Assembly: GCF_011082725.1 (NCBI RefSeq)
Contig: NZ_CP049715.1
Coordinates: 1,674,001 to 1,738,000, forward strand
Length of the DNA: 64,000 nucleotides
Source of the DNA: Apibacter sp. B3706
GTDB lineage: Bacteria; Bacteroidota; Bacteroidia; Flavobacteriales; Weeksellaceae
Direction of reading: 5' to 3'
Both the position numbers and the translations under genes were made by a program. This document shows, piece after piece, positions 1 to 64,000 of the stretch. Positions within the stretch are counted from its first letter, which is position 1; each line of letters opens with the position of its first letter. The notes under the pieces are model-generated. The model was not told the origin of the DNA. It worked only from the letters and a program-made list of their open reading frames with translations, and did not search any database.

Positions 1-939
1 TTTATGTGTCTAAAGTCTATTAATAATAGTTTAAAAATTAGCAAAGGGGTAATTATTTAAATTTAACTGGATCATTAGCTTTCAATTAAACCGGCTTTAA
101 ATATTGCTGGATTGATCAAATTAAGTAAACCTTATTAAATGAGAATTACTACAATACATAATCGGTTTTTTGTAATGTGAACATTAATGATCCACGTTAT
201 AATTTTAAGGTAAAAAAGTTTATAAAAATTGAATGCAGGAACTTTCTTTTTAATTGAACATTTCAATAATTCACTTTTTTCTTATAACCTTTCTTCTTTT
301 GAAAATGTTACTCAATTTACAATAGATAATTTATCAATATTTCCTTTACTTTGCCCAACTGCTCCTACATTCATTATCGTGGAATTCCAACTTATTTATT
401 AAATTAATCTAATTCAACTACTTTCATTGATTTTACCCTTGTACTTCCTTCGTATAATTCTATTTTATATAAAAGATATTTAGGTTTTTCTAATAAATAC
501 AGTTTTTGTACGATTAATATAACAAATTACCTTATTTAAAAGAAATATTCAATAAATTCAGATATGTAGCATAAGTAGTGTTATGAATTTATTCTATATA
601 GCCTTGCTTTAAAAGAATTGGATGGTTAAAGTTTCGTATTTATTTAATTGAGTTTATATTAAATACATTACAGAAAATATTTAGGCATTATTGTTCGTAA
701 AAATGCAACTTTAATGTATAAAAAGAATAAGCAATATTTAAAATCTACTCTATCAATTATTCATCCATTCAGGAAATAGAATTAATCAAAAATAAATATT
801 AAAAGCTAAAGAATATTTATATATCTTCATTATGTATTTTTAAAAAAAACTGAGTTTGCTTGCATAAGTTAAGTAAGAAAATATTAATTTTTAAAAATAA
901 ATTTTTTATTCAAACATAAACGAGTTATCTATATAACAA
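1..939. other. Gene-free AT-rich stretch
   Basis: I see no convincing coding region, RNA gene or repeat array in these 0.9 kb. The base composition is extremely AT-rich with stop codons in all frames, as in the other accessory gaps of the first 5.8 kb. It may be decayed coding sequence, but I could not recognise a remnant. Confidence 0.5.
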
Positions 940-972
940 AAAAAGCCTCAACTTTTTATGATGAAGCTTTAT
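940..972 (-). terminator. Intrinsic terminator of the 416-aa gene
   Basis: Read on the minus strand, AAAGCTTCA and TGAGGCTTT form an arm pair with one mismatch, followed by a run of seven T. It lies about 30 nt past the stop of the minus-strand gene ending at 1003, so it is placed to end that transcript. Confidence 0.55.
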
Positions 973-1002
973 ATGTTAAAATATATAATTTAAATTTACC
1001 TA

Positions 1003-2253
1003 CTAATTTTTTTTATTTCCATAAAGTATAATATCTGAAATTATATATCTAAGTTTATCTTTTAAATCAAATTCCATATCTAATTCTTCAGCTTTATTGC
1101 ACATTTCTAATAATTTAGCAAAACTTGAAATCTCATTATCAATTTTCCTATCAAATATATCAGATAATTTTTTAATTCTGCTTAATGAACTTTTAGGATT
1201 ACTAATCTTTGTTAAAATTTTCATTCGCAATTCATCCGGATGCTTAATTGTTTTTATTTCTTCTAATTCTTTAATTAAATTATCACTTGTGTTAAGTATT
1301 TTATCCATATCCTTTAGTATCGAAAATACTTTCTCAGGCTTTGTTATATGATTTATTCGCACTCCATTTTCTTGTATATATTTTTTGGGATAAAGAAAGA
1401 AACCTTTATTATTTAATTGACCAACACTCAAAATGTTTAAAAAAATCAATGATCCTTGTCCTAAATCATTAGTTGAAATATTAATTGCTGTTGATACTTT
1501 TCCAAATGAGCCTGCATCTTTTAAAAGTTTTTCTGAAACTATTATTTCTAATTTTGATTCATTAATATATGCACTTTTAATCATATATTCGATACCTTTA
1601 TTTAATTTCATATTTGAATGAAGGATTAACATCGAAACAACAAAACTAAAATCCACTCCATACTCATTATATTTAGTTGCAGATGTTATTCCTCGTAAAT
1701 ACAATTGGTTGTCATATTCTACAAGTCTATAACTTCTAAGTTTATTATACTCCTTTTGAAATTTAGATTTAGTTTTAAAATGTTGAACATTATAATTGGC
1801 TAAATCCGATTCTCCAATTTTAAAAAGATTATTAGCGTATTTGGTCATATCATATTCATCTAAAAACGTATTTTTAGAATTGTAAATAGCAATTGCGCTC
1901 AAGTCATTTTTTACTTCATCACCATCAATATATTCTTCGAATTTAAAAATAATATCTTTTTGAATTTTTCCATCTACAACCTCAATTTTTTGATAAACAT
2001 CTATATCTTTTGTTTCAGCGCAAATAGAATATCTATTATATTTGGTGTTATAATAGTGAATTTTTTCAAATAAAGTATCAATGAAATCTATACATATTAT
2101 TTCATCTTTAATTTTTTCTATTTCAAAAGCTTCATAAATAGCATCTTTATGTGGATGTTCCGTTATTAACTTACATAATTTTTCTACTTTTAACATCCCA
2201 GAACTCTTTTCAGCGTTAAGTCCTACTTTTTTTTGTATAAAAATATTCTCCAT
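1003..2253 (-). CDS. Hypothetical protein, 416 aa
   Basis: I do not recognise this protein. It is a soluble, lysine- and isoleucine-rich protein without signal peptide, membrane segment or obvious catalytic motif. The central part (about residues 165-215, with YLRGITSATKYNEYG) is the most ordered-looking segment, and the C-terminal third looks helical. It stands alone on the minus strand between two gene-poor gaps and has its own terminator. It lies in the AT-rich accessory block with the XRE/ImmA-PIN-like pair, which suggests mobile or defence-linked cargo, but that is only inference from position. The unbroken length and terminator argue for a real gene. Confidence 0.7.
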   Translation of the reverse strand: MENIFIQKKVGLNAEKSSGMLKVEKLCKLITEHPHKDAIYEAFEIEKIKDEIICIDFIDTLFEKIHYYNTKYNRYSICAETKDIDVYQKIEVVDGKIQKDIIFKFEEYIDGDEVKNDLSAIAIYNSKNTFLDEYDMTKYANNLFKIGESDLANYNVQHFKTKSKFQKEYNKLRSYRLVEYDNQLYLRGITSATKYNEYGVDFSFVVSMLILHSNMKLNKGIEYMIKSAYINESKLEIIVSEKLLKDAGSFGKVSTAINISTNDLGQGSLIFLNILSVGQLNNKGFFLYPKKYIQENGVRINHITKPEKVFSILKDMDKILNTSDNLIKELEEIKTIKHPDELRMKILTKISNPKSSLSRIKKLSDIFDRKIDNEISSFAKLLEMCNKAEELDMEFDLKDKLRYIISDIILYGNKKN

Positions 2254-2595
2254 AATTTATTTATTTTTTTATTTCTTTAATAATTGAATTTGACAACCAA
2301 GTCTTAAAATCAATAACCTTGTCCGTATTTATGTTTCGTTTAATACACAAACCTGTTTTTTACTTTTTTGAATTAGTGAGCAACTTATTGCAACCTTTAG
2401 ACTTCCATATTTTGGAGGTTGAATTGCGATAATTTTAATTTTTTAAAATATTGCTAATTAATCAAATAAAGCATTTTAAAAAGAAAAGTTATTTAAATAT
2501 TGAAAAAATACTTTTGTAAAAAGAAGAATTATTTATACATTTATGATATGAGTTTATTTGAAGTATAAATAATTTTTATTCTTCTTAATTAAAAT
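2254..2595. other. Intergenic gap without recognised features
   Basis: About 340 nt of AT-rich sequence between two minus-strand genes. It should contain the promoter of the 416-aa gene, but I found no good TAnnTTTG box near its start. Nothing else is recognised. Confidence 0.4.
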
Positions 2596-2622
2596 AAAGC
2601 CTAATTCAATGATTTAGGCTTT
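2596..2622 (-). terminator. Terminator of the ImmA/PIN-like operon
   Basis: Perfect 9-bp inverted repeat (AAAGCCTAA / TTAGGCTTT) with a 9-nt loop, 23 nt downstream of the PIN-like gene's stop codon on the minus strand and followed there by an AT-rich tail. It delimits the two-gene operon. Confidence 0.65.
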
Positions 2623-2644
2623 TCTTTTTAAAGCCAATTTTATG

Positions 2645-3058
2645 TTAAATAATCATACGGTTAAGATAATTTATATATTCCTGGTCTATATTTATAATCT
2701 TTAGAGCCTTGTCTATATCATATACATGAACATTATTTTGTTCGGCAAAATTTTTCACAAATTTGCATTTAGTAACTACTGGTAAATTATTATTCATTGC
2801 GTAATATATTGATGAAATATCTGTAATTCCAATTTTTAAATTTTCATTATTATTTTTAAAGAAAAAATCATAAAAATCATTACTTAATTCAAAAATTTTT
2901 AATTCTTCTTTATTTTTTAAATCATTTATAAGCAATCTTTCATTGAGTTCAAGATAATTTTCAGATAAATATAAATTTGAAACATAAAAAATTCCATTTT
3001 TTATCATATTTAAACTATGCATCGGTCTAATTTGCTCTATATCATTCAATACCATCAT
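2645..3058 (-). CDS. PIN-like protein paired with ImmA/XRE regulator
   Basis: A 137-aa protein whose second half follows the late part of a PIN-domain fold. GITDIS (residues 77-82) carries the acidic residue expected before the 'alAk' helix, VVTKCK (94-99) sits where PIN proteins have TxD, and VHVYDID (110-116) is the closing strand. The T-x-C in place of T-x-D, and the lack of a clear first Asp near the N terminus, make nuclease activity uncertain. Its ATG overlaps the stop of the upstream XRE/metallopeptidase gene by 4 nt (ATGA), so the two are translationally coupled. XRE-ImmA genes paired with a PIN-like partner are known as toxin-antitoxin-like modules, and I infer that role here. It could instead be a substrate or partner of the peptidase. 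Confidence 0.6.
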   Translation of the reverse strand: MMVLNDIEQIRPMHSLNMIKNGIFYVSNLYLSENYLELNERLLINDLKNKEELKIFELSNDFYDFFFKNNNENLKIGITDISSIYYAMNNNLPVVTKCKFVKNFAEQNNVHVYDIDKALKIINIDQEYINYLNRMII

Positions 3059-4122
3059 CTCAAATCAAATTCTTTACTAAATGAATTTCTTCTTAATACC
3101 GATATTGGTATGCCCGACAATTGACTAGCAACACTATCACTAAAAAGTTCTTCTCTTAATCCTTTTGCTAACAAATAATTAAACCTACTTACTTTTTCAT
3201 TACTATTATAAGAAATATCTTTATTTTTCCAAGTATCGTATAAATTTTTCCATTCATAATACTTTTCCCAATTAATAATTTCGAGGCTCACTATCCTTAC
3301 TAAAATTGCAAAAACTGAAATTCCATATTTACTCTTAATTCTTTTTAATTCCTCTAAAGTTATACTTCGTTCTTCCCCTATATATTCCATTAGAACATCA
3401 TAAGGTAATAGCATTGCTCCAGCAAAATGATCGCAAAATCTCTCTAAATCTTCTTTTAATATATTATCATCAAATTTTAAAAGAAGATGGGCTAATTCAT
3501 GTAAAACAGTAAATCTCCTCCTAGGAATATCTATATTCTTAACATTTATGACTATAATAGGAGTATATCTTTCCCAACATGAGAACCCAGCAAAACTTTC
3601 ATCTTCTTCTACCTCAAATATCTTCACCCCTAAGTCTTCTAAAAAACTAACAATATCATAAATAGGTGTAATATCAAATTTCCACTTTTTCCTTAAAATC
3701 TTTGTAGCTTCTTCTATCTGTTTTTTATTTGAAATAATATCAAAATTTTTTAATGGATTCTGAAATATAATTGATGCTCCAACTAACTTTTCTAATCGGC
3801 AATATGAATTATACTTTCTATGTAATTCTCCTAAAATTTTTTTCTCAAAAAATTCTTGATTAAAAACAATTTTAAAACCTTCTCTAAATTCTATATTCCT
3901 AAGTGTAAACTCATCTGAATTATAATTTGTTCCATCTAAAATTTCAGAAATACTTATGCCTAAAGCATTTGATATTTGTACTAATTGCGATGATTTAACT
4001 TCTCGCTTACCTTCTTCAAATTTCTGAATATATGATTTAGAAAAATTTGAACGAACAGCAAGTTCTTCTTGAGAAAATCCTTTTTTCATCCTAAGTTCTC
4101 TTATCTTATCACCAATTTCCAT
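3055..4122 (-). CDS. XRE-family regulator with ImmA/IrrE metallopeptidase domain
   Basis: 355 aa from the preferred ATG at 4122; the open frame runs 11 codons further upstream to 4155. An N-terminal Cro/C1 helix-turn-helix (about residues 3-62, MKKGFSQEELA...SKSYIQKFEEGKR) is followed by a linker. An ImmA/IrrE zinc peptidase domain follows, with HELAH at 208-212 and a downstream acidic ligand region in LERFCDHFAGAMLLP. Proteins of this architecture bind DNA as repressors and can cleave a partner or themselves to release repression. The start at 4122 fits the promoter box at 4137-4144, which would put transcription only about 8 nt upstream. The stop overlaps the PIN-like gene. Family assignment is firm; the regulated process is unknown. 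Confidence 0.85.
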   Translation of the reverse strand: MEIGDKIRELRMKKGFSQEELAVRSNFSKSYIQKFEEGKREVKSSQLVQISNALGISISEILDGTNYNSDEFTLRNIEFREGFKIVFNQEFFEKKILGELHRKYNSYCRLEKLVGASIIFQNPLKNFDIISNKKQIEEATKILRKKWKFDITPIYDIVSFLEDLGVKIFEVEEDESFAGFSCWERYTPIIVINVKNIDIPRRRFTVLHELAHLLLKFDDNILKEDLERFCDHFAGAMLLPYDVLMEYIGEERSITLEELKRIKSKYGISVFAILVRIVSLEIINWEKYYEWKNLYDTWKNKDISYNSNEKVSRFNYLLAKGLREELFSDSVASQLSGIPISVLRRNSFSKEFDLR

Positions 4123-4136
4123 CTTAATATTTTTTA

Positions 4137-4199
4137 CAAATATAACAAAAAACACACATATAATCCAAATTAATTATATTTTTTTATTTTTTGTGTGTT
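4137..4199 (-). promoter_or_regulatory. Promoter and candidate operator of the XRE/ImmA operon
   Basis: On the minus strand TATATTTG (4137-4144) is a perfect Bacteroidota -7 box, and TTTG (4166-4169) lies 21 nt upstream as the -33 element. An 8-bp inverted repeat, AACACACA (4151-4158) and TGTGTGTT (4192-4199), has one arm inside the promoter spacer and the other just upstream. That is a plausible binding site for the HTH protein encoded directly downstream, i.e. autoregulation. The promoter is seen in the sequence; the operator role is inferred. Confidence 0.55.
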
Positions 4200-4723
4200 A
4201 TGTTTTGCTAAAATTTAATTAACTAAGTAACCTTACCTTTTTGTAAAATTAAAGTAATGACCTACAATCAAATATAAATTTAGTTTTATCCAATATTTTA
4301 ATATCTTATTAATCAACCAAATAGTTAATTTAAAATGTTAAAATTCTTCATTTTATATTAATATCCATGAATTAAAAGTTAAAGATAATTGTTCTAACTT
4401 TATATTCTTTATTCTGATAAATTACTCTTATATAAACTTTAGAATTCTTCCGATATAATAATCTATAATTTTTAGTATTTACCATATATAATTTTAGGAA
4501 GACTAAATTTTAAAATAGTATTTTGAATATAAATGTATATTGTTAACTACAATCACAAATCTTCTTATAACTTTAATTAAAAGATTATACGACATTTTAT
4601 TCTCCTTTTGATAAAAATTCATCTATTATTTTAAAGTTGTTTTACTACCTTAAAAACACATCTACAATAAATTTATATCAGATAAGTTTATTAAATATAA
4701 CCACAAACTCTTAACTAAAGTAT
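4200..4723. other. Intergenic gap without recognised features
   Basis: About 520 nt of AT-rich DNA between the divergent XRE/ImmA operon and the DUF6037-like gene. I see no coding frame or RNA structure. A promoter for the downstream gene must lie here, but no clear TAnnTTTG box close to 4724 stands out. Confidence 0.4.
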
Positions 4724-5347
4724 ATGCAACTTAACAATTATCCTAATTTTATTCATAGAGTAGAAGAACTAAAACAAAATAAATTATTATTTGATTTTAC
4801 TTTTGTAGAATTAAAATTTAAGTGTATATTATTTACTGAAATTAATACTCTTTTAATATCAAATATCTCAAAAAATAAAGGATGTATAAAATCTATAAGT
4901 AACAATGGTTTCTTAAATGGTAGTCTTCCACGTGATTTTTTGAATTCAGTAATAGAAAATATAAAAGATCATACAGGAAAAAATAAAATTACCCCATTTT
5001 GGATAGAATTAGATAAATTATTCAATGAAATAGATATTTCTAAAATAGAAAAAATTGAAGATAATGAAATAATATCTTCATTTTCAACTATTAAAACTAG
5101 AGATAAAAAATATGATAGAGATGGAGATAAACCATTTTTCAAAACATGGAGGAGAAACAATATTAAAGGAGTATCTGAAGATAACCTTAATAAAACTAAA
5201 AACTATTTTGGATATAAGATTTATCAATTGTGTAAACAAAACAAAATTAGCTCTGTATGGCAAGATACTCCTACATTGAATTCTTTATCTATGTTAAAAA
5301 TAGATGAAGTAGAAAAAGAAATAAATGAAATAATTATTTCAAAGTAA
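4724..5347 (+). CDS. DUF6037-like protein
   Basis: 207 aa, soluble. Two segments recall the DUF6037 family. The N-terminal strand pair FDFTFVELKFKCILFTEIN (about residues 23-41) is one. The other is the C-terminal block beginning FFKTWRRN, followed by NLNKTKNYFGYKIYQLCKQNKISSVW (from about 154), where family members show a 'GWR..NP.G..V...NLEKT...LG...Y..CK.R.ISS.W' pattern. The function of the family is not known to me. It is a monocistronic gene in the accessory block, divergent from the XRE/ImmA operon. The match is from memory of family patterns, so the name is tentative; that it is a real gene is likely. Confidence 0.6.
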   Translation: MQLNNYPNFIHRVEELKQNKLLFDFTFVELKFKCILFTEINTLLISNISKNKGCIKSISNNGFLNGSLPRDFLNSVIENIKDHTGKNKITPFWIELDKLFNEIDISKIEKIEDNEIISSFSTIKTRDKKYDRDGDKPFFKTWRRNNIKGVSEDNLNKTKNYFGYKIYQLCKQNKISSVWQDTPTLNSLSMLKIDEVEKEINEIIISK

Positions 5348-5823
5348 ATCACACTTTCCTTTATAGTTAAATAAAGTTTACTTTGTAAAATCTCTTTAAT
5401 TATAACAGGTTTGTCCTATGGAATAATTACAAAATTTTCTTTTATTTCAGCCTCCAATTACACTTATAACAAGTTTAAAATAATAGATACTTTTACTACT
5501 TTTTGTTATAAATTCTTTATTACAAATTACATATTTTCTTTTAATTTCTAAATGACTTATTAACTACATTTTTATTCATTTACCACATTGAAACTAAATA
5601 GTTAATGAGTAAATCAAAAATATAAGGTAATTTCACTTTACTCATAAGGTTTTTCTAACTTTGGTCGTATAAATTTCCTAAAAAATATCATTTTAGAAAA
5701 CATAGTAAGCAAATTAGTAAACAAAAATCAATTAAAAAGAATAAACAAAACAATCTAAGAATGTATTGAAAACTCTTTATTAATCGTACTTTCTACATAG
5801 AAATAAGAGTTTTAAATCAGAGA
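5348..5823. other. Gene-free junction next to the mnmE 3' end
   Basis: About 475 nt of AT-rich sequence separating the accessory block from the core operon beginning with mnmE. I looked for a second copy of the mnmE terminal sequence (TTTTGTATTGGAAAGTAA on the minus strand), which would mark an integration event, and for an integrase; I saw neither. Nothing else is recognised. Confidence 0.4.
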
Positions 5824-7197
5824 TTACTTTCCAATACAAAATTTACCAAAAATGTTTCCTAGCAGTTCATCATTAGAAACTTGTCCCACGATTTCCCCGA
5901 GCGCTTCCAACGCACGTCGCAAATCAATGGCAATCAATTCGCTGCTTAATCCGTTTTGTAAACCTTCTTTACATAAAAGTAAAGATTCTCGTGCTCGAAT
6001 CAAAGCATTCACATGACGTACATTAGTTACAATTGTTTGAGAAGTGGACTTTTGAGATTCTATATACGAATACATGTTTTCTTTAAGTTCTAAAAGATCC
6101 GGATTTTGCTTAACAGAAACCATCAGTACTGTATATCTATGTAAAATTTCATCGGGAATTTCAGAAACATTGAATTCGCTATTCTTATCCAGCTTAGTTA
6201 AACATACAATGATAGATACATCTTCTCTCTGAAATTTAATAAGATCAGATTTTATCTCCTCCCAATTTAACTCTGTTACATCTGCCAAATATAATATAAT
6301 GGAGGCTTCCTTAGCCTTTTCCAAAGCCTTGGCTACCCCGATAGCTTCTATTTGATCTTCCGTTTCCCGTAATCCCGCCGTATCTATAAATCGAAATTGA
6401 ATACCATTAATAACTAACGATTCTTCAATGGTATCGCGAGTAGTTCCCGCAATATCGCTGACGATGGCCCTTTCCTCCTGTAATAAAGCATTTAATAAGG
6501 TTGATTTTCCCGCATTTGGCTTTCCTAGAATAGTAACCGGAACCCCGTTTTTAAGAGCATTTCCGTAAGAAAATGATTCTATTAATGGATTTATAACCCC
6601 TAAAATCTTATCCATCAATTGTACTAATTGAGAACGATCGGCAAATTCAACATCTTCCTCTGAAAAATCCAATTCCAGCTCTAGAAGTGAGGCTAAATCC
6701 AATAATTCAACTCGTAATTCCTTGAGAAGAGAGGAAAATCCCCCCCTCATTTGAGATAAAGCCATGTCGTGACTGGCTTTATTTTCGGCAGAAATTAAAT
6801 CGGCAACTGCCTCGGCTTGACTTAAATCTATACGTCCATTAAGAAAAGCACGTTGTGTAAATTCACCGGCCAGAGCCAATCGACACCCTTTTTTAAGTAA
6901 TAAGGAAAGAATTTGCTGTTCAATATATTGGGAACCGTGACATGTGATTTCCACCAAATTTTCTGCCGTAAAAGTTTTAGGAGCTAAAAAAACGGAAACC
7001 ATCACTTCATCAATCGTTTCATTTTCATCTTTAATAAAACCATAATGAACCGTATGAGAAGGTACCTCATTTAGATTTTTACCCTTAAAAACAGAATTAA
7101 CTAAAGAGATTGAATTTTTACCGGAAACCCTGATAATTCCTAATGCCCCTGTTCCCGGTGGAGTAGCTAATGCACAAATAGTATCTTCAAACAACAT
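5824..7197 (-). CDS. mnmE: tRNA uridine-5-carboxymethylaminomethyl modification GTPase MnmE
   Basis: 457 aa, the usual length. MnmE works with MnmG to modify the wobble uridine (cmnm5U34) of certain tRNAs in the cytoplasm. An N-terminal folate-binding domain (about 1-117) is followed by the helical domain. The inserted G domain has the P-loop GKPNAGKS (225-232), a DTAG switch II and NKxD-type TKLD. The protein ends in the invariant C-I-G-K, whose Cys is needed for the reaction. It is the last gene of a minus-strand run ftsY - lipoprotein - deformylase-like lipoprotein - mnmE, with gaps of 23, 4 and 20 nt. Downstream the sequence turns abruptly gene-poor. Confidence 0.97.
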   Translation of the reverse strand: MLFEDTICALATPPGTGALGIIRVSGKNSISLVNSVFKGKNLNEVPSHTVHYGFIKDENETIDEVMVSVFLAPKTFTAENLVEITCHGSQYIEQQILSLLLKKGCRLALAGEFTQRAFLNGRIDLSQAEAVADLISAENKASHDMALSQMRGGFSSLLKELRVELLDLASLLELELDFSEEDVEFADRSQLVQLMDKILGVINPLIESFSYGNALKNGVPVTILGKPNAGKSTLLNALLQEERAIVSDIAGTTRDTIEESLVINGIQFRFIDTAGLRETEDQIEAIGVAKALEKAKEASIILYLADVTELNWEEIKSDLIKFQREDVSIIVCLTKLDKNSEFNVSEIPDEILHRYTVLMVSVKQNPDLLELKENMYSYIESQKSTSQTIVTNVRHVNALIRARESLLLCKEGLQNGLSSELIAIDLRRALEALGEIVGQVSNDELLGNIFGKFCIGK

Positions 7198-7217
7198 TAA
7201 TATAGATAATAAAAAAA

Positions 7218-7814
7218 CTAGTTAGGTTTACAAAGTTTATCAATATAAAGCTTTCCTTGCAGGTGATCGAATTCATGTTGGAAAATAGTACCGGTATAAT
7301 CTTCGGCGCGACTTCCGCCTAAAAATTTATGAGTAACCTTTTTTTCATTTTGGTCCGTATATTCCACCTCAATCCAGGCATAACGTTGCGAAGCTCCATA
7401 TCGGTTAGGTACGGATAAACATCCGTCATTCTGAAAACATAGTAATTCGGTAGAATGAGAAATAATTCGTGGATTAATAGCAACTTCTACCGTTTTTTCT
7501 TCCTTATCCAATCGATAAAATAAAAAAACATTTCGATTTACTCCTATTTGAGGTGCTGCAATTCCTACTCCGTTTTCTTCCAACATAGTTAAGTACAGCT
7601 TCTTTATCAGCTGCTCCAAGTCTTTATTATTGTGTATTTTTTTTATTCGTTTAGAAGGTTTTCTAACAATCAGTGAATCCTCCTTGTGATTTATCTTTAA
7701 AACTCTTGCCGGAGAGTCGGGAGACTGATAAATAATTGCTTTCTCTGAAGAGGTAAAACAACTTCCGCAAGATGTTAGTATGACAAACAATGTCAGATAT
7801 GCTATTTTATACAT
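7218..7814 (-). CDS. Peptide deformylase family protein with lipoprotein signal
   Basis: 198 aa. The C-terminal ~150 residues are a peptide deformylase domain with all three motifs: GVGIAAPQIG (82-91), DGCLS (130-134, normally EGCLS) and HEFDH (180-184). The metal ligands Cys132, His180 and His184 and the catalytic Glu181 are therefore present. Unusually the protein starts with a lipoprotein signal (hydrophobic stretch then LTSC, Cys16) and a ~55-residue linker, so it should be an anchored periplasmic or outer-membrane lipoprotein. Ordinary Def is cytosolic and deformylates nascent chains. An exported form would have another substrate, or the cell needs a separate cytosolic Def. It sits 4 nt after another lipoprotein gene and 20 nt before mnmE. 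Domain assignment is firm; function is open. Confidence 0.85.
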   Translation of the reverse strand: MYKIAYLTLFVILTSCGSCFTSSEKAIIYQSPDSPARVLKINHKEDSLIVRKPSKRIKKIHNNKDLEQLIKKLYLTMLEENGVGIAAPQIGVNRNVFLFYRLDKEEKTVEVAINPRIISHSTELLCFQNDGCLSVPNRYGASQRYAWIEVEYTDQNEKKVTHKFLGGSRAEDYTGTIFQHEFDHLQGKLYIDKLCKPN

Positions 7815-7818
7815 TTTT

Positions 7819-8301
7819 TTAAGGTTTGAGTTTTTTTGGGTTGTTGATTTTTATCAGTATTTTATTTTTACTATCCAGAAGTGTAGAAAAAAACTCGTTC
7901 ATTTTTTGGAACTCTTCTGAATCCTGAGAATTTATAAACGAATATTCCTTACCGGAACATAAGACTATCTTGTATTTAGTATCTTTCCCATCATACAAAC
8001 GTTTACTTTCACCGCTTTTAATTTTTTCAAGTAAATGAATATCTAAAGTAGATTCTAATTTTTTCCAAACGTCTTCAGGCGTTTTTTCCAGTTCTTTTGC
8101 GATTGTGTTCGTTCTTCTGATAATTGAATGATACGAACTATTCTCTTGAGTAATCATAAAAGATTCTTCCCAACCATTCATTCCTCCATAATTAGAATAC
8201 TCAACTTTGCAAAGCTTATCCTTGCTAACCGTTTTAGGTTGCTGAGATTTACAAGCAAAGCAAGTAACCAGCATGATAACTAAATAGATAATTCTTTTCA
8301 C
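7819..8301 (-). CDS. Small hypothetical lipoprotein
   Basis: 160 aa. The start MKRIIYLVIMLVTCFAC is a type II signal peptide with a lipobox ending at Cys17, so the mature protein should be lipidated and periplasm-facing. The remainder is charged, lysine-rich and soluble, without a motif I recognise. It lies between ftsY and the deformylase-like lipoprotein with gaps of 23 and 4 nt, so it is co-transcribed and possibly acts with its lipoprotein neighbour. No function can be assigned. Confidence 0.75.
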   Translation of the reverse strand: MKRIIYLVIMLVTCFACKSQQPKTVSKDKLCKVEYSNYGGMNGWEESFMITQENSSYHSIIRRTNTIAKELEKTPEDVWKKLESTLDIHLLEKIKSGESKRLYDGKDTKYKIVLCSGKEYSFINSQDSEEFQKMNEFFSTLLDSKNKILIKINNPKKLKP

Positions 8302-8324
8302 TTTAGAATGAAATGCTTAAACTT

Positions 8325-9281
8325 TTAATTTTTTTTGAAAAAGCTGTCTACAAACTCATATTTATTAAAGGGTTGGAGATCTTCCATTTTTTCGCCCACT
8401 CCAATATATTTTACCGGAATTTTAAACTGGTCGGATATACCGATCACTACTCCTCCTTTGGCTGTACCGTCTAATTTGGTAACCGCTAAAGCACTAACTT
8501 CGGTAGCTGCCGTGAATTGTTTGGCCTGTTCAAATGCATTTTGTCCGGTGGAACCGTCTAATACCAATAATATTTCATGAGGAGCATCGGGAATTACTTT
8601 TTGCATAACCCTTTTTATTTTACTAAGCTCATTCATTAAATTAACCTTATTATGCAAACGACCCGCAGTATCAATTAATACCACATCGGCACCTTGCGCT
8701 TTGGCAGATTGAACGGTATCAAAAGCCACAGAAGCAGGATCTGATCCCATGCTTTGTTTAATTATTGGAACCCCTACCCTTTCAGACCATATGACTAATT
8801 GATCTACGGCTGCCGCTCGGAACGTATCCGCCGCTCCTAATATAACTTTCTTTCCTTGTTGTTTAAATTGATAAGCAAGTTTTCCTATAGTCGTTGTTTT
8901 TCCAACTCCATTAACTCCCACTACCATGATAACGTACGGTTTTTTATCCTCCGGAATTTCAAATTCAGAATCAGAACTTTTATTTTCTGCCAATAAATTC
9001 ATAATTTCTTCTTTTAGAATTTGATCTAATTCTGAAGTATTCATAAATTTATCTCTTGCAACCCGTTCTTCTATTTTTTTTATTATTTTAAGTGTGGTTT
9101 CAATTCCTACATCCGAAGAAATCAGCACTTCTTCCAATTCATCAAGAACCTCATCATCGACTTTACTTTTTCCTGCAATAGCTCTCCCAATTTTATCAAA
9201 AAAAGATCGGCTAGATTTTTCCAATCCCTTGTCTAATGTTTCTTTTTTCTCTTTTCCGAAAATTTTCTTAAACCAACTCAT
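8325..9281 (-). CDS. ftsY: Signal recognition particle receptor FtsY
   Basis: 318 aa from the ATG at 9281 (MSWFKKIFGKEKKE). The open frame extends 13 codons upstream, but the conserved start is internal. FtsY docks SRP-ribosome complexes at the membrane for co-translational insertion. The short basic/acidic A region is followed by the helical N domain and the GTPase G domain: GVNGVGKT (about 122-129), DTAGR, and TKLDG near the C terminus. The long acidic A domain of enteric FtsY is absent, as usual in Bacteroidota. It follows the ribosomal-protein genes rpmB-rpmG-DUF4295, with a terminator hairpin in between. Confidence 0.96.
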   Translation of the reverse strand: MSWFKKIFGKEKKETLDKGLEKSSRSFFDKIGRAIAGKSKVDDEVLDELEEVLISSDVGIETTLKIIKKIEERVARDKFMNTSELDQILKEEIMNLLAENKSSDSEFEIPEDKKPYVIMVVGVNGVGKTTTIGKLAYQFKQQGKKVILGAADTFRAAAVDQLVIWSERVGVPIIKQSMGSDPASVAFDTVQSAKAQGADVVLIDTAGRLHNKVNLMNELSKIKRVMQKVIPDAPHEILLVLDGSTGQNAFEQAKQFTAATEVSALAVTKLDGTAKGGVVIGISDQFKIPVKYIGVGEKMEDLQPFNKYEFVDSFFKKN

Positions 9282-9310
9282 ATAGGATATATAATATAAC
9301 AAAAATAAAA

Positions 9311-9345
9311 AAAAAATCATTCACAATGAAGTGAATGATTTTTTT
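9311..9345 (-). terminator. Hairpin between DUF4295 and ftsY
   Basis: AAAAAATCATTCAC (9311-9324) pairs perfectly with GTGAATGATTTTTT (from 9331) around a 6-nt loop, with T-runs on both strands. It lies 29 nt downstream of the DUF4295 stop and 30 nt upstream of the ftsY start. Minus-strand transcription of the ribosomal-protein operon should mostly end here, leaving ftsY to read-through or to a promoter I cannot see. Confidence 0.75.
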
Positions 9346-9373
9346 AAAACCTTAAAAACCTATGTTATGAAAA

Positions 9374-9526
9374 CTATTTCTGTTTTAAAAATGTGTCTAC
9401 GTTATCCGCATTCACAACTTTTTCTTCAAAAACGTAAGCTCCGGATTTAGGAGACTTAACCATTTTGATCACTTTGGTCATTTTTTTAGATTCTGTACGT
9501 AATGTTGCTACAACCTTCTTTGCCAT
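9374..9526 (-). CDS. DUF4295 family small protein
   Basis: 50 aa beginning MAKKVVATLRTESKKMTKV and ending DTFLKQK. It is very basic in its first half. DUF4295 proteins are a Bacteroidota-specific family encoded directly after the genes for ribosomal proteins bL28 and bL33, which is the arrangement here (12 nt after rpmG). A ribosome-associated role is generally assumed from this context. The start is unambiguous, since the ATG immediately follows the rpmG stop region. The gene is easily missed because of its length. Confidence 0.9.
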   Translation of the reverse strand: MAKKVVATLRTESKKMTKVIKMVKSPKSGAYVFEEKVVNADNVDTFLKQK

Positions 9527-9538
9527 GACTAAAATTTA

Positions 9539-9721
9539 TTATTTAATTTCTTTGTGTATAGTATATTTTTTTAACACCGGATTGAATTTTTTCAATTCAA
9601 TTCGTTCCGGAGTATTCTTTTTGTTCTTAGTTGTTATATAACGAGACACTCCCGGCATTCCACTCTCTTTATGCTCAGTACATTCTAAAATTACTTGTAC
9701 TCTATTACCTTTCTTTGCCAT
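9539..9721 (-). CDS. rpmG: 50S ribosomal protein bL33
   Basis: 60 aa, basic: [21 protein letters not shown], then [22 protein letters not shown] and [10 protein letters not shown], the standard bL33 pattern. The Bacteroidota form keeps one cysteine (Cys14) rather than the four-cysteine zinc form. It is part of the large ribosomal subunit near the E site. It is the second gene of rpmB-rpmG-DUF4295, 14 nt after rpmB. Confidence 0.96.
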
Positions 9722-9735
9722 TTTAATTTTAATTT

Positions 9736-9975
9736 TTAGTAATTGATAAGACCTTGTTTACGAGCTCTTGCTACAGCTTCTTCAATTCCTATTTTATCTA
9801 TAATTCTTAAACCATGTGCAGATACTTTTAAAAATACCCAAGCATCTTCTGATGGTAAATAGAATTTTTTCTCCATCAAATTTATTTCAAAACGTCTTTT
9901 TGTTTTGTTATTGGCGTGCGACACATTATTTCCTACCATTGCACGCTTTCCTGTTATTTGACAAATTCTAGCCAT
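9736..9975 (-). CDS. rpmB: 50S ribosomal protein bL28
   Basis: 79 aa from the ATG at 9975 ([32 protein letters not shown]), the family's invariant start. The open frame continues 18 codons upstream but that part is not ribosomal-protein-like. It is a large-subunit protein near the exit-site tRNA. First gene of the operon with rpmG and the DUF4295 gene. Confidence 0.96.
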
Positions 9976-10061
9976 TATCTTAAATCTAAATAATATTCTT
10001 TTTCCTTGAATCGGGTTGCAAATTAACAAATTATTTTTGACTCTACCAACTTTTTTACTTT

Positions 10062-11720
10062 TTATTTTTTGATATTGTGTTTCCTTTTTAGGGAATTCTT
10101 ATTTATTTTATTTAAAACGGTTTTGGATATCGCATAAGCCAATAATATTCCCGCCAGCAGCAATGCCAATCTGGCAATTACATCGCCGTATTTTACATAA
10201 GTTGTAAGTGAAGTATTTAAATTAATATCCCCCTTTAAAGCCCCCCGTTTTCCATAATCTAATTTTTCCACGATATCTCCCCGTTGGTTTATAAATGCTG
10301 AAATTCCACTATTGGCTGAGCGCCCTATATCTCTTCTGGTTTCAATGGCTCGTAATCGCGCATAAGCCAACAACTGCTTATGTCCTTGCGAATCGCTCCA
10401 CCAAGAGTCATTGGTCATTATAAATAATGCGTTAGCTCCTTTTTTCACAAATTCTCCGACATATTCCCCATATATGCTTTCATAGCATATTATGGGAGCG
10501 GCTTTTAATCGATTCTTCGAATTTGTGAATATAGTCGGATGGTCTTGTACTCCTAAACTTTCCATAGATCCGCCAAAATTCATCATATATTCTCCAAGTA
10601 TAGGCTTTAATACGGATGCATAAGGGAAATGTTCTACTCCTACCACTAATTTTGACTTATTATAATATTCAACCGGATCATTCAAATTTACCTGTACGGC
10701 AGAATTATAAAGATCAATCCATTGGTTATACTGTTTGAGATAACGGGCTGTAGGAGTTTGTTGTTGGGTAAAATGTTCAGCTAACGATCCTCCCGACACC
10801 AAACTTAATTGAGGATAATTTTTCAGCCATTGCTTTATTTGAGTTATGTAGATATCGTTTTCAAGATTGTTTACCATTACGAATCCATTTCCCGGAAAAG
10901 CGGTTTCAGGAGCAACTACAAATTGTGTGGCAGGGGTTATTTCTTTATCTACTGTTTGTAATAATTCTTGAAGAATTACAGTCCCGTCCAAACGATACTT
11001 ATCGGCATATGGGTCAAGTGCCGGTTGAGCTAAAACCACTTCTATTTTTTCAAAAGCTTTTTCATGATACGATTGATATCTAAGGAGGGAAATAGCCAGG
11101 GGAATCCCTATAATGGCCAGGTTATAGCATAGAGATTTCCATATATAGGTTTTATTATGCGTAACTTGATAAGCTCGTAGGTAATAAAAGAATATCAGGT
11201 TTGCTGTTAATACCCATAAAGTTCCGCCCAAAGTGCCGGTTACTTCATACCATTGAATGGTTTCAGGATAATTGGCAAAGGCATTTCCTAAATTCAGCCA
11301 GGGCCAAGACATTTCCCAAGTTAAATGAAATTTTTCAAAACAGATCCAAAGGGTTGGAAAGAAAATAATCCCGAAGCGAGTACCTGTTTTTCTTTTTACA
11401 AAATGAAAAAAAGTAAAAACGAAAGCCATTAACAAGCTGTTTACGAATAGAGGAAACAAAAATGCCATCCAAGAATGGGACCCGTCCGGATTTTGGGCGA
11501 AATGCAGCCATTGGGTTGCTCCCCAGTTCCAAAGGAAAAAGGCTAAATAGGAAAATCCAAAAACCTTCCAATCGGAGAATTTTTCTTTTTTTACAGTAAT
11601 ATCATGTTCAACCAATAAAAGGGGAACAAAAGCAATAAACAGCAAAAAGGGAAAGCCATATGCAGGCCAAGACAGAGCAAGAAGCAATCCGCTGACTATT
11701 GCCGGAATAAATCTTTTCAT
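10062..11720 (-). CDS. lnt: Apolipoprotein N-acyltransferase
   Basis: 552 aa. Lnt transfers the third acyl chain to the N-terminal cysteine of lipoproteins in the inner membrane. The N-terminal ~215 residues hold several membrane segments. The periplasmic nitrilase domain follows with the catalytic triad visible: Glu272 (VAPETAFPG), Lys357 ([10 protein letters not shown]) and Cys412 ([10 protein letters not shown]). A last membrane segment and a basic tail end the protein. The window codes for many lipoproteins, its natural substrates. The gene is divergent from the rhodanese lipoprotein gene with only 47 nt between the two starts. Confidence 0.95.
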
Positions 11721-11767
11721 ATACTTGTAAAAATAGTTATTTTTGAGTTTTTAAACGCTTCAAATCT

Positions 11768-12346
11768 ATGAATAAATTATTTTTTATAGTTCTGTTCTCT
11801 TTGATTTTACTTTCGTGTAAAACTCATCACAGGGAATCAGTGAATACCTATACTACCCCACCCGAAGTAGGAATTCTTACTTCCGATTTACCCAGATATA
11901 GCAAACCTCCGGCATCCGTAAATCCTGTTAAATTAGATGAGTCTCTTTCTTCTTTAAAAAAAGACAGCATAGTTACTTCTAAGGATACCGTTTCTTCTGC
12001 CTACCACACAATTAATAGAGAAAATCCTTTAATTCAAACAGTTCCGGTATCCACCTTTTCATGGGAAATAGGAATACGCCAAACGCAGATTGTTGATGTA
12101 CGAACACTGGTTGAATACAAAAGTGGCCATATATATGATGCTGTTAATATGAGCGTAGATGATCCCAGCTTTGAAAACCAAATTCAAGAATTAGATAAAA
12201 ACAGTCCGGTAGCCGTTTATTGTAAATCCGGAATAAGAAGTTTTTATGCGGCTAATGTTTTAAAAGATCATGGGTTTCAAATCATTTATAATTTAGACGG
12301 AGGACTTAACAGCTGGTTGAAAAATGGAAAGGAACTTGTAAAGTAA
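11768..12346 (+). CDS. Rhodanese-domain lipoprotein
   Basis: 192 aa. A lipoprotein signal (LFSLILLSC, Cys17) and a ~75-residue Ser/Thr/Pro-rich linker precede a rhodanese domain. The domain has the family's VDVRTLVEYKSGHI segment and the active loop CKSGIRS, whose Cys would carry the persulfide. Single-domain periplasmic rhodaneses may act in sulfur transfer or in redox or cyanide handling; the substrate is unknown. 23 nt upstream of another lipoprotein gene, probably co-transcribed. Confidence 0.88.
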   Translation: MNKLFFIVLFSLILLSCKTHHRESVNTYTTPPEVGILTSDLPRYSKPPASVNPVKLDESLSSLKKDSIVTSKDTVSSAYHTINRENPLIQTVPVSTFSWEIGIRQTQIVDVRTLVEYKSGHIYDAVNMSVDDPSFENQIQELDKNSPVAVYCKSGIRSFYAANVLKDHGFQIIYNLDGGLNSWLKNGKELVK

Positions 12347-12369
12347 AAAATAATTATAATCATTAATAT

Positions 12370-13077
12370 ATGAAGTCTATCTCAAAAATCTTAATTCTAT
12401 GTTATTCAATTGTTTTACTAATAAGTTGTTCCATACGCGAGGAAATTACGTTCAATCCTGAAGGCAATCTTACGTATTCTTATTTGATCGATGCCGGTGA
12501 ATTTATGAAAATTATGCCTGATAGTCTGAATAAAGGTATTTATAAAGACACTCTAATTTCATTCAACAACTTACTTACTCAAAAAAAGGATAGCATATCA
12601 AAATTATCTCTCGAGAATCAAAAAAAGTTAGAAGCACTTAAGCCTCTATTTATCAAAGTGCACCAAGATGAAAAGAAAGGGGAATTTTATGTATTGATTT
12701 ACGGGGATTTTACCAATAGTGCGTCTTTAAATTCTGCTCTCGCCGCTTTAAATTCTATTGATAATTCAAAAAACAATCCTTCTAAAAACATGGAATTTCT
12801 CACCAACTCAACTTTTCATTGGAAGGGCAACGTATTTAGTAAAAAGTCCGTGAAATCCGAAAGTTTAAAAAATGATTCTGTGGCTCAAAGCATTCTCCCC
12901 TTATTTACCGGTGGTACTTTTAAAACCATTTATACGTTTCCGAAAGAAATAAAGAAAGTAAACAACTCTTCGGCCGTAATTTCTCAAGACAAAAAAAGTC
13001 TTTCTATGGTATTTGATGCTTCCGAGTATTTGGCTGCTCCTCAAAAAACGGATTTAAAAGTGGAGCTGGTAAAATAA
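12370..13077 (+). CDS. Hypothetical lipoprotein, 235 aa
   Basis: The N terminus MKSISKILILCYSIVLLISCS is a type II signal peptide with Cys at about residue 20. The mature part begins IREEITFNPEGNLTYSYLIDAGEFMKIMP, a beta-rich look often seen in Bacteroidota lipoproteins that are annotated only as hypothetical. A Lys/Ser-rich middle follows, with no enzyme motif. It follows the rhodanese lipoprotein by 23 nt, suggesting a shared transcript. Function unknown. Confidence 0.8.
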   Translation: MKSISKILILCYSIVLLISCSIREEITFNPEGNLTYSYLIDAGEFMKIMPDSLNKGIYKDTLISFNNLLTQKKDSISKLSLENQKKLEALKPLFIKVHQDEKKGEFYVLIYGDFTNSASLNSALAALNSIDNSKNNPSKNMEFLTNSTFHWKGNVFSKKSVKSESLKNDSVAQSILPLFTGGTFKTIYTFPKEIKKVNNSSAVISQDKKSLSMVFDASEYLAAPQKTDLKVELVK

Positions 13078-13207
13078 TTACATAAAATTAGTACTTAGTA
13101 CAATTTTTATTTTATACTTCTTGCAATGAAGTAACATGAAGCCGGTTTCAGTTGTAAAATCTAAGACAGCCTCCTAATAACTCATTTACATTTATTTACA
13201 TATTTTG

Positions 13208-13215
13208 TACCTTTG
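13208..13215 (+). promoter_or_regulatory. -7 promoter box of the DUF2130 gene
   Basis: TACCTTTG matches the Bacteroidota -7 consensus TAnnTTTG exactly and lies 26 nt before the ATG at 13241. The -33 element is weak. Confidence 0.5.
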
Positions 13216-13240
13216 CGTTGTTAAATAGTAAATGTGTACT

Positions 13241-14506
13241 ATGAATTCTCAAACTCAGATAAAATGCCCGAATTGTGGAAATGTAATCGATGTAAATGAT
13301 ATTCTTAAACATCAATTAGAGGAATCCATAAAGAAAGAATACCAAGAAAAATTTCTTTCATCTCAGAAAGAACTTCAAGAAAAAAACAATTTATTGGAGC
13401 GGCAAAAAGAAGAATTTGAGGCCAAGAAGAAGAAAGAGAATGAAATTTTTCAGGAAAGACTCTCTAAAATAACCAAAGAAAAGACTCTTGAAATTGAAAG
13501 TTATTTGAAAAAGAAAATTGAGGAAGAGAATCAAGAACGCATTTTTCTTTATGAAAAAGAATTAGCCGAAAAATCTGAAAAGCTTCAAGAGTTAAATAAG
13601 ATGCAAGCGGAAATTTTCAAATTAAGTAGAGAAAAAGAAGAGTTGAAAGCCGTTTTTGAAGCAGAAGCTCAAAAAAAATTAAACGATGAACTTTTACGAG
13701 AAAGAGAAAAAATTCGCAAACAAGAAAATGAAAAAAATGAGTTAAAGTTTAAGGAATTACTTAAACAACTGGAAGATCAGAAAAGGCTCACCGAAGAAAT
13801 GAAGCGAAAACAAGAACAAGGATCCATGCAATTGCAGGGAGAAGTTCAGGAATTAGCTATAGAAGAATGGTTAGCTCAAAATTTTCCTTTAGATACTATT
13901 AACGAAATAAAAAAAGGGGTCCGTGGTGCCGACTGCCTTCAAATTGTAAATACCCGTGAAATCCAAAATTGCGGTTCAATTTATTATGAAAGTAAAAGAA
14001 CTAAAGATTTCCAAAACTCATGGATTGAAAAATTCAAAAATGATATCCGTGAGAAAAAAGCAAATACCGGGGTTCTTATTACTGAAGTAATGCCTTCAGA
14101 CATGGACCGAATGGGAATGAAAGAGGGCATTTGGATTTGTACCTATAATGAATTTAAGGGGTTGAGTGCCGTTTTAAGACATTCCATCATTCAATTCAGT
14201 ACCATTATCAAATCCCAAGAAAATAAAGGCGATAAGATGGAAATGCTCTATGATTTTCTTACCGGAAATGAATTCCGTTTACGAATAGAAGGTATTGTAG
14301 AAGGATTTACTCAAATGCAAGATGAGCTTAGTAAAGAAAAAAGGGCAATGATGAATATATGGTCCAAACGGGAAAAGCAAATCGAAAAGGTAATAGAAAA
14401 TACAATTTCCATGTACGGCTCCATTAAAGGAATAGCAGGAAATGCAATTCAAAATATACAAGCTTTAGAATTAAATTCTGACGAAACCTTAGGCTTTGAT
14501 GAATAA
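13241..14506 (+). CDS. DUF2130 coiled-coil protein with nuclease-like core
   Basis: 421 aa from MNSQTQIKCPNCG (an alternative ATG lies 3 codons upstream at 13232). A CxxC knuckle (CPNC) at the start is followed by a long charged coiled coil (about residues 25-195), then the DUF2130 domain. In that domain GADCLQIV supplies an Asp and YYESKRTK supplies E-x-K about 20 residues later, the spacing of a PD-(D/E)xK nuclease-like fold, followed by WIEKFKNDIRE and VLITEVMP. The C-terminal part is helical. The biological role of the family is not established. The gene is monocistronic with its own promoter box. Confidence 0.87.
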   Translation: MNSQTQIKCPNCGNVIDVNDILKHQLEESIKKEYQEKFLSSQKELQEKNNLLERQKEEFEAKKKKENEIFQERLSKITKEKTLEIESYLKKKIEEENQERIFLYEKELAEKSEKLQELNKMQAEIFKLSREKEELKAVFEAEAQKKLNDELLREREKIRKQENEKNELKFKELLKQLEDQKRLTEEMKRKQEQGSMQLQGEVQELAIEEWLAQNFPLDTINEIKKGVRGADCLQIVNTREIQNCGSIYYESKRTKDFQNSWIEKFKNDIREKKANTGVLITEVMPSDMDRMGMKEGIWICTYNEFKGLSAVLRHSIIQFSTIIKSQENKGDKMEMLYDFLTGNEFRLRIEGIVEGFTQMQDELSKEKRAMMNIWSKREKQIEKVIENTISMYGSIKGIAGNAIQNIQALELNSDETLGFDE

Positions 14507-14556
14507 ATAATATACACAATACTAAAAAATATGCTTCTTTATATATAATTTAGAAT

Positions 14557-14564
14557 TATATTTG
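14557..14564 (+). promoter_or_regulatory. -7 promoter box of mgtE
   Basis: TATATTTG, an exact TAnnTTTG match 37 nt before the mgtE ATG, with the 5' leader starting near the following purine. No good -33 TTTG is visible. Confidence 0.5.
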
Positions 14565-14601
14565 CAGTACTCTTCAATAACATAACCTAAAAAAAAAGTC
14601 T

Positions 14602-15939
14602 ATGGAAAAAAATATCTTTGAAGGCACTCCTATTGAAGATCTTCACCCAAATGACATCGCAGAACAACTTGAAGAGCTTTCCGAAAAAGATCGGATTTTA
14701 AACTTTTTTCTGCTTCCTCGTAATCAAAAAACGGATGTTTTTACGTATTTAGATCCTAAAATTCAACAAGAATTGTTGCATGGTTTAGGTAAAAAAGACA
14801 TTGCCGATTTGTTAAACGAAATGGCTCCGGATGACCGTACAGAATTTTTTGTGGATCTGCCGGACGATCTTATTAAAAACACCATAAATTTATTAGACGA
14901 AAACGAGAGAAAAATTGCTTTACAGCTTTTAGGATATCCGGAAGACAGCGTAGGACGTTTAATGACGCCCAATTATATACAAGCTAAAAAATACTGGACA
15001 GTAAAACATACCTTACAACATATTAAAAAATATGGAAGGAAAGCAGAAACTCTAAATTTCATTTACATTGTCGATGAGAATGACAAGTTACTGGATGACA
15101 TCAAAATAGGAAAGTTATTACTTGCCGATGATGACAGTAAATTGGAAGAATTAGGAGATGACAATTTCATTGCTTTAAAAAGCATGATGAACCAGGAGGA
15201 TGCCATTCGCGTTTTTGAAGATTATGACCGAAGCACCCTTCCAGTTATTTCCGAAACCGGGGTATTGGTTGGTATAGTTACCGTGGATGATATCTTGGAT
15301 ATTGTTAAGGAACGTGATACGGAAGATATACAAAAATTTGGTGGTGTGGAAGCTTTGGATATTCCTTATCGTGATACTCCACTCTTAACTTTATTTAGAA
15401 AACGGGCCGGATGGTTAATCATACTTTTTCTTGGAGAAATGCTTACCGCCAGTGCTATGGTCCATTTTGAAGAGGAAATTGAAAAGGCCGTGGTTTTAGC
15501 CCTTTTTGTGCCTCTAATTATATCCAGTGGGGGAAATTCCGGATCTCAAGCGGCTACCCTGATTATACGGGCTATGGCTTTGCATGAAATCAAATTGAAA
15601 GACTGGTGGTACGTTATGAAAAAAGAAATTTTTTCGGGTCTATTATTAGGGATCACTTTAGGAGTAATTGGTTTCATCAGAATACTTATATGGCAAAATC
15701 TTAATTTTTACGATTATGGTTCTCATTGGTTGCTCATCGGAATTACGGTTGCTACTTCACTTATCGGAATCGTATTGTGGGGAACCCTTTCCGGTTCTAT
15801 GATTCCTTTTATTTTGCGTTTATTTAAATTGGACCCTGCTACCTCCTCTGCTCCTTTTGTGGCAACGATGGTGGACGTAACCGGATTAATTATTTATTTT
15901 ACTATTGCTTCTCTAATTTTAAGCGGTGTGTTACTTTAA
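14602..15939 (+). CDS. mgtE: Magnesium transporter MgtE
   Basis: 445 aa, full length. MgtE is a Mg2+-gated Mg2+ channel of the inner membrane. The acidic N domain (about 1-125, many HPNDIAEQLEELSEKD-like helices) is followed by a CBS pair (about 130-250). The latter includes DNFIALKSMMNQEDAIRVFEDYDRSTLPVISETG. A five-helix membrane domain begins near residue 270. The pore-region signature SGGNSGSQAATLIIRAMAL is intact. The gene ends one base before the convergent binding-protein gene's stop, so the two transcripts must overlap. Confidence 0.95.
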   Translation: MEKNIFEGTPIEDLHPNDIAEQLEELSEKDRILNFFLLPRNQKTDVFTYLDPKIQQELLHGLGKKDIADLLNEMAPDDRTEFFVDLPDDLIKNTINLLDENERKIALQLLGYPEDSVGRLMTPNYIQAKKYWTVKHTLQHIKKYGRKAETLNFIYIVDENDKLLDDIKIGKLLLADDDSKLEELGDDNFIALKSMMNQEDAIRVFEDYDRSTLPVISETGVLVGIVTVDDILDIVKERDTEDIQKFGGVEALDIPYRDTPLLTLFRKRAGWLIILFLGEMLTASAMVHFEEEIEKAVVLALFVPLIISSGGNSGSQAATLIIRAMALHEIKLKDWWYVMKKEIFSGLLLGITLGVIGFIRILIWQNLNFYDYGSHWLLIGITVATSLIGIVLWGTLSGSMIPFILRLFKLDPATSSAPFVATMVDVTGLIIYFTIASLILSGVLL

Positions 15940-15940
15940 T

Positions 15941-16987
15941 TTATTCTAATTTCCGTAAATACGTTAATTGGTATTCAGGAACTAGTTCGGGATGTATGAT
16001 TTTAATAAGATCCGATAATACTTTATCCGCATAAATGCTTCCGTACTCGTAGTAGTCATTAGCGAATGATTGGTTTTCTTTATTATTTAATGCATATACA
16101 TTTCCTGATTGATACGCTTTAAACCATGCATAGTTTGTATTGGAATTTAACAAATCTCTTTTGGATTTAAAATTACTGGTTCCTATCCATAAATCGGCAT
16201 TTTTAGCTTTACTTAGGACTTCTTCAAAAGTCATGGGAACCGATCCTGAATTTGTATTATCCTGCCATAAATAATGAGCTCCTGCATCTCTGAAAAGAGT
16301 AGCTAGAAAGCTTTTTCCTCCTGCCATATACCAGGAATCTCCATACATAATTCCGGTAAAAACGGTGGGTTTCATACTAATATGAGCCGATTTTTCTTTT
16401 AAATTTAAATAGTTTTCTTTTACTATAGAAAAGATGCTGTCGGCCTTTGGGAGCTGTTTAAAAACTGTTCCGAATAATTTCAAATATTCTGTTTTTCCTA
16501 ATGGATGTAATTCCATAAATTCTTCTACATAAAGAATTTTAATACCCTGCTTAGACAGTTGATTTAAAATTTTTTCATAATTGGGGTTATGTCCGGATAT
16601 AATTAAATCCGGTTTTAAAGCTAAGATTTTTTCAAAATTTAACGTTCCGTCATTTCCTATATCTTCGATGGTTTTGTTTTTAATTTTTTCTTTGATTTTT
16701 GGATTATAGAAATAATGGGGTGAACAAACACCTACAATGGAGTTAATCTCTCCCAATGCATCAATATACGCCGAGGCGGAAGTAGTAGTAATTACACATC
16801 GTTTACTTTTGTAATGCTGCGGAAAAACTAAACTACGGCCCGCTGATGTTATAATTAGTTGATTATTTTCATTTTGAATTGAAAAATTAGTGGCGTATTC
16901 GTTTTTAGAAGCAACCATGTTTTCTATTGACTTGTTGCATGAAAATAAAACAATCGCAAATACACAAAAAATGAATATTTTCCTCAT
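15941..16987 (-). CDS. ABC transporter substrate-binding lipoprotein (BtuF/FecB type)
   Basis: 348 aa from the ATG at 16987 (MRKIFIFCVFAIVLFSC), where a proper lipoprotein signal begins; the frame continues 15 codons upstream. The mature protein is a class III (helix-linked, BtuF/FhuD-like) binding protein. Its N lobe contains VITTTSASAYIDALGEINSIVGVC and the conserved FEKILALKPDLIISG. The C lobe contains FLATLFRDAGAHYLW and FEEVLSKAKNADLWIG. The ligand is likely cobalamin or an iron chelate. No permease or ATPase gene is adjacent, so the partners must be encoded elsewhere. The upstream region is a long gene-poor gap. Confidence 0.88.
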   Translation of the reverse strand: MRKIFIFCVFAIVLFSCNKSIENMVASKNEYATNFSIQNENNQLIITSAGRSLVFPQHYKSKRCVITTTSASAYIDALGEINSIVGVCSPHYFYNPKIKEKIKNKTIEDIGNDGTLNFEKILALKPDLIISGHNPNYEKILNQLSKQGIKILYVEEFMELHPLGKTEYLKLFGTVFKQLPKADSIFSIVKENYLNLKEKSAHISMKPTVFTGIMYGDSWYMAGGKSFLATLFRDAGAHYLWQDNTNSGSVPMTFEEVLSKAKNADLWIGTSNFKSKRDLLNSNTNYAWFKAYQSGNVYALNNKENQSFANDYYEYGSIYADKVLSDLIKIIHPELVPEYQLTYLRKLE

Positions 16988-17032
16988 AAACAATTCATGA
17001 TTTTCGTTACCAAAACTACATAAAGTAAACAT

Positions 17033-18060
17033 TTTTTTAATTTATAAATACACATATTTTTATTTTAGCAGTATTTCGATTTAAATCTTAAATCTATTAT
17101 CCCAAAATTAAGACTTCCTATTTTGAACTTTTTTTGAACTTTCTATTATAATCGTTTTTTTATTCATTACTATTTTAAAATTTAAAATCTTTAGTTATAT
17201 ATAATATAAGAATATAGATTTTAGGGATATATAAATATATCAATTATTATAAAATTTATAATTTTATTGTTTAACCTATATTTTTTTTGATATTTTTTTA
17301 TTATATTTTAAATCTCGGGAAGAATTATCGCTCTCCCCGTGATATTTATTACTCATATTAAATTTAAAATATTTTTTGAACTATTTTTATCTATAAAGAG
17401 AAAGATATATAAAATATATAATATGACTTAAAATGGATAGTTAAAATTTATTGAAATAGCTACGTTAATTTTAAAATTAACTATAATAATTATTAAAAAA
17501 CAAATGCCAAAAAAAGTATTTTTTTGGCATTTGAAATTTATTTACTCTTTTTGATTAAATAAATTATTACAAAATTTTAGTGTTAATAAACCCTGATTAC
17601 GAATTTATTACATCAAATGTAAGAAATTTAACCTTTGGCTGTTACCGTAATTTAATAATTAAAATAATAATTTCAAAATAGATGAATTATTCACAATATA
17701 TATCTTGTATTATATTTTATCTCTTAAAAAATAAGATGAAAAAATAATAATTATCAATAAGTATAAAATTGACATTATTTATATTAAATAAAAATTATGT
17801 TAAAAATTAATATTTTAAAAACAAACCCATTATTTTATCCATCATTTTATTGAAAATCATTGTTTTATATACCTAAACAAATTAAAATATGAGATATTGA
17901 GCTTAGTATTTCTTATATTTTTATGAAATTATATATTCATAAAATTTATAAAAACTAAAATTAATGTTTGATTCATTTTTATTTTTTATCTTAGATTAGC
18001 TATTATGTTTATAATTAATTATTTGTTTTCATTAAAAATTAATTTTATTGCTGTTTTAAT
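17033..18060. other. 1-kb gene-free AT-rich gap
   Basis: No coding frame is supported. Two structures are visible. One is an imperfect GC-containing hairpin around 17312-17350 (AAATCTCGGG opposite CCCCGTGATATTT). The other is a very strong hairpin at 17501-17533, listed separately. The rest is low-complexity A/T. Together with the decayed gene that follows, this looks like eroding sequence. Confidence 0.45.
17501..17533. terminator. Orphan perfect hairpin with T/A runs
   Basis: CAAATGCCAAAAAAA and TTTTTTTGGCATTTG form a perfect 15-bp stem with a 3-nt loop. It resembles a bidirectional intrinsic terminator, but no gene ends near it on either strand (nearest plus-strand stop 15939; nearest minus-strand start far downstream). 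It may be the leftover terminator of a lost gene or the end of an unrecognised small RNA. Confidence 0.5.
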
Positions 18061-18063
18061 AGA

Positions 18064-18511
18064 ATGATAAAAGCAACAAAACAAGAAAAAGACATAGCTC
18101 TTGAAATATTACATTGTGCTTTCTTTAATGTACTTATTCCAAATTCAATTAACTTCACGATAAAAAAGATCATAAGAGGCATGAAAGATTAATAGCTCCA
18201 ATGGATTATCAATTTAAAATGTCAATGAAATATGGAGAAGTTTTTATTTGTGATGACAAAAATGGCTATGTATTATATATCGATAAATATATTCCAGTTT
18301 ACAAAAGATTAGTTGGGAAATTGAACTTCTTTTAAAATGTATAGGCATTGAGAATACTTTTAAAACCCTGAAAAAGAGAAAATATTTAAAAACTCCTACC
18401 CTTTTAACTTTTGATAAATTAAAGGAGTTTATTAATTATCATATGGTTAAGTATCTTAATATAATCGGCTCATTACTCAAATCCGTTATTTTCAATGCTA
18501 TATTTGTCTAA
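18064..18511 (+). pseudogene. Decayed GNAT acetyltransferase
   Basis: Three pieces in different frames together read like the start of a GNAT N-acetyltransferase. The first is MIKATKQEKDIALEILHCAF (from 18064, stop at about 18192). The second is KKDHKRHERLIAPMDYQFKMSMKYGEVFICDDKNG, shifted frame, stop near 18334. The third is WEIELLLKCIGIENTFKTLKKRKYLKTP, another shift, to the stop at 18511. The acetyl-CoA loop (Q/RxxGxG/A) is missing, so the gene is also truncated. Two frameshifts plus loss of the catalytic core indicate a pseudogene. The family assignment rests on resemblance of these N-terminal segments to GNAT proteins I know. Confidence 0.6.
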
Positions 18512-18620
18512 TAATCAATAAATCACAAAATAATGAAGAAAAATTTAGATTATTATTCATGACTATATTAAAAGGAGGATAAATATTTAAAATGATTGTG
18601 TGAGAGATAATTCCCAAATA

Positions 18621-18661
18621 AAAAAACCGCTAATCTTTTGAATTTCAAAATGATTAACGGT
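18621..18661 (-). terminator. Terminator of the tRNA-Gly/tRNA-Leu unit
   Basis: On the minus strand ACCGTTAATC...GATTAGCGGT, with inner TTTTGAA/TTCAAAA pairing, forms a long hairpin followed by a run of T. It starts 8 nt after the last base of tRNA-Leu. Confidence 0.75.
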
Positions 18662-18668
18662 CTTTGAG

Positions 18669-18752
18669 TACCCCAGACGGGACTTGAACCCGTACAGCCT
18701 AATGGCCACAGGATTTTAAGTCCTGCGTGTCTACCAATTCCACCACCGGGGC
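18669..18752 (-). tRNA. tRNA-Leu (anticodon TAA)
   Basis: 84-nt class II tRNA on the minus strand. The 7-bp acceptor stem GCCCCGG/CTGGGGT includes G-U pairs. The D arm holds TGGTGGAATTGGTAGACAC, the anticodon stem-loop GCAGGACTTAAAATCCTGT reads TAA, and a variable arm is present. The T arm GGGTTCAAGTCCC and discriminator A complete it. CCA is not encoded. It reads UUA/UUG, the main Leu codons of this AT-rich genome. Transcribed after tRNA-Gly from the same promoter. Confidence 0.97.
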
Positions 18753-18786
18753 ATTAGTATTTTTAGTATTTTAATTATCAAACCTG

Positions 18787-18859
<73 letters not shown>

Positions 18860-18893
18860 GCTTCAATTAACGTCTTTCTTGTAAATTGGTTTG

Positions 18894-18925
18894 CAAATAT
18901 AGAATTGATTTTTCTTATCTGCAAA
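18894..18925 (-). promoter_or_regulatory. Promoter of the tRNA-Gly/tRNA-Leu unit
   Basis: On the minus strand TTTG (18922-18925) and TATATTTG (18894-18901) are spaced by 20 nt, a textbook Bacteroidota sigma-factor promoter, about 35 nt upstream of the tRNA-Gly 5' end. Confidence 0.75.
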
Positions 18926-19103
18926 CTTTTTTTTCATTTTTTAAACTATTTTTACTCTTACATGATTTATACCATTAGTATTCAATCTATTAAAAAATTA
19001 CTAATTTAGTAACGCTTAGGCTAAAAAGGTTTCAAAACTTCTATTTATATCTGATTTATGCATCTTCAACTTAAAAAAAAGAATAGAATTTTTATTAATT
19101 GTT

Positions 19104-19111
19104 TATATTTG
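19104..19111 (+). promoter_or_regulatory. -7 promoter box of the MCE gene
   Basis: TATATTTG, exact consensus, 25 nt upstream of the GTG start at 19137. It supports that start and shows the operon has its own promoter. Confidence 0.5.
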
Positions 19112-19136
19112 TCGAAAAGTTATTCAAAATTTAAAA

Positions 19137-20111
19137 GTGAAAGCAAGAAAGGAATTTACAGCGGGTATAATAGTAATTGTAACTTTATTAGCCTTTTGGT
19201 GGTTGTTTAAATTTTTAAAAGCGCAAAACGTTTTTACAAATCAAAACACCTATTATGTAAAATATAATAAAGTAGAAGGCTTATCTAAATCTAAAAATGT
19301 AAATATAAACGGCTTAAAAGTCGGAATGGTGGAATCTATCATTCCTGTACCAACCAAAACTAAAAATATAAGCTTTATTGTAGCAATAAATGTTGATAAA
19401 GATTATAAATTTTCTAAAAATTCTGTAGCTCAAATAGTTACCAGTTTTATGAATGGTGCAGAAATTAATTTGGTTTTAGCTGAAGATCAAGCAGAAATAG
19501 CAAAAACAGGAGATACTTTGAAAGGAAGTTTATTGCCGGGCCTAATGGATTTAGCCGAAGAAAAGATAAAACCAATTAGTGATAATGCCAATAAAGTTTT
19601 ATTAAGACTGGATTCTACTCTAGCTTCAACTAATAAACTTCTTAATGAAAAAAATCGACAAAATATAGAATCTTCCTTAGCAAATTTAAATCAAGCTATT
19701 GCAGAATTCAATAAGTTAGGTAAAGGAGCGAACCAATTACTGGCTAATAATTCTTCAAAAATTAATTTAGCTATAGATAATGCCAATAAAATGATGGTAA
19801 CAACCAATACTACGGTTGAAAAATATGGAATGATGGCTGATAAGATCAATAAAGCAGATTTAGATGTTGCCGTTAAAAAATTAGAATCAACGTTAAATAA
19901 TCTTAACGAAATATCCGGTAAAATAAATTCGGGAGAAGGCTCAATGGGCAAACTAATGAATGATCCCGGTTTATATACTAACTTAACTCAAGCTTCGAAA
20001 AATTTAAGTGTTTTATTGGATGATTTAAAAACCAATCCAAAAAGATATGTTCACTTTTCAATTTTCGGAGGTGGCGGAAAAAAGAGTAAACAAGAAGGAA
20101 CAGCCAAATAA
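19137..20111 (+). CDS. MCE/MlaD-family lipid transport protein
   Basis: 324 aa with a GTG start. A single N-terminal membrane segment (IIVIVTLLAFWWLFKFLKA, about residues 11-29) anchors the protein. The MCE domain follows (about 36-115): YYVKYNKVEGLSKSKNVNINGLKVGMVESI. A long helical/coiled region (about 130-290, repeated Asn/Leu heptad-like segments) ends in a Lys/Gly tail. MlaD-type proteins form hexameric rings that carry phospholipids between membranes together with an MlaFE-like ABC transporter. No such partner genes are adjacent here. The downstream neighbours are Hdr-like Fe-S genes, an arrangement I recall in other Bacteroidota. Confidence 0.9.
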   Translation: MKARKEFTAGIIVIVTLLAFWWLFKFLKAQNVFTNQNTYYVKYNKVEGLSKSKNVNINGLKVGMVESIIPVPTKTKNISFIVAINVDKDYKFSKNSVAQIVTSFMNGAEINLVLAEDQAEIAKTGDTLKGSLLPGLMDLAEEKIKPISDNANKVLLRLDSTLASTNKLLNEKNRQNIESSLANLNQAIAEFNKLGKGANQLLANNSSKINLAIDNANKMMVTTNTTVEKYGMMADKINKADLDVAVKKLESTLNNLNEISGKINSGEGSMGKLMNDPGLYTNLTQASKNLSVLLDDLKTNPKRYVHFSIFGGGGKKSKQEGTAK

Positions 20112-20154
20112 TATAGTATGTTATAAGGGTTGAATATCCACTAATACACTATTT

Positions 20155-21474
20155 ATGGATTACATACAGAGCATCATATTCTTACTTCTTGCATTCGCAG
20201 GAATTGGATTGTTTGTTCGTAATATCCTTAAAATAAAAAGAAATATATTATTAGGTAAAGCAGAAAACCGTTCGGATAATCCCTCCAAAAGATGGAAATT
20301 AGTTTTACGTATTGCCGTTGGGCAAGGGAAAATGTTAGCCCGTCCGGTTGCCGGAATTTTACATCTTGTTGTATATATAGGATTTGTCATCATAAATATA
20401 GAATTAATTGAAATATTTGTTGATGGTATATGGGGAACCCATCGGTATTTCGGAAAAATTCTCCCCTCTCCTCTTTATAATTTGACAACTGGAACGGTAG
20501 ATATTCTATCATTTTCTGTTTTAATTGCGGTAACCCTATTTTTTATACGGAGAAATATAATCAAAGTTCCAAGGCTTAATTCTAAAGATTTGCTGGGTTG
20601 GCCGCATATGGACGGAAATCTAATTTTGATTATTGAGTTCTTAATGATGCTTTCTTTGCTCATTATGAATGCTGCCGATTTTACTCTTCAAAAAAAAGGT
20701 ATTTTATATTCATGCGGATTTTTTCCAGTAAGCAATTGCATTTTTAATAACGTATTTTCGACTTTTTCAGTTGAAAGTTTGTATATAATGCAAAAATCAG
20801 CCTGGTGGTTTCATTACCTCGGGGTTCTCTTTTTTTTAAATTACTTATATTTTTCCAAACACTTACATATCCTATTTGCTTTTCCAAATACTTATTTTGC
20901 TAACCTTCAAAAACAAGGTCAACTTAATGATTTGGACTCTGTAACTAAAGAAGTAAAATTATTATTAGATCCCAATGCTGATCCTTATCAAGCATCAACG
21001 GAAGAATCAGTACCTGAAAAATTCGGAGTCAGTGACGCTACTGATTTATCTTGGATCCAATTATTGAATGCATATACCTGCACTGAGTGTGGAAGATGTA
21101 CATCAAGTTGTCCGGCAAACTTAACCGGAAAAAAATTATCTCCAAGAAAAATCATGATGGATGTTCGTGATCGTATCGAGGAAATCGGTAGAAATATTGA
21201 CAAAAACGGGAATTTTTTAGATGACGGCAAACAACTTTTAGGTAACTATATTACTCCTGAAGAGATTTGGGCTTGTACAACTTGTAATGCTTGTGTGGAG
21301 GCTTGTCCGTTATTGATAAACCCTCTTTCCATACTAATTGATTTGCGCAGATATTTAGTAATGGAGAAAACTGCTGCTCCTAGCGAATTAAATTCTATGA
21401 TGAGCAATATTGAAAATAATAATGCCCCTTGGCAATTCAGTCAAAATGATAGAGCCAATTGGACTAAAGAATAA
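20155..21474 (+). CDS. Membrane Fe-S oxidoreductase (HdrE/HdrC-like fusion)
   Basis: 439 aa. The N-terminal half has about five membrane segments (starting IQSIIFLLLAFAGIGLFV), with histidines that could bind heme as in NarI/HdrE-type cytochromes. The C-terminal half has two [4Fe-4S] motifs, CTECGRCTSSCP (from about residue 309) and CTTCNACVEACP (from about 374), as in HdrC or GlpC. With the next gene (CCG-domain protein, 32 nt downstream) it forms an electron-transfer pair that probably links the quinone pool to an unknown thiol or disulfide-type substrate. No catalytic dehydrogenase subunit is nearby. Confidence 0.87.
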   Translation: MDYIQSIIFLLLAFAGIGLFVRNILKIKRNILLGKAENRSDNPSKRWKLVLRIAVGQGKMLARPVAGILHLVVYIGFVIINIELIEIFVDGIWGTHRYFGKILPSPLYNLTTGTVDILSFSVLIAVTLFFIRRNIIKVPRLNSKDLLGWPHMDGNLILIIEFLMMLSLLIMNAADFTLQKKGILYSCGFFPVSNCIFNNVFSTFSVESLYIMQKSAWWFHYLGVLFFLNYLYFSKHLHILFAFPNTYFANLQKQGQLNDLDSVTKEVKLLLDPNADPYQASTEESVPEKFGVSDATDLSWIQLLNAYTCTECGRCTSSCPANLTGKKLSPRKIMMDVRDRIEEIGRNIDKNGNFLDDGKQLLGNYITPEEIWACTTCNACVEACPLLINPLSILIDLRRYLVMEKTAAPSELNSMMSNIENNNAPWQFSQNDRANWTKE

Positions 21475-21506
21475 TTTTAATTTATTTTTGTAAATAAACG
21501 TAAAAT

Positions 21507-22289
21507 ATGGAACGACCTATTAAAACTATGGCAGAATTTAAGGCAGAAGGAAAATCCCCTGAAATACTTTTTTGGGTGGGATGTGCCGGAAGTTTTGATG
21601 ATCGAGCCAAAAAAATAACAAAATCATTTGCTTCTTTACTTCAAAAGGCCAATATTGAATTTGCTATTTTAGGGCAGGAAGAAGGTTGTACCGGAGATCC
21701 GGCCAAAAGAGCCGGAAATGAATTTCTATTTCAAATGCAGGCCTTGATGAATATTGAAGTTTTGAATTCATATGAAATAAAAAAAATTGTTACCGCTTGT
21801 CCTCATTGTTTTAATACTCTAAAAAATGAATATCCTCAATTAGGAGGCACATATGAAGTTTTACATCATACACAGTTTTTACTTTCTCTTTTAAATGAAG
21901 GAAGAATAAAAGTTAAGGGAGGAATTTATAAAGGAAAAAAGATAACTTTCCATGATCCCTGTTATTTGGGAAGAGCTAATGATGTGTATGAAGCTCCTCG
22001 TGAATTGTTGGCCCAATTGGAAGTTAATTTGTTAGAGATGAAAAGATGTAAACAAAACGGTTTATGTTGCGGTGCGGGTGGAGCACAAATGTTTAAAGAA
22101 CCGGAACCCGGTATCAAAGATATCAATGTTGAGCGAACAGAAGAGGCTTTACTACTTAATCCCGATATAATAGCAACGGGATGTCCTTTTTGCAATACAA
22201 TGCTTACAGACGGTCTTCAATCAAAAAATAATAACTCTCAAATCTATGTTAAAGATTTAGCAGAGTTATTGAATGAAAATTTAAGCTAA
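21507..22289 (+). CDS. CCG-domain Fe-S protein (HdrB/GlpC-like)
   Basis: 260 aa, cytosolic. Two cysteine-rich CCG-type modules are visible. The first runs from VGCAGSFDDRAKK to TACPHCFNTLKNEY. The second runs from FHDPCYLGRANDVYEAPRELL through CKQNGLCCGAGGAQMF to GCPFCNTML. In HdrB this fold binds a non-cubane [4Fe-4S] cluster that reduces disulfides. It is the soluble partner of the membrane Fe-S protein just upstream. The physiological substrate cannot be told from the sequence. Confidence 0.87.
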   Translation: MERPIKTMAEFKAEGKSPEILFWVGCAGSFDDRAKKITKSFASLLQKANIEFAILGQEEGCTGDPAKRAGNEFLFQMQALMNIEVLNSYEIKKIVTACPHCFNTLKNEYPQLGGTYEVLHHTQFLLSLLNEGRIKVKGGIYKGKKITFHDPCYLGRANDVYEAPRELLAQLEVNLLEMKRCKQNGLCCGAGGAQMFKEPEPGIKDINVERTEEALLLNPDIIATGCPFCNTMLTDGLQSKNNNSQIYVKDLAELLNENLS

Positions 22290-22593
22290 TCTTATCCACC
22301 TCTCCTACTTATAATTCTTTTTTATTATAACTGTATCTTATTCAGTTAAATATATCATAATCTGTCTTAAATATTTATTTTTTATTTTGAAATATTATTA
22401 GTTTATTTGCTTTAAAATAAAATATTTATTCCATTAATTACTATTTATATTATATAACAAATTTGAAAAAAACTATTATATTGTATTAAAATTATAGTTC
22501 TTGAATAGTAATCTTTAGTTGATCAATTTCTTTAAATTTATCATAAATCATTTAAAAATTAATTACGTACACCAAGCCAATAAAAACCACCTC
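22290..22593. other. Intergenic gap without recognised features
   Basis: About 300 nt of AT-rich DNA between the Fe-S gene and the mechanosensitive channel gene. I see neither a terminator nor a convincing TAnnTTTG box. The open frame of the channel extends back into it to 22519, but that extension lacks the signal peptide start. Confidence 0.4.
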
Positions 22594-24363
22594 ATGAGAA
22601 AAACTAACCGAAAAATATATTTTGTTATCCTATATTTATACACAGCGATAGGTATATATGCTCAACATATTAATGAAAAGAATAACATACACGAAGATTC
22701 CCTATTATCCAAAGAAAAAAAAGATTCGCTTAAGATTCAAGAACTTAAAATGCAAGTTCAGGAATTAAAATTAAGCCAAATTGCCCTTCTGAATGAAAAG
22801 AAAAATATGGGAAAAACCGATTCCCTAAAAAAAGCATTACAAAAAAAACAAATTGACTCATTACGGGCGATCACCAAAGGGTATCCTGTTGTAATCGATA
22901 ATGACACTTTATTTAATTTATATGCTCGGAGAGGCGGCGTAATGCCCGCAGACCGGGCAAGTAAGGTAAAGGAAGTGATAATAGCGGAAGGAAAAAAACT
23001 AAAGCTTAAGCCCGATTCTATATACATGTATGAAACCGAATACGTTACAGATATTATGTCCGGAGACAAGGTTATAATTACTTTATCGGATCAAGATGGT
23101 TTATGGCAAAATACCACTCGTCAAGATCTTGCAAAAAAATATACAGCAATTATTTCCAAAAAAATATCTGAATTACACTCCAAATATGGTCTTCAACAAA
23201 AAATTAAGTCATTTTTAATTTTATTTTTAGTCATTATTGCTCAAATAATTGCCATATATTTTACCCAAAAATTATTTATAAAAATTAAGAGTCGCCTAAA
23301 AAAAATAATTAATGAGAAATTCAAAGCGAATAAATTTCTTACCAATGATCGACAGGAAGTTTTATTGGTTTCTATAACAAAAGTTACCAAATATTCATTT
23401 ATCATTGTCCAATTAATTATATCTATATTTATCATATTTTCAATTTTCCCTGAAACAGAAAAATATGTATATCACATGTTTACTTTTATGGGAAATCTTG
23501 CTAAAGACATGGGAAATACCATTATTCATTATATTCCCAATTTAGTTAAGATAATTTTTATATACTTAATTTTCAAATACATAATAAAAATATTAAAGTA
23601 TTTTTCAGGAGAAATAGCTGAAGAAAGAATTAAAATCAAAGGTTTCTATCCGGATTGGGCGCATTCAACGTTCAATATACTTCGATTTTTACTTTATTCT
23701 TTTATGTTTATTATGATTTGGCCACTACTTCCTAATTCTAATTCTCCCGCCTTTCAAGGGATTTCCGTATTTATCGGTCTTATTATATCATTAGGATCTA
23801 CTACCGTAATAGGAAACTTAATGTCCGGATTGGTTATTACTTATATGCGTGCATTTAAAATCGGAGATCAGATTAAGCTGAATGATACGATTGGTAATGT
23901 CGTAGAAAAAACACCTTTTGTAACGAGAGTTAGAACTTCAAAAAATGAATTGATTACTATTCCTAATTCTTTTATTCTTTCTTCTCAAACAGTTAATTAT
24001 AGCGCTTCGGCAAGAAATTACGGGATTATAATATATTCAGATATTACGGTGGGTTATGATATTCCCCGCAAACAAGTAGAAGATTTACTTATTGAAGCGG
24101 CTACTAATGCAGAAGGAGTGTTAAAAAATCCTGCTCCATTTGTATTGGTGAAAGAATTGGAAGATTTCTATTGCTGTTATCAGATTAACGCCTATACGGA
24201 TCGGGATTTGGCTATGCCTAAAGTTTATTCAAATCTTCATAAAAATATTATGGATCGTTTTCATGAAGAAGGAATTGAAATTTTATCGCCTCATTTTTAT
24301 GCAGAACGCGATGGTAATGAAATTGTAATGCCTTCCCAATACAAACACCAATCCAATGATTGA
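22594..24363 (+). CDS. MscS-family mechanosensitive channel
   Basis: 589 aa from the ATG at 22594 (MRKTNRKIYFVILYLYTAIGIYAQ), chosen because a cleavable signal peptide begins there. The periplasmic N-terminal part is charged and helical (about 25-200). Several membrane segments follow. The MscS core comes next: pore helix region ISLGSTTVIGNLMSGLVITYMRAFKIGDQI, then the beta domain (VVEKTPFVTRVRTSKNELITIPNSF) and the C-terminal alpha/beta vestibule. It releases solutes on hypo-osmotic shock. The larger periplasmic domain puts it with YnaI/MscK-like rather than minimal MscS forms. Confidence 0.9.
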   Translation: MRKTNRKIYFVILYLYTAIGIYAQHINEKNNIHEDSLLSKEKKDSLKIQELKMQVQELKLSQIALLNEKKNMGKTDSLKKALQKKQIDSLRAITKGYPVVIDNDTLFNLYARRGGVMPADRASKVKEVIIAEGKKLKLKPDSIYMYETEYVTDIMSGDKVIITLSDQDGLWQNTTRQDLAKKYTAIISKKISELHSKYGLQQKIKSFLILFLVIIAQIIAIYFTQKLFIKIKSRLKKIINEKFKANKFLTNDRQEVLLVSITKVTKYSFIIVQLIISIFIIFSIFPETEKYVYHMFTFMGNLAKDMGNTIIHYIPNLVKIIFIYLIFKYIIKILKYFSGEIAEERIKIKGFYPDWAHSTFNILRFLLYSFMFIMIWPLLPNSNSPAFQGISVFIGLIISLGSTTVIGNLMSGLVITYMRAFKIGDQIKLNDTIGNVVEKTPFVTRVRTSKNELITIPNSFILSSQTVNYSASARNYGIIIYSDITVGYDIPRKQVEDLLIEAATNAEGVLKNPAPFVLVKELEDFYCCYQINAYTDRDLAMPKVYSNLHKNIMDRFHEEGIEILSPHFYAERDGNEIVMPSQYKHQSND

Positions 24364-24381
24364 ATTGATACAATATAATAA

Positions 24382-24404
24382 AAAAGGCCTTAAAAAGGCC
24401 TTTT
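24382..24404. terminator. Bidirectional terminator between mscS-type gene and LolA-like gene
   Basis: AAAAGGCC and GGCCTTTT form an 8-bp stem around a 7-nt loop in the 53 nt between two convergent genes, with A- and T-rich flanks suiting both directions. Confidence 0.75.
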
Positions 24405-24416
24405 CTTCTTTTATAT

Positions 24417-25136
24417 TTATAGTTTAAATTGGGAATCGTCTAGTTTAGGATTTATTTTATAGCTGGTTATCGTTTGAACCGCTGTTTGACCGGGTACTTT
24501 GGTTTTTATTTTGGTGGAGAACTTATATCCTTCAAAATCTTTGTAATCTGAATATTCTTTTGATACAACTTCATTTTCTTTTATAGTTTCTTCTTTTACT
24601 TTAAATCCCGTTTCTACATCGAAATAAAGAATAGTTTTAATGGGTCCTTCTGTAACCGTGATTTTATAAACTTCTCTACCGTCTAAATTTTTCTTACCGT
24701 CTAACACCGCATTATCTTTGGTAATATACAATTCTGAAAAAATCCCTTTCTTAACTTTCATTTCATTTAATTCATCTTTTTCACCGGTTGCGGGTAAATT
24801 TGAAAATAATTTTTTCCCGTCAAAACCTTTAATAATGGTCTGGCCCATGATTGATATTTTAGATACAAATTTATTAGGTGCTTTGTATTTAATTTCTAAA
24901 TCAGCAGGTTCCGGCAACTGAGCAAATGTTATTTTGCCCTCAGAAATCAAAGTGGTTATTTGTTGTAATTTTTCTTTACTACCGGCCACAGCAACATAAT
25001 AATGATTTAAAACGGATTCTAATGTTGGTTCTTTTTCAATCTCTTTGGATAAGAGAGTAAAATGAGTACCGGCTACCACATTTGCTTTCGCTATAAGAGA
25101 AATAACCAGTAATAAGGTAAGTATTTTTCTTTTCAT
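24417..25136 (-). CDS. Exported LolA/LolB-like protein
   Basis: 239 aa with a signal peptide (MKRKILTLLLVISLIAKANVVA). The mature part has the LolA-like pattern. A helix (TLESVLNHYYVAVAGSKEKLQQI) precedes beta strands with EIKYKAPNKFVSKISIMGQTIIKGFDGKK, then YDxxTG-like FDVETGFKVKEE and SDYKDFEGYKFSTKIKTKVPGQ near the end. Such outer-membrane-lipoprotein-sorting-like domains also occur as the C-terminal part of Bacteroidota zinc peptidases. The protein is probably periplasmic and binds lipid or lipoprotein, but no function is shown. Monocistronic. Confidence 0.75.
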   Translation of the reverse strand: MKRKILTLLLVISLIAKANVVAGTHFTLLSKEIEKEPTLESVLNHYYVAVAGSKEKLQQITTLISEGKITFAQLPEPADLEIKYKAPNKFVSKISIMGQTIIKGFDGKKLFSNLPATGEKDELNEMKVKKGIFSELYITKDNAVLDGKKNLDGREVYKITVTEGPIKTILYFDVETGFKVKEETIKENEVVSKEYSDYKDFEGYKFSTKIKTKVPGQTAVQTITSYKINPKLDDSQFKL

Positions 25137-25329
25137 TTTTTTATTATTTAAAAAATTAATATGTATTATTTAAAATTGATAATTTACAGAGTTATTAATA
25201 AAACAACCATTGAATTCAGCCGGTATATTTAACTGTTTTCTTATTCATAAATTTCTTTTCAGAGTTATTCATAAATAATGATCCTATTTTAAAATATTCT
25301 GATCATTTAGAGACTTAGGCTTACATGTA

Positions 25330-26139
25330 CTATCTTTCTCTTTGTGCTATTACCTCCTTTAAAATATTTAAAACCCCATCTTCATCATTGGAATCTGTTT
25401 TAAATTTGGAAATTTCCTGTAATTTAGGATGTGCATTTTTCATTGCGTAACTAAAATGGCTTTCCTGCATCATTCCTATATCGTTTAAAAAATCTCCAAA
25501 AGCCATAGTTTCTGCTTTAGATATGTTTAATATTTCTTGAACTTCTTTTAAAGCAAATCCTTTATCGGCATTTTTAACAGAAATATCCAGCCATAATTTA
25601 CCTGATACAACTACTTGGTAATTTTCACTAAGGTGTTTCACATAAGGTAAAATATTTTCTTCCGAACCTACACTGTTGTATATCGCCATTTTAACAATCT
25701 GATCATCAATAGGCTCCTGAAAGCTCGGAATAATTTTCCTTTTAGGATAATAGGGAGCTATTTGTTTTTCAAATTCCGAAAATCCTTCTTCAATATATGC
25801 ACTTTTTATACCGCATAAAAGCATTTGAGTATCGGGTAAGGGACGTATCAATTGGGCTACTTCATGGATAACATTTTGATCCAATTCATGGATAAATAAC
25901 TGCTTTCCTCTGTGTACTACATTTCCTCCATTTTCAGCAATAAAATATATTTCGTTCTTAATTTTTTCAAAAACCCCTAAGAGACTTTCATATTGTCTTC
26001 CACTTGCTACGACAAATTTTATATCCAACTTTTTCAGTTTTTCATATATTGTAAAGAACTCTTGATTGAGTGTATAATCTGAATGAAGCAGTGTTCCATC
26101 CATATCTGTAACTACCAGTTTTAACTTACTATAGTCCAT
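25330..26139 (-). CDS. Cof-type HAD hydrolase
   Basis: 269 aa. HAD phosphatase of the Cof/YidA subgroup (C2 cap). Motif I is DMDGTLL (about residues 12-18) with both Asp, motif II ASGRQ, motif III Lys in SVKNADKGFALKEV, and motif IV AFGDFLNDIGMM. Family members dephosphorylate sugar phosphates, flavin precursors or pyridoxal phosphate; the substrate is not predictable. It starts 8 nt after fmt, so it is co-transcribed with it. Confidence 0.92.
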   Translation of the reverse strand: MDYSKLKLVVTDMDGTLLHSDYTLNQEFFTIYEKLKKLDIKFVVASGRQYESLLGVFEKIKNEIYFIAENGGNVVHRGKQLFIHELDQNVIHEVAQLIRPLPDTQMLLCGIKSAYIEEGFSEFEKQIAPYYPKRKIIPSFQEPIDDQIVKMAIYNSVGSEENILPYVKHLSENYQVVVSGKLWLDISVKNADKGFALKEVQEILNISKAETMAFGDFLNDIGMMQESHFSYAMKNAHPKLQEISKFKTDSNDEDGVLNILKEVIAQRER

Positions 26140-26147
26140 ATATTATT

Positions 26148-27110
26148 TTAGTTAGCTTTTAAATTATGTTTTATTGTTAATCCGTTTATAAAATCTGAAA
26201 TTCCCATTCTTTTCTTTCCTTCTAATTGAACTTCAGTTAAAAAATAGAATCCATCGGCGGCTGCAATTTTAAATGTTTTTTTGCCTTCAATACATACAGT
26301 TCCAATATCTAGAATATGTTTTTCAATTTTATAATGCCCCTTATAAATTTTTAATATTTTAGACTCTCCATTTATCGACAAATGGGTAAAAGCAGCAGGA
26401 TAAGGACTTAAACCTCTTATTAAATTGTGTATATTTTCTAAAGGTGCATCCCAATGTATTTGACAATCTTCTTTAAATAATTTAGGAGCATATTTATATT
26501 CAACCCCCTCTTTTAAAATTTGTTTTTGAGGTTTTAATGTTCCTTCTGAAAGGCCTTCAAGAGTTTTTACTACTAATTGTTTTCCTAAATTTTTTAGTTT
26601 ATCATGTAAAATTCCGGCGTCATCGGAATCCTCAATTTCTGTCTTAGCTTGCAACAAAATTTCACCGGTATCAATTTTATCATCAATAAAAAATGTGGTA
26701 ACCCCCGATTCTTTATCCCCGTTGATAATAGCAAAGTTAATAGGTGAAGCTCCTCTGTACTGAGGCAATAAGGATGCATGTAAATTAAAAGTTCCTAATT
26801 TTGGAATAGACCAAACTTCTTTAGGCAATAAACGAAAAGCTACAATAACGATTACATCCGGATTTAATTGTTGAAGCTGATTTATAAATTCGGGATCTTT
26901 CATTTTTGCGGGTTGGAACAAGGTCAAATTTTGACTTACTGCATATTTTTTAACGGCTGATTCAGCCATTTTTTGTCCTCTTCCTGCCGGTTTATCAGGA
27001 GTAGTTACTACTCCAACTACTTCATATCCGGATTTTATTATTTCTTCTAAAGGAGCTACAGCAAACTCCGGAGTTCCCATGTAGACTATTCTTAGAGCTT
27101 TTTTTGTCAT
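26148..27110 (-). CDS. fmt: Methionyl-tRNA formyltransferase
   Basis: 320 aa from the ATG at 27110 (MTKKALRIVYMGTPEFAV). The frame runs 11 codons upstream, but family members begin here. The formyltransferase domain carries NLHASLLPQYRGASPIN with the catalytic His and GVTTFFIDDKIDTG, and the C-terminal OB-like domain follows (from about 210, APKLFKEDCQIHWD). It formylates initiator Met-tRNA with 10-formyl-THF. A TACCTTTG box lies about 30 nt upstream on the same strand. Divergent from rplU. Confidence 0.96.
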   Translation of the reverse strand: MTKKALRIVYMGTPEFAVAPLEEIIKSGYEVVGVVTTPDKPAGRGQKMAESAVKKYAVSQNLTLFQPAKMKDPEFINQLQQLNPDVIVIVAFRLLPKEVWSIPKLGTFNLHASLLPQYRGASPINFAIINGDKESGVTTFFIDDKIDTGEILLQAKTEIEDSDDAGILHDKLKNLGKQLVVKTLEGLSEGTLKPQKQILKEGVEYKYAPKLFKEDCQIHWDAPLENIHNLIRGLSPYPAAFTHLSINGESKILKIYKGHYKIEKHILDIGTVCIEGKKTFKIAAADGFYFLTEVQLEGKKRMGISDFINGLTIKHNLKAN

Positions 27111-27140
27111 GTAAAATACGCGTATAAATTTTGTATAATA

Positions 27141-27148
27141 CAAAGGTA
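27141..27148 (-). promoter_or_regulatory. -7 promoter box of fmt
   Basis: CAAAGGTA on the plus strand is TACCTTTG on the minus strand, an exact TAnnTTTG match 30 nt upstream of the fmt ATG. It also argues against the upstream start codon at 27143. Confidence 0.5.
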
Positions 27149-27207
27149 AACATTGTATTTTTTGTATTATACATTTATCTCTTTTTTATATTTATACAAT
27201 TTACATT

Positions 27208-27235
27208 TTTGTTCTGAAAAAAATCATTATATTTG
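27208..27235 (+). promoter_or_regulatory. Promoter of rplU-rpmA
   Basis: TATATTTG (27228-27235) is an exact -7 box, 24 nt before the rplU ATG at 27260. A TTTTTG (TTTG at 27208-27211) lies 16 nt upstream, somewhat closer than usual. Transcription from here would exclude the upstream TTG as start. Confidence 0.55.
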
Positions 27236-27259
27236 CAGTTCAAAAAAAACGAAAATTTT

Positions 27260-27652
27260 ATGTATGCAATTGTAGAGATAGCAGGGCTTCAATACAAAGT
27301 TGAGCAAGACCAAAAATTGTTCGTAAACCGTTTAAAAGCAAATATTGACGATGAAGTTACTTTTGACAAAGTATTGCTTATCGATAACGGTTCTGTAACA
27401 GTTGGCGCCCCGGTTATTAATGGAGTGACAGTAGTCGCTAAAGTTTTAGATCAAGTAAAAGGAGACAAAGTAATTGTTTTCAAAAAGAAAAGAAGAAAAG
27501 GTTACAAAGTAAAAAATGGTCACAGACAACAATTTACTCAAATTCAAATTGTTTCCATAGGTGGTGCAGAAGCTCCTAAAAAGGCAGCAAAAAAAGCAGC
27601 TCCTAAAAAAGAAAAAGAAGCGGAAGTTAAAGAAGTAAAAGCAGAAGATTAA
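27260..27652 (+). CDS. rplU: 50S ribosomal protein bL21
   Basis: 130 aa from the ATG at 27260 (MYAIVEIAGLQYKVEQDQKLFVNRL). The core is standard bL21 (about 1-102). It is followed by a ~28-residue Lys/Ala/Glu-rich tail (APKKAAKKAAPKKEKEAEVK), an extension common in Bacteroidota. Large-subunit protein binding 23S rRNA. Operon with rpmA 20 nt downstream. A TTG 27 nt upstream is in frame but lies in the promoter. Confidence 0.96.
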   Translation: MYAIVEIAGLQYKVEQDQKLFVNRLKANIDDEVTFDKVLLIDNGSVTVGAPVINGVTVVAKVLDQVKGDKVIVFKKKRRKGYKVKNGHRQQFTQIQIVSIGGAEAPKKAAKKAAPKKEKEAEVKEVKAED

Positions 27653-27672
27653 TTTAATAAAGTAATTAAAGC

Positions 27673-27942
27673 ATGGCACACAAGAAAGGAGTTGGTAGCT
27701 CCAAAAACGGTAGAGAATCACATTCCAAAAGATTAGGAGTAAAGATTTTCGGTGGTCAAGACGCCAAAGCAGGTAACATCTTAGTGAGACAAAGAGGAAC
27801 AACTCATCACCCAGGTGATAATGTTGGAATGGGAAAAGACCATACTTTGTTTGCTCTTACAGATGGTGTAGTAGTTTTTAGAAAAAAACAAAATAATCGT
27901 TCTTATGTTTCAATACAACCTAGTACTGAAGCTCAAGCTTAA
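27673..27942 (+). CDS. rpmA: 50S ribosomal protein bL27
   Basis: 89 aa: [24 protein letters not shown], then [29 protein letters not shown], the full bL27 signature. Its N terminus reaches the peptidyl-transferase centre. There is no cleavable Firmicutes-type N-terminal extension. Second gene of rplU-rpmA, closed by a perfect terminator. Confidence 0.97.
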
Positions 27943-27971
27943 AATTTAATACGATTATATTAAAAATATGA

Positions 27972-27995
27972 AAATCCGGTAGTACTACCGGATTT
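27972..27995 (+). terminator. Terminator of rplU-rpmA
   Basis: A 24-nt perfect palindrome (AAATCCGGTAGT and its complement) followed by T8, 29 nt after the rpmA stop. Confidence 0.85.
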
Positions 27996-28105
27996 TTTTT
28001 ATTTGTTAACTTTTAAATAAAAAATCGACTTTATTGGTTTAATTAAATCAACAACAACTAAAAACTATGGCATACCATACCCTTAGGATTGATTTTTTAA
28101 TTTAG

Positions 28106-29065
28106 TTATCTATGTACTATGATTTTTTTTAAATAATCTAATGGGGACATTATGAATTTAACAATTTTAAATGTTGCTAGATATAAACAAGTAATGACAA
28201 TTAGAGCTGTAACACCTAAATTTAAGAGTAAGTTTGGGTTAAAATTCAATAGAGGAAATAAACCAACAAAAAAGAAATTTAAAATAATGTGATGCATCAA
28301 GTAAATTTCCAAAGTTTTAGAACCATATTTACCCAGGGTATCCGGTATTACATTTATGATTCCAATTGAAACCGTTATTGCTAAAACATACGCTAAAATC
28401 CTATATAAGAACCCTTCATATCGGGTATTATAATTTTTTATGTAAGGATCTTCCCCGAATAAAGAAATCAAAAATTCTTTATTTACAATGAAGTAAATAC
28501 TAATAAATACTATAACCAAAAAAATTATTGTATATAATTTATTGATATTCCTTATCCTTACAATACTGACTTCCTTACAAAAGGCACCGAGTAAAAAATA
28601 AGGGAAAAAGGTAAGTATTCTGAACATGAAAATTTCGGAATCTAAAAATCCTATGACCAAAGGGAATAAAAAAGAGATTGATAAAAAAGAAACATTTGAA
28701 ACCTTATCTTTTGCGATTAAAAATAAAAAACGCCATACTAATAATCCGATGATATACCATCCTTTGGGTTTAATAAAAAAAATTATCCAATTTTTAAATC
28801 CTGTAAAAATTAGAGGAAGTGAATAAATAAATTGGAATATGGTAAAAGTAATTATTAATGATATAAAAGATTTCTTATATTTTTCCCAGGTAATATTTTT
28901 TGAAAAATAACCGGAAATAAAAATAAATAATGGCATATGAAAGGTATAAATAAAACCAAAGATTGTATCCCTTATATGCCCGCTATTAAATTGCAAGGTA
29001 TGTCCATAAACCATTAAGAAAATTAATCCGAATTTTAACGAATCAAAGAGCTTATTTCTTTGCAT
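28106..29065 (-). CDS. Acyltransferase-3 family membrane protein
   Basis: 319 aa with about ten membrane segments. The N terminus MQRNKLFDSLKFGLIFLMVYGHTLQF has the family's first helix with the conserved His that is thought to be catalytic. FHMPLFIFISGYF (around 45) is the second family motif. Acyltransferase-3 proteins O-acetylate or O-succinylate surface sugars. No polysaccharide cluster is adjacent, so the acceptor is unknown. It stands alone, with the TatD operon on the same strand upstream. Confidence 0.88.
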   Translation of the reverse strand: MQRNKLFDSLKFGLIFLMVYGHTLQFNSGHIRDTIFGFIYTFHMPLFIFISGYFSKNITWEKYKKSFISLIITFTIFQFIYSLPLIFTGFKNWIIFFIKPKGWYIIGLLVWRFLFLIAKDKVSNVSFLSISFLFPLVIGFLDSEIFMFRILTFFPYFLLGAFCKEVSIVRIRNINKLYTIIFLVIVFISIYFIVNKEFLISLFGEDPYIKNYNTRYEGFLYRILAYVLAITVSIGIINVIPDTLGKYGSKTLEIYLMHHIILNFFFVGLFPLLNFNPNLLLNLGVTALIVITCLYLATFKIVKFIMSPLDYLKKIIVHR

Positions 29066-29144
29066 AAGAACTATATTTCATTTCCGAAGAATGTTATTTA
29101 TCTTTTAGTAACCAGAGCAGTATTAGCTGTAGTTTTATTTATTA

Positions 29145-29915
29145 TTATAATTTAAAAATTTTTCCGGCATTTTCAGAAGTTACAGCCCCTATTTTTTCAG
29201 GCAACATCTCATAGATATCTGAAAGTTTATCGGCAATAATTTTTAAATAGGATGATTCATTTCTTTTGCCACGAAAAGGAGAAGGTGCCAAATATGGAGA
29301 ATCAGTTTCCAAAACAATCTTTTCAATAGGAATTTCTTTTAAAAATTGATCAATTTTTCCATTTTTAAAAGTAACAACTCCTCCGATTCCCAAATAAAAG
29401 CCTAAATCTATGAACTCTTTTGCCTGTTCTAAGTTACCCGTAAAACAATGAATTATGCCATACAAATTCGTATCTTTTTCTTTTCTTACTATTTCCAATA
29501 CTTCATTAAAAGCTTCTCTAACATGAATAACGATCGGAAGTTTATATTGTTTAGCTAATTGAATTTGTTTTATAAAAGCATACTTTTGAATTTCCAAAGT
29601 TGAAGTATCCCAAAATAAATCCAATCCTATTTCTCCAACGGCTGCAAATTTTTCCTCGGAAAGTTTATTTTCAATAAAGGCTAATTCCTTTTCGTATGAA
29701 TCTAATTTTACATCGCAAGGATGAAGCCCCATCATTAAAAACATGTTTTCAGGATATTTATTTTTAAGTTCTTCCATCTTAGGGTAATAAGATGAATTTA
29801 TGGAAGGTAAGTAAAAACGTTGTACTCCATGATCCAGGGCTCTTTGAATCACTTCTTCTCTATCGTGATCAAATTGTTCGGAATATAAATGAGTATGACT
29901 ATCTATTAATAGCAT
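29145..29915 (-). CDS. TatD-family metal-dependent hydrolase
   Basis: 256 aa. TIM-barrel hydrolase with the family's metal ligands: DSHTHLY at residues 5-11, GEIGLD with Glu and Asp, VIHVREA with His, IHCFTG with His, and LETDSPYLAP with Asp. TatD-type proteins are 3'-5' nucleases of DNA or RNA. Last gene of polyprenyl synthase - GSCFA - TatD (29 nt gap). Confidence 0.93.
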   Translation of the reverse strand: MLLIDSHTHLYSEQFDHDREEVIQRALDHGVQRFYLPSINSSYYPKMEELKNKYPENMFLMMGLHPCDVKLDSYEKELAFIENKLSEEKFAAVGEIGLDLFWDTSTLEIQKYAFIKQIQLAKQYKLPIVIHVREAFNEVLEIVRKEKDTNLYGIIHCFTGNLEQAKEFIDLGFYLGIGGVVTFKNGKIDQFLKEIPIEKIVLETDSPYLAPSPFRGKRNESSYLKIIADKLSDIYEMLPEKIGAVTSENAGKIFKL

Positions 29916-29944
29916 TGTTTAATTTGAGTATTTTTTAACTTATC

Positions 29945-30940
29945 TTAATAAGAATCATTCATTTTTTTTCTTAATTCCTGATATTCTTCTTTAAAAGCAC
30001 CCGGTGGTAAAAGTGGCTCTAAATTCTGAATATTTTTTACAATACTATATAAAAATTTTTTATAGGCTATCGTATGGGTATTTTGAATTTTGTGTTGTAA
30101 AGAAGCGTTTACTTTTTTCACCATTTGCATGGTTGAAAATTCATCAGGTGAAATATGAGCGTTTTTAAATTTCTCCCATATATATTTTATGGCTACATCA
30201 TTTGGATGAATTAAATCTTCTTTATAAAAACGATAATCCCGTAAATCATCCATCATAAATTCATACGATGGGAAATATTCACAATTATCGTACGATTCGA
30301 CCACCGAATGGATGGCACATAAAAGCTTGGATTTACTTATATTATTTTCAACCAAACCATCTTTACTATGTCTTACCGGACTTAATGTAAAAAAAATTTT
30401 CATGTTTTTCTTTCCCATATCCGTCAACATTTCAATGATGTTTTTCAAAGAAGTTTTTATTTGATGTTCTGCCAATAATAATTTAGAAAAATGTGTATTC
30501 GGAATTTTATGACAATTAGCTACTATTATATCAAATTGATTTAATTTGTATACAAATGAAGTTCCTAAAGTAATTATAACCATATCGGTCTCTTGTAGAA
30601 ACTTATTAGCTAAATTTATATTCTGATTGATATGAGATAACACCCTATCTTTAGATATATCATTAAAAGAAGAATGATGATCCCAACTTAAATATAATTC
30701 TTCATATTTGAAAAGTTCTGATGATTGATATTCTTCCTGGGAATAAATTCTCATGATTGCATTTTCAACAGCTAAAGGATGAAATATAACACCAAAAGGA
30801 TTATGAAATACTGAAAACTTATACTGAGATAATTTATTGGAAATTTCGGTAGCGAAACAGGAACCTATAGTAAATATTTTACTTTTGTAATCAAGTTTAA
30901 TTGAATTAGGATTATATGGTAATTCTGTTCTAAATATCAT
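29945..30940 (-). CDS. GSCFA-domain protein
   Basis: 331 aa. The defining motif GSCFA appears early (FTIGSCFATEISNKL, about 26-40), with the Ser as likely nucleophile. Further blocks are HNPFGVIFHP, VIITLGTSFVY, FFTLSPVRH and, towards the middle, YFPSYEFMMDDLRDYRFYKEDLIHPN with an Asp/His pair. This resembles SGNH/GDSL hydrolases, so an esterase-like activity is plausible but unproven. It lies 5 nt after the polyprenyl synthase gene and 29 nt before the tatD-like gene. Confidence 0.88.
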   Translation of the reverse strand: MIFRTELPYNPNSIKLDYKSKIFTIGSCFATEISNKLSQYKFSVFHNPFGVIFHPLAVENAIMRIYSQEEYQSSELFKYEELYLSWDHHSSFNDISKDRVLSHINQNINLANKFLQETDMVIITLGTSFVYKLNQFDIIVANCHKIPNTHFSKLLLAEHQIKTSLKNIIEMLTDMGKKNMKIFFTLSPVRHSKDGLVENNISKSKLLCAIHSVVESYDNCEYFPSYEFMMDDLRDYRFYKEDLIHPNDVAIKYIWEKFKNAHISPDEFSTMQMVKKVNASLQHKIQNTHTIAYKKFLYSIVKNIQNLEPLLPPGAFKEEYQELRKKMNDSY

Positions 30941-30945
30941 CTTTA

Positions 30946-31917
30946 TTAACTTTCCCTAACTAATAAATAATCGATCAGTTTATAAAAAGACTGTTTTTTG
31001 GTAGCATCTGCTGTAACTTTATCTAAATAGTTTCTTGCTTGATCTGAATAGGTTTTAATTAATTCTAAACAAGAATCTCCAACATTCAAATCATTAAAAA
31101 TAGCTAAAACTTCGTTTACTTTGTCTATATTTTCTCCTGTAATTGTATACCAACGATTTAATTTTTGTCTCTGTTCATCATTTGCTTTTTGTCGAGCTAA
31201 GATGTATAAGATCGTTTTCTTATTTTCAACAATATCTCCTGCATGTTTTTTTCCTACGGATTCTTGATTTCCAAATAAATCCAAATAATCATCCATTAAT
31301 TGAAAAGCAATTCCCAATGATTTGCCAAATTCATACATATTTTTTGAGTCCTCTTCATCTGCTTCTGCTAATAATGCGCCCATTTGAAAAGCACAAGCAC
31401 ACAATACAGCCGTTTTCCCGGTAATCATGTGTATGTATTCTTCATATGACACATTCGATTGTTTTTCAAAATTCATATCATACTGCTGTCCTTCACAAAC
31501 TTCTAAAGCAGTTTGGGAAAACAAATGAAAACATTTTTTAAATAATTGAGGTTCTAAGTCCTCTAACATTTGAAAAGACTTAACCATCAACGCATCCCCC
31601 GATAGAATTGCTACATTTTCATCATACTTAACATGAACGGTTTCTTTGCCTCTACGTAAAGTGGCTTTATCCATAATATCGTCATGCATCAAAGAGAAAT
31701 TGTGAAAATACTCTATTCCCAAAGCGGGTTTTACAGCTCTTTCAATATTTCCTTTAAACAGATCACATGACATTAATAAAAATATAGGACGTAGTTGTTT
31801 TCCTCCTATTGATAAAATATAATTGATGGGGTCATAAAGTTGATGGGGAGGATTTGTTAATTTATGTTTATTTATAGCATCTCTAATGATTGATCTATAT
31901 TTATCTAAAAAAGGCAT
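30946..31917 (-). CDS. Polyprenyl diphosphate synthase
   Basis: 323 aa trans-isoprenyl diphosphate synthase. The first Asp-rich motif is in HDDIMDKATLRRGKETVH and the second in FQLMDDYLDLFG, with GGKQLRP near the N terminus binding IPP. It makes FPP/GGPP-range or longer allylic diphosphates for quinones and cell-wall lipid carriers. The chain length cannot be fixed by eye. First gene of a three-gene minus-strand operon. Confidence 0.94.
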   Translation of the reverse strand: MPFLDKYRSIIRDAINKHKLTNPPHQLYDPINYILSIGGKQLRPIFLLMSCDLFKGNIERAVKPALGIEYFHNFSLMHDDIMDKATLRRGKETVHVKYDENVAILSGDALMVKSFQMLEDLEPQLFKKCFHLFSQTALEVCEGQQYDMNFEKQSNVSYEEYIHMITGKTAVLCACAFQMGALLAEADEEDSKNMYEFGKSLGIAFQLMDDYLDLFGNQESVGKKHAGDIVENKKTILYILARQKANDEQRQKLNRWYTITGENIDKVNEVLAIFNDLNVGDSCLELIKTYSDQARNYLDKVTADATKKQSFYKLIDYLLVRES

Positions 31918-32072
31918 TTTTTCGTATTTTCCTATATATATTGTTACAAAGATAAGGTTTTGTAAAATATTCTTCCTACCCTTGTGAATAAATTTACTAT
32001 CAATATTTTACATTTGATAGGAATAATTATTTTTTTATAGATTATAAATATAAATAAAAAGGTATTTTTAAA

Positions 32073-33518
32073 ATGAACACTATGGTAGAATTGGATAACA
32101 TAATCCCACAAAAAGAATTTGCTAAATTTTCTACTCCTATAAATTGGAAAATAACACCTGCCCAACATTGGGCTGTCATTGGACCAAATGGAGCGGGAAA
32201 ATCTTTATTAATTGATATTTTATTAGGCAAATATGCTTTACAAGAAGGTAAAATTAGTTATACTAAAAAATTTAATCATCTCTCTGATTTTATAAAAATA
32301 GTTGCTTTTAAGAATATTCATGCCCTTTCCAAGACTCAAAACAGCTATTACCAACAAAGGTGGAACAAAGGATTGGAAGATGAAACGCCCCAAGTTAAGG
32401 ATCTATTATTCAAGAATACTGATTTACAATGGATGGAATATCTCATTTCCTTAGTAGGAATTGAAGACTTAATGGAGAAAAATATTGATCTCCTTTCGAG
32501 CGGAGAACTCAGAAAATTTTTAATTATTCAATCTTTATCCACTAAACCCGAGATTCTAATATTAGACAATCCGTATATTGGCTTAGATACTAAAGCCAGA
32601 CAAGTTTTAGATCAGGTTTTACTCGACCTTAAAAATTTACAAAACTTACAGGTAATAGTACTCATCTCAAACATTGCTGATATTTCTCCAATCATTACTC
32701 AAGTTTTACCCATTATCAACAAAACATTATTCCCAAGTAAAACCTCTCAAGAATTTTTTGAAGATAAAAAACTGCAAAATGAATTGTTTCCTCATTTTGA
32801 TTATGAATTAAAAAAACTTCCATACCCCTTTAATCAACCAAAGGAAATTAGTTATAACTATGCTTTACAATTAAATAATATAAATATCCGATATGGCAAC
32901 CGAACCATTTTGAAAAACATATCTTGGAAAGTTAAAAAAGGTGAAAAATGGGCATTATCCGGTCCTAATGGCTCCGGAAAATCAACATTATTGAGTGTAA
33001 TTGCTGCCGATAATCCTCAAGCGTATGCTAATGACATTCTCCTTTTTGATAAAAAAAGAGGAACAGGAGAAAGTATTTGGGATATTAAAAAGCATATAGG
33101 ATATATATCACCGGAAATGCATTTATATTATCAAAAAAATGTAACATGCTTGGAAGTAGTTGGATCGGGATTTTTTGATACTATTGGTTTATACAGAAAA
33201 TGTGATCAAGAGCAAATAAAAGTATCCTTGCAATGGATGGAAATTTTGGGAATTGAAAAACTTAAAAATTCTTCTTTTCTCTCTATATCGACAGGAGAAC
33301 AACGTTTAGTTTTATTAGCTCGTGTATTTGTAAAAAATCCTTCGCTCGTTATTCTTGATGAACCCCTTCATGGACTGGATATGAATAATAAATTTCGTGT
33401 TTTGCAAATTATCGAAAAATTTTGTGATTCAAGCAAAGCTTTGATCTACGTGACCCACTATAAAGAAGAGCTACCTTCTTTAATAAATCATGAACTCTCC
33501 CTAACTAAAATACAATAA
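32073..33518 (+). CDS. Double ABC ATPase (ModF/PhrA-like)
   Basis: 481 aa with two ABC nucleotide-binding domains and no membrane segments. Domain 1 has Walker A GPNGAGKS (about 46-53), signature LSSGELRK and Walker B ILILDNPYIGLD. The residue after the Walker B Asp is Asn, not the usual catalytic Glu. Domain 2 has GPNGSGKS, STGEQRL and VILDEPLHGLD, all canonical. The pattern matches the ModF/photorepair-protein group, whose role is uncertain, rather than a transporter. The lack of a permease neighbour agrees. Plus strand, divergent from the polyprenyl synthase gene. Confidence 0.88.
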   Translation: MNTMVELDNIIPQKEFAKFSTPINWKITPAQHWAVIGPNGAGKSLLIDILLGKYALQEGKISYTKKFNHLSDFIKIVAFKNIHALSKTQNSYYQQRWNKGLEDETPQVKDLLFKNTDLQWMEYLISLVGIEDLMEKNIDLLSSGELRKFLIIQSLSTKPEILILDNPYIGLDTKARQVLDQVLLDLKNLQNLQVIVLISNIADISPIITQVLPIINKTLFPSKTSQEFFEDKKLQNELFPHFDYELKKLPYPFNQPKEISYNYALQLNNINIRYGNRTILKNISWKVKKGEKWALSGPNGSGKSTLLSVIAADNPQAYANDILLFDKKRGTGESIWDIKKHIGYISPEMHLYYQKNVTCLEVVGSGFFDTIGLYRKCDQEQIKVSLQWMEILGIEKLKNSSFLSISTGEQRLVLLARVFVKNPSLVILDEPLHGLDMNNKFRVLQIIEKFCDSSKALIYVTHYKEELPSLINHELSLTKIQ

Positions 33519-33540
33519 AATTCTATTTACAAAATCAAAA

Positions 33541-33650
33541 AGGTGTTTTATAGGCATGGTATGTATAAACTGTGTTGGGGACCAGTTCCCACCTAAGGGC
33601 AACCCTATAAATAAGATAATATATTTATTTAATGCGCAAACCTTAGCAGG
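33541..33650. ncRNA. Candidate structured RNA or GC-rich element
   Basis: In a very AT-rich surrounding this segment holds several compact hairpins in series. TGGGGA/TTCCCA (33576-33591) has a CCAG tetraloop and AGGG/CCCT (33596-33606) has a 3-nt loop. An outer AGGTG (33541-33545) can pair with CACCT (33590-33594) as an alternative, and ACCT/AGGT lies around 33640-33651. It contains no open frame of note. It may be a small RNA, an untranslated-region structure, or a repeat element; the strand is not determined. Confidence 0.3.
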
Positions 33651-33669
33651 TATTGATATATTTATAGAT

Positions 33670-34672
33670 TTAAAAAAAACTGTTAGATGAATTTACCTGT
33701 ACTAAGGTAAACAAAGTTATTATATTAGAAAGCCAAAACCATCTACCATAATCAACAGCAATCAAGCATATCAAAAGAATAGCTATATATTGACATGTTA
33801 AAAATAAAAATATATTATTTGATTTTAAACGAAAAATTTTTTTCAAATAAATAAACATGCTAAAAAAATTAAACAAGTATTTAAAAAAAAGCCTAAGAGA
33901 TAAATTGGATGTTTTTTAAAAATAGGAATTTTCCACATAATTACCTCATCTGTTGAATTAAAGACCCAATAAAGCTCTTTAATACTATTCAAATGATCTG
34001 TTCCAAATTTATTCCAACTGTTTATAATTATATTTATATCCCTATTGCTGCCATTAAAACAAATTCCTACTAATAAAAAAACGAAAAAAGAAGGGATTAA
34101 TAATGAAATTTTCTTAATAGATACACTATTTAAATTAGTAATATTGAGACAATAAAGGATTGGAAAAAAAGTAAAAACAAAATAAGCTTCATGTATAAGA
34201 ATCATAAATATGCTCATCAAATTACATATTACAATTTTTAAATTAAAAGATTTTATTTTGTTAGTAACATATAATTGGAAAAGAAAATAAACAATCAATA
34301 AAACATCTAATGTAAAAAACATTTTATATGCAATAACATTAATAAGCATAAAGCTTCCAAATAATATATAAGGCTCTAACATTCTTTTATTATAAAAAAC
34401 ACCAAAAGAATTATAAGTATAATTTCAAAAATAGGTTGAAATTTAAAAGGTTCAATAGGTGTGTTATTAGCTAAAAAAAATAAAATACTCCCGAATAATC
34501 CCCTTATAATAAAACCTGCTTCATAATTTATATAAGCCCCTTTAATAATTAACCATTCATTGGAATAATAACCTATAAACTTTAGTTTAACTTCAATTAA
34601 AATAAAAAAATTTACTAATAAAGAGTTTTCTTTATCATATTCATATTTTACATTAATTATATAAGTGGACAA
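33670..34672 (-). pseudogene. Frame-broken polytopic membrane protein
   Basis: Three consecutive minus-strand frames (34376-34672, 33843-34382, 33670-33876) overlap end to start and all encode hydrophobic membrane segments. The first has AGFIIRGLFGSILF, resembling the 'RRGLLG' start of uncharacterised polytopic proteins, and the last has AVDYGRWFWLSN. The first switch needs a one-base shift at ATAATAAAAGAATG. The second is in a run of T. The simplest reading is one ~330-aa membrane protein with two frameshifts in A/T runs, i.e. a pseudogene, phase-variable gene, or sequencing error. Function unknown. Confidence 0.6.
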
Positions 34673-34938
34673 AAAAATAACTGTAGAAATAATTTATTTG
34701 AAATAAAATACCAAATATATATATTTTATTGTTCATTAAATTTCAGCAATTAATTAAAAATACTATATGATTATTAAATTAATAGTGTTTTGAATAATAG
34801 ATAAAACAATAAGATATGAACTCGTTTTTTATTACAATTTGATAAATTTCAAATCTATAATTTCGCAAACCAAAAAAGTAGCGTCTTAAAAAATTATACA
34901 AATCAATATAAAGTAAAAATATTTTTTATTAAATTTAT
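34673..34938. other. Gap upstream of the leu promoter
   Basis: About 265 nt of AT-rich sequence between the broken membrane-protein gene and the leu promoter. Nothing is recognised. Confidence 0.4.
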
Positions 34939-34969
34939 TTTGGCAATTAAAAAAATTATCATAATTTAG
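34939..34969 (+). promoter_or_regulatory. Promoter of the leu operon
   Basis: TTTG (34939-34942), 19 nt, then TAATTTAG (34962-34969), which matches TAnnTTTG in all but one base. The leader peptide ATG is 26 nt further on. Confidence 0.6.
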
Positions 34970-34994
34970 CGCCCAATTATAATTAATACAAAGA

Positions 34995-35057
34995 ATGTCA
35001 TTGTTTACTAACATAATTAGCATTATTCTGATTCTGGGTCAAGCTCAGGGTGAGTAA
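34995..35057 (+). CDS. Leader peptide of the leu operon
   Basis: A 20-codon open frame starting MSLFTN and continuing IISIILIL, then GQAQGE and TAA. It contains five Ile and three Leu. It sits between the promoter and a strong terminator hairpin, exactly as in ribosome-controlled attenuators. The Ile excess is notable for an operon headed by leuA. The 3' half of the frame forms hairpin arms: CTGGG (35034-35038) can pair with CTCAG (35044-35048). The peptide itself need not have a function. Confidence 0.7.
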   Translation: MSLFTNIISIILILGQAQGE

Positions 35058-35121
35058 TGCTTGTGTTGTAAATTATACAAAATATAAAAAGCCTTTCTCA
35101 CTCTAAGGAGAAAGGCTTTTT
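35047..35121 (+). promoter_or_regulatory. leuA: Transcription attenuator of the leu operon
   Basis: Terminator: AAAAAGCCTTTCTC (35086-35099) and GAGAAAGGCTTTTT (35108-35121), a perfect 14-bp stem ending in T5. Competing antiterminator: AGGGTGAG (35047-35054), at the end of the leader frame, can pair with CTCACTCT (35097-35104), which covers the terminator's 5' arm and loop (8 bp, one G-U). A further pair, CTGGG/CTCAG, would block the antiterminator when the ribosome moves on. So starvation for Ile or Leu should favour read-through into leuA. Confidence 0.7.
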
Positions 35122-35158
35122 AATGTTTTTTAATCACAAAAAGAAAACGATACCAAGG

Positions 35159-36649
35159 ATGGATAAATTATTCATTTTCGACACTACTTTAAGGGATGGA
35201 GAACAGGTCCCGGGGTGTCAATTAAATACAATTGAAAAAATTGAAATTGCTAAAGCATTAGAAGAATTAGGGGTCGATGTTATTGAAGCCGGTTTTCCCA
35301 TTTCGAGTCCGGGAGATTTCACTTCTGTAGAAGCTATTTCCAAAGCTGTAACAAACCCTACCATCTGCGCTCTAACCCGTGCTGTAGAAAGAGATATAGA
35401 AGTAGCTGCCGATGCTCTCAAATATGCCAAGAAAAAAAGAATACATACAGGAATCGGAACTTCTGATTTCCACATAAAATATAAATTTAACTCTACCAGA
35501 GAAGAAATCATAAAAAGAGCAGTTGCCGCAACTGCATATGCAAAAAAATTCGTTGAAGATGTTGAGTTCTATGCTGAAGATGCGGGAAGAACTGACAATG
35601 AATACTTAGCCCAAGTGGTCCAAGCAGTTGTTAATGCAGGAGCAACAGTTATCAATATCCCTGATACCACCGGATACTGTCTACCTACAGAATATGGCGA
35701 AAAAATAAAATACCTAATTGACCATGTAGATATGAAAAATGCCATCTTATCTACTCACTGCCATCAAGATTTAGGAATGGCAACAGCCAACTCACTTATG
35801 GGAGTTATCAATGGCGCCAGACAAGTAGAGGTAACCATTAACGGAATTGGTGAGAGAGCAGGAAATACATCACTTGAAGAAGTTGTTATGGCTATAAAAA
35901 GTCATAAAGAATTATCTATTGACACAAATATTAATACAAAGAAAATATACCCGGTAAGCAAAATGGTTTCCAGCTTAATGAATATGCCTGTTCAACCTAA
36001 TAAGGCAATAGTTGGTAGAAATGCTTTTGCCCATTCTTCCGGAATTCATCAAGACGGAGTATTAAAAAATCTTTCAACTTACGAAATCATTGATCCTAAA
36101 GAAGTTGGAATAGATGACAATGCTATAGTGCTTACCGCCCGAAGTGGTCGTCATGCCCTTAAAAGCAGACTGAACTTACTAGGAATTAAAGTAGAAGCGA
36201 ATGAATTAGCCAATATTTACGAACGATTTTTAGAACTTGCTGATAAAAAGAAAGATATTAATGACGATGATCTTTTAATATTAGTAGGAAAAGAACCTAA
36301 TGAAAGTAACCGTATAAAACTCGATTACTTACAAGTTACTTCCGGAAAAGGAATTAAAAATGCTGCAATTGTTACCCTAAATATAGCCGGCGAAAAATTC
36401 ACTTCGACTTCTTTCGGAAACGGACCTGTAGATGCAGCAATTAACACCGTAAGAGACATTCTTAAAAAACAAATGACTATTCATGAGTTTTTAATTCAGG
36501 CTATTAACAAAGGAAGTGACGACTTAGGAAAAGTTCACATGCAAGTTGAATATAAGGGTAAAAATTATTACGGATTTTCAGCAAATACCGATATTGTGAC
36601 TGCTTCCGTTGAAGCTTATCTTGATGCAATAAATAAATTTACCGTTTAA
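35159..36649 (+). CDS. leuA: 2-isopropylmalate synthase
   Basis: 496 aa from the ATG at 35159 ([19 protein letters not shown]). The ATG at 35123 is in frame but touches the attenuator terminator and adds a non-conserved stretch. It catalyses acetyl-CoA plus 2-ketoisovalerate, the first step of leucine synthesis. The HMGL-like TIM barrel has [23 protein letters not shown] with the metal His residues and [13 protein letters not shown]. The C-terminal allosteric domain for Leu feedback starts about residue 380. First structural gene of leuA-leuC-leuD-leuA-like-leuB. Confidence 0.95.
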
Positions 36650-36686
36650 CACTATATACAAAACCAATTAAAAAAGAGAATATACC

Positions 36687-38081
36687 ATGAAAACACTTTT
36701 TGACAAAATTTGGGATGCTCATACGGTTACGTCTATACAAGATGGGCCCACCCAATTATATATAGATAGGCATTTTTGCCATGAAGTTACCAGTCCCCAA
36801 GCCTTCAACGGACTAAGAGAAAGAGGATTAAAAGTTTTTAGACCCTCTCAAACAACGTTAACTGCCGACCACAATACACCCACTTGTAATCAAGATCAAC
36901 CGGTAAAAGATCCTGTATCAAAAAAACAATTAGATACCCTTTCTAAAAATGCGGAAGAATTTGGCCTTACCCTTTATGCTCTTGGAAATGAGAGAAATGG
37001 AGTGGTTCACATTATTGGTCCTGAAAATGGCTATACCCAACCGGGGATGACCATCGTTTGCGGAGATAGTCACACTTCTACACACGGTGCCTTCGGAGCT
37101 ATTGCATTTGGAATCGGAACCAGTGAGGTTGAAATGGTTTTGGCTACTCAATGTATTCTTCAAAGCAGACCCAAAACAATGAGAATTAATTTTAACGGAG
37201 CCCTAAGTGAAGGAGTAACGGCTAAAGATTTAGCATTATATATGATATCTACCCTTACCACAGGTGGAGCTACCGGTTATTTTGTTGAATATGCAGGAGA
37301 AGCTATTCGAAATCTTAATATGGAACAACGAATGACTCTTTGTAATTTAAGTATTGAAATGGGCGCACGAGGCGGATTAATTGCACCGGATGAAACCACA
37401 TTTGAATATCTTAAAGGTAAAGACTTTGCTCCTAAAGGAGATAAATGGAAGGAAGCAGTTGAATACTGGAAAACGTTGAAAACCGACGAAGGAGCCCAAT
37501 TCGATAAAGAATATACTTTTGACGCTACTAAGATTGAACCTATGGTTACCTACGGTACTAACCCGGGTATGGGAGTATCTATAACCGGATCCATACCTAC
37601 TTTAGACGGATTGGATGAAACCGGTAAAATATCTTTCAAAAAATCATTGGATTACATGGGCTTTAATCCGGGAGAAAAAATGGAAGGAAAACCCATTGAC
37701 TATGTATTTATTGGAAGTTGTACCAACGGAAGAATTGAAGATTTTAGAACCTTTGCAAATTTTGTAAAAGGCAAGAAAAAAGCAGAAAATGTAACCGCTT
37801 GGTTAGTTCCCGGAAGTCATCGTGTAGCTCAACAACTTATCGACGAAGGATTATATAAAATATTAGAAGAAGCAGGATTCGAAATTCGTCAACCCGGTTG
37901 TTCTGCTTGTCTTGCTATGAACGATGATAAAGTTCCGGCCGGAAAATATGCCGTTTCCACCACTAACCGAAACTTTGAAGGAAGACAGGGTCCCGGAGCT
38001 AGAACAATTTTGGCCAGCCCTTTAGTAGCTGCTGCTGCTGCTGTAACAGGAAAAATAACCGATCCTAGAAAACTAAACTAA
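36687..38081 (+). CDS. leuC: 3-isopropylmalate dehydratase large subunit
   Basis: 464 aa aconitase-family enzyme. The [4Fe-4S] cysteines are in IGSCTNGR and [29 protein letters not shown] and [13 protein letters not shown] are further family blocks. With LeuD it isomerises 2- to 3-isopropylmalate, and the same enzyme can hydrate citraconate in the citramalate route. 37 nt after leuA and 17 nt before leuD. Confidence 0.97.
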
Positions 38082-38098
38082 TCCTCTAAAAAAACAAA

Positions 38099-38695
38099 AT
38101 GGAAAAATTTAAAACAATAACATCAACCTATGTTCCACTACCAATTGAAAATGTGGATACAGACCAAATCATACCCGCACGTTTCTTAAAAGCTACTAAT
38201 AAAGAAGGTTTCGGAGATAATTTATTCGCTGATTGGAGATATGATAAAACCGGAAATCCAAAACCGGATTTTGTATTGAATAATCCAACATACAGCGGGA
38301 ACATATTAGTTGCAGGAAAGAATTTCGGAAGCGGTTCCAGTAGAGAACATGCTGCTTGGGCAGTTTCCGGATATGGCTTCCGTGCAGTGGTTTCCAGCTA
38401 TTTTGCTGATATTTTTAAAAATAATTCCCTTAACAACGGATTACTTCCGGTAGTAGTAAGTCCTGAATTTTTATCGGATCTTTTCGAAAATGTACATTCA
38501 GATCCTAACAATACTATTACTATTGATCTGGAAAAGCAAACAATCACCAATAATAAAACGGGAAAAACGGAAATTTTTGACATTAACTCTTATAAAAAAG
38601 AGTGCCTTCTTCAAGGGCTTGATGATATAGATTACTTATTATCTAAAAAAGATAAAATTGAAGAATATGAAAAAAACCGTGTTTTTCAATACTAA
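38099..38695 (+). CDS. leuD: 3-isopropylmalate dehydratase small subunit
   Basis: 198 aa, the normal size. Blocks include PLPIENVDTDQIIPARFLK, then GKNFGSGSSREHAAWAVSGYGFRAVVSSYFADIF, the swivel-domain substrate loop. Forms the heterodimer with LeuC encoded immediately upstream. The next gene follows at 82 nt. Confidence 0.97.
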   Translation: MEKFKTITSTYVPLPIENVDTDQIIPARFLKATNKEGFGDNLFADWRYDKTGNPKPDFVLNNPTYSGNILVAGKNFGSGSSREHAAWAVSGYGFRAVVSSYFADIFKNNSLNNGLLPVVVSPEFLSDLFENVHSDPNNTITIDLEKQTITNNKTGKTEIFDINSYKKECLLQGLDDIDYLLSKKDKIEEYEKNRVFQY

Positions 38696-38776
38696 ATTAG
38701 ATACGATTTTATCATCTCATTTTTCTAAGTAAAGGTCCCATTGGGTCTATCACGTATCATTAATAAAAACAACAGT

Positions 38777-40288
38777 ATGATAGAAATTATGGATACCACT
38801 CTCCGTGATGGAGAGCAAACTTCCGGTGTTTCATTTTCCATGCAAGAAAAACTAAGCGTTGCCCGTCTACTCATAGATATGGGATTAAATAGATTGGAAA
38901 TTGCTTCTGCTAAAGTTTCTGAAGGAGAATTTTTAACTGTTCAAAAAATAGCCTCTTGGGCAGAGAACGCCGGACACTTAGATAAGTTAGAAATATTAGG
39001 ATTTGTTGACAAAGGGGTGTCCTTAGATTGGATAAAAAGAACCGGGTGTAAAACAATCAATTTATTAACCAAAGGGTCTCTTAAACATGTAACAGAACAA
39101 TTACGCAAAACACCCGAACAACATGTAAAAGATATTAAGCATGATATTTCACTTGCAGAATCCATGGGGATTTCGGTGAATATATATTTGGAAGATTGGT
39201 CTAATGGTATGATTCATTCAAAAGACTATGTTTTTTTTATGATTAATCAACTGAAAGACCTTCCTATCCAACGTTTTATGCTTCCTGATACTTTAGGAAT
39301 TCTTAACCCCCTTAACACAAAACTTTTTTGTACGGAAATAGTTCATCGTTACCCGAATATTCACTTTGATTTTCATGCGCACAATGATTACGATTTGGCT
39401 GTTGCCAATGTAATGGCCGCAGTAGATTCCGGAATTCAAGGAATTCATGTTACCATGAACGGATTAGGAGAAAGAGCCGGAAACGCTCCATTACCGAGTG
39501 TAATTGCTGTTCTCCATGATCAAATGAAGATAAAAACTTCCGTAAAAGAATACATGTTAAATAAAGTAAGTCGTGTAGTAGAAACCTACTCAGGACTAAA
39601 TATTTCATCCAATCAACCGGTAATCGGAGAAAATGTTTTTACCCAAACAGCCGGAATACATGCCGATGGTGACAATAAAAACAATTTGTATTACAATGAT
39701 TTGCATCCGGATCGATTCGGTAGAGTTCGAGAATATGCCCTGGGTAAATTATCCGGAAAAGCTAATATTAAAAAAAATATTGAAGCTTTAGGAATCGAAT
39801 TGGATGAAAAAGATATGGTTAAAGTAACCAACCGAGTTATTGAATTAGGAGACAGAAAAGAAATTATTACACAAGAAGACCTCCCATTCATCATTTCGGA
39901 TGTTTTAAATACTAATGAAAATGAAAAGAAAGTAAAAATACTTTCTTATGCTTTAGTTTTAAGTAAAGGTTTGCATCCAACAGCATCCATTCGTATGGAA
40001 ATTGACGGAAAAATGTATGAACAAACAGCTTCAGGTGATGGACAATATGATGCATTCTCTGAAGCTATCAGTCTCATTTATGAAAAATTGAACAAGGCTA
40101 AACCTATCCTTACTAACTATAAAGTAATTATTCCACCCGGGGGACAAACGGATGCGCTTGTACAAACGGTTATATCTTGGAAGTTAAATGATTACGAATT
40201 TAAAACCAGAGGACTGGATGCTGACCAAACAGAAGCTGCTATAAAAGCGACTGAAAAAATGCTGAATATAATTGAAAACCTTCATTAA
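38777..40288 (+). CDS. Second LeuA-like synthase (candidate citramalate synthase)
   Basis: 503 aa from the ATG at 38777 ([17 protein letters not shown]); an in-frame TTG lies 36 nt upstream. The HMGL-like barrel keeps [25 protein letters not shown] with the metal His residues and GLGERAGNAPLPS. A LeuA-type regulatory domain occupies the C terminus (ASIRMEIDGKMYEQTASGDGQ...GGQTDALVQT). It is clearly divergent from the leuA 3.6 kb upstream. Candidates are a second isopropylmalate synthase, citramalate synthase, or a homocitrate-type synthase. The Ile-rich leader of this operon and the missing ilvA favour citramalate synthase, an inference only. Confidence 0.8.
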   Translation: MIEIMDTTLRDGEQTSGVSFSMQEKLSVARLLIDMGLNRLEIASAKVSEGEFLTVQKIASWAENAGHLDKLEILGFVDKGVSLDWIKRTGCKTINLLTKGSLKHVTEQLRKTPEQHVKDIKHDISLAESMGISVNIYLEDWSNGMIHSKDYVFFMINQLKDLPIQRFMLPDTLGILNPLNTKLFCTEIVHRYPNIHFDFHAHNDYDLAVANVMAAVDSGIQGIHVTMNGLGERAGNAPLPSVIAVLHDQMKIKTSVKEYMLNKVSRVVETYSGLNISSNQPVIGENVFTQTAGIHADGDNKNNLYYNDLHPDRFGRVREYALGKLSGKANIKKNIEALGIELDEKDMVKVTNRVIELGDRKEIITQEDLPFIISDVLNTNENEKKVKILSYALVLSKGLHPTASIRMEIDGKMYEQTASGDGQYDAFSEAISLIYEKLNKAKPILTNYKVIIPPGGQTDALVQTVISWKLNDYEFKTRGLDADQTEAAIKATEKMLNIIENLH

Positions 40289-40498
40289 AATTGGTAATTA
40301 TTTGAGGAAATTAGGTTTTCAACTTATTTAATTTAAAAAATTTTAATCGTTTATATAATTTTGATGCGGAAATTATTTCCAAACTAAAATGTATTAACGC
40401 TTTAAATTTAGGTATGATGAAAATTTTTTAAACCTAAACCGGTATAAGGTTTAAAAATGCATAACAAATAAAGAATATAAATATAAAGAATATATAAA
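40289..40498. other. Gap before leuB with an 11-bp hairpin
   Basis: TTTTTAAACCT (40425-40435) and AGGTTTAAAAA (40447-40457) form a perfect 11-bp stem with an 11-nt loop, without a T-run on the plus strand. It may be a processing or stability element inside the leu transcript, or a terminator read on the minus strand. No coding frame is visible. Confidence 0.4.
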
Positions 40499-41569
40499 AT
40501 GAAATTAAATATAGCCGTATTACCCGGAGACGGGATAGGCCCTGAAATCATAGCTCAAGCCTTAGAAGTAACTAAAGCTATATGCGCAAAATTTAATCAT
40601 GAGCTTACTTATAAAGAAGCCTTAGTTGGAGCAATAGCTATAGACAAAACCGGAAATCCATACCCTCAGGAAACCCATGATTTATGTATGGATTCTGATG
40701 CCGTCTTATTTGGAGCTATCGGAGATCCTAAATATGACAACAATCCATCTGCTAAAGTTCGTCCGGAACAAGGTCTATTAAAAATGAGAAAAGAGCTTGG
40801 GTTATACGCAAACCTTCGTCCGATAAATACCTTTCCATCCTTACTACATAAATCTCCGCTTCGTCCTGATCTTGTGGATGGTGCAGATTTTATGTGCGTA
40901 AGAGAATTAACCGGAGGTTTATATTTTGGTCGTCCTCAAGGAAGAAGTGAAGATGGTAATACCGCTTACGACACTTGTGTATATACCAGAGAAGAAATTG
41001 AAAGAATTGTTAGGTTAGCTTATAAACTAGCAGGACAAAGAAATAAAAAACTGACTATAGTTGATAAAGCAAATGTACTTTGCTCTTCTCGTTTATGGAG
41101 ACAGGTATCTCAAGAAATAGAAAAAGAATTTCCAGATATCGAAACTGAATATATGTTTGTAGATAATGCTGCGATGCAGATTATTCAATGGCCTAAGCGT
41201 TTTGATGTTTTAGTTACAGAAAATCTTTTCGGAGATATCCTTACCGATGAAGCTTCCGTTATAACCGGATCTTTAGGAATGTTACCTTCTGCCTCAATCG
41301 GTATTCATACTTCCGTTTTTGAACCTATACATGGTTCCTACCCGCAAGCTGCCGGAAAAAATATAGCAAATCCACTAGCTACCATACTTTCTGCGGCATT
41401 AATGTTTGAATATGCTTTTGATTTAAAAGAAGAAGGAGCACTAATCAGAAAAGCGGTGGATGCTTCAATGGAACAAAAAATAGTTACCGAGGATATCGCA
41501 TTCGATGGTAAAGCTTATTCAACTTCTGAAGTTGGTAATTGGATTGTAGAATATATTAAAAATTCATAG
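40499..41569 (+). CDS. leuB: 3-isopropylmalate dehydrogenase
   Basis: 356 aa. Beta-decarboxylating dehydrogenase that makes 2-ketoisocaproate from 3-isopropylmalate with NAD+; the same reaction on methylmalate serves the citramalate pathway. Visible motifs are [46 protein letters not shown] and the catalytic/metal region [25 protein letters not shown]. Last gene of the leu operon, followed by a terminator. Confidence 0.97.
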
Positions 41570-41576
41570 TTTAGTT

Positions 41577-41612
41577 AATAAAAGGGCTTTCATATAATGA
41601 GGTCCTTTTATT
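41577..41612 (+). terminator. Terminator of the leu operon
   Basis: AATAAAAGG (41577-41585) and CCTTTTATT (41604-41612) pair perfectly, 7 nt after the leuB stop, followed by a T-rich tail. Confidence 0.7.
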
Positions 41613-41920
41613 TCTTATTTGATTTATAAAACTTTAAAATCTAATTATAAGCAAAAGAAATTCTACTTTAAAGAATAACTGGCTTTTTCAATTAATAAAT
41701 TACCTGTTTAAATTGCTAATTAGATAAATAAAATTATTTAGGTTACTTGTTTTTTAATTAATTATTATAAAAAGATTCATAAATTTCAGAGTATATCCAA
41801 AATACAAAAAAAATCACCATTGAATAAATCAATACAATATAAATAGCAAACTTTAATTTATATTTTTAACATTAAATTATAATTTAATTTCATCAAATAT
41901 TATTTTATTTACAAATAATA
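41613..41920. other. Gap between leu and ilv operons
   Basis: About 300 nt of AT-rich spacer between the leuB terminator and the ilv promoter. No gene or structure is recognised. Confidence 0.4.
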
Positions 41921-41952
41921 TTTGGACATAACAAAAAACAATCTTAATTTTG
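41921..41952 (+). promoter_or_regulatory. Promoter of the ilv operon
   Basis: TTTG (41921-41924), 20 nt, then TAATTTTG (41945-41952), both exact to the Bacteroidota consensus. The leader peptide ATG follows 32 nt later. Confidence 0.75.
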
Positions 41953-41984
41953 TCCCATTATTATAAAATTTATACTTAAAACCA

Positions 41985-42041
41985 ATGTATCAACATAACT
42001 ACATACTATTACTTCTTCTCGTTCTGGTCAATATATATTAA
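41985..42041 (+). CDS. Leader peptide of the ilv operon
   Basis: An 18-codon frame beginning MYQHNY and continuing ILLLLLVLV, then NIY and TAA. Nine of the consecutive residues 7-15 are Ile, Leu or Val, with Leu codons CTA, TTA, CTT, CTT, CTC and CTG. Such a run immediately before a terminator is the hallmark of an attenuation leader that senses charged tRNA-Leu/Val/Ile. It lies downstream of a perfect promoter. Confidence 0.75.
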   Translation: MYQHNYILLLLLVLVNIY

Positions 42042-42122
42042 TCAGAGAAAGGGATATACGTAAAATCAATTGTAGTTATTAAAAATATTCATAAGCCCTT
42101 TCTCTTATTAAGGAAAGGGCTT
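42016..42122 (+). promoter_or_regulatory. ilvD: Transcription attenuator of the ilv operon
   Basis: Terminator: AAGCCCTTTCT (42093-42103) and GGAAAGGGCTT (42112-42122), 11 bp including a G-U pair, then a T/A-rich tail. Antiterminator: GAGAAAGGG (42045-42053), just after the leader stop, is perfectly complementary to CCCTTTCTC (42096-42104) in the terminator's 5' arm. TTCTC (42016-42020), in the leader's Leu codons, can instead pair with GAGAA (42045-42049). Ribosome stalling on the Leu/Val codons would free GAGAAAGGG to prevent termination. Confidence 0.75.
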
Positions 42123-42154
42123 AAATTTTATAAAAAATAAAATAAACTAAAAAA

Positions 42155-43984
42155 ATGAAATACCAGTTAAGAAGTCACACCAGTACACATGGTCGAAGAA
42201 TGGCTGGAGCCCGAGCTCTATGGAGAGCTAACGGTATGCGCGAGGAACAAATGGGGAAGCCTTTAATCGCAATTGTAAATTCTTTTACCCAATTTGTACC
42301 CGGACACGTGCACTTGCATCAAATAGGTCAATTTGTAAAATCAGAAATAGAAGCTTTAGGTTGTTTTGCTGCCGAATTCAATACCATTGCCATAGACGAC
42401 GGAATAGCCATGGGACACGATGGAATGTTATATTCTCTTCCTTCCAGAGACTTAATTGCCGATAGTGTTGAATATATGGTAAATGCGCATAAAGCAGATG
42501 CCATGATTTGCATAAGTAACTGTGATAAAATTACTCCGGGTATGCTTATGGCCTCCATGCGCCTCAACATACCGACTATATTTGTTTCGGGCGGTCCTAT
42601 GGAAGCCGGTGAATTAAATAATCAACATTTAGATTTAATCGATGCTATGATTAAATCTGCAGACTTAACGGTTTCAGATAAAGAGGTGAATGCCATTGAA
42701 CGATCTGCCTGTCCAACTTGCGGATCATGTTCCGGCATGTTTACGGCAAATTCCATGAATTGTTTAAACGAAGCAATTGGATTAGCACTTCCCGGAAATG
42801 GAACTATAGTAGCTACTCATGCTAACAGAAAAAAATTATTTAAGGATGCAGCTGCCCTAATTGTTAAAAACGCTTATAAATATTATCAAGAGGGAGACGA
42901 ATCGGTTTTACCTAGAAATATTGCAACTAAACAAGCTTTTTTAAATTCAATGGCGCTAGATATAGCAATGGGTGGTTCAACAAACACTATTCTTCATTTA
43001 TTAGCTATCGCCAATGAAGCTGAAGTAGATTTCACTATGGATGATATTGATGCATTATCAAGAAAAACACCATGTCTTTGTAAAGTTGCTCCTAATACAA
43101 CTAAATATCATATACAAGATGTAAATAGAGCGGGAGGAATTATGGGTATTTTAGGAGAATTGGCTAAAGCTGATTTAATAGATACATCTACCCACCGTAT
43201 CGATGGTTATACTTTAAAAGAAGCAATAGATGTATACGATATTACTAAATCAAACCCTACTAAAGAAGCATTAGATTTATACCAATCGGCACCGGGTAAT
43301 AAATTTAATTTAGTAATGGGATCGCAAAATTCAACCTATTCTACATTGGATACCGATCGTTCCGAAGGATGTATTCGAGATTGGAATCATGCCTATACTA
43401 AAGATGGTGGTTTAGCTATATTAAAAGGAAACATAGCTCTAAACGGTTGTGTAGTTAAAACAGCAGGTGTGGACGAAAGTATATTTAAGTTTACAGGAAC
43501 TGCCAAAGTATTTCAATCTCAAGATGCCGCTTGTGAGGGGATTTTATCGGGAAAAGTTCAATCAGGTGATGTAGTAATTATTACTTATGAAGGACCTAAA
43601 GGGGGACCCGGCATGCAAGAAATGCTCTATCCTACTTCATACATAAAATCTAAGCACTTAGGAAAAGAATGCGCCTTAATTACAGATGGTAGATTTTCTG
43701 GAGGAACTTCCGGTTTATCTATAGGGCACGTTTCGCCCGAAGCTGCAGCAGGAGGAGCCATTGGTTTGGTTGAAGACGGAGATATCATAGAAATCGATAT
43801 TCCTAATCGAACCATTAATGTTAAAATATCCGATGAAGAATTGAAATTCCGAAGAGAACAAGAAATTTCCAAAGGATCAAATGCATTTAAACCGCAAAGA
43901 GATCGAAAAATTTCGAAAGCTTTAAAGGCTTATGCCAGTATGGTTAGCTCTGCTGATTTAGGAGCTGTAAGAATAATAAAATAA
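42155..43984 (+). CDS. ilvD: Dihydroxy-acid dehydratase
   Basis: 609 aa, the long E. coli-like form. It dehydrates dihydroxyisovalerate and dihydroxymethylvalerate in Val/Ile synthesis. Fe-S ligand cysteines lie in [10 protein letters not shown] and in [17 protein letters not shown]. Another family block is GGRFSGGT-like [22 protein letters not shown], with [11 protein letters not shown]. First structural gene of ilvD-ilvB-methyltransferase-ilvN-ilvC; the attenuator terminator is 33 nt upstream. Confidence 0.97.
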
Positions 43985-44012
43985 ATGACTAAACAATAAG
44001 AGAATAAAGACT

Positions 44013-45719
44013 ATGAATACTAATATTTCAGGAAGTGAGGCTTTAATACAATCCTTGCTTAAAGAAGGGGTAGATACCATATTCGGATATCCGGGAGGCG
44101 CTATTATGCCGGTATTCGATGCTTTATACGATTATAAAGATAAAATCAATCATATTCTTGTACGTCATGAACAGGCTGCGGCTCATGCTGCACAAGGCTA
44201 TGCCCGTGCTAAAGGCAAACCCGGAATCGTTTTGGTAACTTCCGGTCCGGGTGCCACTAACACTGTAACCGGGATAGCAGATGCCATGATTGACAGTACT
44301 CCCCTGGTAGTAATTTCGGGACAAGTATTTTCCGGTTTACTGGGAAGTGATGCTTTTCAAGAAGCTGATGTAGTAGGAATAACTAAGCCGATCAGCAAAT
44401 GGACGTATCAGATACGAAATGCAGAAGATATTCCCTGGGCTGTAGCCAGAGCTTTTTATATAGCCAGTAATGGTCGTAAAGGTCCGGTAGTTTTAGATAT
44501 AACCAAAGATGCTTTGCAAGGACAAATCGAATATGCCCCTGCAAAAATCAATTTTATAAGAAGTTATCAACCCATTCCGGATTTAAAACCGGAAGAAATC
44601 CGTGAAGCTGCCAAACTTATCAATGAAGCTAAAAAACCGTTGGCATTAATCGGTCAAGGAGTTATCTTAAGCGGAGCGGAAGAAGAACTTAAAAAGTTTT
44701 TGGAAAAAGCTGATATTCCCGCCGCATCCACGATGTTAGGTTTATCGGCCATTCCTACTGACCACCCTTTAAATGTGGGACTTTTAGGTATGCATGGTAA
44801 TGTTGCCCCAAATGTGAAAACTAATGAATGTGATGTTTTAATAGCTATAGGTATGCGATTTGATGATCGGGTAACCGGTGATTTAAAAACGTATGCTAAA
44901 CAGGCAAAAATTATTCATTTTGATATTGATCCTTCTGAAATTGATAAAAACGTAAAAACTCATGTAAAAGTTTTAGGTGATGCTAAAGCAACTTTAGCTG
45001 AGGTAACCCAATTAGTAAACGAAAATAAACACACCGAATGGTTAGACAGTTTTAAAGAATATTACGAAAAAGAATACGATGCTGTAATTGAAAAAGAATT
45101 GTATCCTGAATCCGGAAGCTTAAAAATGGGAGAAGTCGTAAGAAAAGTATCGGAAGCTACCCATCATGAAGGTATTTTAGTTACCGATGTTGGACAAAAC
45201 CAAATGATGGGCGTTCGGTATTTTAAATATAAACAAAGCCGAAGTGTTATTACTTCCGGAGGACTTGGTACTATGGGATTTGGTTTACCGGCTGCCATTG
45301 GTGCAAAAATTGGTGCTCCTGATCGAACCGTTTGTTTATTTGTGGGCGATGGCGGAATTCAAATGACGATTCAAGAATTGGGAACGATCATGCAATATGA
45401 CATTGATGTAAAAATTATCATATTAAACAACCATTTTCTAGGTATGGTGCGTCAATGGCAAGAATTGTTTTTTGACAAAAGATATTCTGAAACTCTTATG
45501 AAAAATCCAAATTTTGAAGCTATTGCTAAGGCCTACAATATTAAATCTAAAACCATAAGCAAAAGAGAAGAGTTGGATCAGGCAATTGAAGAAATGATTA
45601 ATCATAAGGGATCTTACTTATTAGATGTTCAGGTTGAAATTCAGGGTATGGTATATCCGATGATTCCGGCCGGTTCGTGTGTTACTAACATTTTATTAGG
45701 AGAAACTAACCAAATATAA
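44013..45719 (+). CDS. ilvB: Acetolactate synthase large subunit
   Basis: 568 aa ThDP enzyme that condenses pyruvate with pyruvate or 2-ketobutyrate. The catalytic Glu is in LVRHEQAAAHAAQGYARA. The FAD-type middle domain follows, and the ThDP motif GDGGIQMTIQELGTIMQ runs to NN in the C-terminal third. The regulatory subunit gene ilvN is not immediately next: a methyltransferase gene separates them, with gaps of 9 and 8 nt. Confidence 0.97.
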   Translation: MNTNISGSEALIQSLLKEGVDTIFGYPGGAIMPVFDALYDYKDKINHILVRHEQAAAHAAQGYARAKGKPGIVLVTSGPGATNTVTGIADAMIDSTPLVVISGQVFSGLLGSDAFQEADVVGITKPISKWTYQIRNAEDIPWAVARAFYIASNGRKGPVVLDITKDALQGQIEYAPAKINFIRSYQPIPDLKPEEIREAAKLINEAKKPLALIGQGVILSGAEEELKKFLEKADIPAASTMLGLSAIPTDHPLNVGLLGMHGNVAPNVKTNECDVLIAIGMRFDDRVTGDLKTYAKQAKIIHFDIDPSEIDKNVKTHVKVLGDAKATLAEVTQLVNENKHTEWLDSFKEYYEKEYDAVIEKELYPESGSLKMGEVVRKVSEATHHEGILVTDVGQNQMMGVRYFKYKQSRSVITSGGLGTMGFGLPAAIGAKIGAPDRTVCLFVGDGGIQMTIQELGTIMQYDIDVKIIILNNHFLGMVRQWQELFFDKRYSETLMKNPNFEAIAKAYNIKSKTISKREELDQAIEEMINHKGSYLLDVQVEIQGMVYPMIPAGSCVTNILLGETNQI

Positions 45720-45728
45720 ATCTATGTT

Positions 45729-46400
45729 ATGGAAACTATTGAAACTCAATTTAACTCTGTCGCCCAACAATACGATAAACAGCGAAGAAAATTAATTCCC
45801 TGTTTTCAAGATTTTTATAAAATAGCGGTTGAAAATATAAACCTTTCATCATCTTCTCCTAAAATTTTAGATTTAGGGGCCGGTACCGGATTATTATCCG
45901 AATTTGTTCTTCAAAAATATCCAAATGCTCAAATTACTTTGGTTGATCTGTCAGAAAAAATGTTAGAAGTTGCTAAAAATAGGTTTGAAACTAATACCTC
46001 TATCCATATTATTCGACAAGATTTTACCACATATACATCGACACAACCATTTGATGCCGTTGTGTCCTCATTGGCTATTCATCACTTGGAAGACTCGGAT
46101 AAAATTAAACTATATAATTCCATTTTTTCTTATCTTAAAGAGGAGGGCACATTTATAAATGCAGAGCAAGTTAGCGGTGAAGATGATTATTTTTCAAAAT
46201 TTTATGATACCCGTTGGAGATATCAAATTGAAAACAGCGGACTTACCGCTGATGAAATTAAGGCTTCATATGAAAGAATTAAATTAGACAAAAGAAGTCC
46301 CATACTTGCCCAATTAAAATGGCTGAAAGATGCGGGTTTTAAACATGTTGATTGTCTTTATAAATATTATGACTTTGCTGTTTTATATGCTAAAAAGTAG
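45729..46400 (+). CDS. Class I SAM-dependent methyltransferase inside the ilv operon
   Basis: 223 aa. The SAM-binding motif I is ILDLGAGTGLLSEFVL (about residues 44-59), followed by ITLVDLSEKMLEVAK (motif II) and FDAVVSSLAIHHLEDSDK (motif IV region), as in UbiE/TAM-like enzymes. The N terminus NSVAQQYDKQRRKLIP is a typical cap helix. The substrate is unknown. It is inserted between the two acetolactate synthase subunit genes with spacings of only 9 and 8 nt, so it is co-transcribed and under the Leu/Val attenuator. It may be a passenger or a modifier of a pathway intermediate or carrier; nothing in the sequence decides this. Confidence 0.88.
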   Translation: METIETQFNSVAQQYDKQRRKLIPCFQDFYKIAVENINLSSSSPKILDLGAGTGLLSEFVLQKYPNAQITLVDLSEKMLEVAKNRFETNTSIHIIRQDFTTYTSTQPFDAVVSSLAIHHLEDSDKIKLYNSIFSYLKEEGTFINAEQVSGEDDYFSKFYDTRWRYQIENSGLTADEIKASYERIKLDKRSPILAQLKWLKDAGFKHVDCLYKYYDFAVLYAKK

Positions 46401-46408
46401 AAATAATC

Positions 46409-46963
46409 ATGAAAAACAAAACGTTATATACTGTAACTATATTTTCTGAAAACACTGTAGGACTTTTAGGTCAAGTAACCAGTGTTTTTACCAGAAGATT
46501 TTTAAATATTGAAACTTTATCGGTATCGCCGTCAGCTATTGAAGGCATACATAAATTTACCATTACGGTACTTTGTGATAAAGAAATGATTGAAAAAGTA
46601 GTAAAACAAATCGACAAATGCGTGGATGTGTTGAAATCTTACTATAATACCGACGATGAATTAATTCATCAGGAAATTGCTTTGTATAAATTACCCACTC
46701 CTGAATTTTTAAAAATTGGTTCGGTGGAAAATTTAATTAGAAAATATAATGCTCAGATACTTGAAATTAACGAGATTTGTGTTGTCATTCAAAAAACAGG
46801 GCATTACACCGATACGCAAGCTTTGTTTCAAGAATTGAGTGAAAATATTAAAGTATTGCAATTTATTCGTTCTGGAAGAATAGCTGTAAATACTTCAAAA
46901 ATAGAACGCTTAAGTGATATGTTAAGTGAATTAAAAATAAAAGAATCTTTAATAAAAAATTAA
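46409..46963 (+). CDS. ilvN: Acetolactate synthase small subunit
   Basis: 184 aa. The N-terminal ACT domain (about 1-78: YTVTIFSENTVGLLGQVTSVFTRRFLNIETLSVSPS) mediates valine feedback. The C-terminal domain (about 90-175) activates the large subunit. 8 nt after the methyltransferase gene and 13 nt before ilvC. Confidence 0.94.
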   Translation: MKNKTLYTVTIFSENTVGLLGQVTSVFTRRFLNIETLSVSPSAIEGIHKFTITVLCDKEMIEKVVKQIDKCVDVLKSYYNTDDELIHQEIALYKLPTPEFLKIGSVENLIRKYNAQILEINEICVVIQKTGHYTDTQALFQELSENIKVLQFIRSGRIAVNTSKIERLSDMLSELKIKESLIKN

Positions 46964-46976
46964 AAATACTAACAAG

Positions 46977-48023
46977 ATGGCACAAATGAATTTTGGTGGA
47001 GTAATTGAAAATGTAATTACTCGTGATGAGTTTCCTTTAGAAAAAGCTAGGGAAACATTAAAAGATGAAACCATTGCTGTTATTGGATATGGAGTACAAG
47101 GTCCCGGACAAGCATTAAATTTAAGAGATAACGGCTTCAATGTAATCGTTGGACAACGTAAAGGAGGTAAAACCTGGGATAAGGCTATTGCAGACGGTTG
47201 GGTTCCGGGTGAAACTTTATTTGATATAGAAGAAGCAGCATCAAAAGGAACTATTATTCAATATTTATTGTCAGATGCCGCACAAATTGAGGTTTGGCCT
47301 AAATTAAAACCTCATTTAACTGCCGGTAAAGCTTTATATTTTTCTCATGGTTTCGGTATTACTTTTAATGACCGTACCGGAATTATACCTCCTAAAGATA
47401 TTGATGTAATTTTAGTTGCCCCTAAAGGATCAGGAACCAGCCTTAGACGTATGTTCTTGGAAGGAAGAGGGTTAAACTCCAGTTATGCAATTTTCCAGGA
47501 TGCAACCGGTAAAGCTAAAGACAGAACTATCGCTTTAGGTATTGGTGTTGGCTCAGGGTATTTATTTGAAACTGACTTTAAACGTGAAGTTTATTCTGAT
47601 CTAACAGGAGAAAGAGGTACTTTAATGGGTGCTATTCAAGGAATTTTATTAGCTCAATATGAAGTGTTACGTGAAAACGGACATACTCCATCTGAAGCTT
47701 TCAATGAAACAGTAGAAGAACTTACACAATCTTTAATGCCTCTTTTTGCTGAAAAAGGTATGGACTGGATGTATGCAAACTGTTCTACTACTGCGCAAAG
47801 AGGTGCATTAGATTGGATGACTCCTTTTCATGATGCCACTAAACCTGTATTTGCTAAGTTATATGCAGAAGTAGCTTCAGGAAATGAAGCACAAAGATCA
47901 ATCGACACCAACTCTAAGCCTGACTATCGCGAAAAATTAGAAGAAGAACTTAAGGCTCTTCGTGAAAGCGAAATGTGGAAGGCCGGAGCTGTTGTTAGAG
48001 AATTACGACCGGAAAATAATTAA
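46977..48023 (+). CDS. ilvC: Ketol-acid reductoisomerase
   Basis: 348 aa. Rossmann motif GYGVQGPGQALNLRDNG (about 37-53), with VGQRKGGKTW setting cofactor preference. The knotted helical domain holds the Mg ligands (YSDLTGERGTLMGAIQG, with Asp and Glu) and NCSTTAQRGALDWM. It converts acetolactate and acetohydroxybutyrate. Last gene of the ilv operon; no ilvA follows, unlike many Flavobacteriales ilv operons. Confidence 0.96.
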   Translation: MAQMNFGGVIENVITRDEFPLEKARETLKDETIAVIGYGVQGPGQALNLRDNGFNVIVGQRKGGKTWDKAIADGWVPGETLFDIEEAASKGTIIQYLLSDAAQIEVWPKLKPHLTAGKALYFSHGFGITFNDRTGIIPPKDIDVILVAPKGSGTSLRRMFLEGRGLNSSYAIFQDATGKAKDRTIALGIGVGSGYLFETDFKREVYSDLTGERGTLMGAIQGILLAQYEVLRENGHTPSEAFNETVEELTQSLMPLFAEKGMDWMYANCSTTAQRGALDWMTPFHDATKPVFAKLYAEVASGNEAQRSIDTNSKPDYREKLEEELKALRESEMWKAGAVVRELRPENN

Positions 48024-48035
48024 TTAGTATTATAT

Positions 48036-48072
48036 AAAAAAAGGAATATGCAAAATACATATTCCTTTTTTT
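48036..48072 (+). terminator. Terminator of the ilv operon
   Basis: AAAAAAAGGAATATG (48036-48050) and CATATTCCTTTTTTT (48058-48072): perfect 15-bp stem, 7-nt loop, T7 end, 12 nt after the ilvC stop. Confidence 0.9.
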
Positions 48073-48099
48073 ATATTTACAAATTAAAATTACATTTAA

Positions 48100-49830
48100 A
48101 TGTTTATAATTACTAAAAAATCTACTCTTCTAAATTCATCCGCATTAATTTTTCTTTTACTATCTCCCCTTTTCATAACATTATTTTTATCAAATCTATT
48201 ATTTATATGTAAAATCAGCCTCTCCGGATTTACAATACTTTTTTCGTTTATATTATCTTATTTAGTTCTTTTTTTCTTAACAAGAAAAACTCATTGGTAC
48301 GAATGGATTTTAACTCTTTTATTTTACCTTATATCATATTCACTTAGTATATTTTTCTATGATCTATCTTCCGATGGTCAATGGTATCATTTAGAAAGTA
48401 TTATAAATCTAAAGAATGGATGGAATCCAATCTATGAAATATCAAAAACTAATGTTGCACAAATATATGTTCAATCCTATCCAAAAGGATATGAAATTAT
48501 AGCCGCTTCTATTTACTCTTTTACTCAAAAAGTAGAATCAGGAAAGCTTATCAATATAATTGTTCTGATAGCTTCTCTAATATATGTTTTTAAATTGCTT
48601 AAACAAACTCAGTTAAGCAAGTTGAAGAGATATCTATATACGTTTCTTATCTGTATAAATCCAATAGTAGTTACTGAACTATTTACCCATTATTTAGACG
48701 GTTTCATGTATTCTTGCTTAATCATACTAATTTGTTCTTTTAGTTGCCTATTGAAAAGATATAACAAAATTGATTTAACGACTTTTATATTTACATTATC
48801 AATTTTCTCATCATTGAAATTTACTTCTATTTTATTAGTTTTTATATTTGTATTATTTTCTTTTATATACTTATGGAAAAATCATAAATTTAAATTTAAG
48901 TACCTATTTCCATTTTTAATATCCGGAATAATCATCTTTCCAATAACCAATATAAATCCCTATTTCACCAATTTAAAAAATAATCATCACGTTTTTCATC
49001 CCGCATTTGGTAAAGAAAAAATAGAAAACTTACTATCCTCTCATGTAAATTATGATTTTTACAAAAAAAACAGAATTGAAAAAGCCTTTATATCATATTT
49101 TTCTTATACCGGTGGCAGCAAAAAAACAACAAATTTAAAAATACCTTTTTCATTAAAACTATCCGAAATTAAAGTTCTTAGTGATGTAACCATTACTTAT
49201 GGGGGATTTGGACCTTTCTTTGGAGGAATTGTTATTCTATCGACCCTTCTTTTCATTATTTCTTTTTTTATTCCTTCTAAAGCTCCTTCAGGATTGTACT
49301 ACTTAATTTTAGGGGTTATTGCAAGTATTTTATCATTTCCAGATTTTTGGTTTGCAAGAATGGTTCCGCAACTTTATTTATGCCCTGTTTTAATTCTTTT
49401 ACTAATGGAATATAAATCAATAAATTCTAAATATCTAAAATTCGGAACTCTTATAACTCTATTATTTATTAGCATTAATACGTTAATGTTCATCATAATT
49501 TCGCTTACCTTAAATTTTTATCTTAGTTTAAATACCCATTATCAGATTTCTCAAATGAAAAAGCTTGGGAAAAAATCCCCTATTCTTATCGATTATTTTT
49601 TTAAATCAAACGTAACTAGATTGGAAGAAAATGACATTACTTATAAAGTGACCGAGATTCCTTATTCAGAAGATGATAAAAATCTTCAATTCTTTGGTGC
49701 TAAAGGAAAAAATACGACCCGATTTATAGCTGAATTTAATGAAAAAGATAAAAGTAATTTATTACGATATTTAGATAATCAATATAATAAGATTTTCAAT
49801 TACTATCAATCTTATAAAAAAATTAAGTGA
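48100..49830 (+). CDS. Polytopic membrane protein, GT-C-like
   Basis: 576 aa with about eleven membrane segments and a C-terminal soluble tail (from about 490). After the second or third helix the loop FYDLSSDGQWYHLESIINLKNGWNPIYE carries acidic/aromatic residues in the position where GT-C glycosyltransferases and related membrane enzymes have their catalytic Asp. TNVAQIYVQSYPKGYEI follows. I recognise no specific family. It has no operon partner: the ilv terminator lies before it and gltX has its own promoter. A lipid-linked sugar transferase is the best guess, with low certainty. Confidence 0.7.
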   Translation: MFIITKKSTLLNSSALIFLLLSPLFITLFLSNLLFICKISLSGFTILFSFILSYLVLFFLTRKTHWYEWILTLLFYLISYSLSIFFYDLSSDGQWYHLESIINLKNGWNPIYEISKTNVAQIYVQSYPKGYEIIAASIYSFTQKVESGKLINIIVLIASLIYVFKLLKQTQLSKLKRYLYTFLICINPIVVTELFTHYLDGFMYSCLIILICSFSCLLKRYNKIDLTTFIFTLSIFSSLKFTSILLVFIFVLFSFIYLWKNHKFKFKYLFPFLISGIIIFPITNINPYFTNLKNNHHVFHPAFGKEKIENLLSSHVNYDFYKKNRIEKAFISYFSYTGGSKKTTNLKIPFSLKLSEIKVLSDVTITYGGFGPFFGGIVILSTLLFIISFFIPSKAPSGLYYLILGVIASILSFPDFWFARMVPQLYLCPVLILLLMEYKSINSKYLKFGTLITLLFISINTLMFIIISLTLNFYLSLNTHYQISQMKKLGKKSPILIDYFFKSNVTRLEENDITYKVTEIPYSEDDKNLQFFGAKGKNTTRFIAEFNEKDKSNLLRYLDNQYNKIFNYYQSYKKIK

Positions 49831-49872
49831 AATTTAAGTTTCAATTCTCTATAATATATATTTTTTCTTTGT

Positions 49873-49880
49873 TACTTTTG
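49873..49880 (+). promoter_or_regulatory. -7 promoter box of gltX-rpiB
   Basis: TACTTTTG, exact TAnnTTTG, 18 nt before the gltX ATG. Confidence 0.5.
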
Positions 49881-49898
49881 CGTAGAAAAATATAGAAA

Positions 49899-51407
49899 AT
49901 GTCAGAAATCAGAGTTCGATTTGCACCCAGTCCTACCGGATATTTACATATTGGAGGAGTAAGAACCGCTTTATATAATTATCTCTTTGCAAAAAAAAAT
50001 AAGGGAAAATTTATCTTGCGCATTGAAGATACCGATCAAAACCGCTATGTTGAAGATGCCGAAAAATACATAAGTGAATCGTTGAAATGGTGTGGCTTAG
50101 AATTGGATGAAAGTCCGGAAAAAGGAGGACCCTATGCTCCATATAAACAATCTGAAAGAAAAGACATCTATAAAAAATATATCGAAGAAATACTTAAAAC
50201 AGATTTCGCATATCTGGCTTTTGACACGCCGGAAGAATTAGAAAAGTTACGAAAAGAGTATGAGGAACAAGGCAAAGTATTTTCTTACAACCATGAAGTC
50301 AGAAATCAACTCAATAATAGCCTCTCTCTATCGCCCGATGAAGTCCAAAAAAAATTAAATGAGGGAGTTCCTTATGTGATCCGATTTAAAATCCCGCCAC
50401 ACAGAACTTTGGTTTTAAAAGATATTATTCGAGGCAACTTTTCTATCGATACATCTATTTTAGATGATAAAGTTTTAGTTAAGACTGACGGAATGCCTAC
50501 CTATCATTTTGCCAATATAGTAGATGACCATACCATGGAAATTACCCATGTGATAAGAGGAGAAGAATGGCTTCCTTCCCTCGCCTTACATGTATTGCTC
50601 TATGAAGCACTGGGATGGAAATCACCGGAATTTGCCCATTTGCCTTTGATTTTAAAACCGGAAGGTAAGGGTAAATTGAGCAAACGAGATGGGGATAAAT
50701 ACGGATTTCCTGTATTTCCTCTTGCTTGGAAAAACGAAAAAGAAGGTACATCTTCCATAGGATACAGAGAAGAAGGTTACCTGCCTGAAGCCTTTATAAA
50801 TATGTTGGCATTATTAGGATGGTCACCTTCCAATGACAAGGAAATACTATCTCTAAACGAAATGATTCAAGAGTTTGAATTGGAGAAAGTCCACAAAGCA
50901 GGAGCTCGTTTCAATCCTGATAAAGCAAAATGGTTTAATCATGAATATATTATTAAATCCAAAGCCTCTGACTTACTCCCTGAATTTCAAAAAATTTTGA
51001 AAGAAAAAGGTATTAAGACAGAAGACACTAAAGATATTCGAATCATCGAACTATTAAAAGAAAGAGTTAATTTTGTAAAAGAAATATGGGAAGTAGGTTC
51101 TTTTTTCTGGATTGCGCCTTCATCTTACCAAGAAAAAAGTTATAAAAAGGTTATTAAAGACGATACAAAAGCAATACTTACTCAATTAATTTCTAATCTG
51201 GAGTCTGTTTCATTCACCGAAAAAGAATTACATGACAAGATTCATGAATTTGTGGAAAACTCAGGATTGGGATTTGGAAAAGTAATGCAACCCTTACGTT
51301 TAGCTCTAGTTGGTGATCTTAAAGGACCGGATATTCCGGTTATTATGGAAATAATAGGAAAAACAGAAAGCTTACAACGTTTAAAAAATTTAGAATCAAA
51401 AATTTAA
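49899..51407 (+). CDS. gltX: Glutamyl-tRNA synthetase
   Basis: 502 aa class I synthetase. The HIGH-type motif is PSPTGYLHIGGVRTALYN (about residues 9-26). The KMSKS-type motif is KLSKRDGD (about 265), followed by a helical anticodon-binding domain (from about 320). It charges tRNA-Glu, and possibly tRNA-Gln if the organism uses GatCAB, which the window does not show. rpiB follows after 12 nt. Confidence 0.97.
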   Translation: MSEIRVRFAPSPTGYLHIGGVRTALYNYLFAKKNKGKFILRIEDTDQNRYVEDAEKYISESLKWCGLELDESPEKGGPYAPYKQSERKDIYKKYIEEILKTDFAYLAFDTPEELEKLRKEYEEQGKVFSYNHEVRNQLNNSLSLSPDEVQKKLNEGVPYVIRFKIPPHRTLVLKDIIRGNFSIDTSILDDKVLVKTDGMPTYHFANIVDDHTMEITHVIRGEEWLPSLALHVLLYEALGWKSPEFAHLPLILKPEGKGKLSKRDGDKYGFPVFPLAWKNEKEGTSSIGYREEGYLPEAFINMLALLGWSPSNDKEILSLNEMIQEFELEKVHKAGARFNPDKAKWFNHEYIIKSKASDLLPEFQKILKEKGIKTEDTKDIRIIELLKERVNFVKEIWEVGSFFWIAPSSYQEKSYKKVIKDDTKAILTQLISNLESVSFTEKELHDKIHEFVENSGLGFGKVMQPLRLALVGDLKGPDIPVIMEIIGKTESLQRLKNLESKI

Positions 51408-51419
51408 AAATAATAGGTC

Positions 51420-51851
51420 ATGAAAATCGCATTAGCTTCAGATCATGCAGGATTTGAATATAAAAATTATATATTTAAATATCTCACTGAAAAAGGAAAT
51501 CAGGTACATGACTTTGGAACCTATTCGGGAGAAAGTGTAGACTATCCGGATTTTGTACATCCTTTAGCTATTGCTGTTGAGAAAAATGAATTTGATTTCG
51601 GCATACTTTTCTGCGGCAGTGGTGAAGGGGTATCCATAACCGCAAATAAACATTCCGGAATACGTTGTGCCCTTTGTTGGCAAACAGATATTGCCCGTTT
51701 AGCCAGACAACATAACAATGCGAATGTGCTTTCCATTCCTGCGCGTTTTATTGCCAAAGAATTAGCTCAGGATATAATTGATACTTTTTTATCCACTCAA
51801 TTTGAAGGGGGAAGACATCAAATGCGTGTAGATAAGATATCCAAATGGTAA
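51420..51851 (+). CDS. rpiB: Ribose-5-phosphate isomerase B
   Basis: 143 aa, RpiB/LacAB family. SDHAGFEYK (about 7-15), VDYPDF with the conserved Asp/Tyr, the catalytic Cys in FCGSGEGVS, and HNNANVLSIPARFI. Interconverts ribose 5-phosphate and ribulose 5-phosphate in the pentose phosphate pathway. Co-transcribed with gltX. Confidence 0.95.
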   Translation: MKIALASDHAGFEYKNYIFKYLTEKGNQVHDFGTYSGESVDYPDFVHPLAIAVEKNEFDFGILFCGSGEGVSITANKHSGIRCALCWQTDIARLARQHNNANVLSIPARFIAKELAQDIIDTFLSTQFEGGRHQMRVDKISKW

Positions 51852-51960
51852 AGCGAATTTTATAAATATGACAAAATTTCATAAATAATTTTTGGAATAG
51901 ATATTGACTTTTTATGTAATACAAAATATTGTATATTTGAAATAATAAATAACTAAGCAA

Positions 51961-52692
51961 ATGGATTATAAAGATTACGGAAACACTCTTGAACCATCGT
52001 TTCAAAAAAATGCCATAGCTAAACAGCAAGCTACATTTATATCTAAAGTATATATGTGGATGAGCTTGGCTTTATTTATAAGTGGTTCAACTGCTTATTT
52101 CACTGCAAATTCTCCGGGATTATTAAGCTTAATGTTTGGTACTACTGGCCCTACTTTCTTATATTATGCTTTAATTTTAGGTGAATTAGGATTAGTATTT
52201 GCTTTAAGCGGAGCAATCCATAAAATGACTTTAGGATTAGCATCGGCAGTCTTTTTGTTTTATTCTTTTTTAAACGGAATGACTTTGGCTATGATTTTCT
52301 TGGCTTATACCTTTTCATCTATAGCTACCACATTTTTTATTACTGCCGGTACATTTGCTATAATGAGTTTATATGGTTATTTTACCAAAACAGATCTTAC
52401 AAAATTTGGAAGAATTCTATCTATGGCTTTACTAGGTGTACTATTAGCCATAGTTGTCAATATTTTCTTAAATAACTCCATGTTGGATTTAATTATTTCA
52501 GTAGTTGGAGTTTTAATATTTGTGGGATTAATTGCTTATGATACTCAAACTCTGAAAAATATAGGATCACAAATAAACTCTGAAGATGGAGAAAGTTATT
52601 CTAAAATTGCGATTCAAGGTGCCTTGTCTCTCTATTTAGATTTTATTAACCTTTTCTTATTTTTACTTAGATTTCTTGGTTCAAGAAGATAA
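51961..52692 (+). CDS. Bax inhibitor-1/YccA family membrane protein
   Basis: 243 aa with seven predicted membrane segments. The N terminus QQATFISKVYMWMSLALFISGSTAYF is the typical BI-1 first helix. LIAYDTQTLKNIG near residue 200 contains the conserved Asp of the TM6-7 loop that gates Ca2+ leak in studied homologues. Its bacterial role is poorly known; YccA interacts with FtsH in E. coli. Monocistronic, closed by a hairpin. Confidence 0.93.
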   Translation: MDYKDYGNTLEPSFQKNAIAKQQATFISKVYMWMSLALFISGSTAYFTANSPGLLSLMFGTTGPTFLYYALILGELGLVFALSGAIHKMTLGLASAVFLFYSFLNGMTLAMIFLAYTFSSIATTFFITAGTFAIMSLYGYFTKTDLTKFGRILSMALLGVLLAIVVNIFLNNSMLDLIISVVGVLIFVGLIAYDTQTLKNIGSQINSEDGESYSKIAIQGALSLYLDFINLFLFLLRFLGSRR

Positions 52693-52722
52693 ATTTACTT
52701 TTTGAAAACGTTAAAATAGTTT

Positions 52723-52751
52723 ATAGGTGAATAAAGTTTTTATTCACCTAT
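52723..52751 (+). terminator. Hairpin after the BI-1 gene
   Basis: ATAGGTGAATAAA (52723-52735) and TTTATTCACCTAT (52739-52751) form a perfect 13-bp stem with a 3-nt loop. The T-run after it is weak. Confidence 0.6.
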
Positions 52752-52841
52752 TTATATATAATAAAATACCATTATTAAAACAAAATATAAATCTAACAGA
52801 AACTATAAAATTTGTAATTTTAAATTTATTTATAAATAAAT

Positions 52842-55322
52842 ATGGAGAACAATCCACAAGATAATAAAAATAATAAAAAAAAGCCCTTATTAAAAACAAT
52901 CCTTGGTTTAGTTTTATTTAGCTTTTCCATCATCTTATTTATTTCATTCCTCTCATTTTACTTTAATTGGAAAGAAGATCAAAGCCAATTAACTTCTTAT
53001 CTAAATAAAAATGTTACAGCGCAAAATATAATCGGTAAAACAGGCGCTTACTTAGGGGAAATATTTATTTTTGATGGTGTAGGAGTTATTGCATTTTTTA
53101 TTCCGTTCTTCTTATTTATTTTATCTTTTAAAGTATTATTTAATAAAGAAATTCTAAAAATATGGAAACTTCTCTCTCATGGAATTTTCTTTATTATTTG
53201 GACCCCTATATTTCTAGCTATGATTTTCGGATCTAAATGGTTGCTTTCCGGTTTGATAGGCTATGAAGTATATGACTATTTAAAATCATTATTGGGCAGT
53301 GTGGGTACAGGTATTATATTGTTGCTGACCCTGTCGATATATTTTATCCTTGAATTTAATTTGAGCGTGGATCATGTAAAATCTAAATTGCATTCAACAC
53401 CTTCTTTCAAACCGTCTAAAAAAGAAAAAGAAGAGGATGTTTTAAAAGAACCTTTTGAAGAAGACCAAATTTATGAGAAAATAAAAGACCCTAAAACCGT
53501 TCAATCTGAGACTGTTATCGCAAAAGTTCCAACAAAAAATGAAATTCAAGAAGAAAATTTAACAGGTATACAACAAGTCGAGTCACTAATAGAAGAGGAA
53601 AGTAATCCTATAAATTTATCCAATACCAATATTCTGATAGAAGAATCTTCCCATCCTGACGCAACCACTCATTCTAAAGAATTAGAAATTGATATTCCTA
53701 CTACAGAAGAAACGGTTGAAGATGATATTTCACTGACTATTGAAGAAACTAAAAAAGAAGAAATTTTGTCTGAAAATGAGCCTAATAAAAATATTTATGA
53801 CCAATTCGGACCTTATGATCCTAAATTAGATTTACCTAAATATAAATACCCTACTCTTGATCTTTTAACTCATTATAATACGAATAATAATATTACGATA
53901 AACAGTGAAGAGTTAGAAGAAAATAAAAATAAAATTGTAACAACACTTGCAAATTATGGCATTGGAATTTCAAGTATCAAAGCAACGGTCGGTCCAACAG
54001 TAACTTTATATGAAATTATTCCTGAAGCAGGTATCCGTATTTCCAAAATTAAAAATTTGGAAGATGATATAGCCCTTAGTCTCGCAGCTTTAGGAATTCG
54101 TATTATTGCTCCGATACCCGGAAAAGGAACTATTGGTATTGAAGTACCCAATAGTGCCGCAACGATGGTTTCCATGCGCTCGGTGATCGCTTCTCAAAAA
54201 TTTCAAAAAATCGATATGGAACTACCTATTGTTTTTGGAAAAACCATATCTAATGAAACTTTCGTTACAGATTTAGCTAAAATGCCTCACATGCTCATGG
54301 CCGGGGCTACAGGACAGGGAAAATCGGTGGGATTAAACGCCATTATAACTTCTCTGTTATACAAAAAACATCCTAGTGAACTAAAATTCGTGTTTGTAGA
54401 TCCTAAAAAGGTGGAACTTACTTTATACAACAAAATTGAACGTCATTTTCTTGCAAAATTACCGGATACGGATGAAGCCATTATTACCGATACGACTAAA
54501 GTGATTAATACTTTGAACTCACTTTGTGTGGAAATGGATAATCGTTACAAGCTTCTCCAATCAGCTTATGTAAGAACCATCAAAGAATATAACCAAAAAT
54601 TTAAGGAACGTAAATTAAATCCTGAAAAAGGTCATCGATTCTTACCGTATATTGTTTTGGTTATTGATGAATTCGCTGATTTAATTATGACCGCCGGAAA
54701 AGAAGTAGAGCTCCCTATCGCCAGACTAGCTCAGTTGGCCAGAGCCATAGGAATTCATCTTATTATAGCTACACAAAGGCCTTCCGTAAATGTTATTACC
54801 GGAATGATTAAAGCCAACTTCCCCGCTCGTGTTGCATTCCGCGTAACTTCAAAAATAGATTCAAGAACTATTTTAGACGGAAATGGAGCCGATCAATTAA
54901 TCGGGAAAGGAGATATGTTGTTCACCACCGGTAATGAGCTGATACGTATGCAATGTGCCTTTGTTGATACACCCGAAGTTGATAAAATAACAGAATATAT
55001 TGGTTCTCAACAAGGATATCCGGATGCTTATTTATTGCCGGAATTTTATGAAGAAAATTCAAGTGTAAGCTCAAACGATGCGGTTGAAGCAAAAAGAGAT
55101 GAGCTTTTTAATGATGCTGCTCGAGTAATTGTAACCGCTCAACAAGGATCCACCTCTTTAATTCAACGTAAATTATCATTGGGTTATAATAGAGCCGGAA
55201 GAATTATGGACCAACTTGAAGCCTTCGGCATTGTCGGGGCTTTCGAAGGAAGTAAGGCACGTAAAGTTCTGGTTACCGACCTGGTTAGTTTGGAACAATT
55301 ATTGGAAAATTTAAACCCCTAA
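52842..55322 (+). CDS. ftsK: DNA translocase FtsK
   Basis: 826 aa. The N-terminal membrane part (about residues 17-185) has four helices. A Glu/Thr-rich acidic linker (about 190-320) follows, then the alpha/beta motor with Walker A GATGQGKS (about 487-494) and Walker B VLVIDEFADLIM. The C-terminal winged-helix gamma domain that reads KOPS-like sequences is present: TSLIQRKLSLGYNRAGRIMDQLEAFGIVG. It pumps chromosome termini through the closing septum and activates XerCD at dif. First gene of ftsK-lolA-lptF/G-ribBA. Confidence 0.95.
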   Translation: MENNPQDNKNNKKKPLLKTILGLVLFSFSIILFISFLSFYFNWKEDQSQLTSYLNKNVTAQNIIGKTGAYLGEIFIFDGVGVIAFFIPFFLFILSFKVLFNKEILKIWKLLSHGIFFIIWTPIFLAMIFGSKWLLSGLIGYEVYDYLKSLLGSVGTGIILLLTLSIYFILEFNLSVDHVKSKLHSTPSFKPSKKEKEEDVLKEPFEEDQIYEKIKDPKTVQSETVIAKVPTKNEIQEENLTGIQQVESLIEEESNPINLSNTNILIEESSHPDATTHSKELEIDIPTTEETVEDDISLTIEETKKEEILSENEPNKNIYDQFGPYDPKLDLPKYKYPTLDLLTHYNTNNNITINSEELEENKNKIVTTLANYGIGISSIKATVGPTVTLYEIIPEAGIRISKIKNLEDDIALSLAALGIRIIAPIPGKGTIGIEVPNSAATMVSMRSVIASQKFQKIDMELPIVFGKTISNETFVTDLAKMPHMLMAGATGQGKSVGLNAIITSLLYKKHPSELKFVFVDPKKVELTLYNKIERHFLAKLPDTDEAIITDTTKVINTLNSLCVEMDNRYKLLQSAYVRTIKEYNQKFKERKLNPEKGHRFLPYIVLVIDEFADLIMTAGKEVELPIARLAQLARAIGIHLIIATQRPSVNVITGMIKANFPARVAFRVTSKIDSRTILDGNGADQLIGKGDMLFTTGNELIRMQCAFVDTPEVDKITEYIGSQQGYPDAYLLPEFYEENSSVSSNDAVEAKRDELFNDAARVIVTAQQGSTSLIQRKLSLGYNRAGRIMDQLEAFGIVGAFEGSKARKVLVTDLVSLEQLLENLNP

Positions 55323-55340
55323 AAAACATTACCTAATAAT

Positions 55341-55964
55341 ATGAAAAAGATATTTGCATTCTTATTTATTTGTTCTTCATTTTTAATATGGGCTCAAAAA
55401 ATTGATCCGGAAGCAAAAAGACTTTTAGATACAGCTAGTGCGAAACTCAGCCAAAATTCAACATTTTACATAAAATTCAATTATTTATATTCTATACCCG
55501 GACAAAAAAGTATATCTGAAATTGGACAGGTTTATGCCGCTAAAGAAAAGTATCATTTAATTTTGCCCAGTATTACCCAAATTTATGACGGAAATAAGAT
55601 TTACACTATTTCTAAGGAAGATAAAGAAATTACTTCTTCTGACAAAGAAGACGGTGAAAGCCTATCTCCTACCAATATTTTAAGTCTTTATAAAAGCGGT
55701 TTTAATATTACTTTTGAAGGAAATACAACTATTAATAATGTTAAATGTTCCGTTATTAAATTGGTTCCTATTGATACCAAAAAATCAAAATCTATACTTC
55801 TTGCTCTTTCTAATAATAAGATCATAAGAGTATCTGAAAATTATAACGACGGAAGTTCTTTAATTTTAATGATCATTGATTTTAAAGAAAATTTAATTGT
55901 AAATAAATCTTTACTTACATTTGATAAAAATAACTATAAAGATTACACACTAACAGAGTTATAA
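55341..55964 (+). CDS. lolA: LolA-family lipoprotein carrier protein
   Basis: 207 aa with signal peptide (MKKIFAFLFICSSFLIWAQ). The mature protein has the LolA pattern: helix EAKRLLDTASAKLSQNSTFYIKFNY, then strands with GQVYAAKEKYHLILPSITQIYDGNKIYTISKEDKEI. The C-terminal part has DGSSLILMIIDFKEN. It should accept lipoproteins or act as their periplasmic chaperone. No LolB is known in Bacteroidota, so its receptor is unclear. 18 nt after ftsK, 3 nt before the permease gene. Confidence 0.87.
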   Translation: MKKIFAFLFICSSFLIWAQKIDPEAKRLLDTASAKLSQNSTFYIKFNYLYSIPGQKSISEIGQVYAAKEKYHLILPSITQIYDGNKIYTISKEDKEITSSDKEDGESLSPTNILSLYKSGFNITFEGNTTINNVKCSVIKLVPIDTKKSKSILLALSNNKIIRVSENYNDGSSLILMIIDFKENLIVNKSLLTFDKNNYKDYTLTEL

Positions 55965-55967
55965 AAG

Positions 55968-57431
55968 ATGATTAAAAAGTTAGACTGGTATATTATCCGC
56001 ACTTTTTTTGGTCCTTTTTTATTTATATTTAGCGTTTTAATGTTCATCTTTGTAGTTCAGTTTGCCTTTAACCAAATGGATAAATTTTTAGGTAAAGGAC
56101 TGAACTTATGGGACATATCTAAATTATTATATTATCTGGGCTTGGATGTGATTCGTCTCGTTTTACCTTTAACTATCTTGTTGTCATCAATTATGACATT
56201 TGGTGGTTTCGGAGAGCGATATGAACTAGCTGCAATGAAATCAGCTGGAATTTCATTAGCCCGAATAATGTATCCTCTTTTTAGTCTTGTAGTCTTACTG
56301 GCCATCTGGTTATTTTATTTCTGTAACACCACACTTCCCGAAAACCAACGAAGAGCGCGTAATATGCTCATCAATATTGCACAAACAAGACCTGCCCTTA
56401 ATTTTGAAGAAGGACGGTTTATTAAGGAAATGAATCCTTTAAGCATTAAAATTGGCAGAAAAAGTGGTAAAAATGATAGTGAATGGGATCAAGTATTTAT
56501 TCATAAAAATGCTTCCCCTTTTGAAGATCAACAAACCATTATAGCAGATAAAGGAAATATAATTTCCAAAGATAACCATTACTTAAAAATTGAATTATAT
56601 AACGGATATATATATCAAGATAACATTAAAGGTAAGAATTTAAATGAACTAAAAAAACAACCGGGTAATTCCATTAAGTTTGACACCTTAACTCAATATT
56701 ACGATATTTCAGATATAATTAAAAAGTCACTAGATAAACAATCCGAAGGGGATAATTTTAGATATAAATCAGTATCCGAATTAAGCACCTATATAGATTC
56801 CATCAAAACTTCCAATACTGTGTACTTTAAAGGGCTTGGAGAAAATGGCATGAAACTTTTGTTAGGAGAAACGAACTCGTTGGATTCCCTAGATTATAGT
56901 CATTATAATGAAGATTTTCCGTTTGAATGGTCTAACTTAGATGAAAACACTAAATATAATTTAGTTAAAGCCGCCATAAATCAGGTTACTCTGTCTAAAT
57001 ATGAATTAGGTTCAAAAGCCACTGAAATGAAAGCGGTTGAAAAATTTATTGCTAAAATGATTTTATGGCAGCAAAAAAATATCATTTCATATTCTGTTAC
57101 CTGTATTGTATTTTTCTTAATAGGAGCTCCGCTAGGATCAATCATTAGAAAAGGGGGAGTCGGTTTGCCTGTAGTTGTAGCCATAATAATATTTATCATT
57201 TTTTATATTTTAGGGCTTTATATGGAAAATTTGGCGAAAAATCAGGTAATCAACGCCTATTGGGCTTCTTGGATTCCAAATGCAATATTTCTACCTGTTG
57301 GAATTTTTCTAACTATAAAATCCATGAGAGATTCTGAACTATTTGACGTGGATAATTATTTAAAACCTTTTAAAAGATTTATTAGTAAATTTATCAAACA
57401 AAAAAAATTAGAACACAGTAGATACCAATGA
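55968..57431 (+). CDS. LptF/LptG family permease (YjgP/YjgQ)
   Basis: 487 aa. Three N-terminal membrane helices (starting WYIIRTFFGPFLFIFSVLMFIFVVQFAF) are followed by a long periplasmic beta-jellyroll region (about 120-360) that receives LPS. Three C-terminal helices (SVTCIVFFLIGAPLGSIIRKGG...) follow. One of the two transmembrane subunits of the LptB2FG exporter; F or G cannot be decided by eye. Its last codons overlap ribBA by 4 nt. Confidence 0.92.
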   Translation: MIKKLDWYIIRTFFGPFLFIFSVLMFIFVVQFAFNQMDKFLGKGLNLWDISKLLYYLGLDVIRLVLPLTILLSSIMTFGGFGERYELAAMKSAGISLARIMYPLFSLVVLLAIWLFYFCNTTLPENQRRARNMLINIAQTRPALNFEEGRFIKEMNPLSIKIGRKSGKNDSEWDQVFIHKNASPFEDQQTIIADKGNIISKDNHYLKIELYNGYIYQDNIKGKNLNELKKQPGNSIKFDTLTQYYDISDIIKKSLDKQSEGDNFRYKSVSELSTYIDSIKTSNTVYFKGLGENGMKLLLGETNSLDSLDYSHYNEDFPFEWSNLDENTKYNLVKAAINQVTLSKYELGSKATEMKAVEKFIAKMILWQQKNIISYSVTCIVFFLIGAPLGSIIRKGGVGLPVVVAIIIFIIFYILGLYMENLAKNQVINAYWASWIPNAIFLPVGIFLTIKSMRDSELFDVDNYLKPFKRFISKFIKQKKLEHSRYQ

Positions 57432-58558
57432 TTATTACAGACTTAAAAATGAATACCATATCAGAAGCTCTTGAAGAATTAAGACAGGGAAAGGTAATTA
57501 TAGTTGTTGATGATGAAGATCGTGAAAACGAGGGTGATTTTGTTGCTGCAGCTTCAACTATGACACCTGAAACTATAAATTTTATGACTAAGTACGGAAG
57601 AGGTTTGATTTGCACGCCTTTAACTCAAAAAAGAGCTGAAGAACTGGACTTGGAATACATGGTCGGAAAAAATACTGATCCTAAGCAAACGGCTTTCACT
57701 GTTTCAGTAGATTTACTTGGACATGGGATTACTACAGGTATTTCCGCTTCTGATCGATCCAAAACCGTTAAAGCTCTTGTCGATGAAAATATCAAGCCAA
57801 GTGATTTTGCACGTCCGGGTCATATTTTTCCTTTAGTTGCAAAAAAAGGAGGAGTACTTAAAAGAGACGGACACACTGAAGCTACAGTCGATTTATTACA
57901 ATTAGCGGGACTTCCTTCTACCGGAGTTTTAGTTGAAATCATGAATGAAGATGGAACAATGGCTCGTTTACCTCAATTAATGGAAGTTGCTAAGAAATTT
58001 GATTTAAAAATTATAACTATTAAAGACTTAATTTCATATCGACTTAAAAATGATTCTTTGATTGAAAAAATCGACGATGAAGTAATTAAAACCCATTATG
58101 GAGAATTACGATTTGTAACGTATAAAGATAAAACCAACGATCAAATTCATTTTGCCTTAGTGAAGGGAGAAATTAATGATGATGAAATCATACCTGTTAA
58201 AGTTTGTGCTAACAATATATATTTGGATCTTTTCAAAACCCTTGCTCAAGGAGAAGAAACCATTGTAAATAAAGCTATTAATTTTATTAATGAAAATGGC
58301 AAAGGAGTAATTATTTTTATAAACAATCCTTCCAATACAGAGGTAATTGAAAATCATCTGAGCGAACTCAAAAAATACATATCGGGAGAAATAGCTGATT
58401 TTGGCATACAATCAGACGAAAGGGATTTAGGAATCGGTGCACAAATAATTAAAAATTTAGGAATTAAAAATATCAATGTTTTAACAACCAATCCTAACAA
58501 AAATTTCCCTTTAAGTAGTGGATATGGAATTAAGATTGTAAATGAAATTAAAATTTAA
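57428..58558 (+). CDS. ribB: DHBP synthase with degenerate GTP cyclohydrolase II domain
   Basis: 376 aa from the ATG overlapping the upstream stop; MNTISEALEEL at 57449 is an alternative start. The first ~205 residues are an intact RibB: VVDDEDRENEGDF, ASDRSKTVKALVD and the HIFPL/GHTEA blocks. It makes dihydroxybutanone phosphate for riboflavin. The last ~170 residues align with RibA at the ends (KTHYGELRFVTYKD; DERDLGIGAQIIKNLG; LLTTNP-like LTTNPNKNFPLSSGYGIKIV). However, the zinc motif (C-x-T-G-D...RCDCG) is missing; only VCANNIYLDLFKTL stands there. So this domain probably has no cyclohydrolase activity. Confidence 0.9.
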   Translation: MIITDLKMNTISEALEELRQGKVIIVVDDEDRENEGDFVAAASTMTPETINFMTKYGRGLICTPLTQKRAEELDLEYMVGKNTDPKQTAFTVSVDLLGHGITTGISASDRSKTVKALVDENIKPSDFARPGHIFPLVAKKGGVLKRDGHTEATVDLLQLAGLPSTGVLVEIMNEDGTMARLPQLMEVAKKFDLKIITIKDLISYRLKNDSLIEKIDDEVIKTHYGELRFVTYKDKTNDQIHFALVKGEINDDEIIPVKVCANNIYLDLFKTLAQGEETIVNKAINFINENGKGVIIFINNPSNTEVIENHLSELKKYISGEIADFGIQSDERDLGIGAQIIKNLGIKNINVLTTNPNKNFPLSSGYGIKIVNEIKI

Positions 58559-58578
58559 ATTTCATTCTCATAAATTAT

Positions 58579-58611
58579 AAATAAAGAAGCTATATAGTAG
58601 CTTCTTTATTT
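58579..58611. terminator. Bidirectional terminator between ribBA and the HhH gene
   Basis: AAATAAAGAAGCTA (58579-58592) and TAGCTTCTTTATTT (58598-58611): perfect 14-bp stem with a 5-nt loop. It begins 20 nt after the ribBA stop and overlaps the last codons of the convergent minus-strand gene. Confidence 0.85.
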
Positions 58612-59673
58612 AACCAAGTATTGAATTATAAAATGATATTTTGGATCTGATTCGGTAATGACACGTAAAGGATCTTTCTTCTTATTTCTTGCTTCTATAA
58701 TTTTATTTTTATACTTCCTTAAATAAATATGCTTGTGTAAATCTTCTTCTGAGGCTGTTTGTAAATTTATTTTAAGAACTTGGGATGGATTTAAAACAAA
58801 AGAATCAAAAATTTTTGAAACCATTTCAGAAGTTATATCATATACATCTTTAATTTGTTCCATCGACACAAAACCACCTAAACCTTTTCTAAAACTCAAT
58901 ATTCTTTTAGTTATGATTTCATTTTCAATTACGGAATTTATATCGTTAAAAGATGCTGTATTAATATCCTTTTTTTCATTGAAAATTTGAAGTACTTTTA
59001 TATTTGATGTGTTTTCAATATTTTGAGAAGGAAGCTTAATGTACGATTCCAATTCTTGATATTTTACAGTTGATATAATATAACATTTTTTTAAATCCTC
59101 TTTGGATTTGAATTTTCCACCGATAGAATTTTTATATCTTATAATGCTTTCCGCTTGTTTTTCTGAAAAACCTATACGCATCCAATCGTTTACATTATAT
59201 GTATTCGGGTCAAATGTTAATAACCGATACTTCTTTACTTTACTAGAATTAGTAGTTGGTTCATTCAAGCCGTTCTCCGGTAATAACAGAAATGGAGATA
59301 TTTTAGCATACATTTCCTCGGAGATTACATAGCAAGATTTAAGCTGTTCTTTAGAAGTAAATTTACCTCCAAGCATAGCCTTATAGTTAATAATTACCTG
59401 TGCTTGTTTTTTAGAGAAACCTAAACTCTGCCATTCTTCTGTATTATAATCAGTTGGATTAAAAGGTTCTATAAATTTATCTTTTTTATCCTTTACCTTA
59501 AAATTCTGTTCATTAATTTCTTCAACAAATTGAAAAGGAGTAGCATTATTATTCTCAAATATCGAAGAAATTAAAGCATTCCTATGAATTAATAATTCTA
59601 AAATACATATAATTATGAGCAACAAAAGAACACCTATACGTTGCTCTTTTATCATTTTAAGGCGTAAATTCAT
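58606..59673 (-). CDS. Membrane-anchored helix-hairpin-helix repeat protein
   Basis: 355 aa. A single N-terminal membrane segment (RIGVLLLLIIICILELLI, about 13-30) is followed by tandem ComEA-like helix-hairpin-helix units. These are EWQSLGFSKKQAQVIINYK...GGKF, DWMRIGFSEKQAESIIRYK...GGKF, a third (NSVIENEIITKRILSFRKGLGGF) and a partial fourth at the C terminus. The repeats are about 90-100 residues apart, each ending in a 'Y-x-I-S/T' segment and a small linker. Such proteins may bind DNA outside the membrane (uptake) or be structural. No other competence gene is nearby. An alternative ATG lies 6 codons downstream. Confidence 0.88.
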   Translation of the reverse strand: MNLRLKMIKEQRIGVLLLLIIICILELLIHRNALISSIFENNNATPFQFVEEINEQNFKVKDKKDKFIEPFNPTDYNTEEWQSLGFSKKQAQVIINYKAMLGGKFTSKEQLKSCYVISEEMYAKISPFLLLPENGLNEPTTNSSKVKKYRLLTFDPNTYNVNDWMRIGFSEKQAESIIRYKNSIGGKFKSKEDLKKCYIISTVKYQELESYIKLPSQNIENTSNIKVLQIFNEKKDINTASFNDINSVIENEIITKRILSFRKGLGGFVSMEQIKDVYDITSEMVSKIFDSFVLNPSQVLKINLQTASEEDLHKHIYLRKYKNKIIEARNKKKDPLRVITESDPKYHFIIQYLVK

Positions 59674-59719
59674 AAAAGTTAATATAAATATATAATTACA
59701 AGAGCTTAATTTTTAAAAT

Positions 59720-59740
59720 GTTACCATTTATTATGGTAAC
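59720..59740 (-). terminator. Hairpin downstream of the histidine phosphatase gene
   Basis: GTTACCAT and ATGGTAAC, perfect 8-bp stem with TTATT loop, lying 174 nt past the minus-strand phosphatase stop and just upstream of the HhH gene start. On the minus strand it is followed by ATTTT. Either a weak terminator or a binding site for a regulator of the HhH gene. Confidence 0.4.
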
Positions 59741-59913
59741 GTAAAAAAATTATATTTTTATATTAAAAAAATGAAATACTATTTCTTTTAAATCGCTGTA
59801 AAATAATAACCTAAGATTCAAAATAGCTTAGAGGAAGTTAGCAATCCCTTTAAAATTGCGAACTCAATGGATACTTTACAAAACTATTATGTGAAAATTT
59901 AATTCAAAAATAT

Positions 59914-60621
59914 TTAGCTATTTTTTCCTTTTTCTGCATAGCTCATATCATTAACCGATTCGATGATATATTTTCCATCTTCAAATACAACTTTACATAC
60001 TGAAGCGTTTTCCAAATCCTTAACAAATAACCTTTTACCTCCCAGATTATGAAGCATTAGAGTTATACTTAATCCGTGAGATACAATCAGAACGTTTTTA
60101 TTTTCCTTATTCTTACTTTCGATCTGTACAATATCCGATAAAGCTTTATGCGTTCTTTTTTCAACTGTATTAAAATCTTCTGCCATTTTCATAGGATCTA
60201 AAATACTTATGGTATTTACCGCTTCTTTATAAGTAATTTCTTTATTCTTGTCAAAGATATCATTGAATAAATCCTGAGCATTAGTGTAATGAAGATATAA
60301 AGCAACATCCTTAAACATTTCGGTAGCTAAGGCAGTTTCATACGCTCCAAAACAGATTTCTCTTAATTCAGGTTTTTCTGTAACCGGAAGTTCTTTTTGA
60401 TCTGAATTTTTTAAAATTATATTGATAGTCTCTCTGGTTCTCCTTAAATCACTGCAAAAAGCTGAAGAAAATTTAACATCTTTCAATCCTTTACCCAAAT
60501 TTTCTGCCACCTCAATCCCTTCTTTTGTTAACGGTGTATCACTCCAACCTTGAACTTTGTTTAATGTATTTAAAATTGTCTTACCATGACGTACTATGTA
60601 AAATGTAATCTTAGATCCCAT
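59914..60621 (-). CDS. Histidine phosphatase family protein
   Basis: 235 aa. Phosphoglycerate-mutase-like fold: the phospho-accepting His in VRHGKTILN (about residues 10-18), Arg in CSDLRRTRETI, the catalytic Glu in LREICFGAYE, and the second His in VLIVSHGLSI. The Asn in HGKTILN is usual for broad-specificity phosphatases rather than glycolytic mutase. Substrate unknown. Monocistronic, divergent from the arginine operon leader. Confidence 0.93.
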   Translation of the reverse strand: MGSKITFYIVRHGKTILNTLNKVQGWSDTPLTKEGIEVAENLGKGLKDVKFSSAFCSDLRRTRETINIILKNSDQKELPVTEKPELREICFGAYETALATEMFKDVALYLHYTNAQDLFNDIFDKNKEITYKEAVNTISILDPMKMAEDFNTVEKRTHKALSDIVQIESKNKENKNVLIVSHGLSITLMLHNLGGKRLFVKDLENASVCKVVFEDGKYIIESVNDMSYAEKGKNS

Positions 60622-60819
60622 ATAAAAAATATTAGCATTTTAAATACAAAATTAGAAAATTTTGTTTGTTATAAGTATAGAATAATCATTATAGTTCACC
60701 AGTATTTCATGTTGTTGATTTAATTAAACTTAAAATTAAAAAACAAAATATATATATAAAATAAATATTTTTAACCGTATAATTTTTAAAAAATTTTATT
60801 CGTATAAAAAAATAATTAT

Positions 60820-60827
60820 TATTTTTG
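60820..60827 (+). promoter_or_regulatory. -7 promoter box of the arginine operon leader
   Basis: TATATTTT-like region containing TATTTTTG, a full TAnnTTTG match, 242 nt before the first structural gene. A weak TTCG lies 17 nt upstream. It implies a long 5' leader that carries the structures listed next. Confidence 0.45.
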
Positions 60828-60866
60828 TTATGTTAATTTAGATTTTAAAAGTTAAAAATCTTAGTT

Positions 60867-61018
60867 ATGTTATTACGCAATTTAACATTGCCGGTTAATA
60901 AAATTACCCTTTTATCTTACCCTATCTACTTCAGTAGGCAGGTTAGGCTTTGATTTTCGATTTTTCCAAAGCCGACACTTCCGTTTTTTATACAGTAATT
61001 TATCTACTACTGTTTTTT
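60867..61018 (+). promoter_or_regulatory. Candidate leader/attenuator of the arginine operon
   Basis: A 28-codon frame from the ATG at 60867 ends in SRQVRL and TGA, with Arg codons CGC, AGG and AGG. The RNA around its end folds as CTAC/GTAG (loop TTCA) and GGCTTTG (60946-60952)/CAAAGCC (60967-60973). It ends with ACAGTA (60992-60997)/TACTGT (61008-61013) followed by T5, terminator-like. CAGTAG (60932-60937) in the frame could instead pair with CTACTG (61007-61012). The layout resembles the two branched-chain attenuators but the stems are much weaker, so this is tentative. Confidence 0.35.
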
Positions 61019-61035
61019 CAATTTATCCATTTACT

Positions 61036-61065
61036 ATATTATTTATACATATATTATTTATACAT
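61036..61065 (+). repeat. 15-bp perfect tandem repeat before the arginine operon
   Basis: Two head-to-tail copies of ATATTATTTATACAT (61036-61050, 61051-61065), the second ending 3 nt before the first start codon. It could be a duplicated operator for an arginine regulator, or a slippage duplication. Confidence 0.8.
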
Positions 61066-61068
61066 AAG

Positions 61069-61731
61069 ATGAATATTAATATTGTTGTTGCAACAGAAGA
61101 ACATTATCAGTACGCTGAAGAAATATGCGAAACTATTTACCAATCGGCTATTGTAAGGGGTACAGGTATTGCTAAAAGAACACCTGAATACATCCAAAAA
61201 AAAATGGATCAAAGACAAGCGATTTTAGCTCTTGATAACACAAAATTTGCAGGTTTTTGTTATATCGAAAAATGGCAGAACGGAGAATTCGTCGTCCATT
61301 CAGGATTAATTGTTCATCCTGACTACAGAGGAATAGGTTTAGCCAAAAAAATTAAACATTTTATTTTTGATTATACACGCAAAAAATTTCCGGAAGCTAA
61401 AATTTTTGGTATAACTACCGGTTTGGCTGTAATGAAAATTAATTCGGAATTAGGATATAAGCCGGTACCTTTTTCTGAACTAACTGAAGATCCTGACTTT
61501 TGGAATGGCTGTAAAACATGTACGAATTTTAATATTCTACAAAGTAAACAAAATAAAATGTGCTTATGTACCGGAATGTTATTCGATCCTAAAGATCAAA
61601 AAAAAGATAAGAATATCTCCCATAAAAATAGTTTCGATAAAAAGGTCATTACTCATCTCAATAAAATAAAAGAAGTATTTCACTTAAAATCTAAAAAGGA
61701 TTGTAATAATTCCCAAATTAAAACCATCTAA
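61069..61731 (+). CDS. GNAT acetyltransferase heading the arginine operon
   Basis: 220 aa. GNAT fold with the acetyl-CoA loop LIVHPDYRGIGLAKKI (about 82-97). A cysteine cluster follows (GCKTCTNF...KMCLCTGM, about 147-170) that is a constant feature of this group. Then comes a Lys-rich tail. Genes of this kind precede argG-argC in Bacteroidota, and a role in making the N-acylated glutamate that starts arginine synthesis is a reasonable inference. The four cysteines could bind metal. It precedes argG by 12 nt. Confidence 0.85.
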   Translation: MNINIVVATEEHYQYAEEICETIYQSAIVRGTGIAKRTPEYIQKKMDQRQAILALDNTKFAGFCYIEKWQNGEFVVHSGLIVHPDYRGIGLAKKIKHFIFDYTRKKFPEAKIFGITTGLAVMKINSELGYKPVPFSELTEDPDFWNGCKTCTNFNILQSKQNKMCLCTGMLFDPKDQKKDKNISHKNSFDKKVITHLNKIKEVFHLKSKKDCNNSQIKTI

Positions 61732-61743
61732 AAAATCTTGATT

Positions 61744-62931
61744 ATGAAAAAAGCAGTTTTAGCATATAGTGGAGGACTAGATACTTCCTATTCTTTGGTT
61801 AAACTAACTAAAGAACATGATATGGAAGTTCATACAGTTATAGTAAATAGCGGAGGATTTTCTGAAGAAGAATTAAAACAAATTGAAAAACGAGCATATG
61901 AGTTGGGTTCCAATCATCATATAACCATTGATATTACTGAAAAATTTTATAAAAATTGTTTACGCTATCTCATTTATGGAAACATATTAAAAAACAATAC
62001 CTATCCCTTATCAGTTAGTGCAGAAAGAATATTTCAGTCACTGGCTATAGCGGAATATGCAAAAAAAATAAATGCGGAATATATAGTTCATGGAAGCACG
62101 GGAGCCGGTAATGATCAAATCCGATTTGATGTAGCCTTTGAAGTCATATCCCCTAAATCAAAAATAATTACACCGATTCGTGATGAAAATATTTCTCGTC
62201 AAGAAGAAGTTGACTACTTACAAAAAAACGGAATTAACATGAATTGGGAAAAAGCAAAATATTCCATCAATAAAGGAATATGGGGAACTTCTGTGGGGGG
62301 TGTTGAAACACTTTCCTCTGATCTCCCTTTGCCGGACGAGGCTTTCCCTACTCCCCTCTCTGAAACCACACCTTCCATAATTGAACTTGAATTTTCTAAA
62401 GGAGAACCTATCGGATTAAATGGAGAAAAAATGAATCCGGTGCCATTAATTCAAAAACTGAATGAAATAGGAGGAAAATATGCCATTGGGCGAGATATAC
62501 ATGTGGGAGATACCATTTTAGGAATTAAAGGAAGAGTGGGTTTTGAAGCTCCTTCACCTATGTTACTGATTAAAGCACATCATCTGCTGGAAAAACATAC
62601 CCTATCCCGTTGGCAACTCTTACATAAAGATTCATTGGCCAATTGGTATGGTACTTTATTGCATGAAGCTCAGTATTTAGACCCTGTAATGCGCGACATT
62701 GAAGCATTTCTTACGTCCTCTCAAAAACGAGTTAGCGGAACCGTAAAGATTCAGTTGTATCCCTATTATTTCCGTATGATCGGTATAAAATCTCCTTATG
62801 ATATGATGCAATCAAAAGTTGCTACTTACGGTGAAGAAAATGAAGCTTGGGACAGTAGAGATGCCCGAGGATTCATTAAAATTTTTGGAAATCAATTAAA
62901 AATTCACCATAGTTTCAATGATTTAGAATAA
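61744..62931 (+). CDS. argG: Argininosuccinate synthase
   Basis: 395 aa from the ATG at 61744; an in-frame TTG lies 6 nt upstream. N-type ATP pyrophosphatase motif AYSGGLDTSYSL (about 7-18), then HGSTGAGNDQIRFDVAFE for citrulline/aspartate binding, and GIKGRVGFEAPSP. Joins citrulline and aspartate with ATP. Second gene of the GNAT-argG-argC operon. Confidence 0.96.
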   Translation: MKKAVLAYSGGLDTSYSLVKLTKEHDMEVHTVIVNSGGFSEEELKQIEKRAYELGSNHHITIDITEKFYKNCLRYLIYGNILKNNTYPLSVSAERIFQSLAIAEYAKKINAEYIVHGSTGAGNDQIRFDVAFEVISPKSKIITPIRDENISRQEEVDYLQKNGINMNWEKAKYSINKGIWGTSVGGVETLSSDLPLPDEAFPTPLSETTPSIIELEFSKGEPIGLNGEKMNPVPLIQKLNEIGGKYAIGRDIHVGDTILGIKGRVGFEAPSPMLLIKAHHLLEKHTLSRWQLLHKDSLANWYGTLLHEAQYLDPVMRDIEAFLTSSQKRVSGTVKIQLYPYYFRMIGIKSPYDMMQSKVATYGEENEAWDSRDARGFIKIFGNQLKIHHSFNDLE

Positions 62932-62996
62932 TTTACGAACTTTATCTTGAATTAAAGTAAATAAAAATTGAAAGTATAGTTTAGTTTAAAAAACCA

Positions 62997-63977
62997 ATGA
63001 ACAAAATAAAAGCTAGTATTGTGGGAGGGGCAGGATATACTGCTGGCGAATTATTGCGAATCCTCATTAATCATCCAAAAATAGAACTCACATCCGTTTA
63101 CAGCACTTCCAATGCAGGAAATCCTGTCACAACGGTTCATGAAGACCTTATAGGAGAAACCGATTTAATTTTTTCTGATCGCATTGATCAAGAGGCAGAT
63201 GTTGTTTTTTTATGTTTGGGACATGGTAAATCCAGGGATTTTTTGACAAAAAATGTGTATTCTAAAAACACAAAAATTATAGATTTAAGTAATGATTTCA
63301 GGGTTAAACCTCATCATGTGTTTCAAGACAGGACATATATTTACGGTCTTCCCGAATTACAAAAAGAAGAAATAAAAAAGGCAAAAAATATTGCTAATCC
63401 CGGATGTTTTGCCACCGCCATACAATTAGCTTTACTTCCCTTAGCAAAGAAAAGTTTATTGTCGCAAGATATTCATATCCATGCTGTAACCGGCTCTACC
63501 GGTGCAGGGCAATCACTTTCAGCAACTGCTCATTTCAGTTGGAGAAATAATAATGTTTCCTTTTATAAAGAATTTAGTCATCAGCATGAGGCAGAAATTT
63601 CACAAAGTATTGATCAGTTAGGAACCAACCGACATCAACTCTATTTTTTACCTATGCGGGGAAATTTTACTCGAGGGATTCTTGCCGGCATATATTTAAA
63701 ATGTGAAATTACAAAGGAGGAAGCTTTTTCTTTATATCGTGAATATTATCAGGATCATCCATTTACCTTTGTTTCTAACACTCCTCTATCTGTAAAGCAG
63801 GTAGTCAACACAAATAAATGTATGTTAGAAATACAAAAACATAAAGATACCCTATTAATCACTTCGGTGATTGATAATTTAAGTAAAGGTGCTTCGGGTC
63901 AAGCCGTACAAAACATGAACCTTATTTTCGGATTTGAGGAATCGGAAGGGTTACATTTAAAACCGGTGGCATTTTGA
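62997..63977 (+). CDS. argC: N-acetyl-gamma-glutamyl-phosphate reductase
   Basis: 326 aa. NADP Rossmann motif VGGAGYTAGELLRIL (about 8-22), catalytic Cys in ANPGCFATAIQLAL (about 135), and the conserved HQHEAEI block with catalytic His. Bacteroidota enzymes of this type may use N-succinyl instead of N-acetyl intermediates; nothing here decides that. Gap to argG is 65 nt. The operon probably continues beyond the window. Confidence 0.95.
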   Translation: MNKIKASIVGGAGYTAGELLRILINHPKIELTSVYSTSNAGNPVTTVHEDLIGETDLIFSDRIDQEADVVFLCLGHGKSRDFLTKNVYSKNTKIIDLSNDFRVKPHHVFQDRTYIYGLPELQKEEIKKAKNIANPGCFATAIQLALLPLAKKSLLSQDIHIHAVTGSTGAGQSLSATAHFSWRNNNVSFYKEFSHQHEAEISQSIDQLGTNRHQLYFLPMRGNFTRGILAGIYLKCEITKEEAFSLYREYYQDHPFTFVSNTPLSVKQVVNTNKCMLEIQKHKDTLLITSVIDNLSKGASGQAVQNMNLIFGFEESEGLHLKPVAF

Positions 63978-64000
63978 TAAAATTAGAGTTATGAATTAAC

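Follow-up and report, generated by a model that had tools for sequence, protein, structure and literature searches.

A probable ribosome-mediated attenuator upstream of the ilvDBNC operon of Apibacter sp. B3706 and its companion before the leu operon

In enterobacteria, the ilvL, ivbL, leuL, trpL and hisL leaders comprise a leader ORF that carries codons for the products of the operon, segments that can pair as 1:2, 2:3 or 3:4 and an intrinsic terminator located before the first gene. The region upstream of ilvD in Apibacter sp. B3706 resembles these attenuators, as it includes a leader ORF with product codons, a putative 1:2 pairing, the 2:3 and 3:4 pairings and a terminator, but it differs from them by its phylum, by its promoter and by the lack of any match to an Rfam leader family. 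Compared with the enterobacterial leaders, the control run before ilvD is a mixture of Leu, Val and Ile codons, while a companion leader found before the leu operon reads Ile and Leu. According to the accessible part of PMC1183508, leu, ilvGMEDA and ilvBN are among the attenuated operons.

Leader-peptide attenuation, a textbook process in enteric bacteria, is thinly documented in Bacteroidota. The abstract of Vitreschak 2004 is said to list Bacteroidetes/Chlorobi among the groups with candidate attenuators, and the general idea is probably theirs. In Flavobacterium psychrophilum, which belongs to the same phylum as B3706, clues to leader-peptide attenuation were reported upstream of amino acid biosynthesis operons, which the available sections do not name (PMC9723704), and excerpts of PMC7366714 describe sORFs in long 5' UTRs of B. 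thetaiotaomicron. The Bacteroid-trp motif (RF01692) figures in a table of PMC2864571 as a candidate cis-regulatory RNA of Bacteroidetes. It concerns another operon than ilv and has no gathering-score match in six Bacteroidales loci or in the window, i.e. the whole stretch of 64,000 nucleotides analysed here. Judging from its name, it is probably a trp leader. The ilvD motif WRC-18-2 precedes ilvD and some of its representatives carry a potential terminator; in the accessible part of PMC8632094 it is a weak riboswitch candidate reported only from Veillonella, for which no leader peptide is mentioned, whereas the B3706 leader has one. No description of this ilv/leu pair was found in the literature searched, subscription papers that possibly cover it being outside its scope.

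Layout of the ilv leader and proposed mechanism

The window (G000:C1:1674001-1738000; 31% GC) belongs to a 2.30-Mb genome consisting of a single contig. Its plus strand carries, in this order, leuA, leuC, leuD, a CimA-like gene, leuB, ilvD, ilvB, a methyltransferase-like gene, ilvN/H and ilvC. A terminator-like hairpin (41577-41612) lies immediately 3' of leuB, which suggests that the leu and ilv genes form separate transcription units. The methyltransferase-like gene (45729-46400), located between ilvB and ilvN/H, has no match in loci L001-L089; the sequences of the genus loci stop inside ilvB. The longest leuA ORF begins at the end of the leu terminator (35123-35159), and the likely start of the gene is ATG 35159, which is kept across the genus.

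Table 1. Features of the ilv leader, of the operon behind it and of the companion leu leader (window coordinates)
Feature	Position	Strand	Remarks
Companion leu leader	34995..35122	+	ORF 34995-35057 MSLFTNIISIILILGQAQGE; terminator 35085-35122
-33 promoter element TTTG	41921..41924	+	Read directly; aligned in 9/9 congeners
-7 promoter element TAATTTTG (TAnnTTTG)	41945..41952	+	Read directly; TAnnTTTG in 9/9 congeners
Leader peptide ORF MYQHNYILLLLLVLVNIY	41985..42041	+	18 codons; stop TAA 42039-42041; open in 9/9 congeners
Segment 1 ATAACTACA, within first leader codons	41995..42003	+	Folds; pairs with TGTAGTTAT 3' of segment 2; helix p 0.03 here
Control codons ILLLLLVLV, nine consecutive Ile/Leu/Val	42003..42029	+	1 Ile, 6 Leu, 2 Val; final pair CTG GTC
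Segment 2 AGAGAAAGGG, 5' arm of antiterminator	42044..42053	+	Pairing scan and folds
Segment 2 extension TGTAGTTAT, partner of segment 1	42071..42079	+	Folds and helix test
Segment 3	42092..42105	+	Antiterminator 3' arm 42096-42105; terminator 5' arm 42092-42103
Segment 4, terminator 3' arm, then weak U-tract AATTTTAT	42112..42123	+	Hairpin scan and folds
ilvD, dihydroxy-acid dehydratase, first gene of the controlled operon	42155..43984	+	NCBIfam NF009103, 1082 bits, over cut-off; ATG 42155
Remaining operon genes: ilvB, methyltransferase-like gene, ilvN/H, ilvC	44013..48023	+	ORF/profile matches

An earlier note on this DNA had announced an exact promoter and a leader with nine consecutive Ile/Leu/Val residues, and both are borne out at the positions given in Table 1. 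The two promoter elements are separated by 20 nt, and TAATTTTG is an exact match to TAnnTTTG, the flavobacterial promoter consensus according to excerpts of PMC9723704. The promoter-like boxes of the leu leader (34939-34969) are TTTG and TAATTTAG, the latter one base off TAnnTTTG, whereas the ilv box is exact. The ilv leader ORF has 16-20 codons in the nine congeners, and its stop codon ends 2 nt upstream of segment 2 in B3706 (1-3 nt in all nine). The antiterminator (42044-42053 with 42096-42105), which shares segment 3 with the terminator, is present as the note had claimed, with 10 bp instead of 9; likewise, the 11 announced pairs of the terminator stem (42092-42103/42112-42123) are all Watson-Crick, and one G-U pair brings them to 12. 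The U-tract of this terminator is weak, and the T-runs of loci L004-L009 are longer.

On the basis of these elements, of their conservation, of the mutually exclusive pairings and of the way in which the control codons of leu and ilv leaders differ, we view the region as a classical ribosome-mediated attenuator controlling transcription of ilvDBNC (probability of about 0.9); from this reading we infer that the leader is translated, that the polymerase pauses, that transcription terminates and that the system responds to starvation. The ilv genes would very probably be switched on only when Ile, Leu or Val run short, and the following model can be proposed. Transcription would start near 41958. 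Segment 1, which lies among the first leader codons, would pair with the extension of segment 2, the control codons being enclosed in this hairpin. When charged Ile-, Leu- or Val-tRNA is scarce, the ribosome would stall in ILLLLLVLV and open the 1:2 hairpin; segment 2, thus left free, would pair with segment 3 to form the antiterminator, leading to read-through into ilvD. When the charged tRNAs are plentiful, the ribosome reaching the stop codon would cover segment 2, and segments 3 and 4 would form the terminator.

Since a short ORF precedes ilvD and regulatory upstream ORFs are a known phenomenon, the leader ORF could instead act on translation, by re-initiation or by occlusion of the ilvD start, the hairpin being incidental. 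This appears improbable, as the leader stop is 113 nt and the end of the terminator hairpin 31 nt upstream of the ilvD ATG, and as what is conserved is a terminator together with an antiterminator that can form in its place.

Departure from chance, pairing and conservation

The attenuator reading was confronted with chance by a leader call that applies joint thresholds to the hairpin, the antiterminator and the I/L/V run. When it was run on 2000 dinucleotide-shuffled versions of the 400-nt upstream region, only two passed, and the hairpin score of B3706, its antiterminator score or its 9 I/L/V in 10 residues were each reached by none of them. Among the 51 ORFs of at least 100 aa in the window, ilvD alone passes the call; leuA was probably missed because its first ATG is located where the leu terminator ends. 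The whole leader folds at -35.9 kcal/mol (z -4.73), a value equalled by 0/200 shuffles; folded alone, the terminator reaches -16.9 kcal/mol (z -4.16), the antiterminator -13.0 kcal/mol (z -2.76) and the stretch from the leader codons to the segment 2 extension -17.8 kcal/mol (z -2.67). The inner hairpin 42016-42080 taken alone is not stabler than chance (z -0.45, 61 of 200 shuffles being as low). Terminator-like hairpins are individually not rare in 34300-48100 (13 observed versus 9.3, sd 3.1, in shuffles): the unusual thing is the combination of elements, not a terminator-like hairpin as such.

Only 9 of 197 sampled genomes of the family carry an ilvD of the B3706 type; all nine belong to the genus of B3706, and this type was not found in the 32 other sampled genera. 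Comparison of the ilvD upstream regions, which the earlier note had suggested as a check, retrieved the leader with every element in all nine genomes. The promoter block is kept in the genus alignment, and towards its end the leader ORF contains CTG GTC in seven genomes and TTG GTC in two.

Outside the genus, the named ilvD loci examined (from Bacteroidales and relatives) were the best 80 of a larger number; 78 of them, with at least 150 nt upstream, were scanned, L036 and L089 having less and being left out of the counts. The leader call passes in 51/78 and fails in 27, the former number being a lower bound for the presence of a leader because L020, L082 and L087 display a leader and yet fail. 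By comparison, it passes for only 2 of 1170 other ORFs, leuA of L059 and a mis-started ilvD in L087, both of which are real leu or ilv leaders. Among relatives of the order, the call passes in 3/3 loci with the long IlvD type (L099-L101) and in 0/5 with the type of about 562 aa (L103-L107, L107 being scanned on only 203 nt upstream); L102 and L108, two pieces of one gene, were left out of this count. In several Bacteroidales the leader ORF reads through segment 2 and stops 23-25 nt further on, so that the leader geometry is not uniform.

Terminator/antiterminator pairs are also the output of metabolite-binding riboswitches, T-boxes and protein-binding leaders, any of which could control the terminator. 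This explanation is very unlikely, as the conserved feature is a peptide whose codons are those for the operon's own products; moreover, at gathering score, Rfam models matched only two tRNAs in the window and nothing in the six Bacteroidales loci, and none came near its cut-off at the ilv leader, where the best weak match, on the minus strand, scores 25.6 bits for a cut-off of 50.

The gene leuB is found in the flank of 7/27 failing and 1/51 passing named ilvD loci (flank lengths vary), a skew hinting that an ilvD placed behind leu genes can do without the leader. The seven failing loci are L015, L016, L041, L049, L063, L071 and L076, in which ilvD has possibly been joined to the end of the leu operon and lacks its own leader. 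The weakest alternative, a constitutive terminator of leuB read-through accompanied by a chance hydrophobic ORF, draws on leuB being upstream on the same strand and is most improbable, given that leuB is followed by its own terminator-like hairpin, that a conserved promoter lies between this hairpin and the ilv leader, and that ORF, antiterminator and terminator recur together before ilvD in distant species, where leuB flanks 1/51 passing loci. All three alternatives (translational upstream ORF, riboswitch or T-box, chance terminator) were thus rejected on the evidence given for each.

The attenuator reading is further supported by changes in segment 3. Pairs were counted in register by a script, a MAFFT alignment being unsuitable as segment 2 is shifted between rows. 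At core positions 2-5, the changes seen across the 60 passing ilv leaders leave the pairings with segment 2 and with segment 4 both intact in 8/10 cells (loci L006, L058, L061, L066 and L074); variants at positions 6 and 7, where many bases lie in the terminator loop, keep both in only 5/26 each, and paired fractions as such are biased because leaders were chosen partly for pairing. Together with the presence of all elements in 9/9 congeners and 51/78 loci, these changes uphold the original proposal of an attenuator upstream of ilvD. In the leu leaders, 2:3 pairing is found in 32-33 of 34 at positions 3-7 versus 6-19 of 34 at positions -1 to 2; of segment 3, only the half next to the loop takes part in the leu-leader antiterminator.

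The helix between segment 1 and TGTAGTTAT was assessed by swapping partners among leaders. For the 60 ilv leaders, own partners score 15.51 versus 13.78 for swapped ones, and 0/5000 permutations are as high, nor is any when the genus is excluded (51 leaders, 0/5000); for the 34 leu leaders, 1/5000 is as high, and 4/5000 without the genus. Taken singly, few helices have p<=0.05: 9 among the 60 ilv leaders and 3 among the 34 leu leaders. We read the helix as a putative counterpart of the 1:2 hairpin known from classical attenuators, enclosing the control codons.

Control codons of the ilv and leu leaders and pathway layout

Leaders precede leuA in all nine genomes of the genus; eight pass the joint call and L096 falls 0.5 below the antiterminator threshold. 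Outside the genus, 24 of 29 leuA loci pass (30 of the 80 named loci were given, L044 being dropped; the 29 come from 28 of the 29 genomes searched). The leu and ilv leaders had been described as unrelated in sequence, which holds only in part, as both contain the terminator core CCTTTCTC...GAAAGG. Exact matches to this core occur at three places in the B3706 genome, two of which are the leu and ilv leaders, and the backward control pattern gives one per strand. The third copy (G000:C1:31863, L138) was rejected as a further leader: it is a short hairpin without such a leader.

For the comparison of codons, leu leaders with at least 6 I/L/V in 10 residues were retained (9 from the genus and 25 others, i.e. 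34), a selection that made no use of Val; loci L115, L128, L130 and L132 have no such leader. Val is present in the control window of 60/60 ilv leaders versus 1/34 leu leaders (L112), rows being related and therefore not independent events. Ile and Leu both occur in 34/34 leu control windows, while those of the ilv leaders contain Leu in 60/60 and Ile in 53/60. Anywhere in the leu leader peptide, Val is found in 11/34, mostly 3' of the control run. These counts support the view that Leu, and in nearly all cases Ile, would be read by both leaders, with Val as an addition in the ilv leader, and thus the earlier suggestion that the two operons may sense different branched-chain amino acids.

The near-absence of Val from leu control runs and its presence in those of ilv fit the pathway layout, as judged from gene content. 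The CimA-like gene of the leu operon (38741-40288), which is present in 9/9 genus genomes, scores highest against a citramalate synthase model of the Leptospira type; the 651 bits obtained fall short of the model's cut-off of 950, and no other synthase model gives more than 338.5 bits. The threonine dehydratase model TIGR01127, the one model used, has no match over its cut-off in the nine genus genomes, a cut-off passed by only 5 of 14 control genomes; below it, G071 has two strong matches (310 and 289 bits) and the other eight have none above 76 bits. The CimA-like gene, together with the weak TIGR01127 matches in 8/9 genomes, indicates that both Leu and Ile probably depend on the leu operon. 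The ilv operon probably serves Leu, Ile and Val.

Across the 41 ORFs of the window, GTC represents 5.4% of Val codons and CTG 4.6% of Leu codons. In the ilv leaders of the genus, GTC makes up 12 of 17 Val codons and CTG 8 of 43 Leu codons; in its leu leaders, CTG accounts for 15 of 28 Leu codons. Control-codon bias is discussed in PMC1183508, whose available part warns that rarity alone is not the rule and would be an oversimplification. The GTC and CTG codons may have been kept for sensitive decoding, for RNA pairing or, alternatively, as codon habits of the donor.

Probable origin of the operon and its significance

The IlvD of the genus groups with those of Dysgonomonas and relatives inside the Bacteroidales rows (tree support 100/98); with the relatives of the order added, the same grouping has a support of 93/96 and is not among the starred branches. 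Identity to Dysgonomonas mossii amounts to 86% for IlvD, 77% for IlvB, 77% for IlvN and 92% for IlvC. In a contrast based on gltX, nine genomes of other genera of the family score 57-65% and four of the Dysgonomonas group (L010, L011, L013 and L014) 55-57%. Considering the IlvD tree, this contrast and the failure to find this ilvD type in the 32 other genera, horizontal transfer is the simplest reading: the ilv operon probably came from Dysgonomonas-like Bacteroidales before the genus diversified. Loci L010-L014 of the donor group all pass the leader call and share the same plan, and the leader probably arrived together with the operon, although it may have been gained independently of this transfer.

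A broader proposal, on which our confidence is evenly balanced, is that a conserved pair of Bacteroidota attenuators splits the branched-chain signals according to pathway layout, the leu leader responding to Ile and Leu, both of which would be made by an operon with a CimA-like enzyme, and the ilv leader to all three. The two switches and their operons would have passed from one order to another as a single functional package, and the GTC and CTG control codons, rare in the low-GC host, would have been kept after transfer and may add sensitivity. An ilv/leu pair with such a clean difference in control codons offers a simple test of whether the tuning of an attenuator follows exactly what its operon produces, in a case where an operon seems to have moved between orders along with its cis-acting RNA control.
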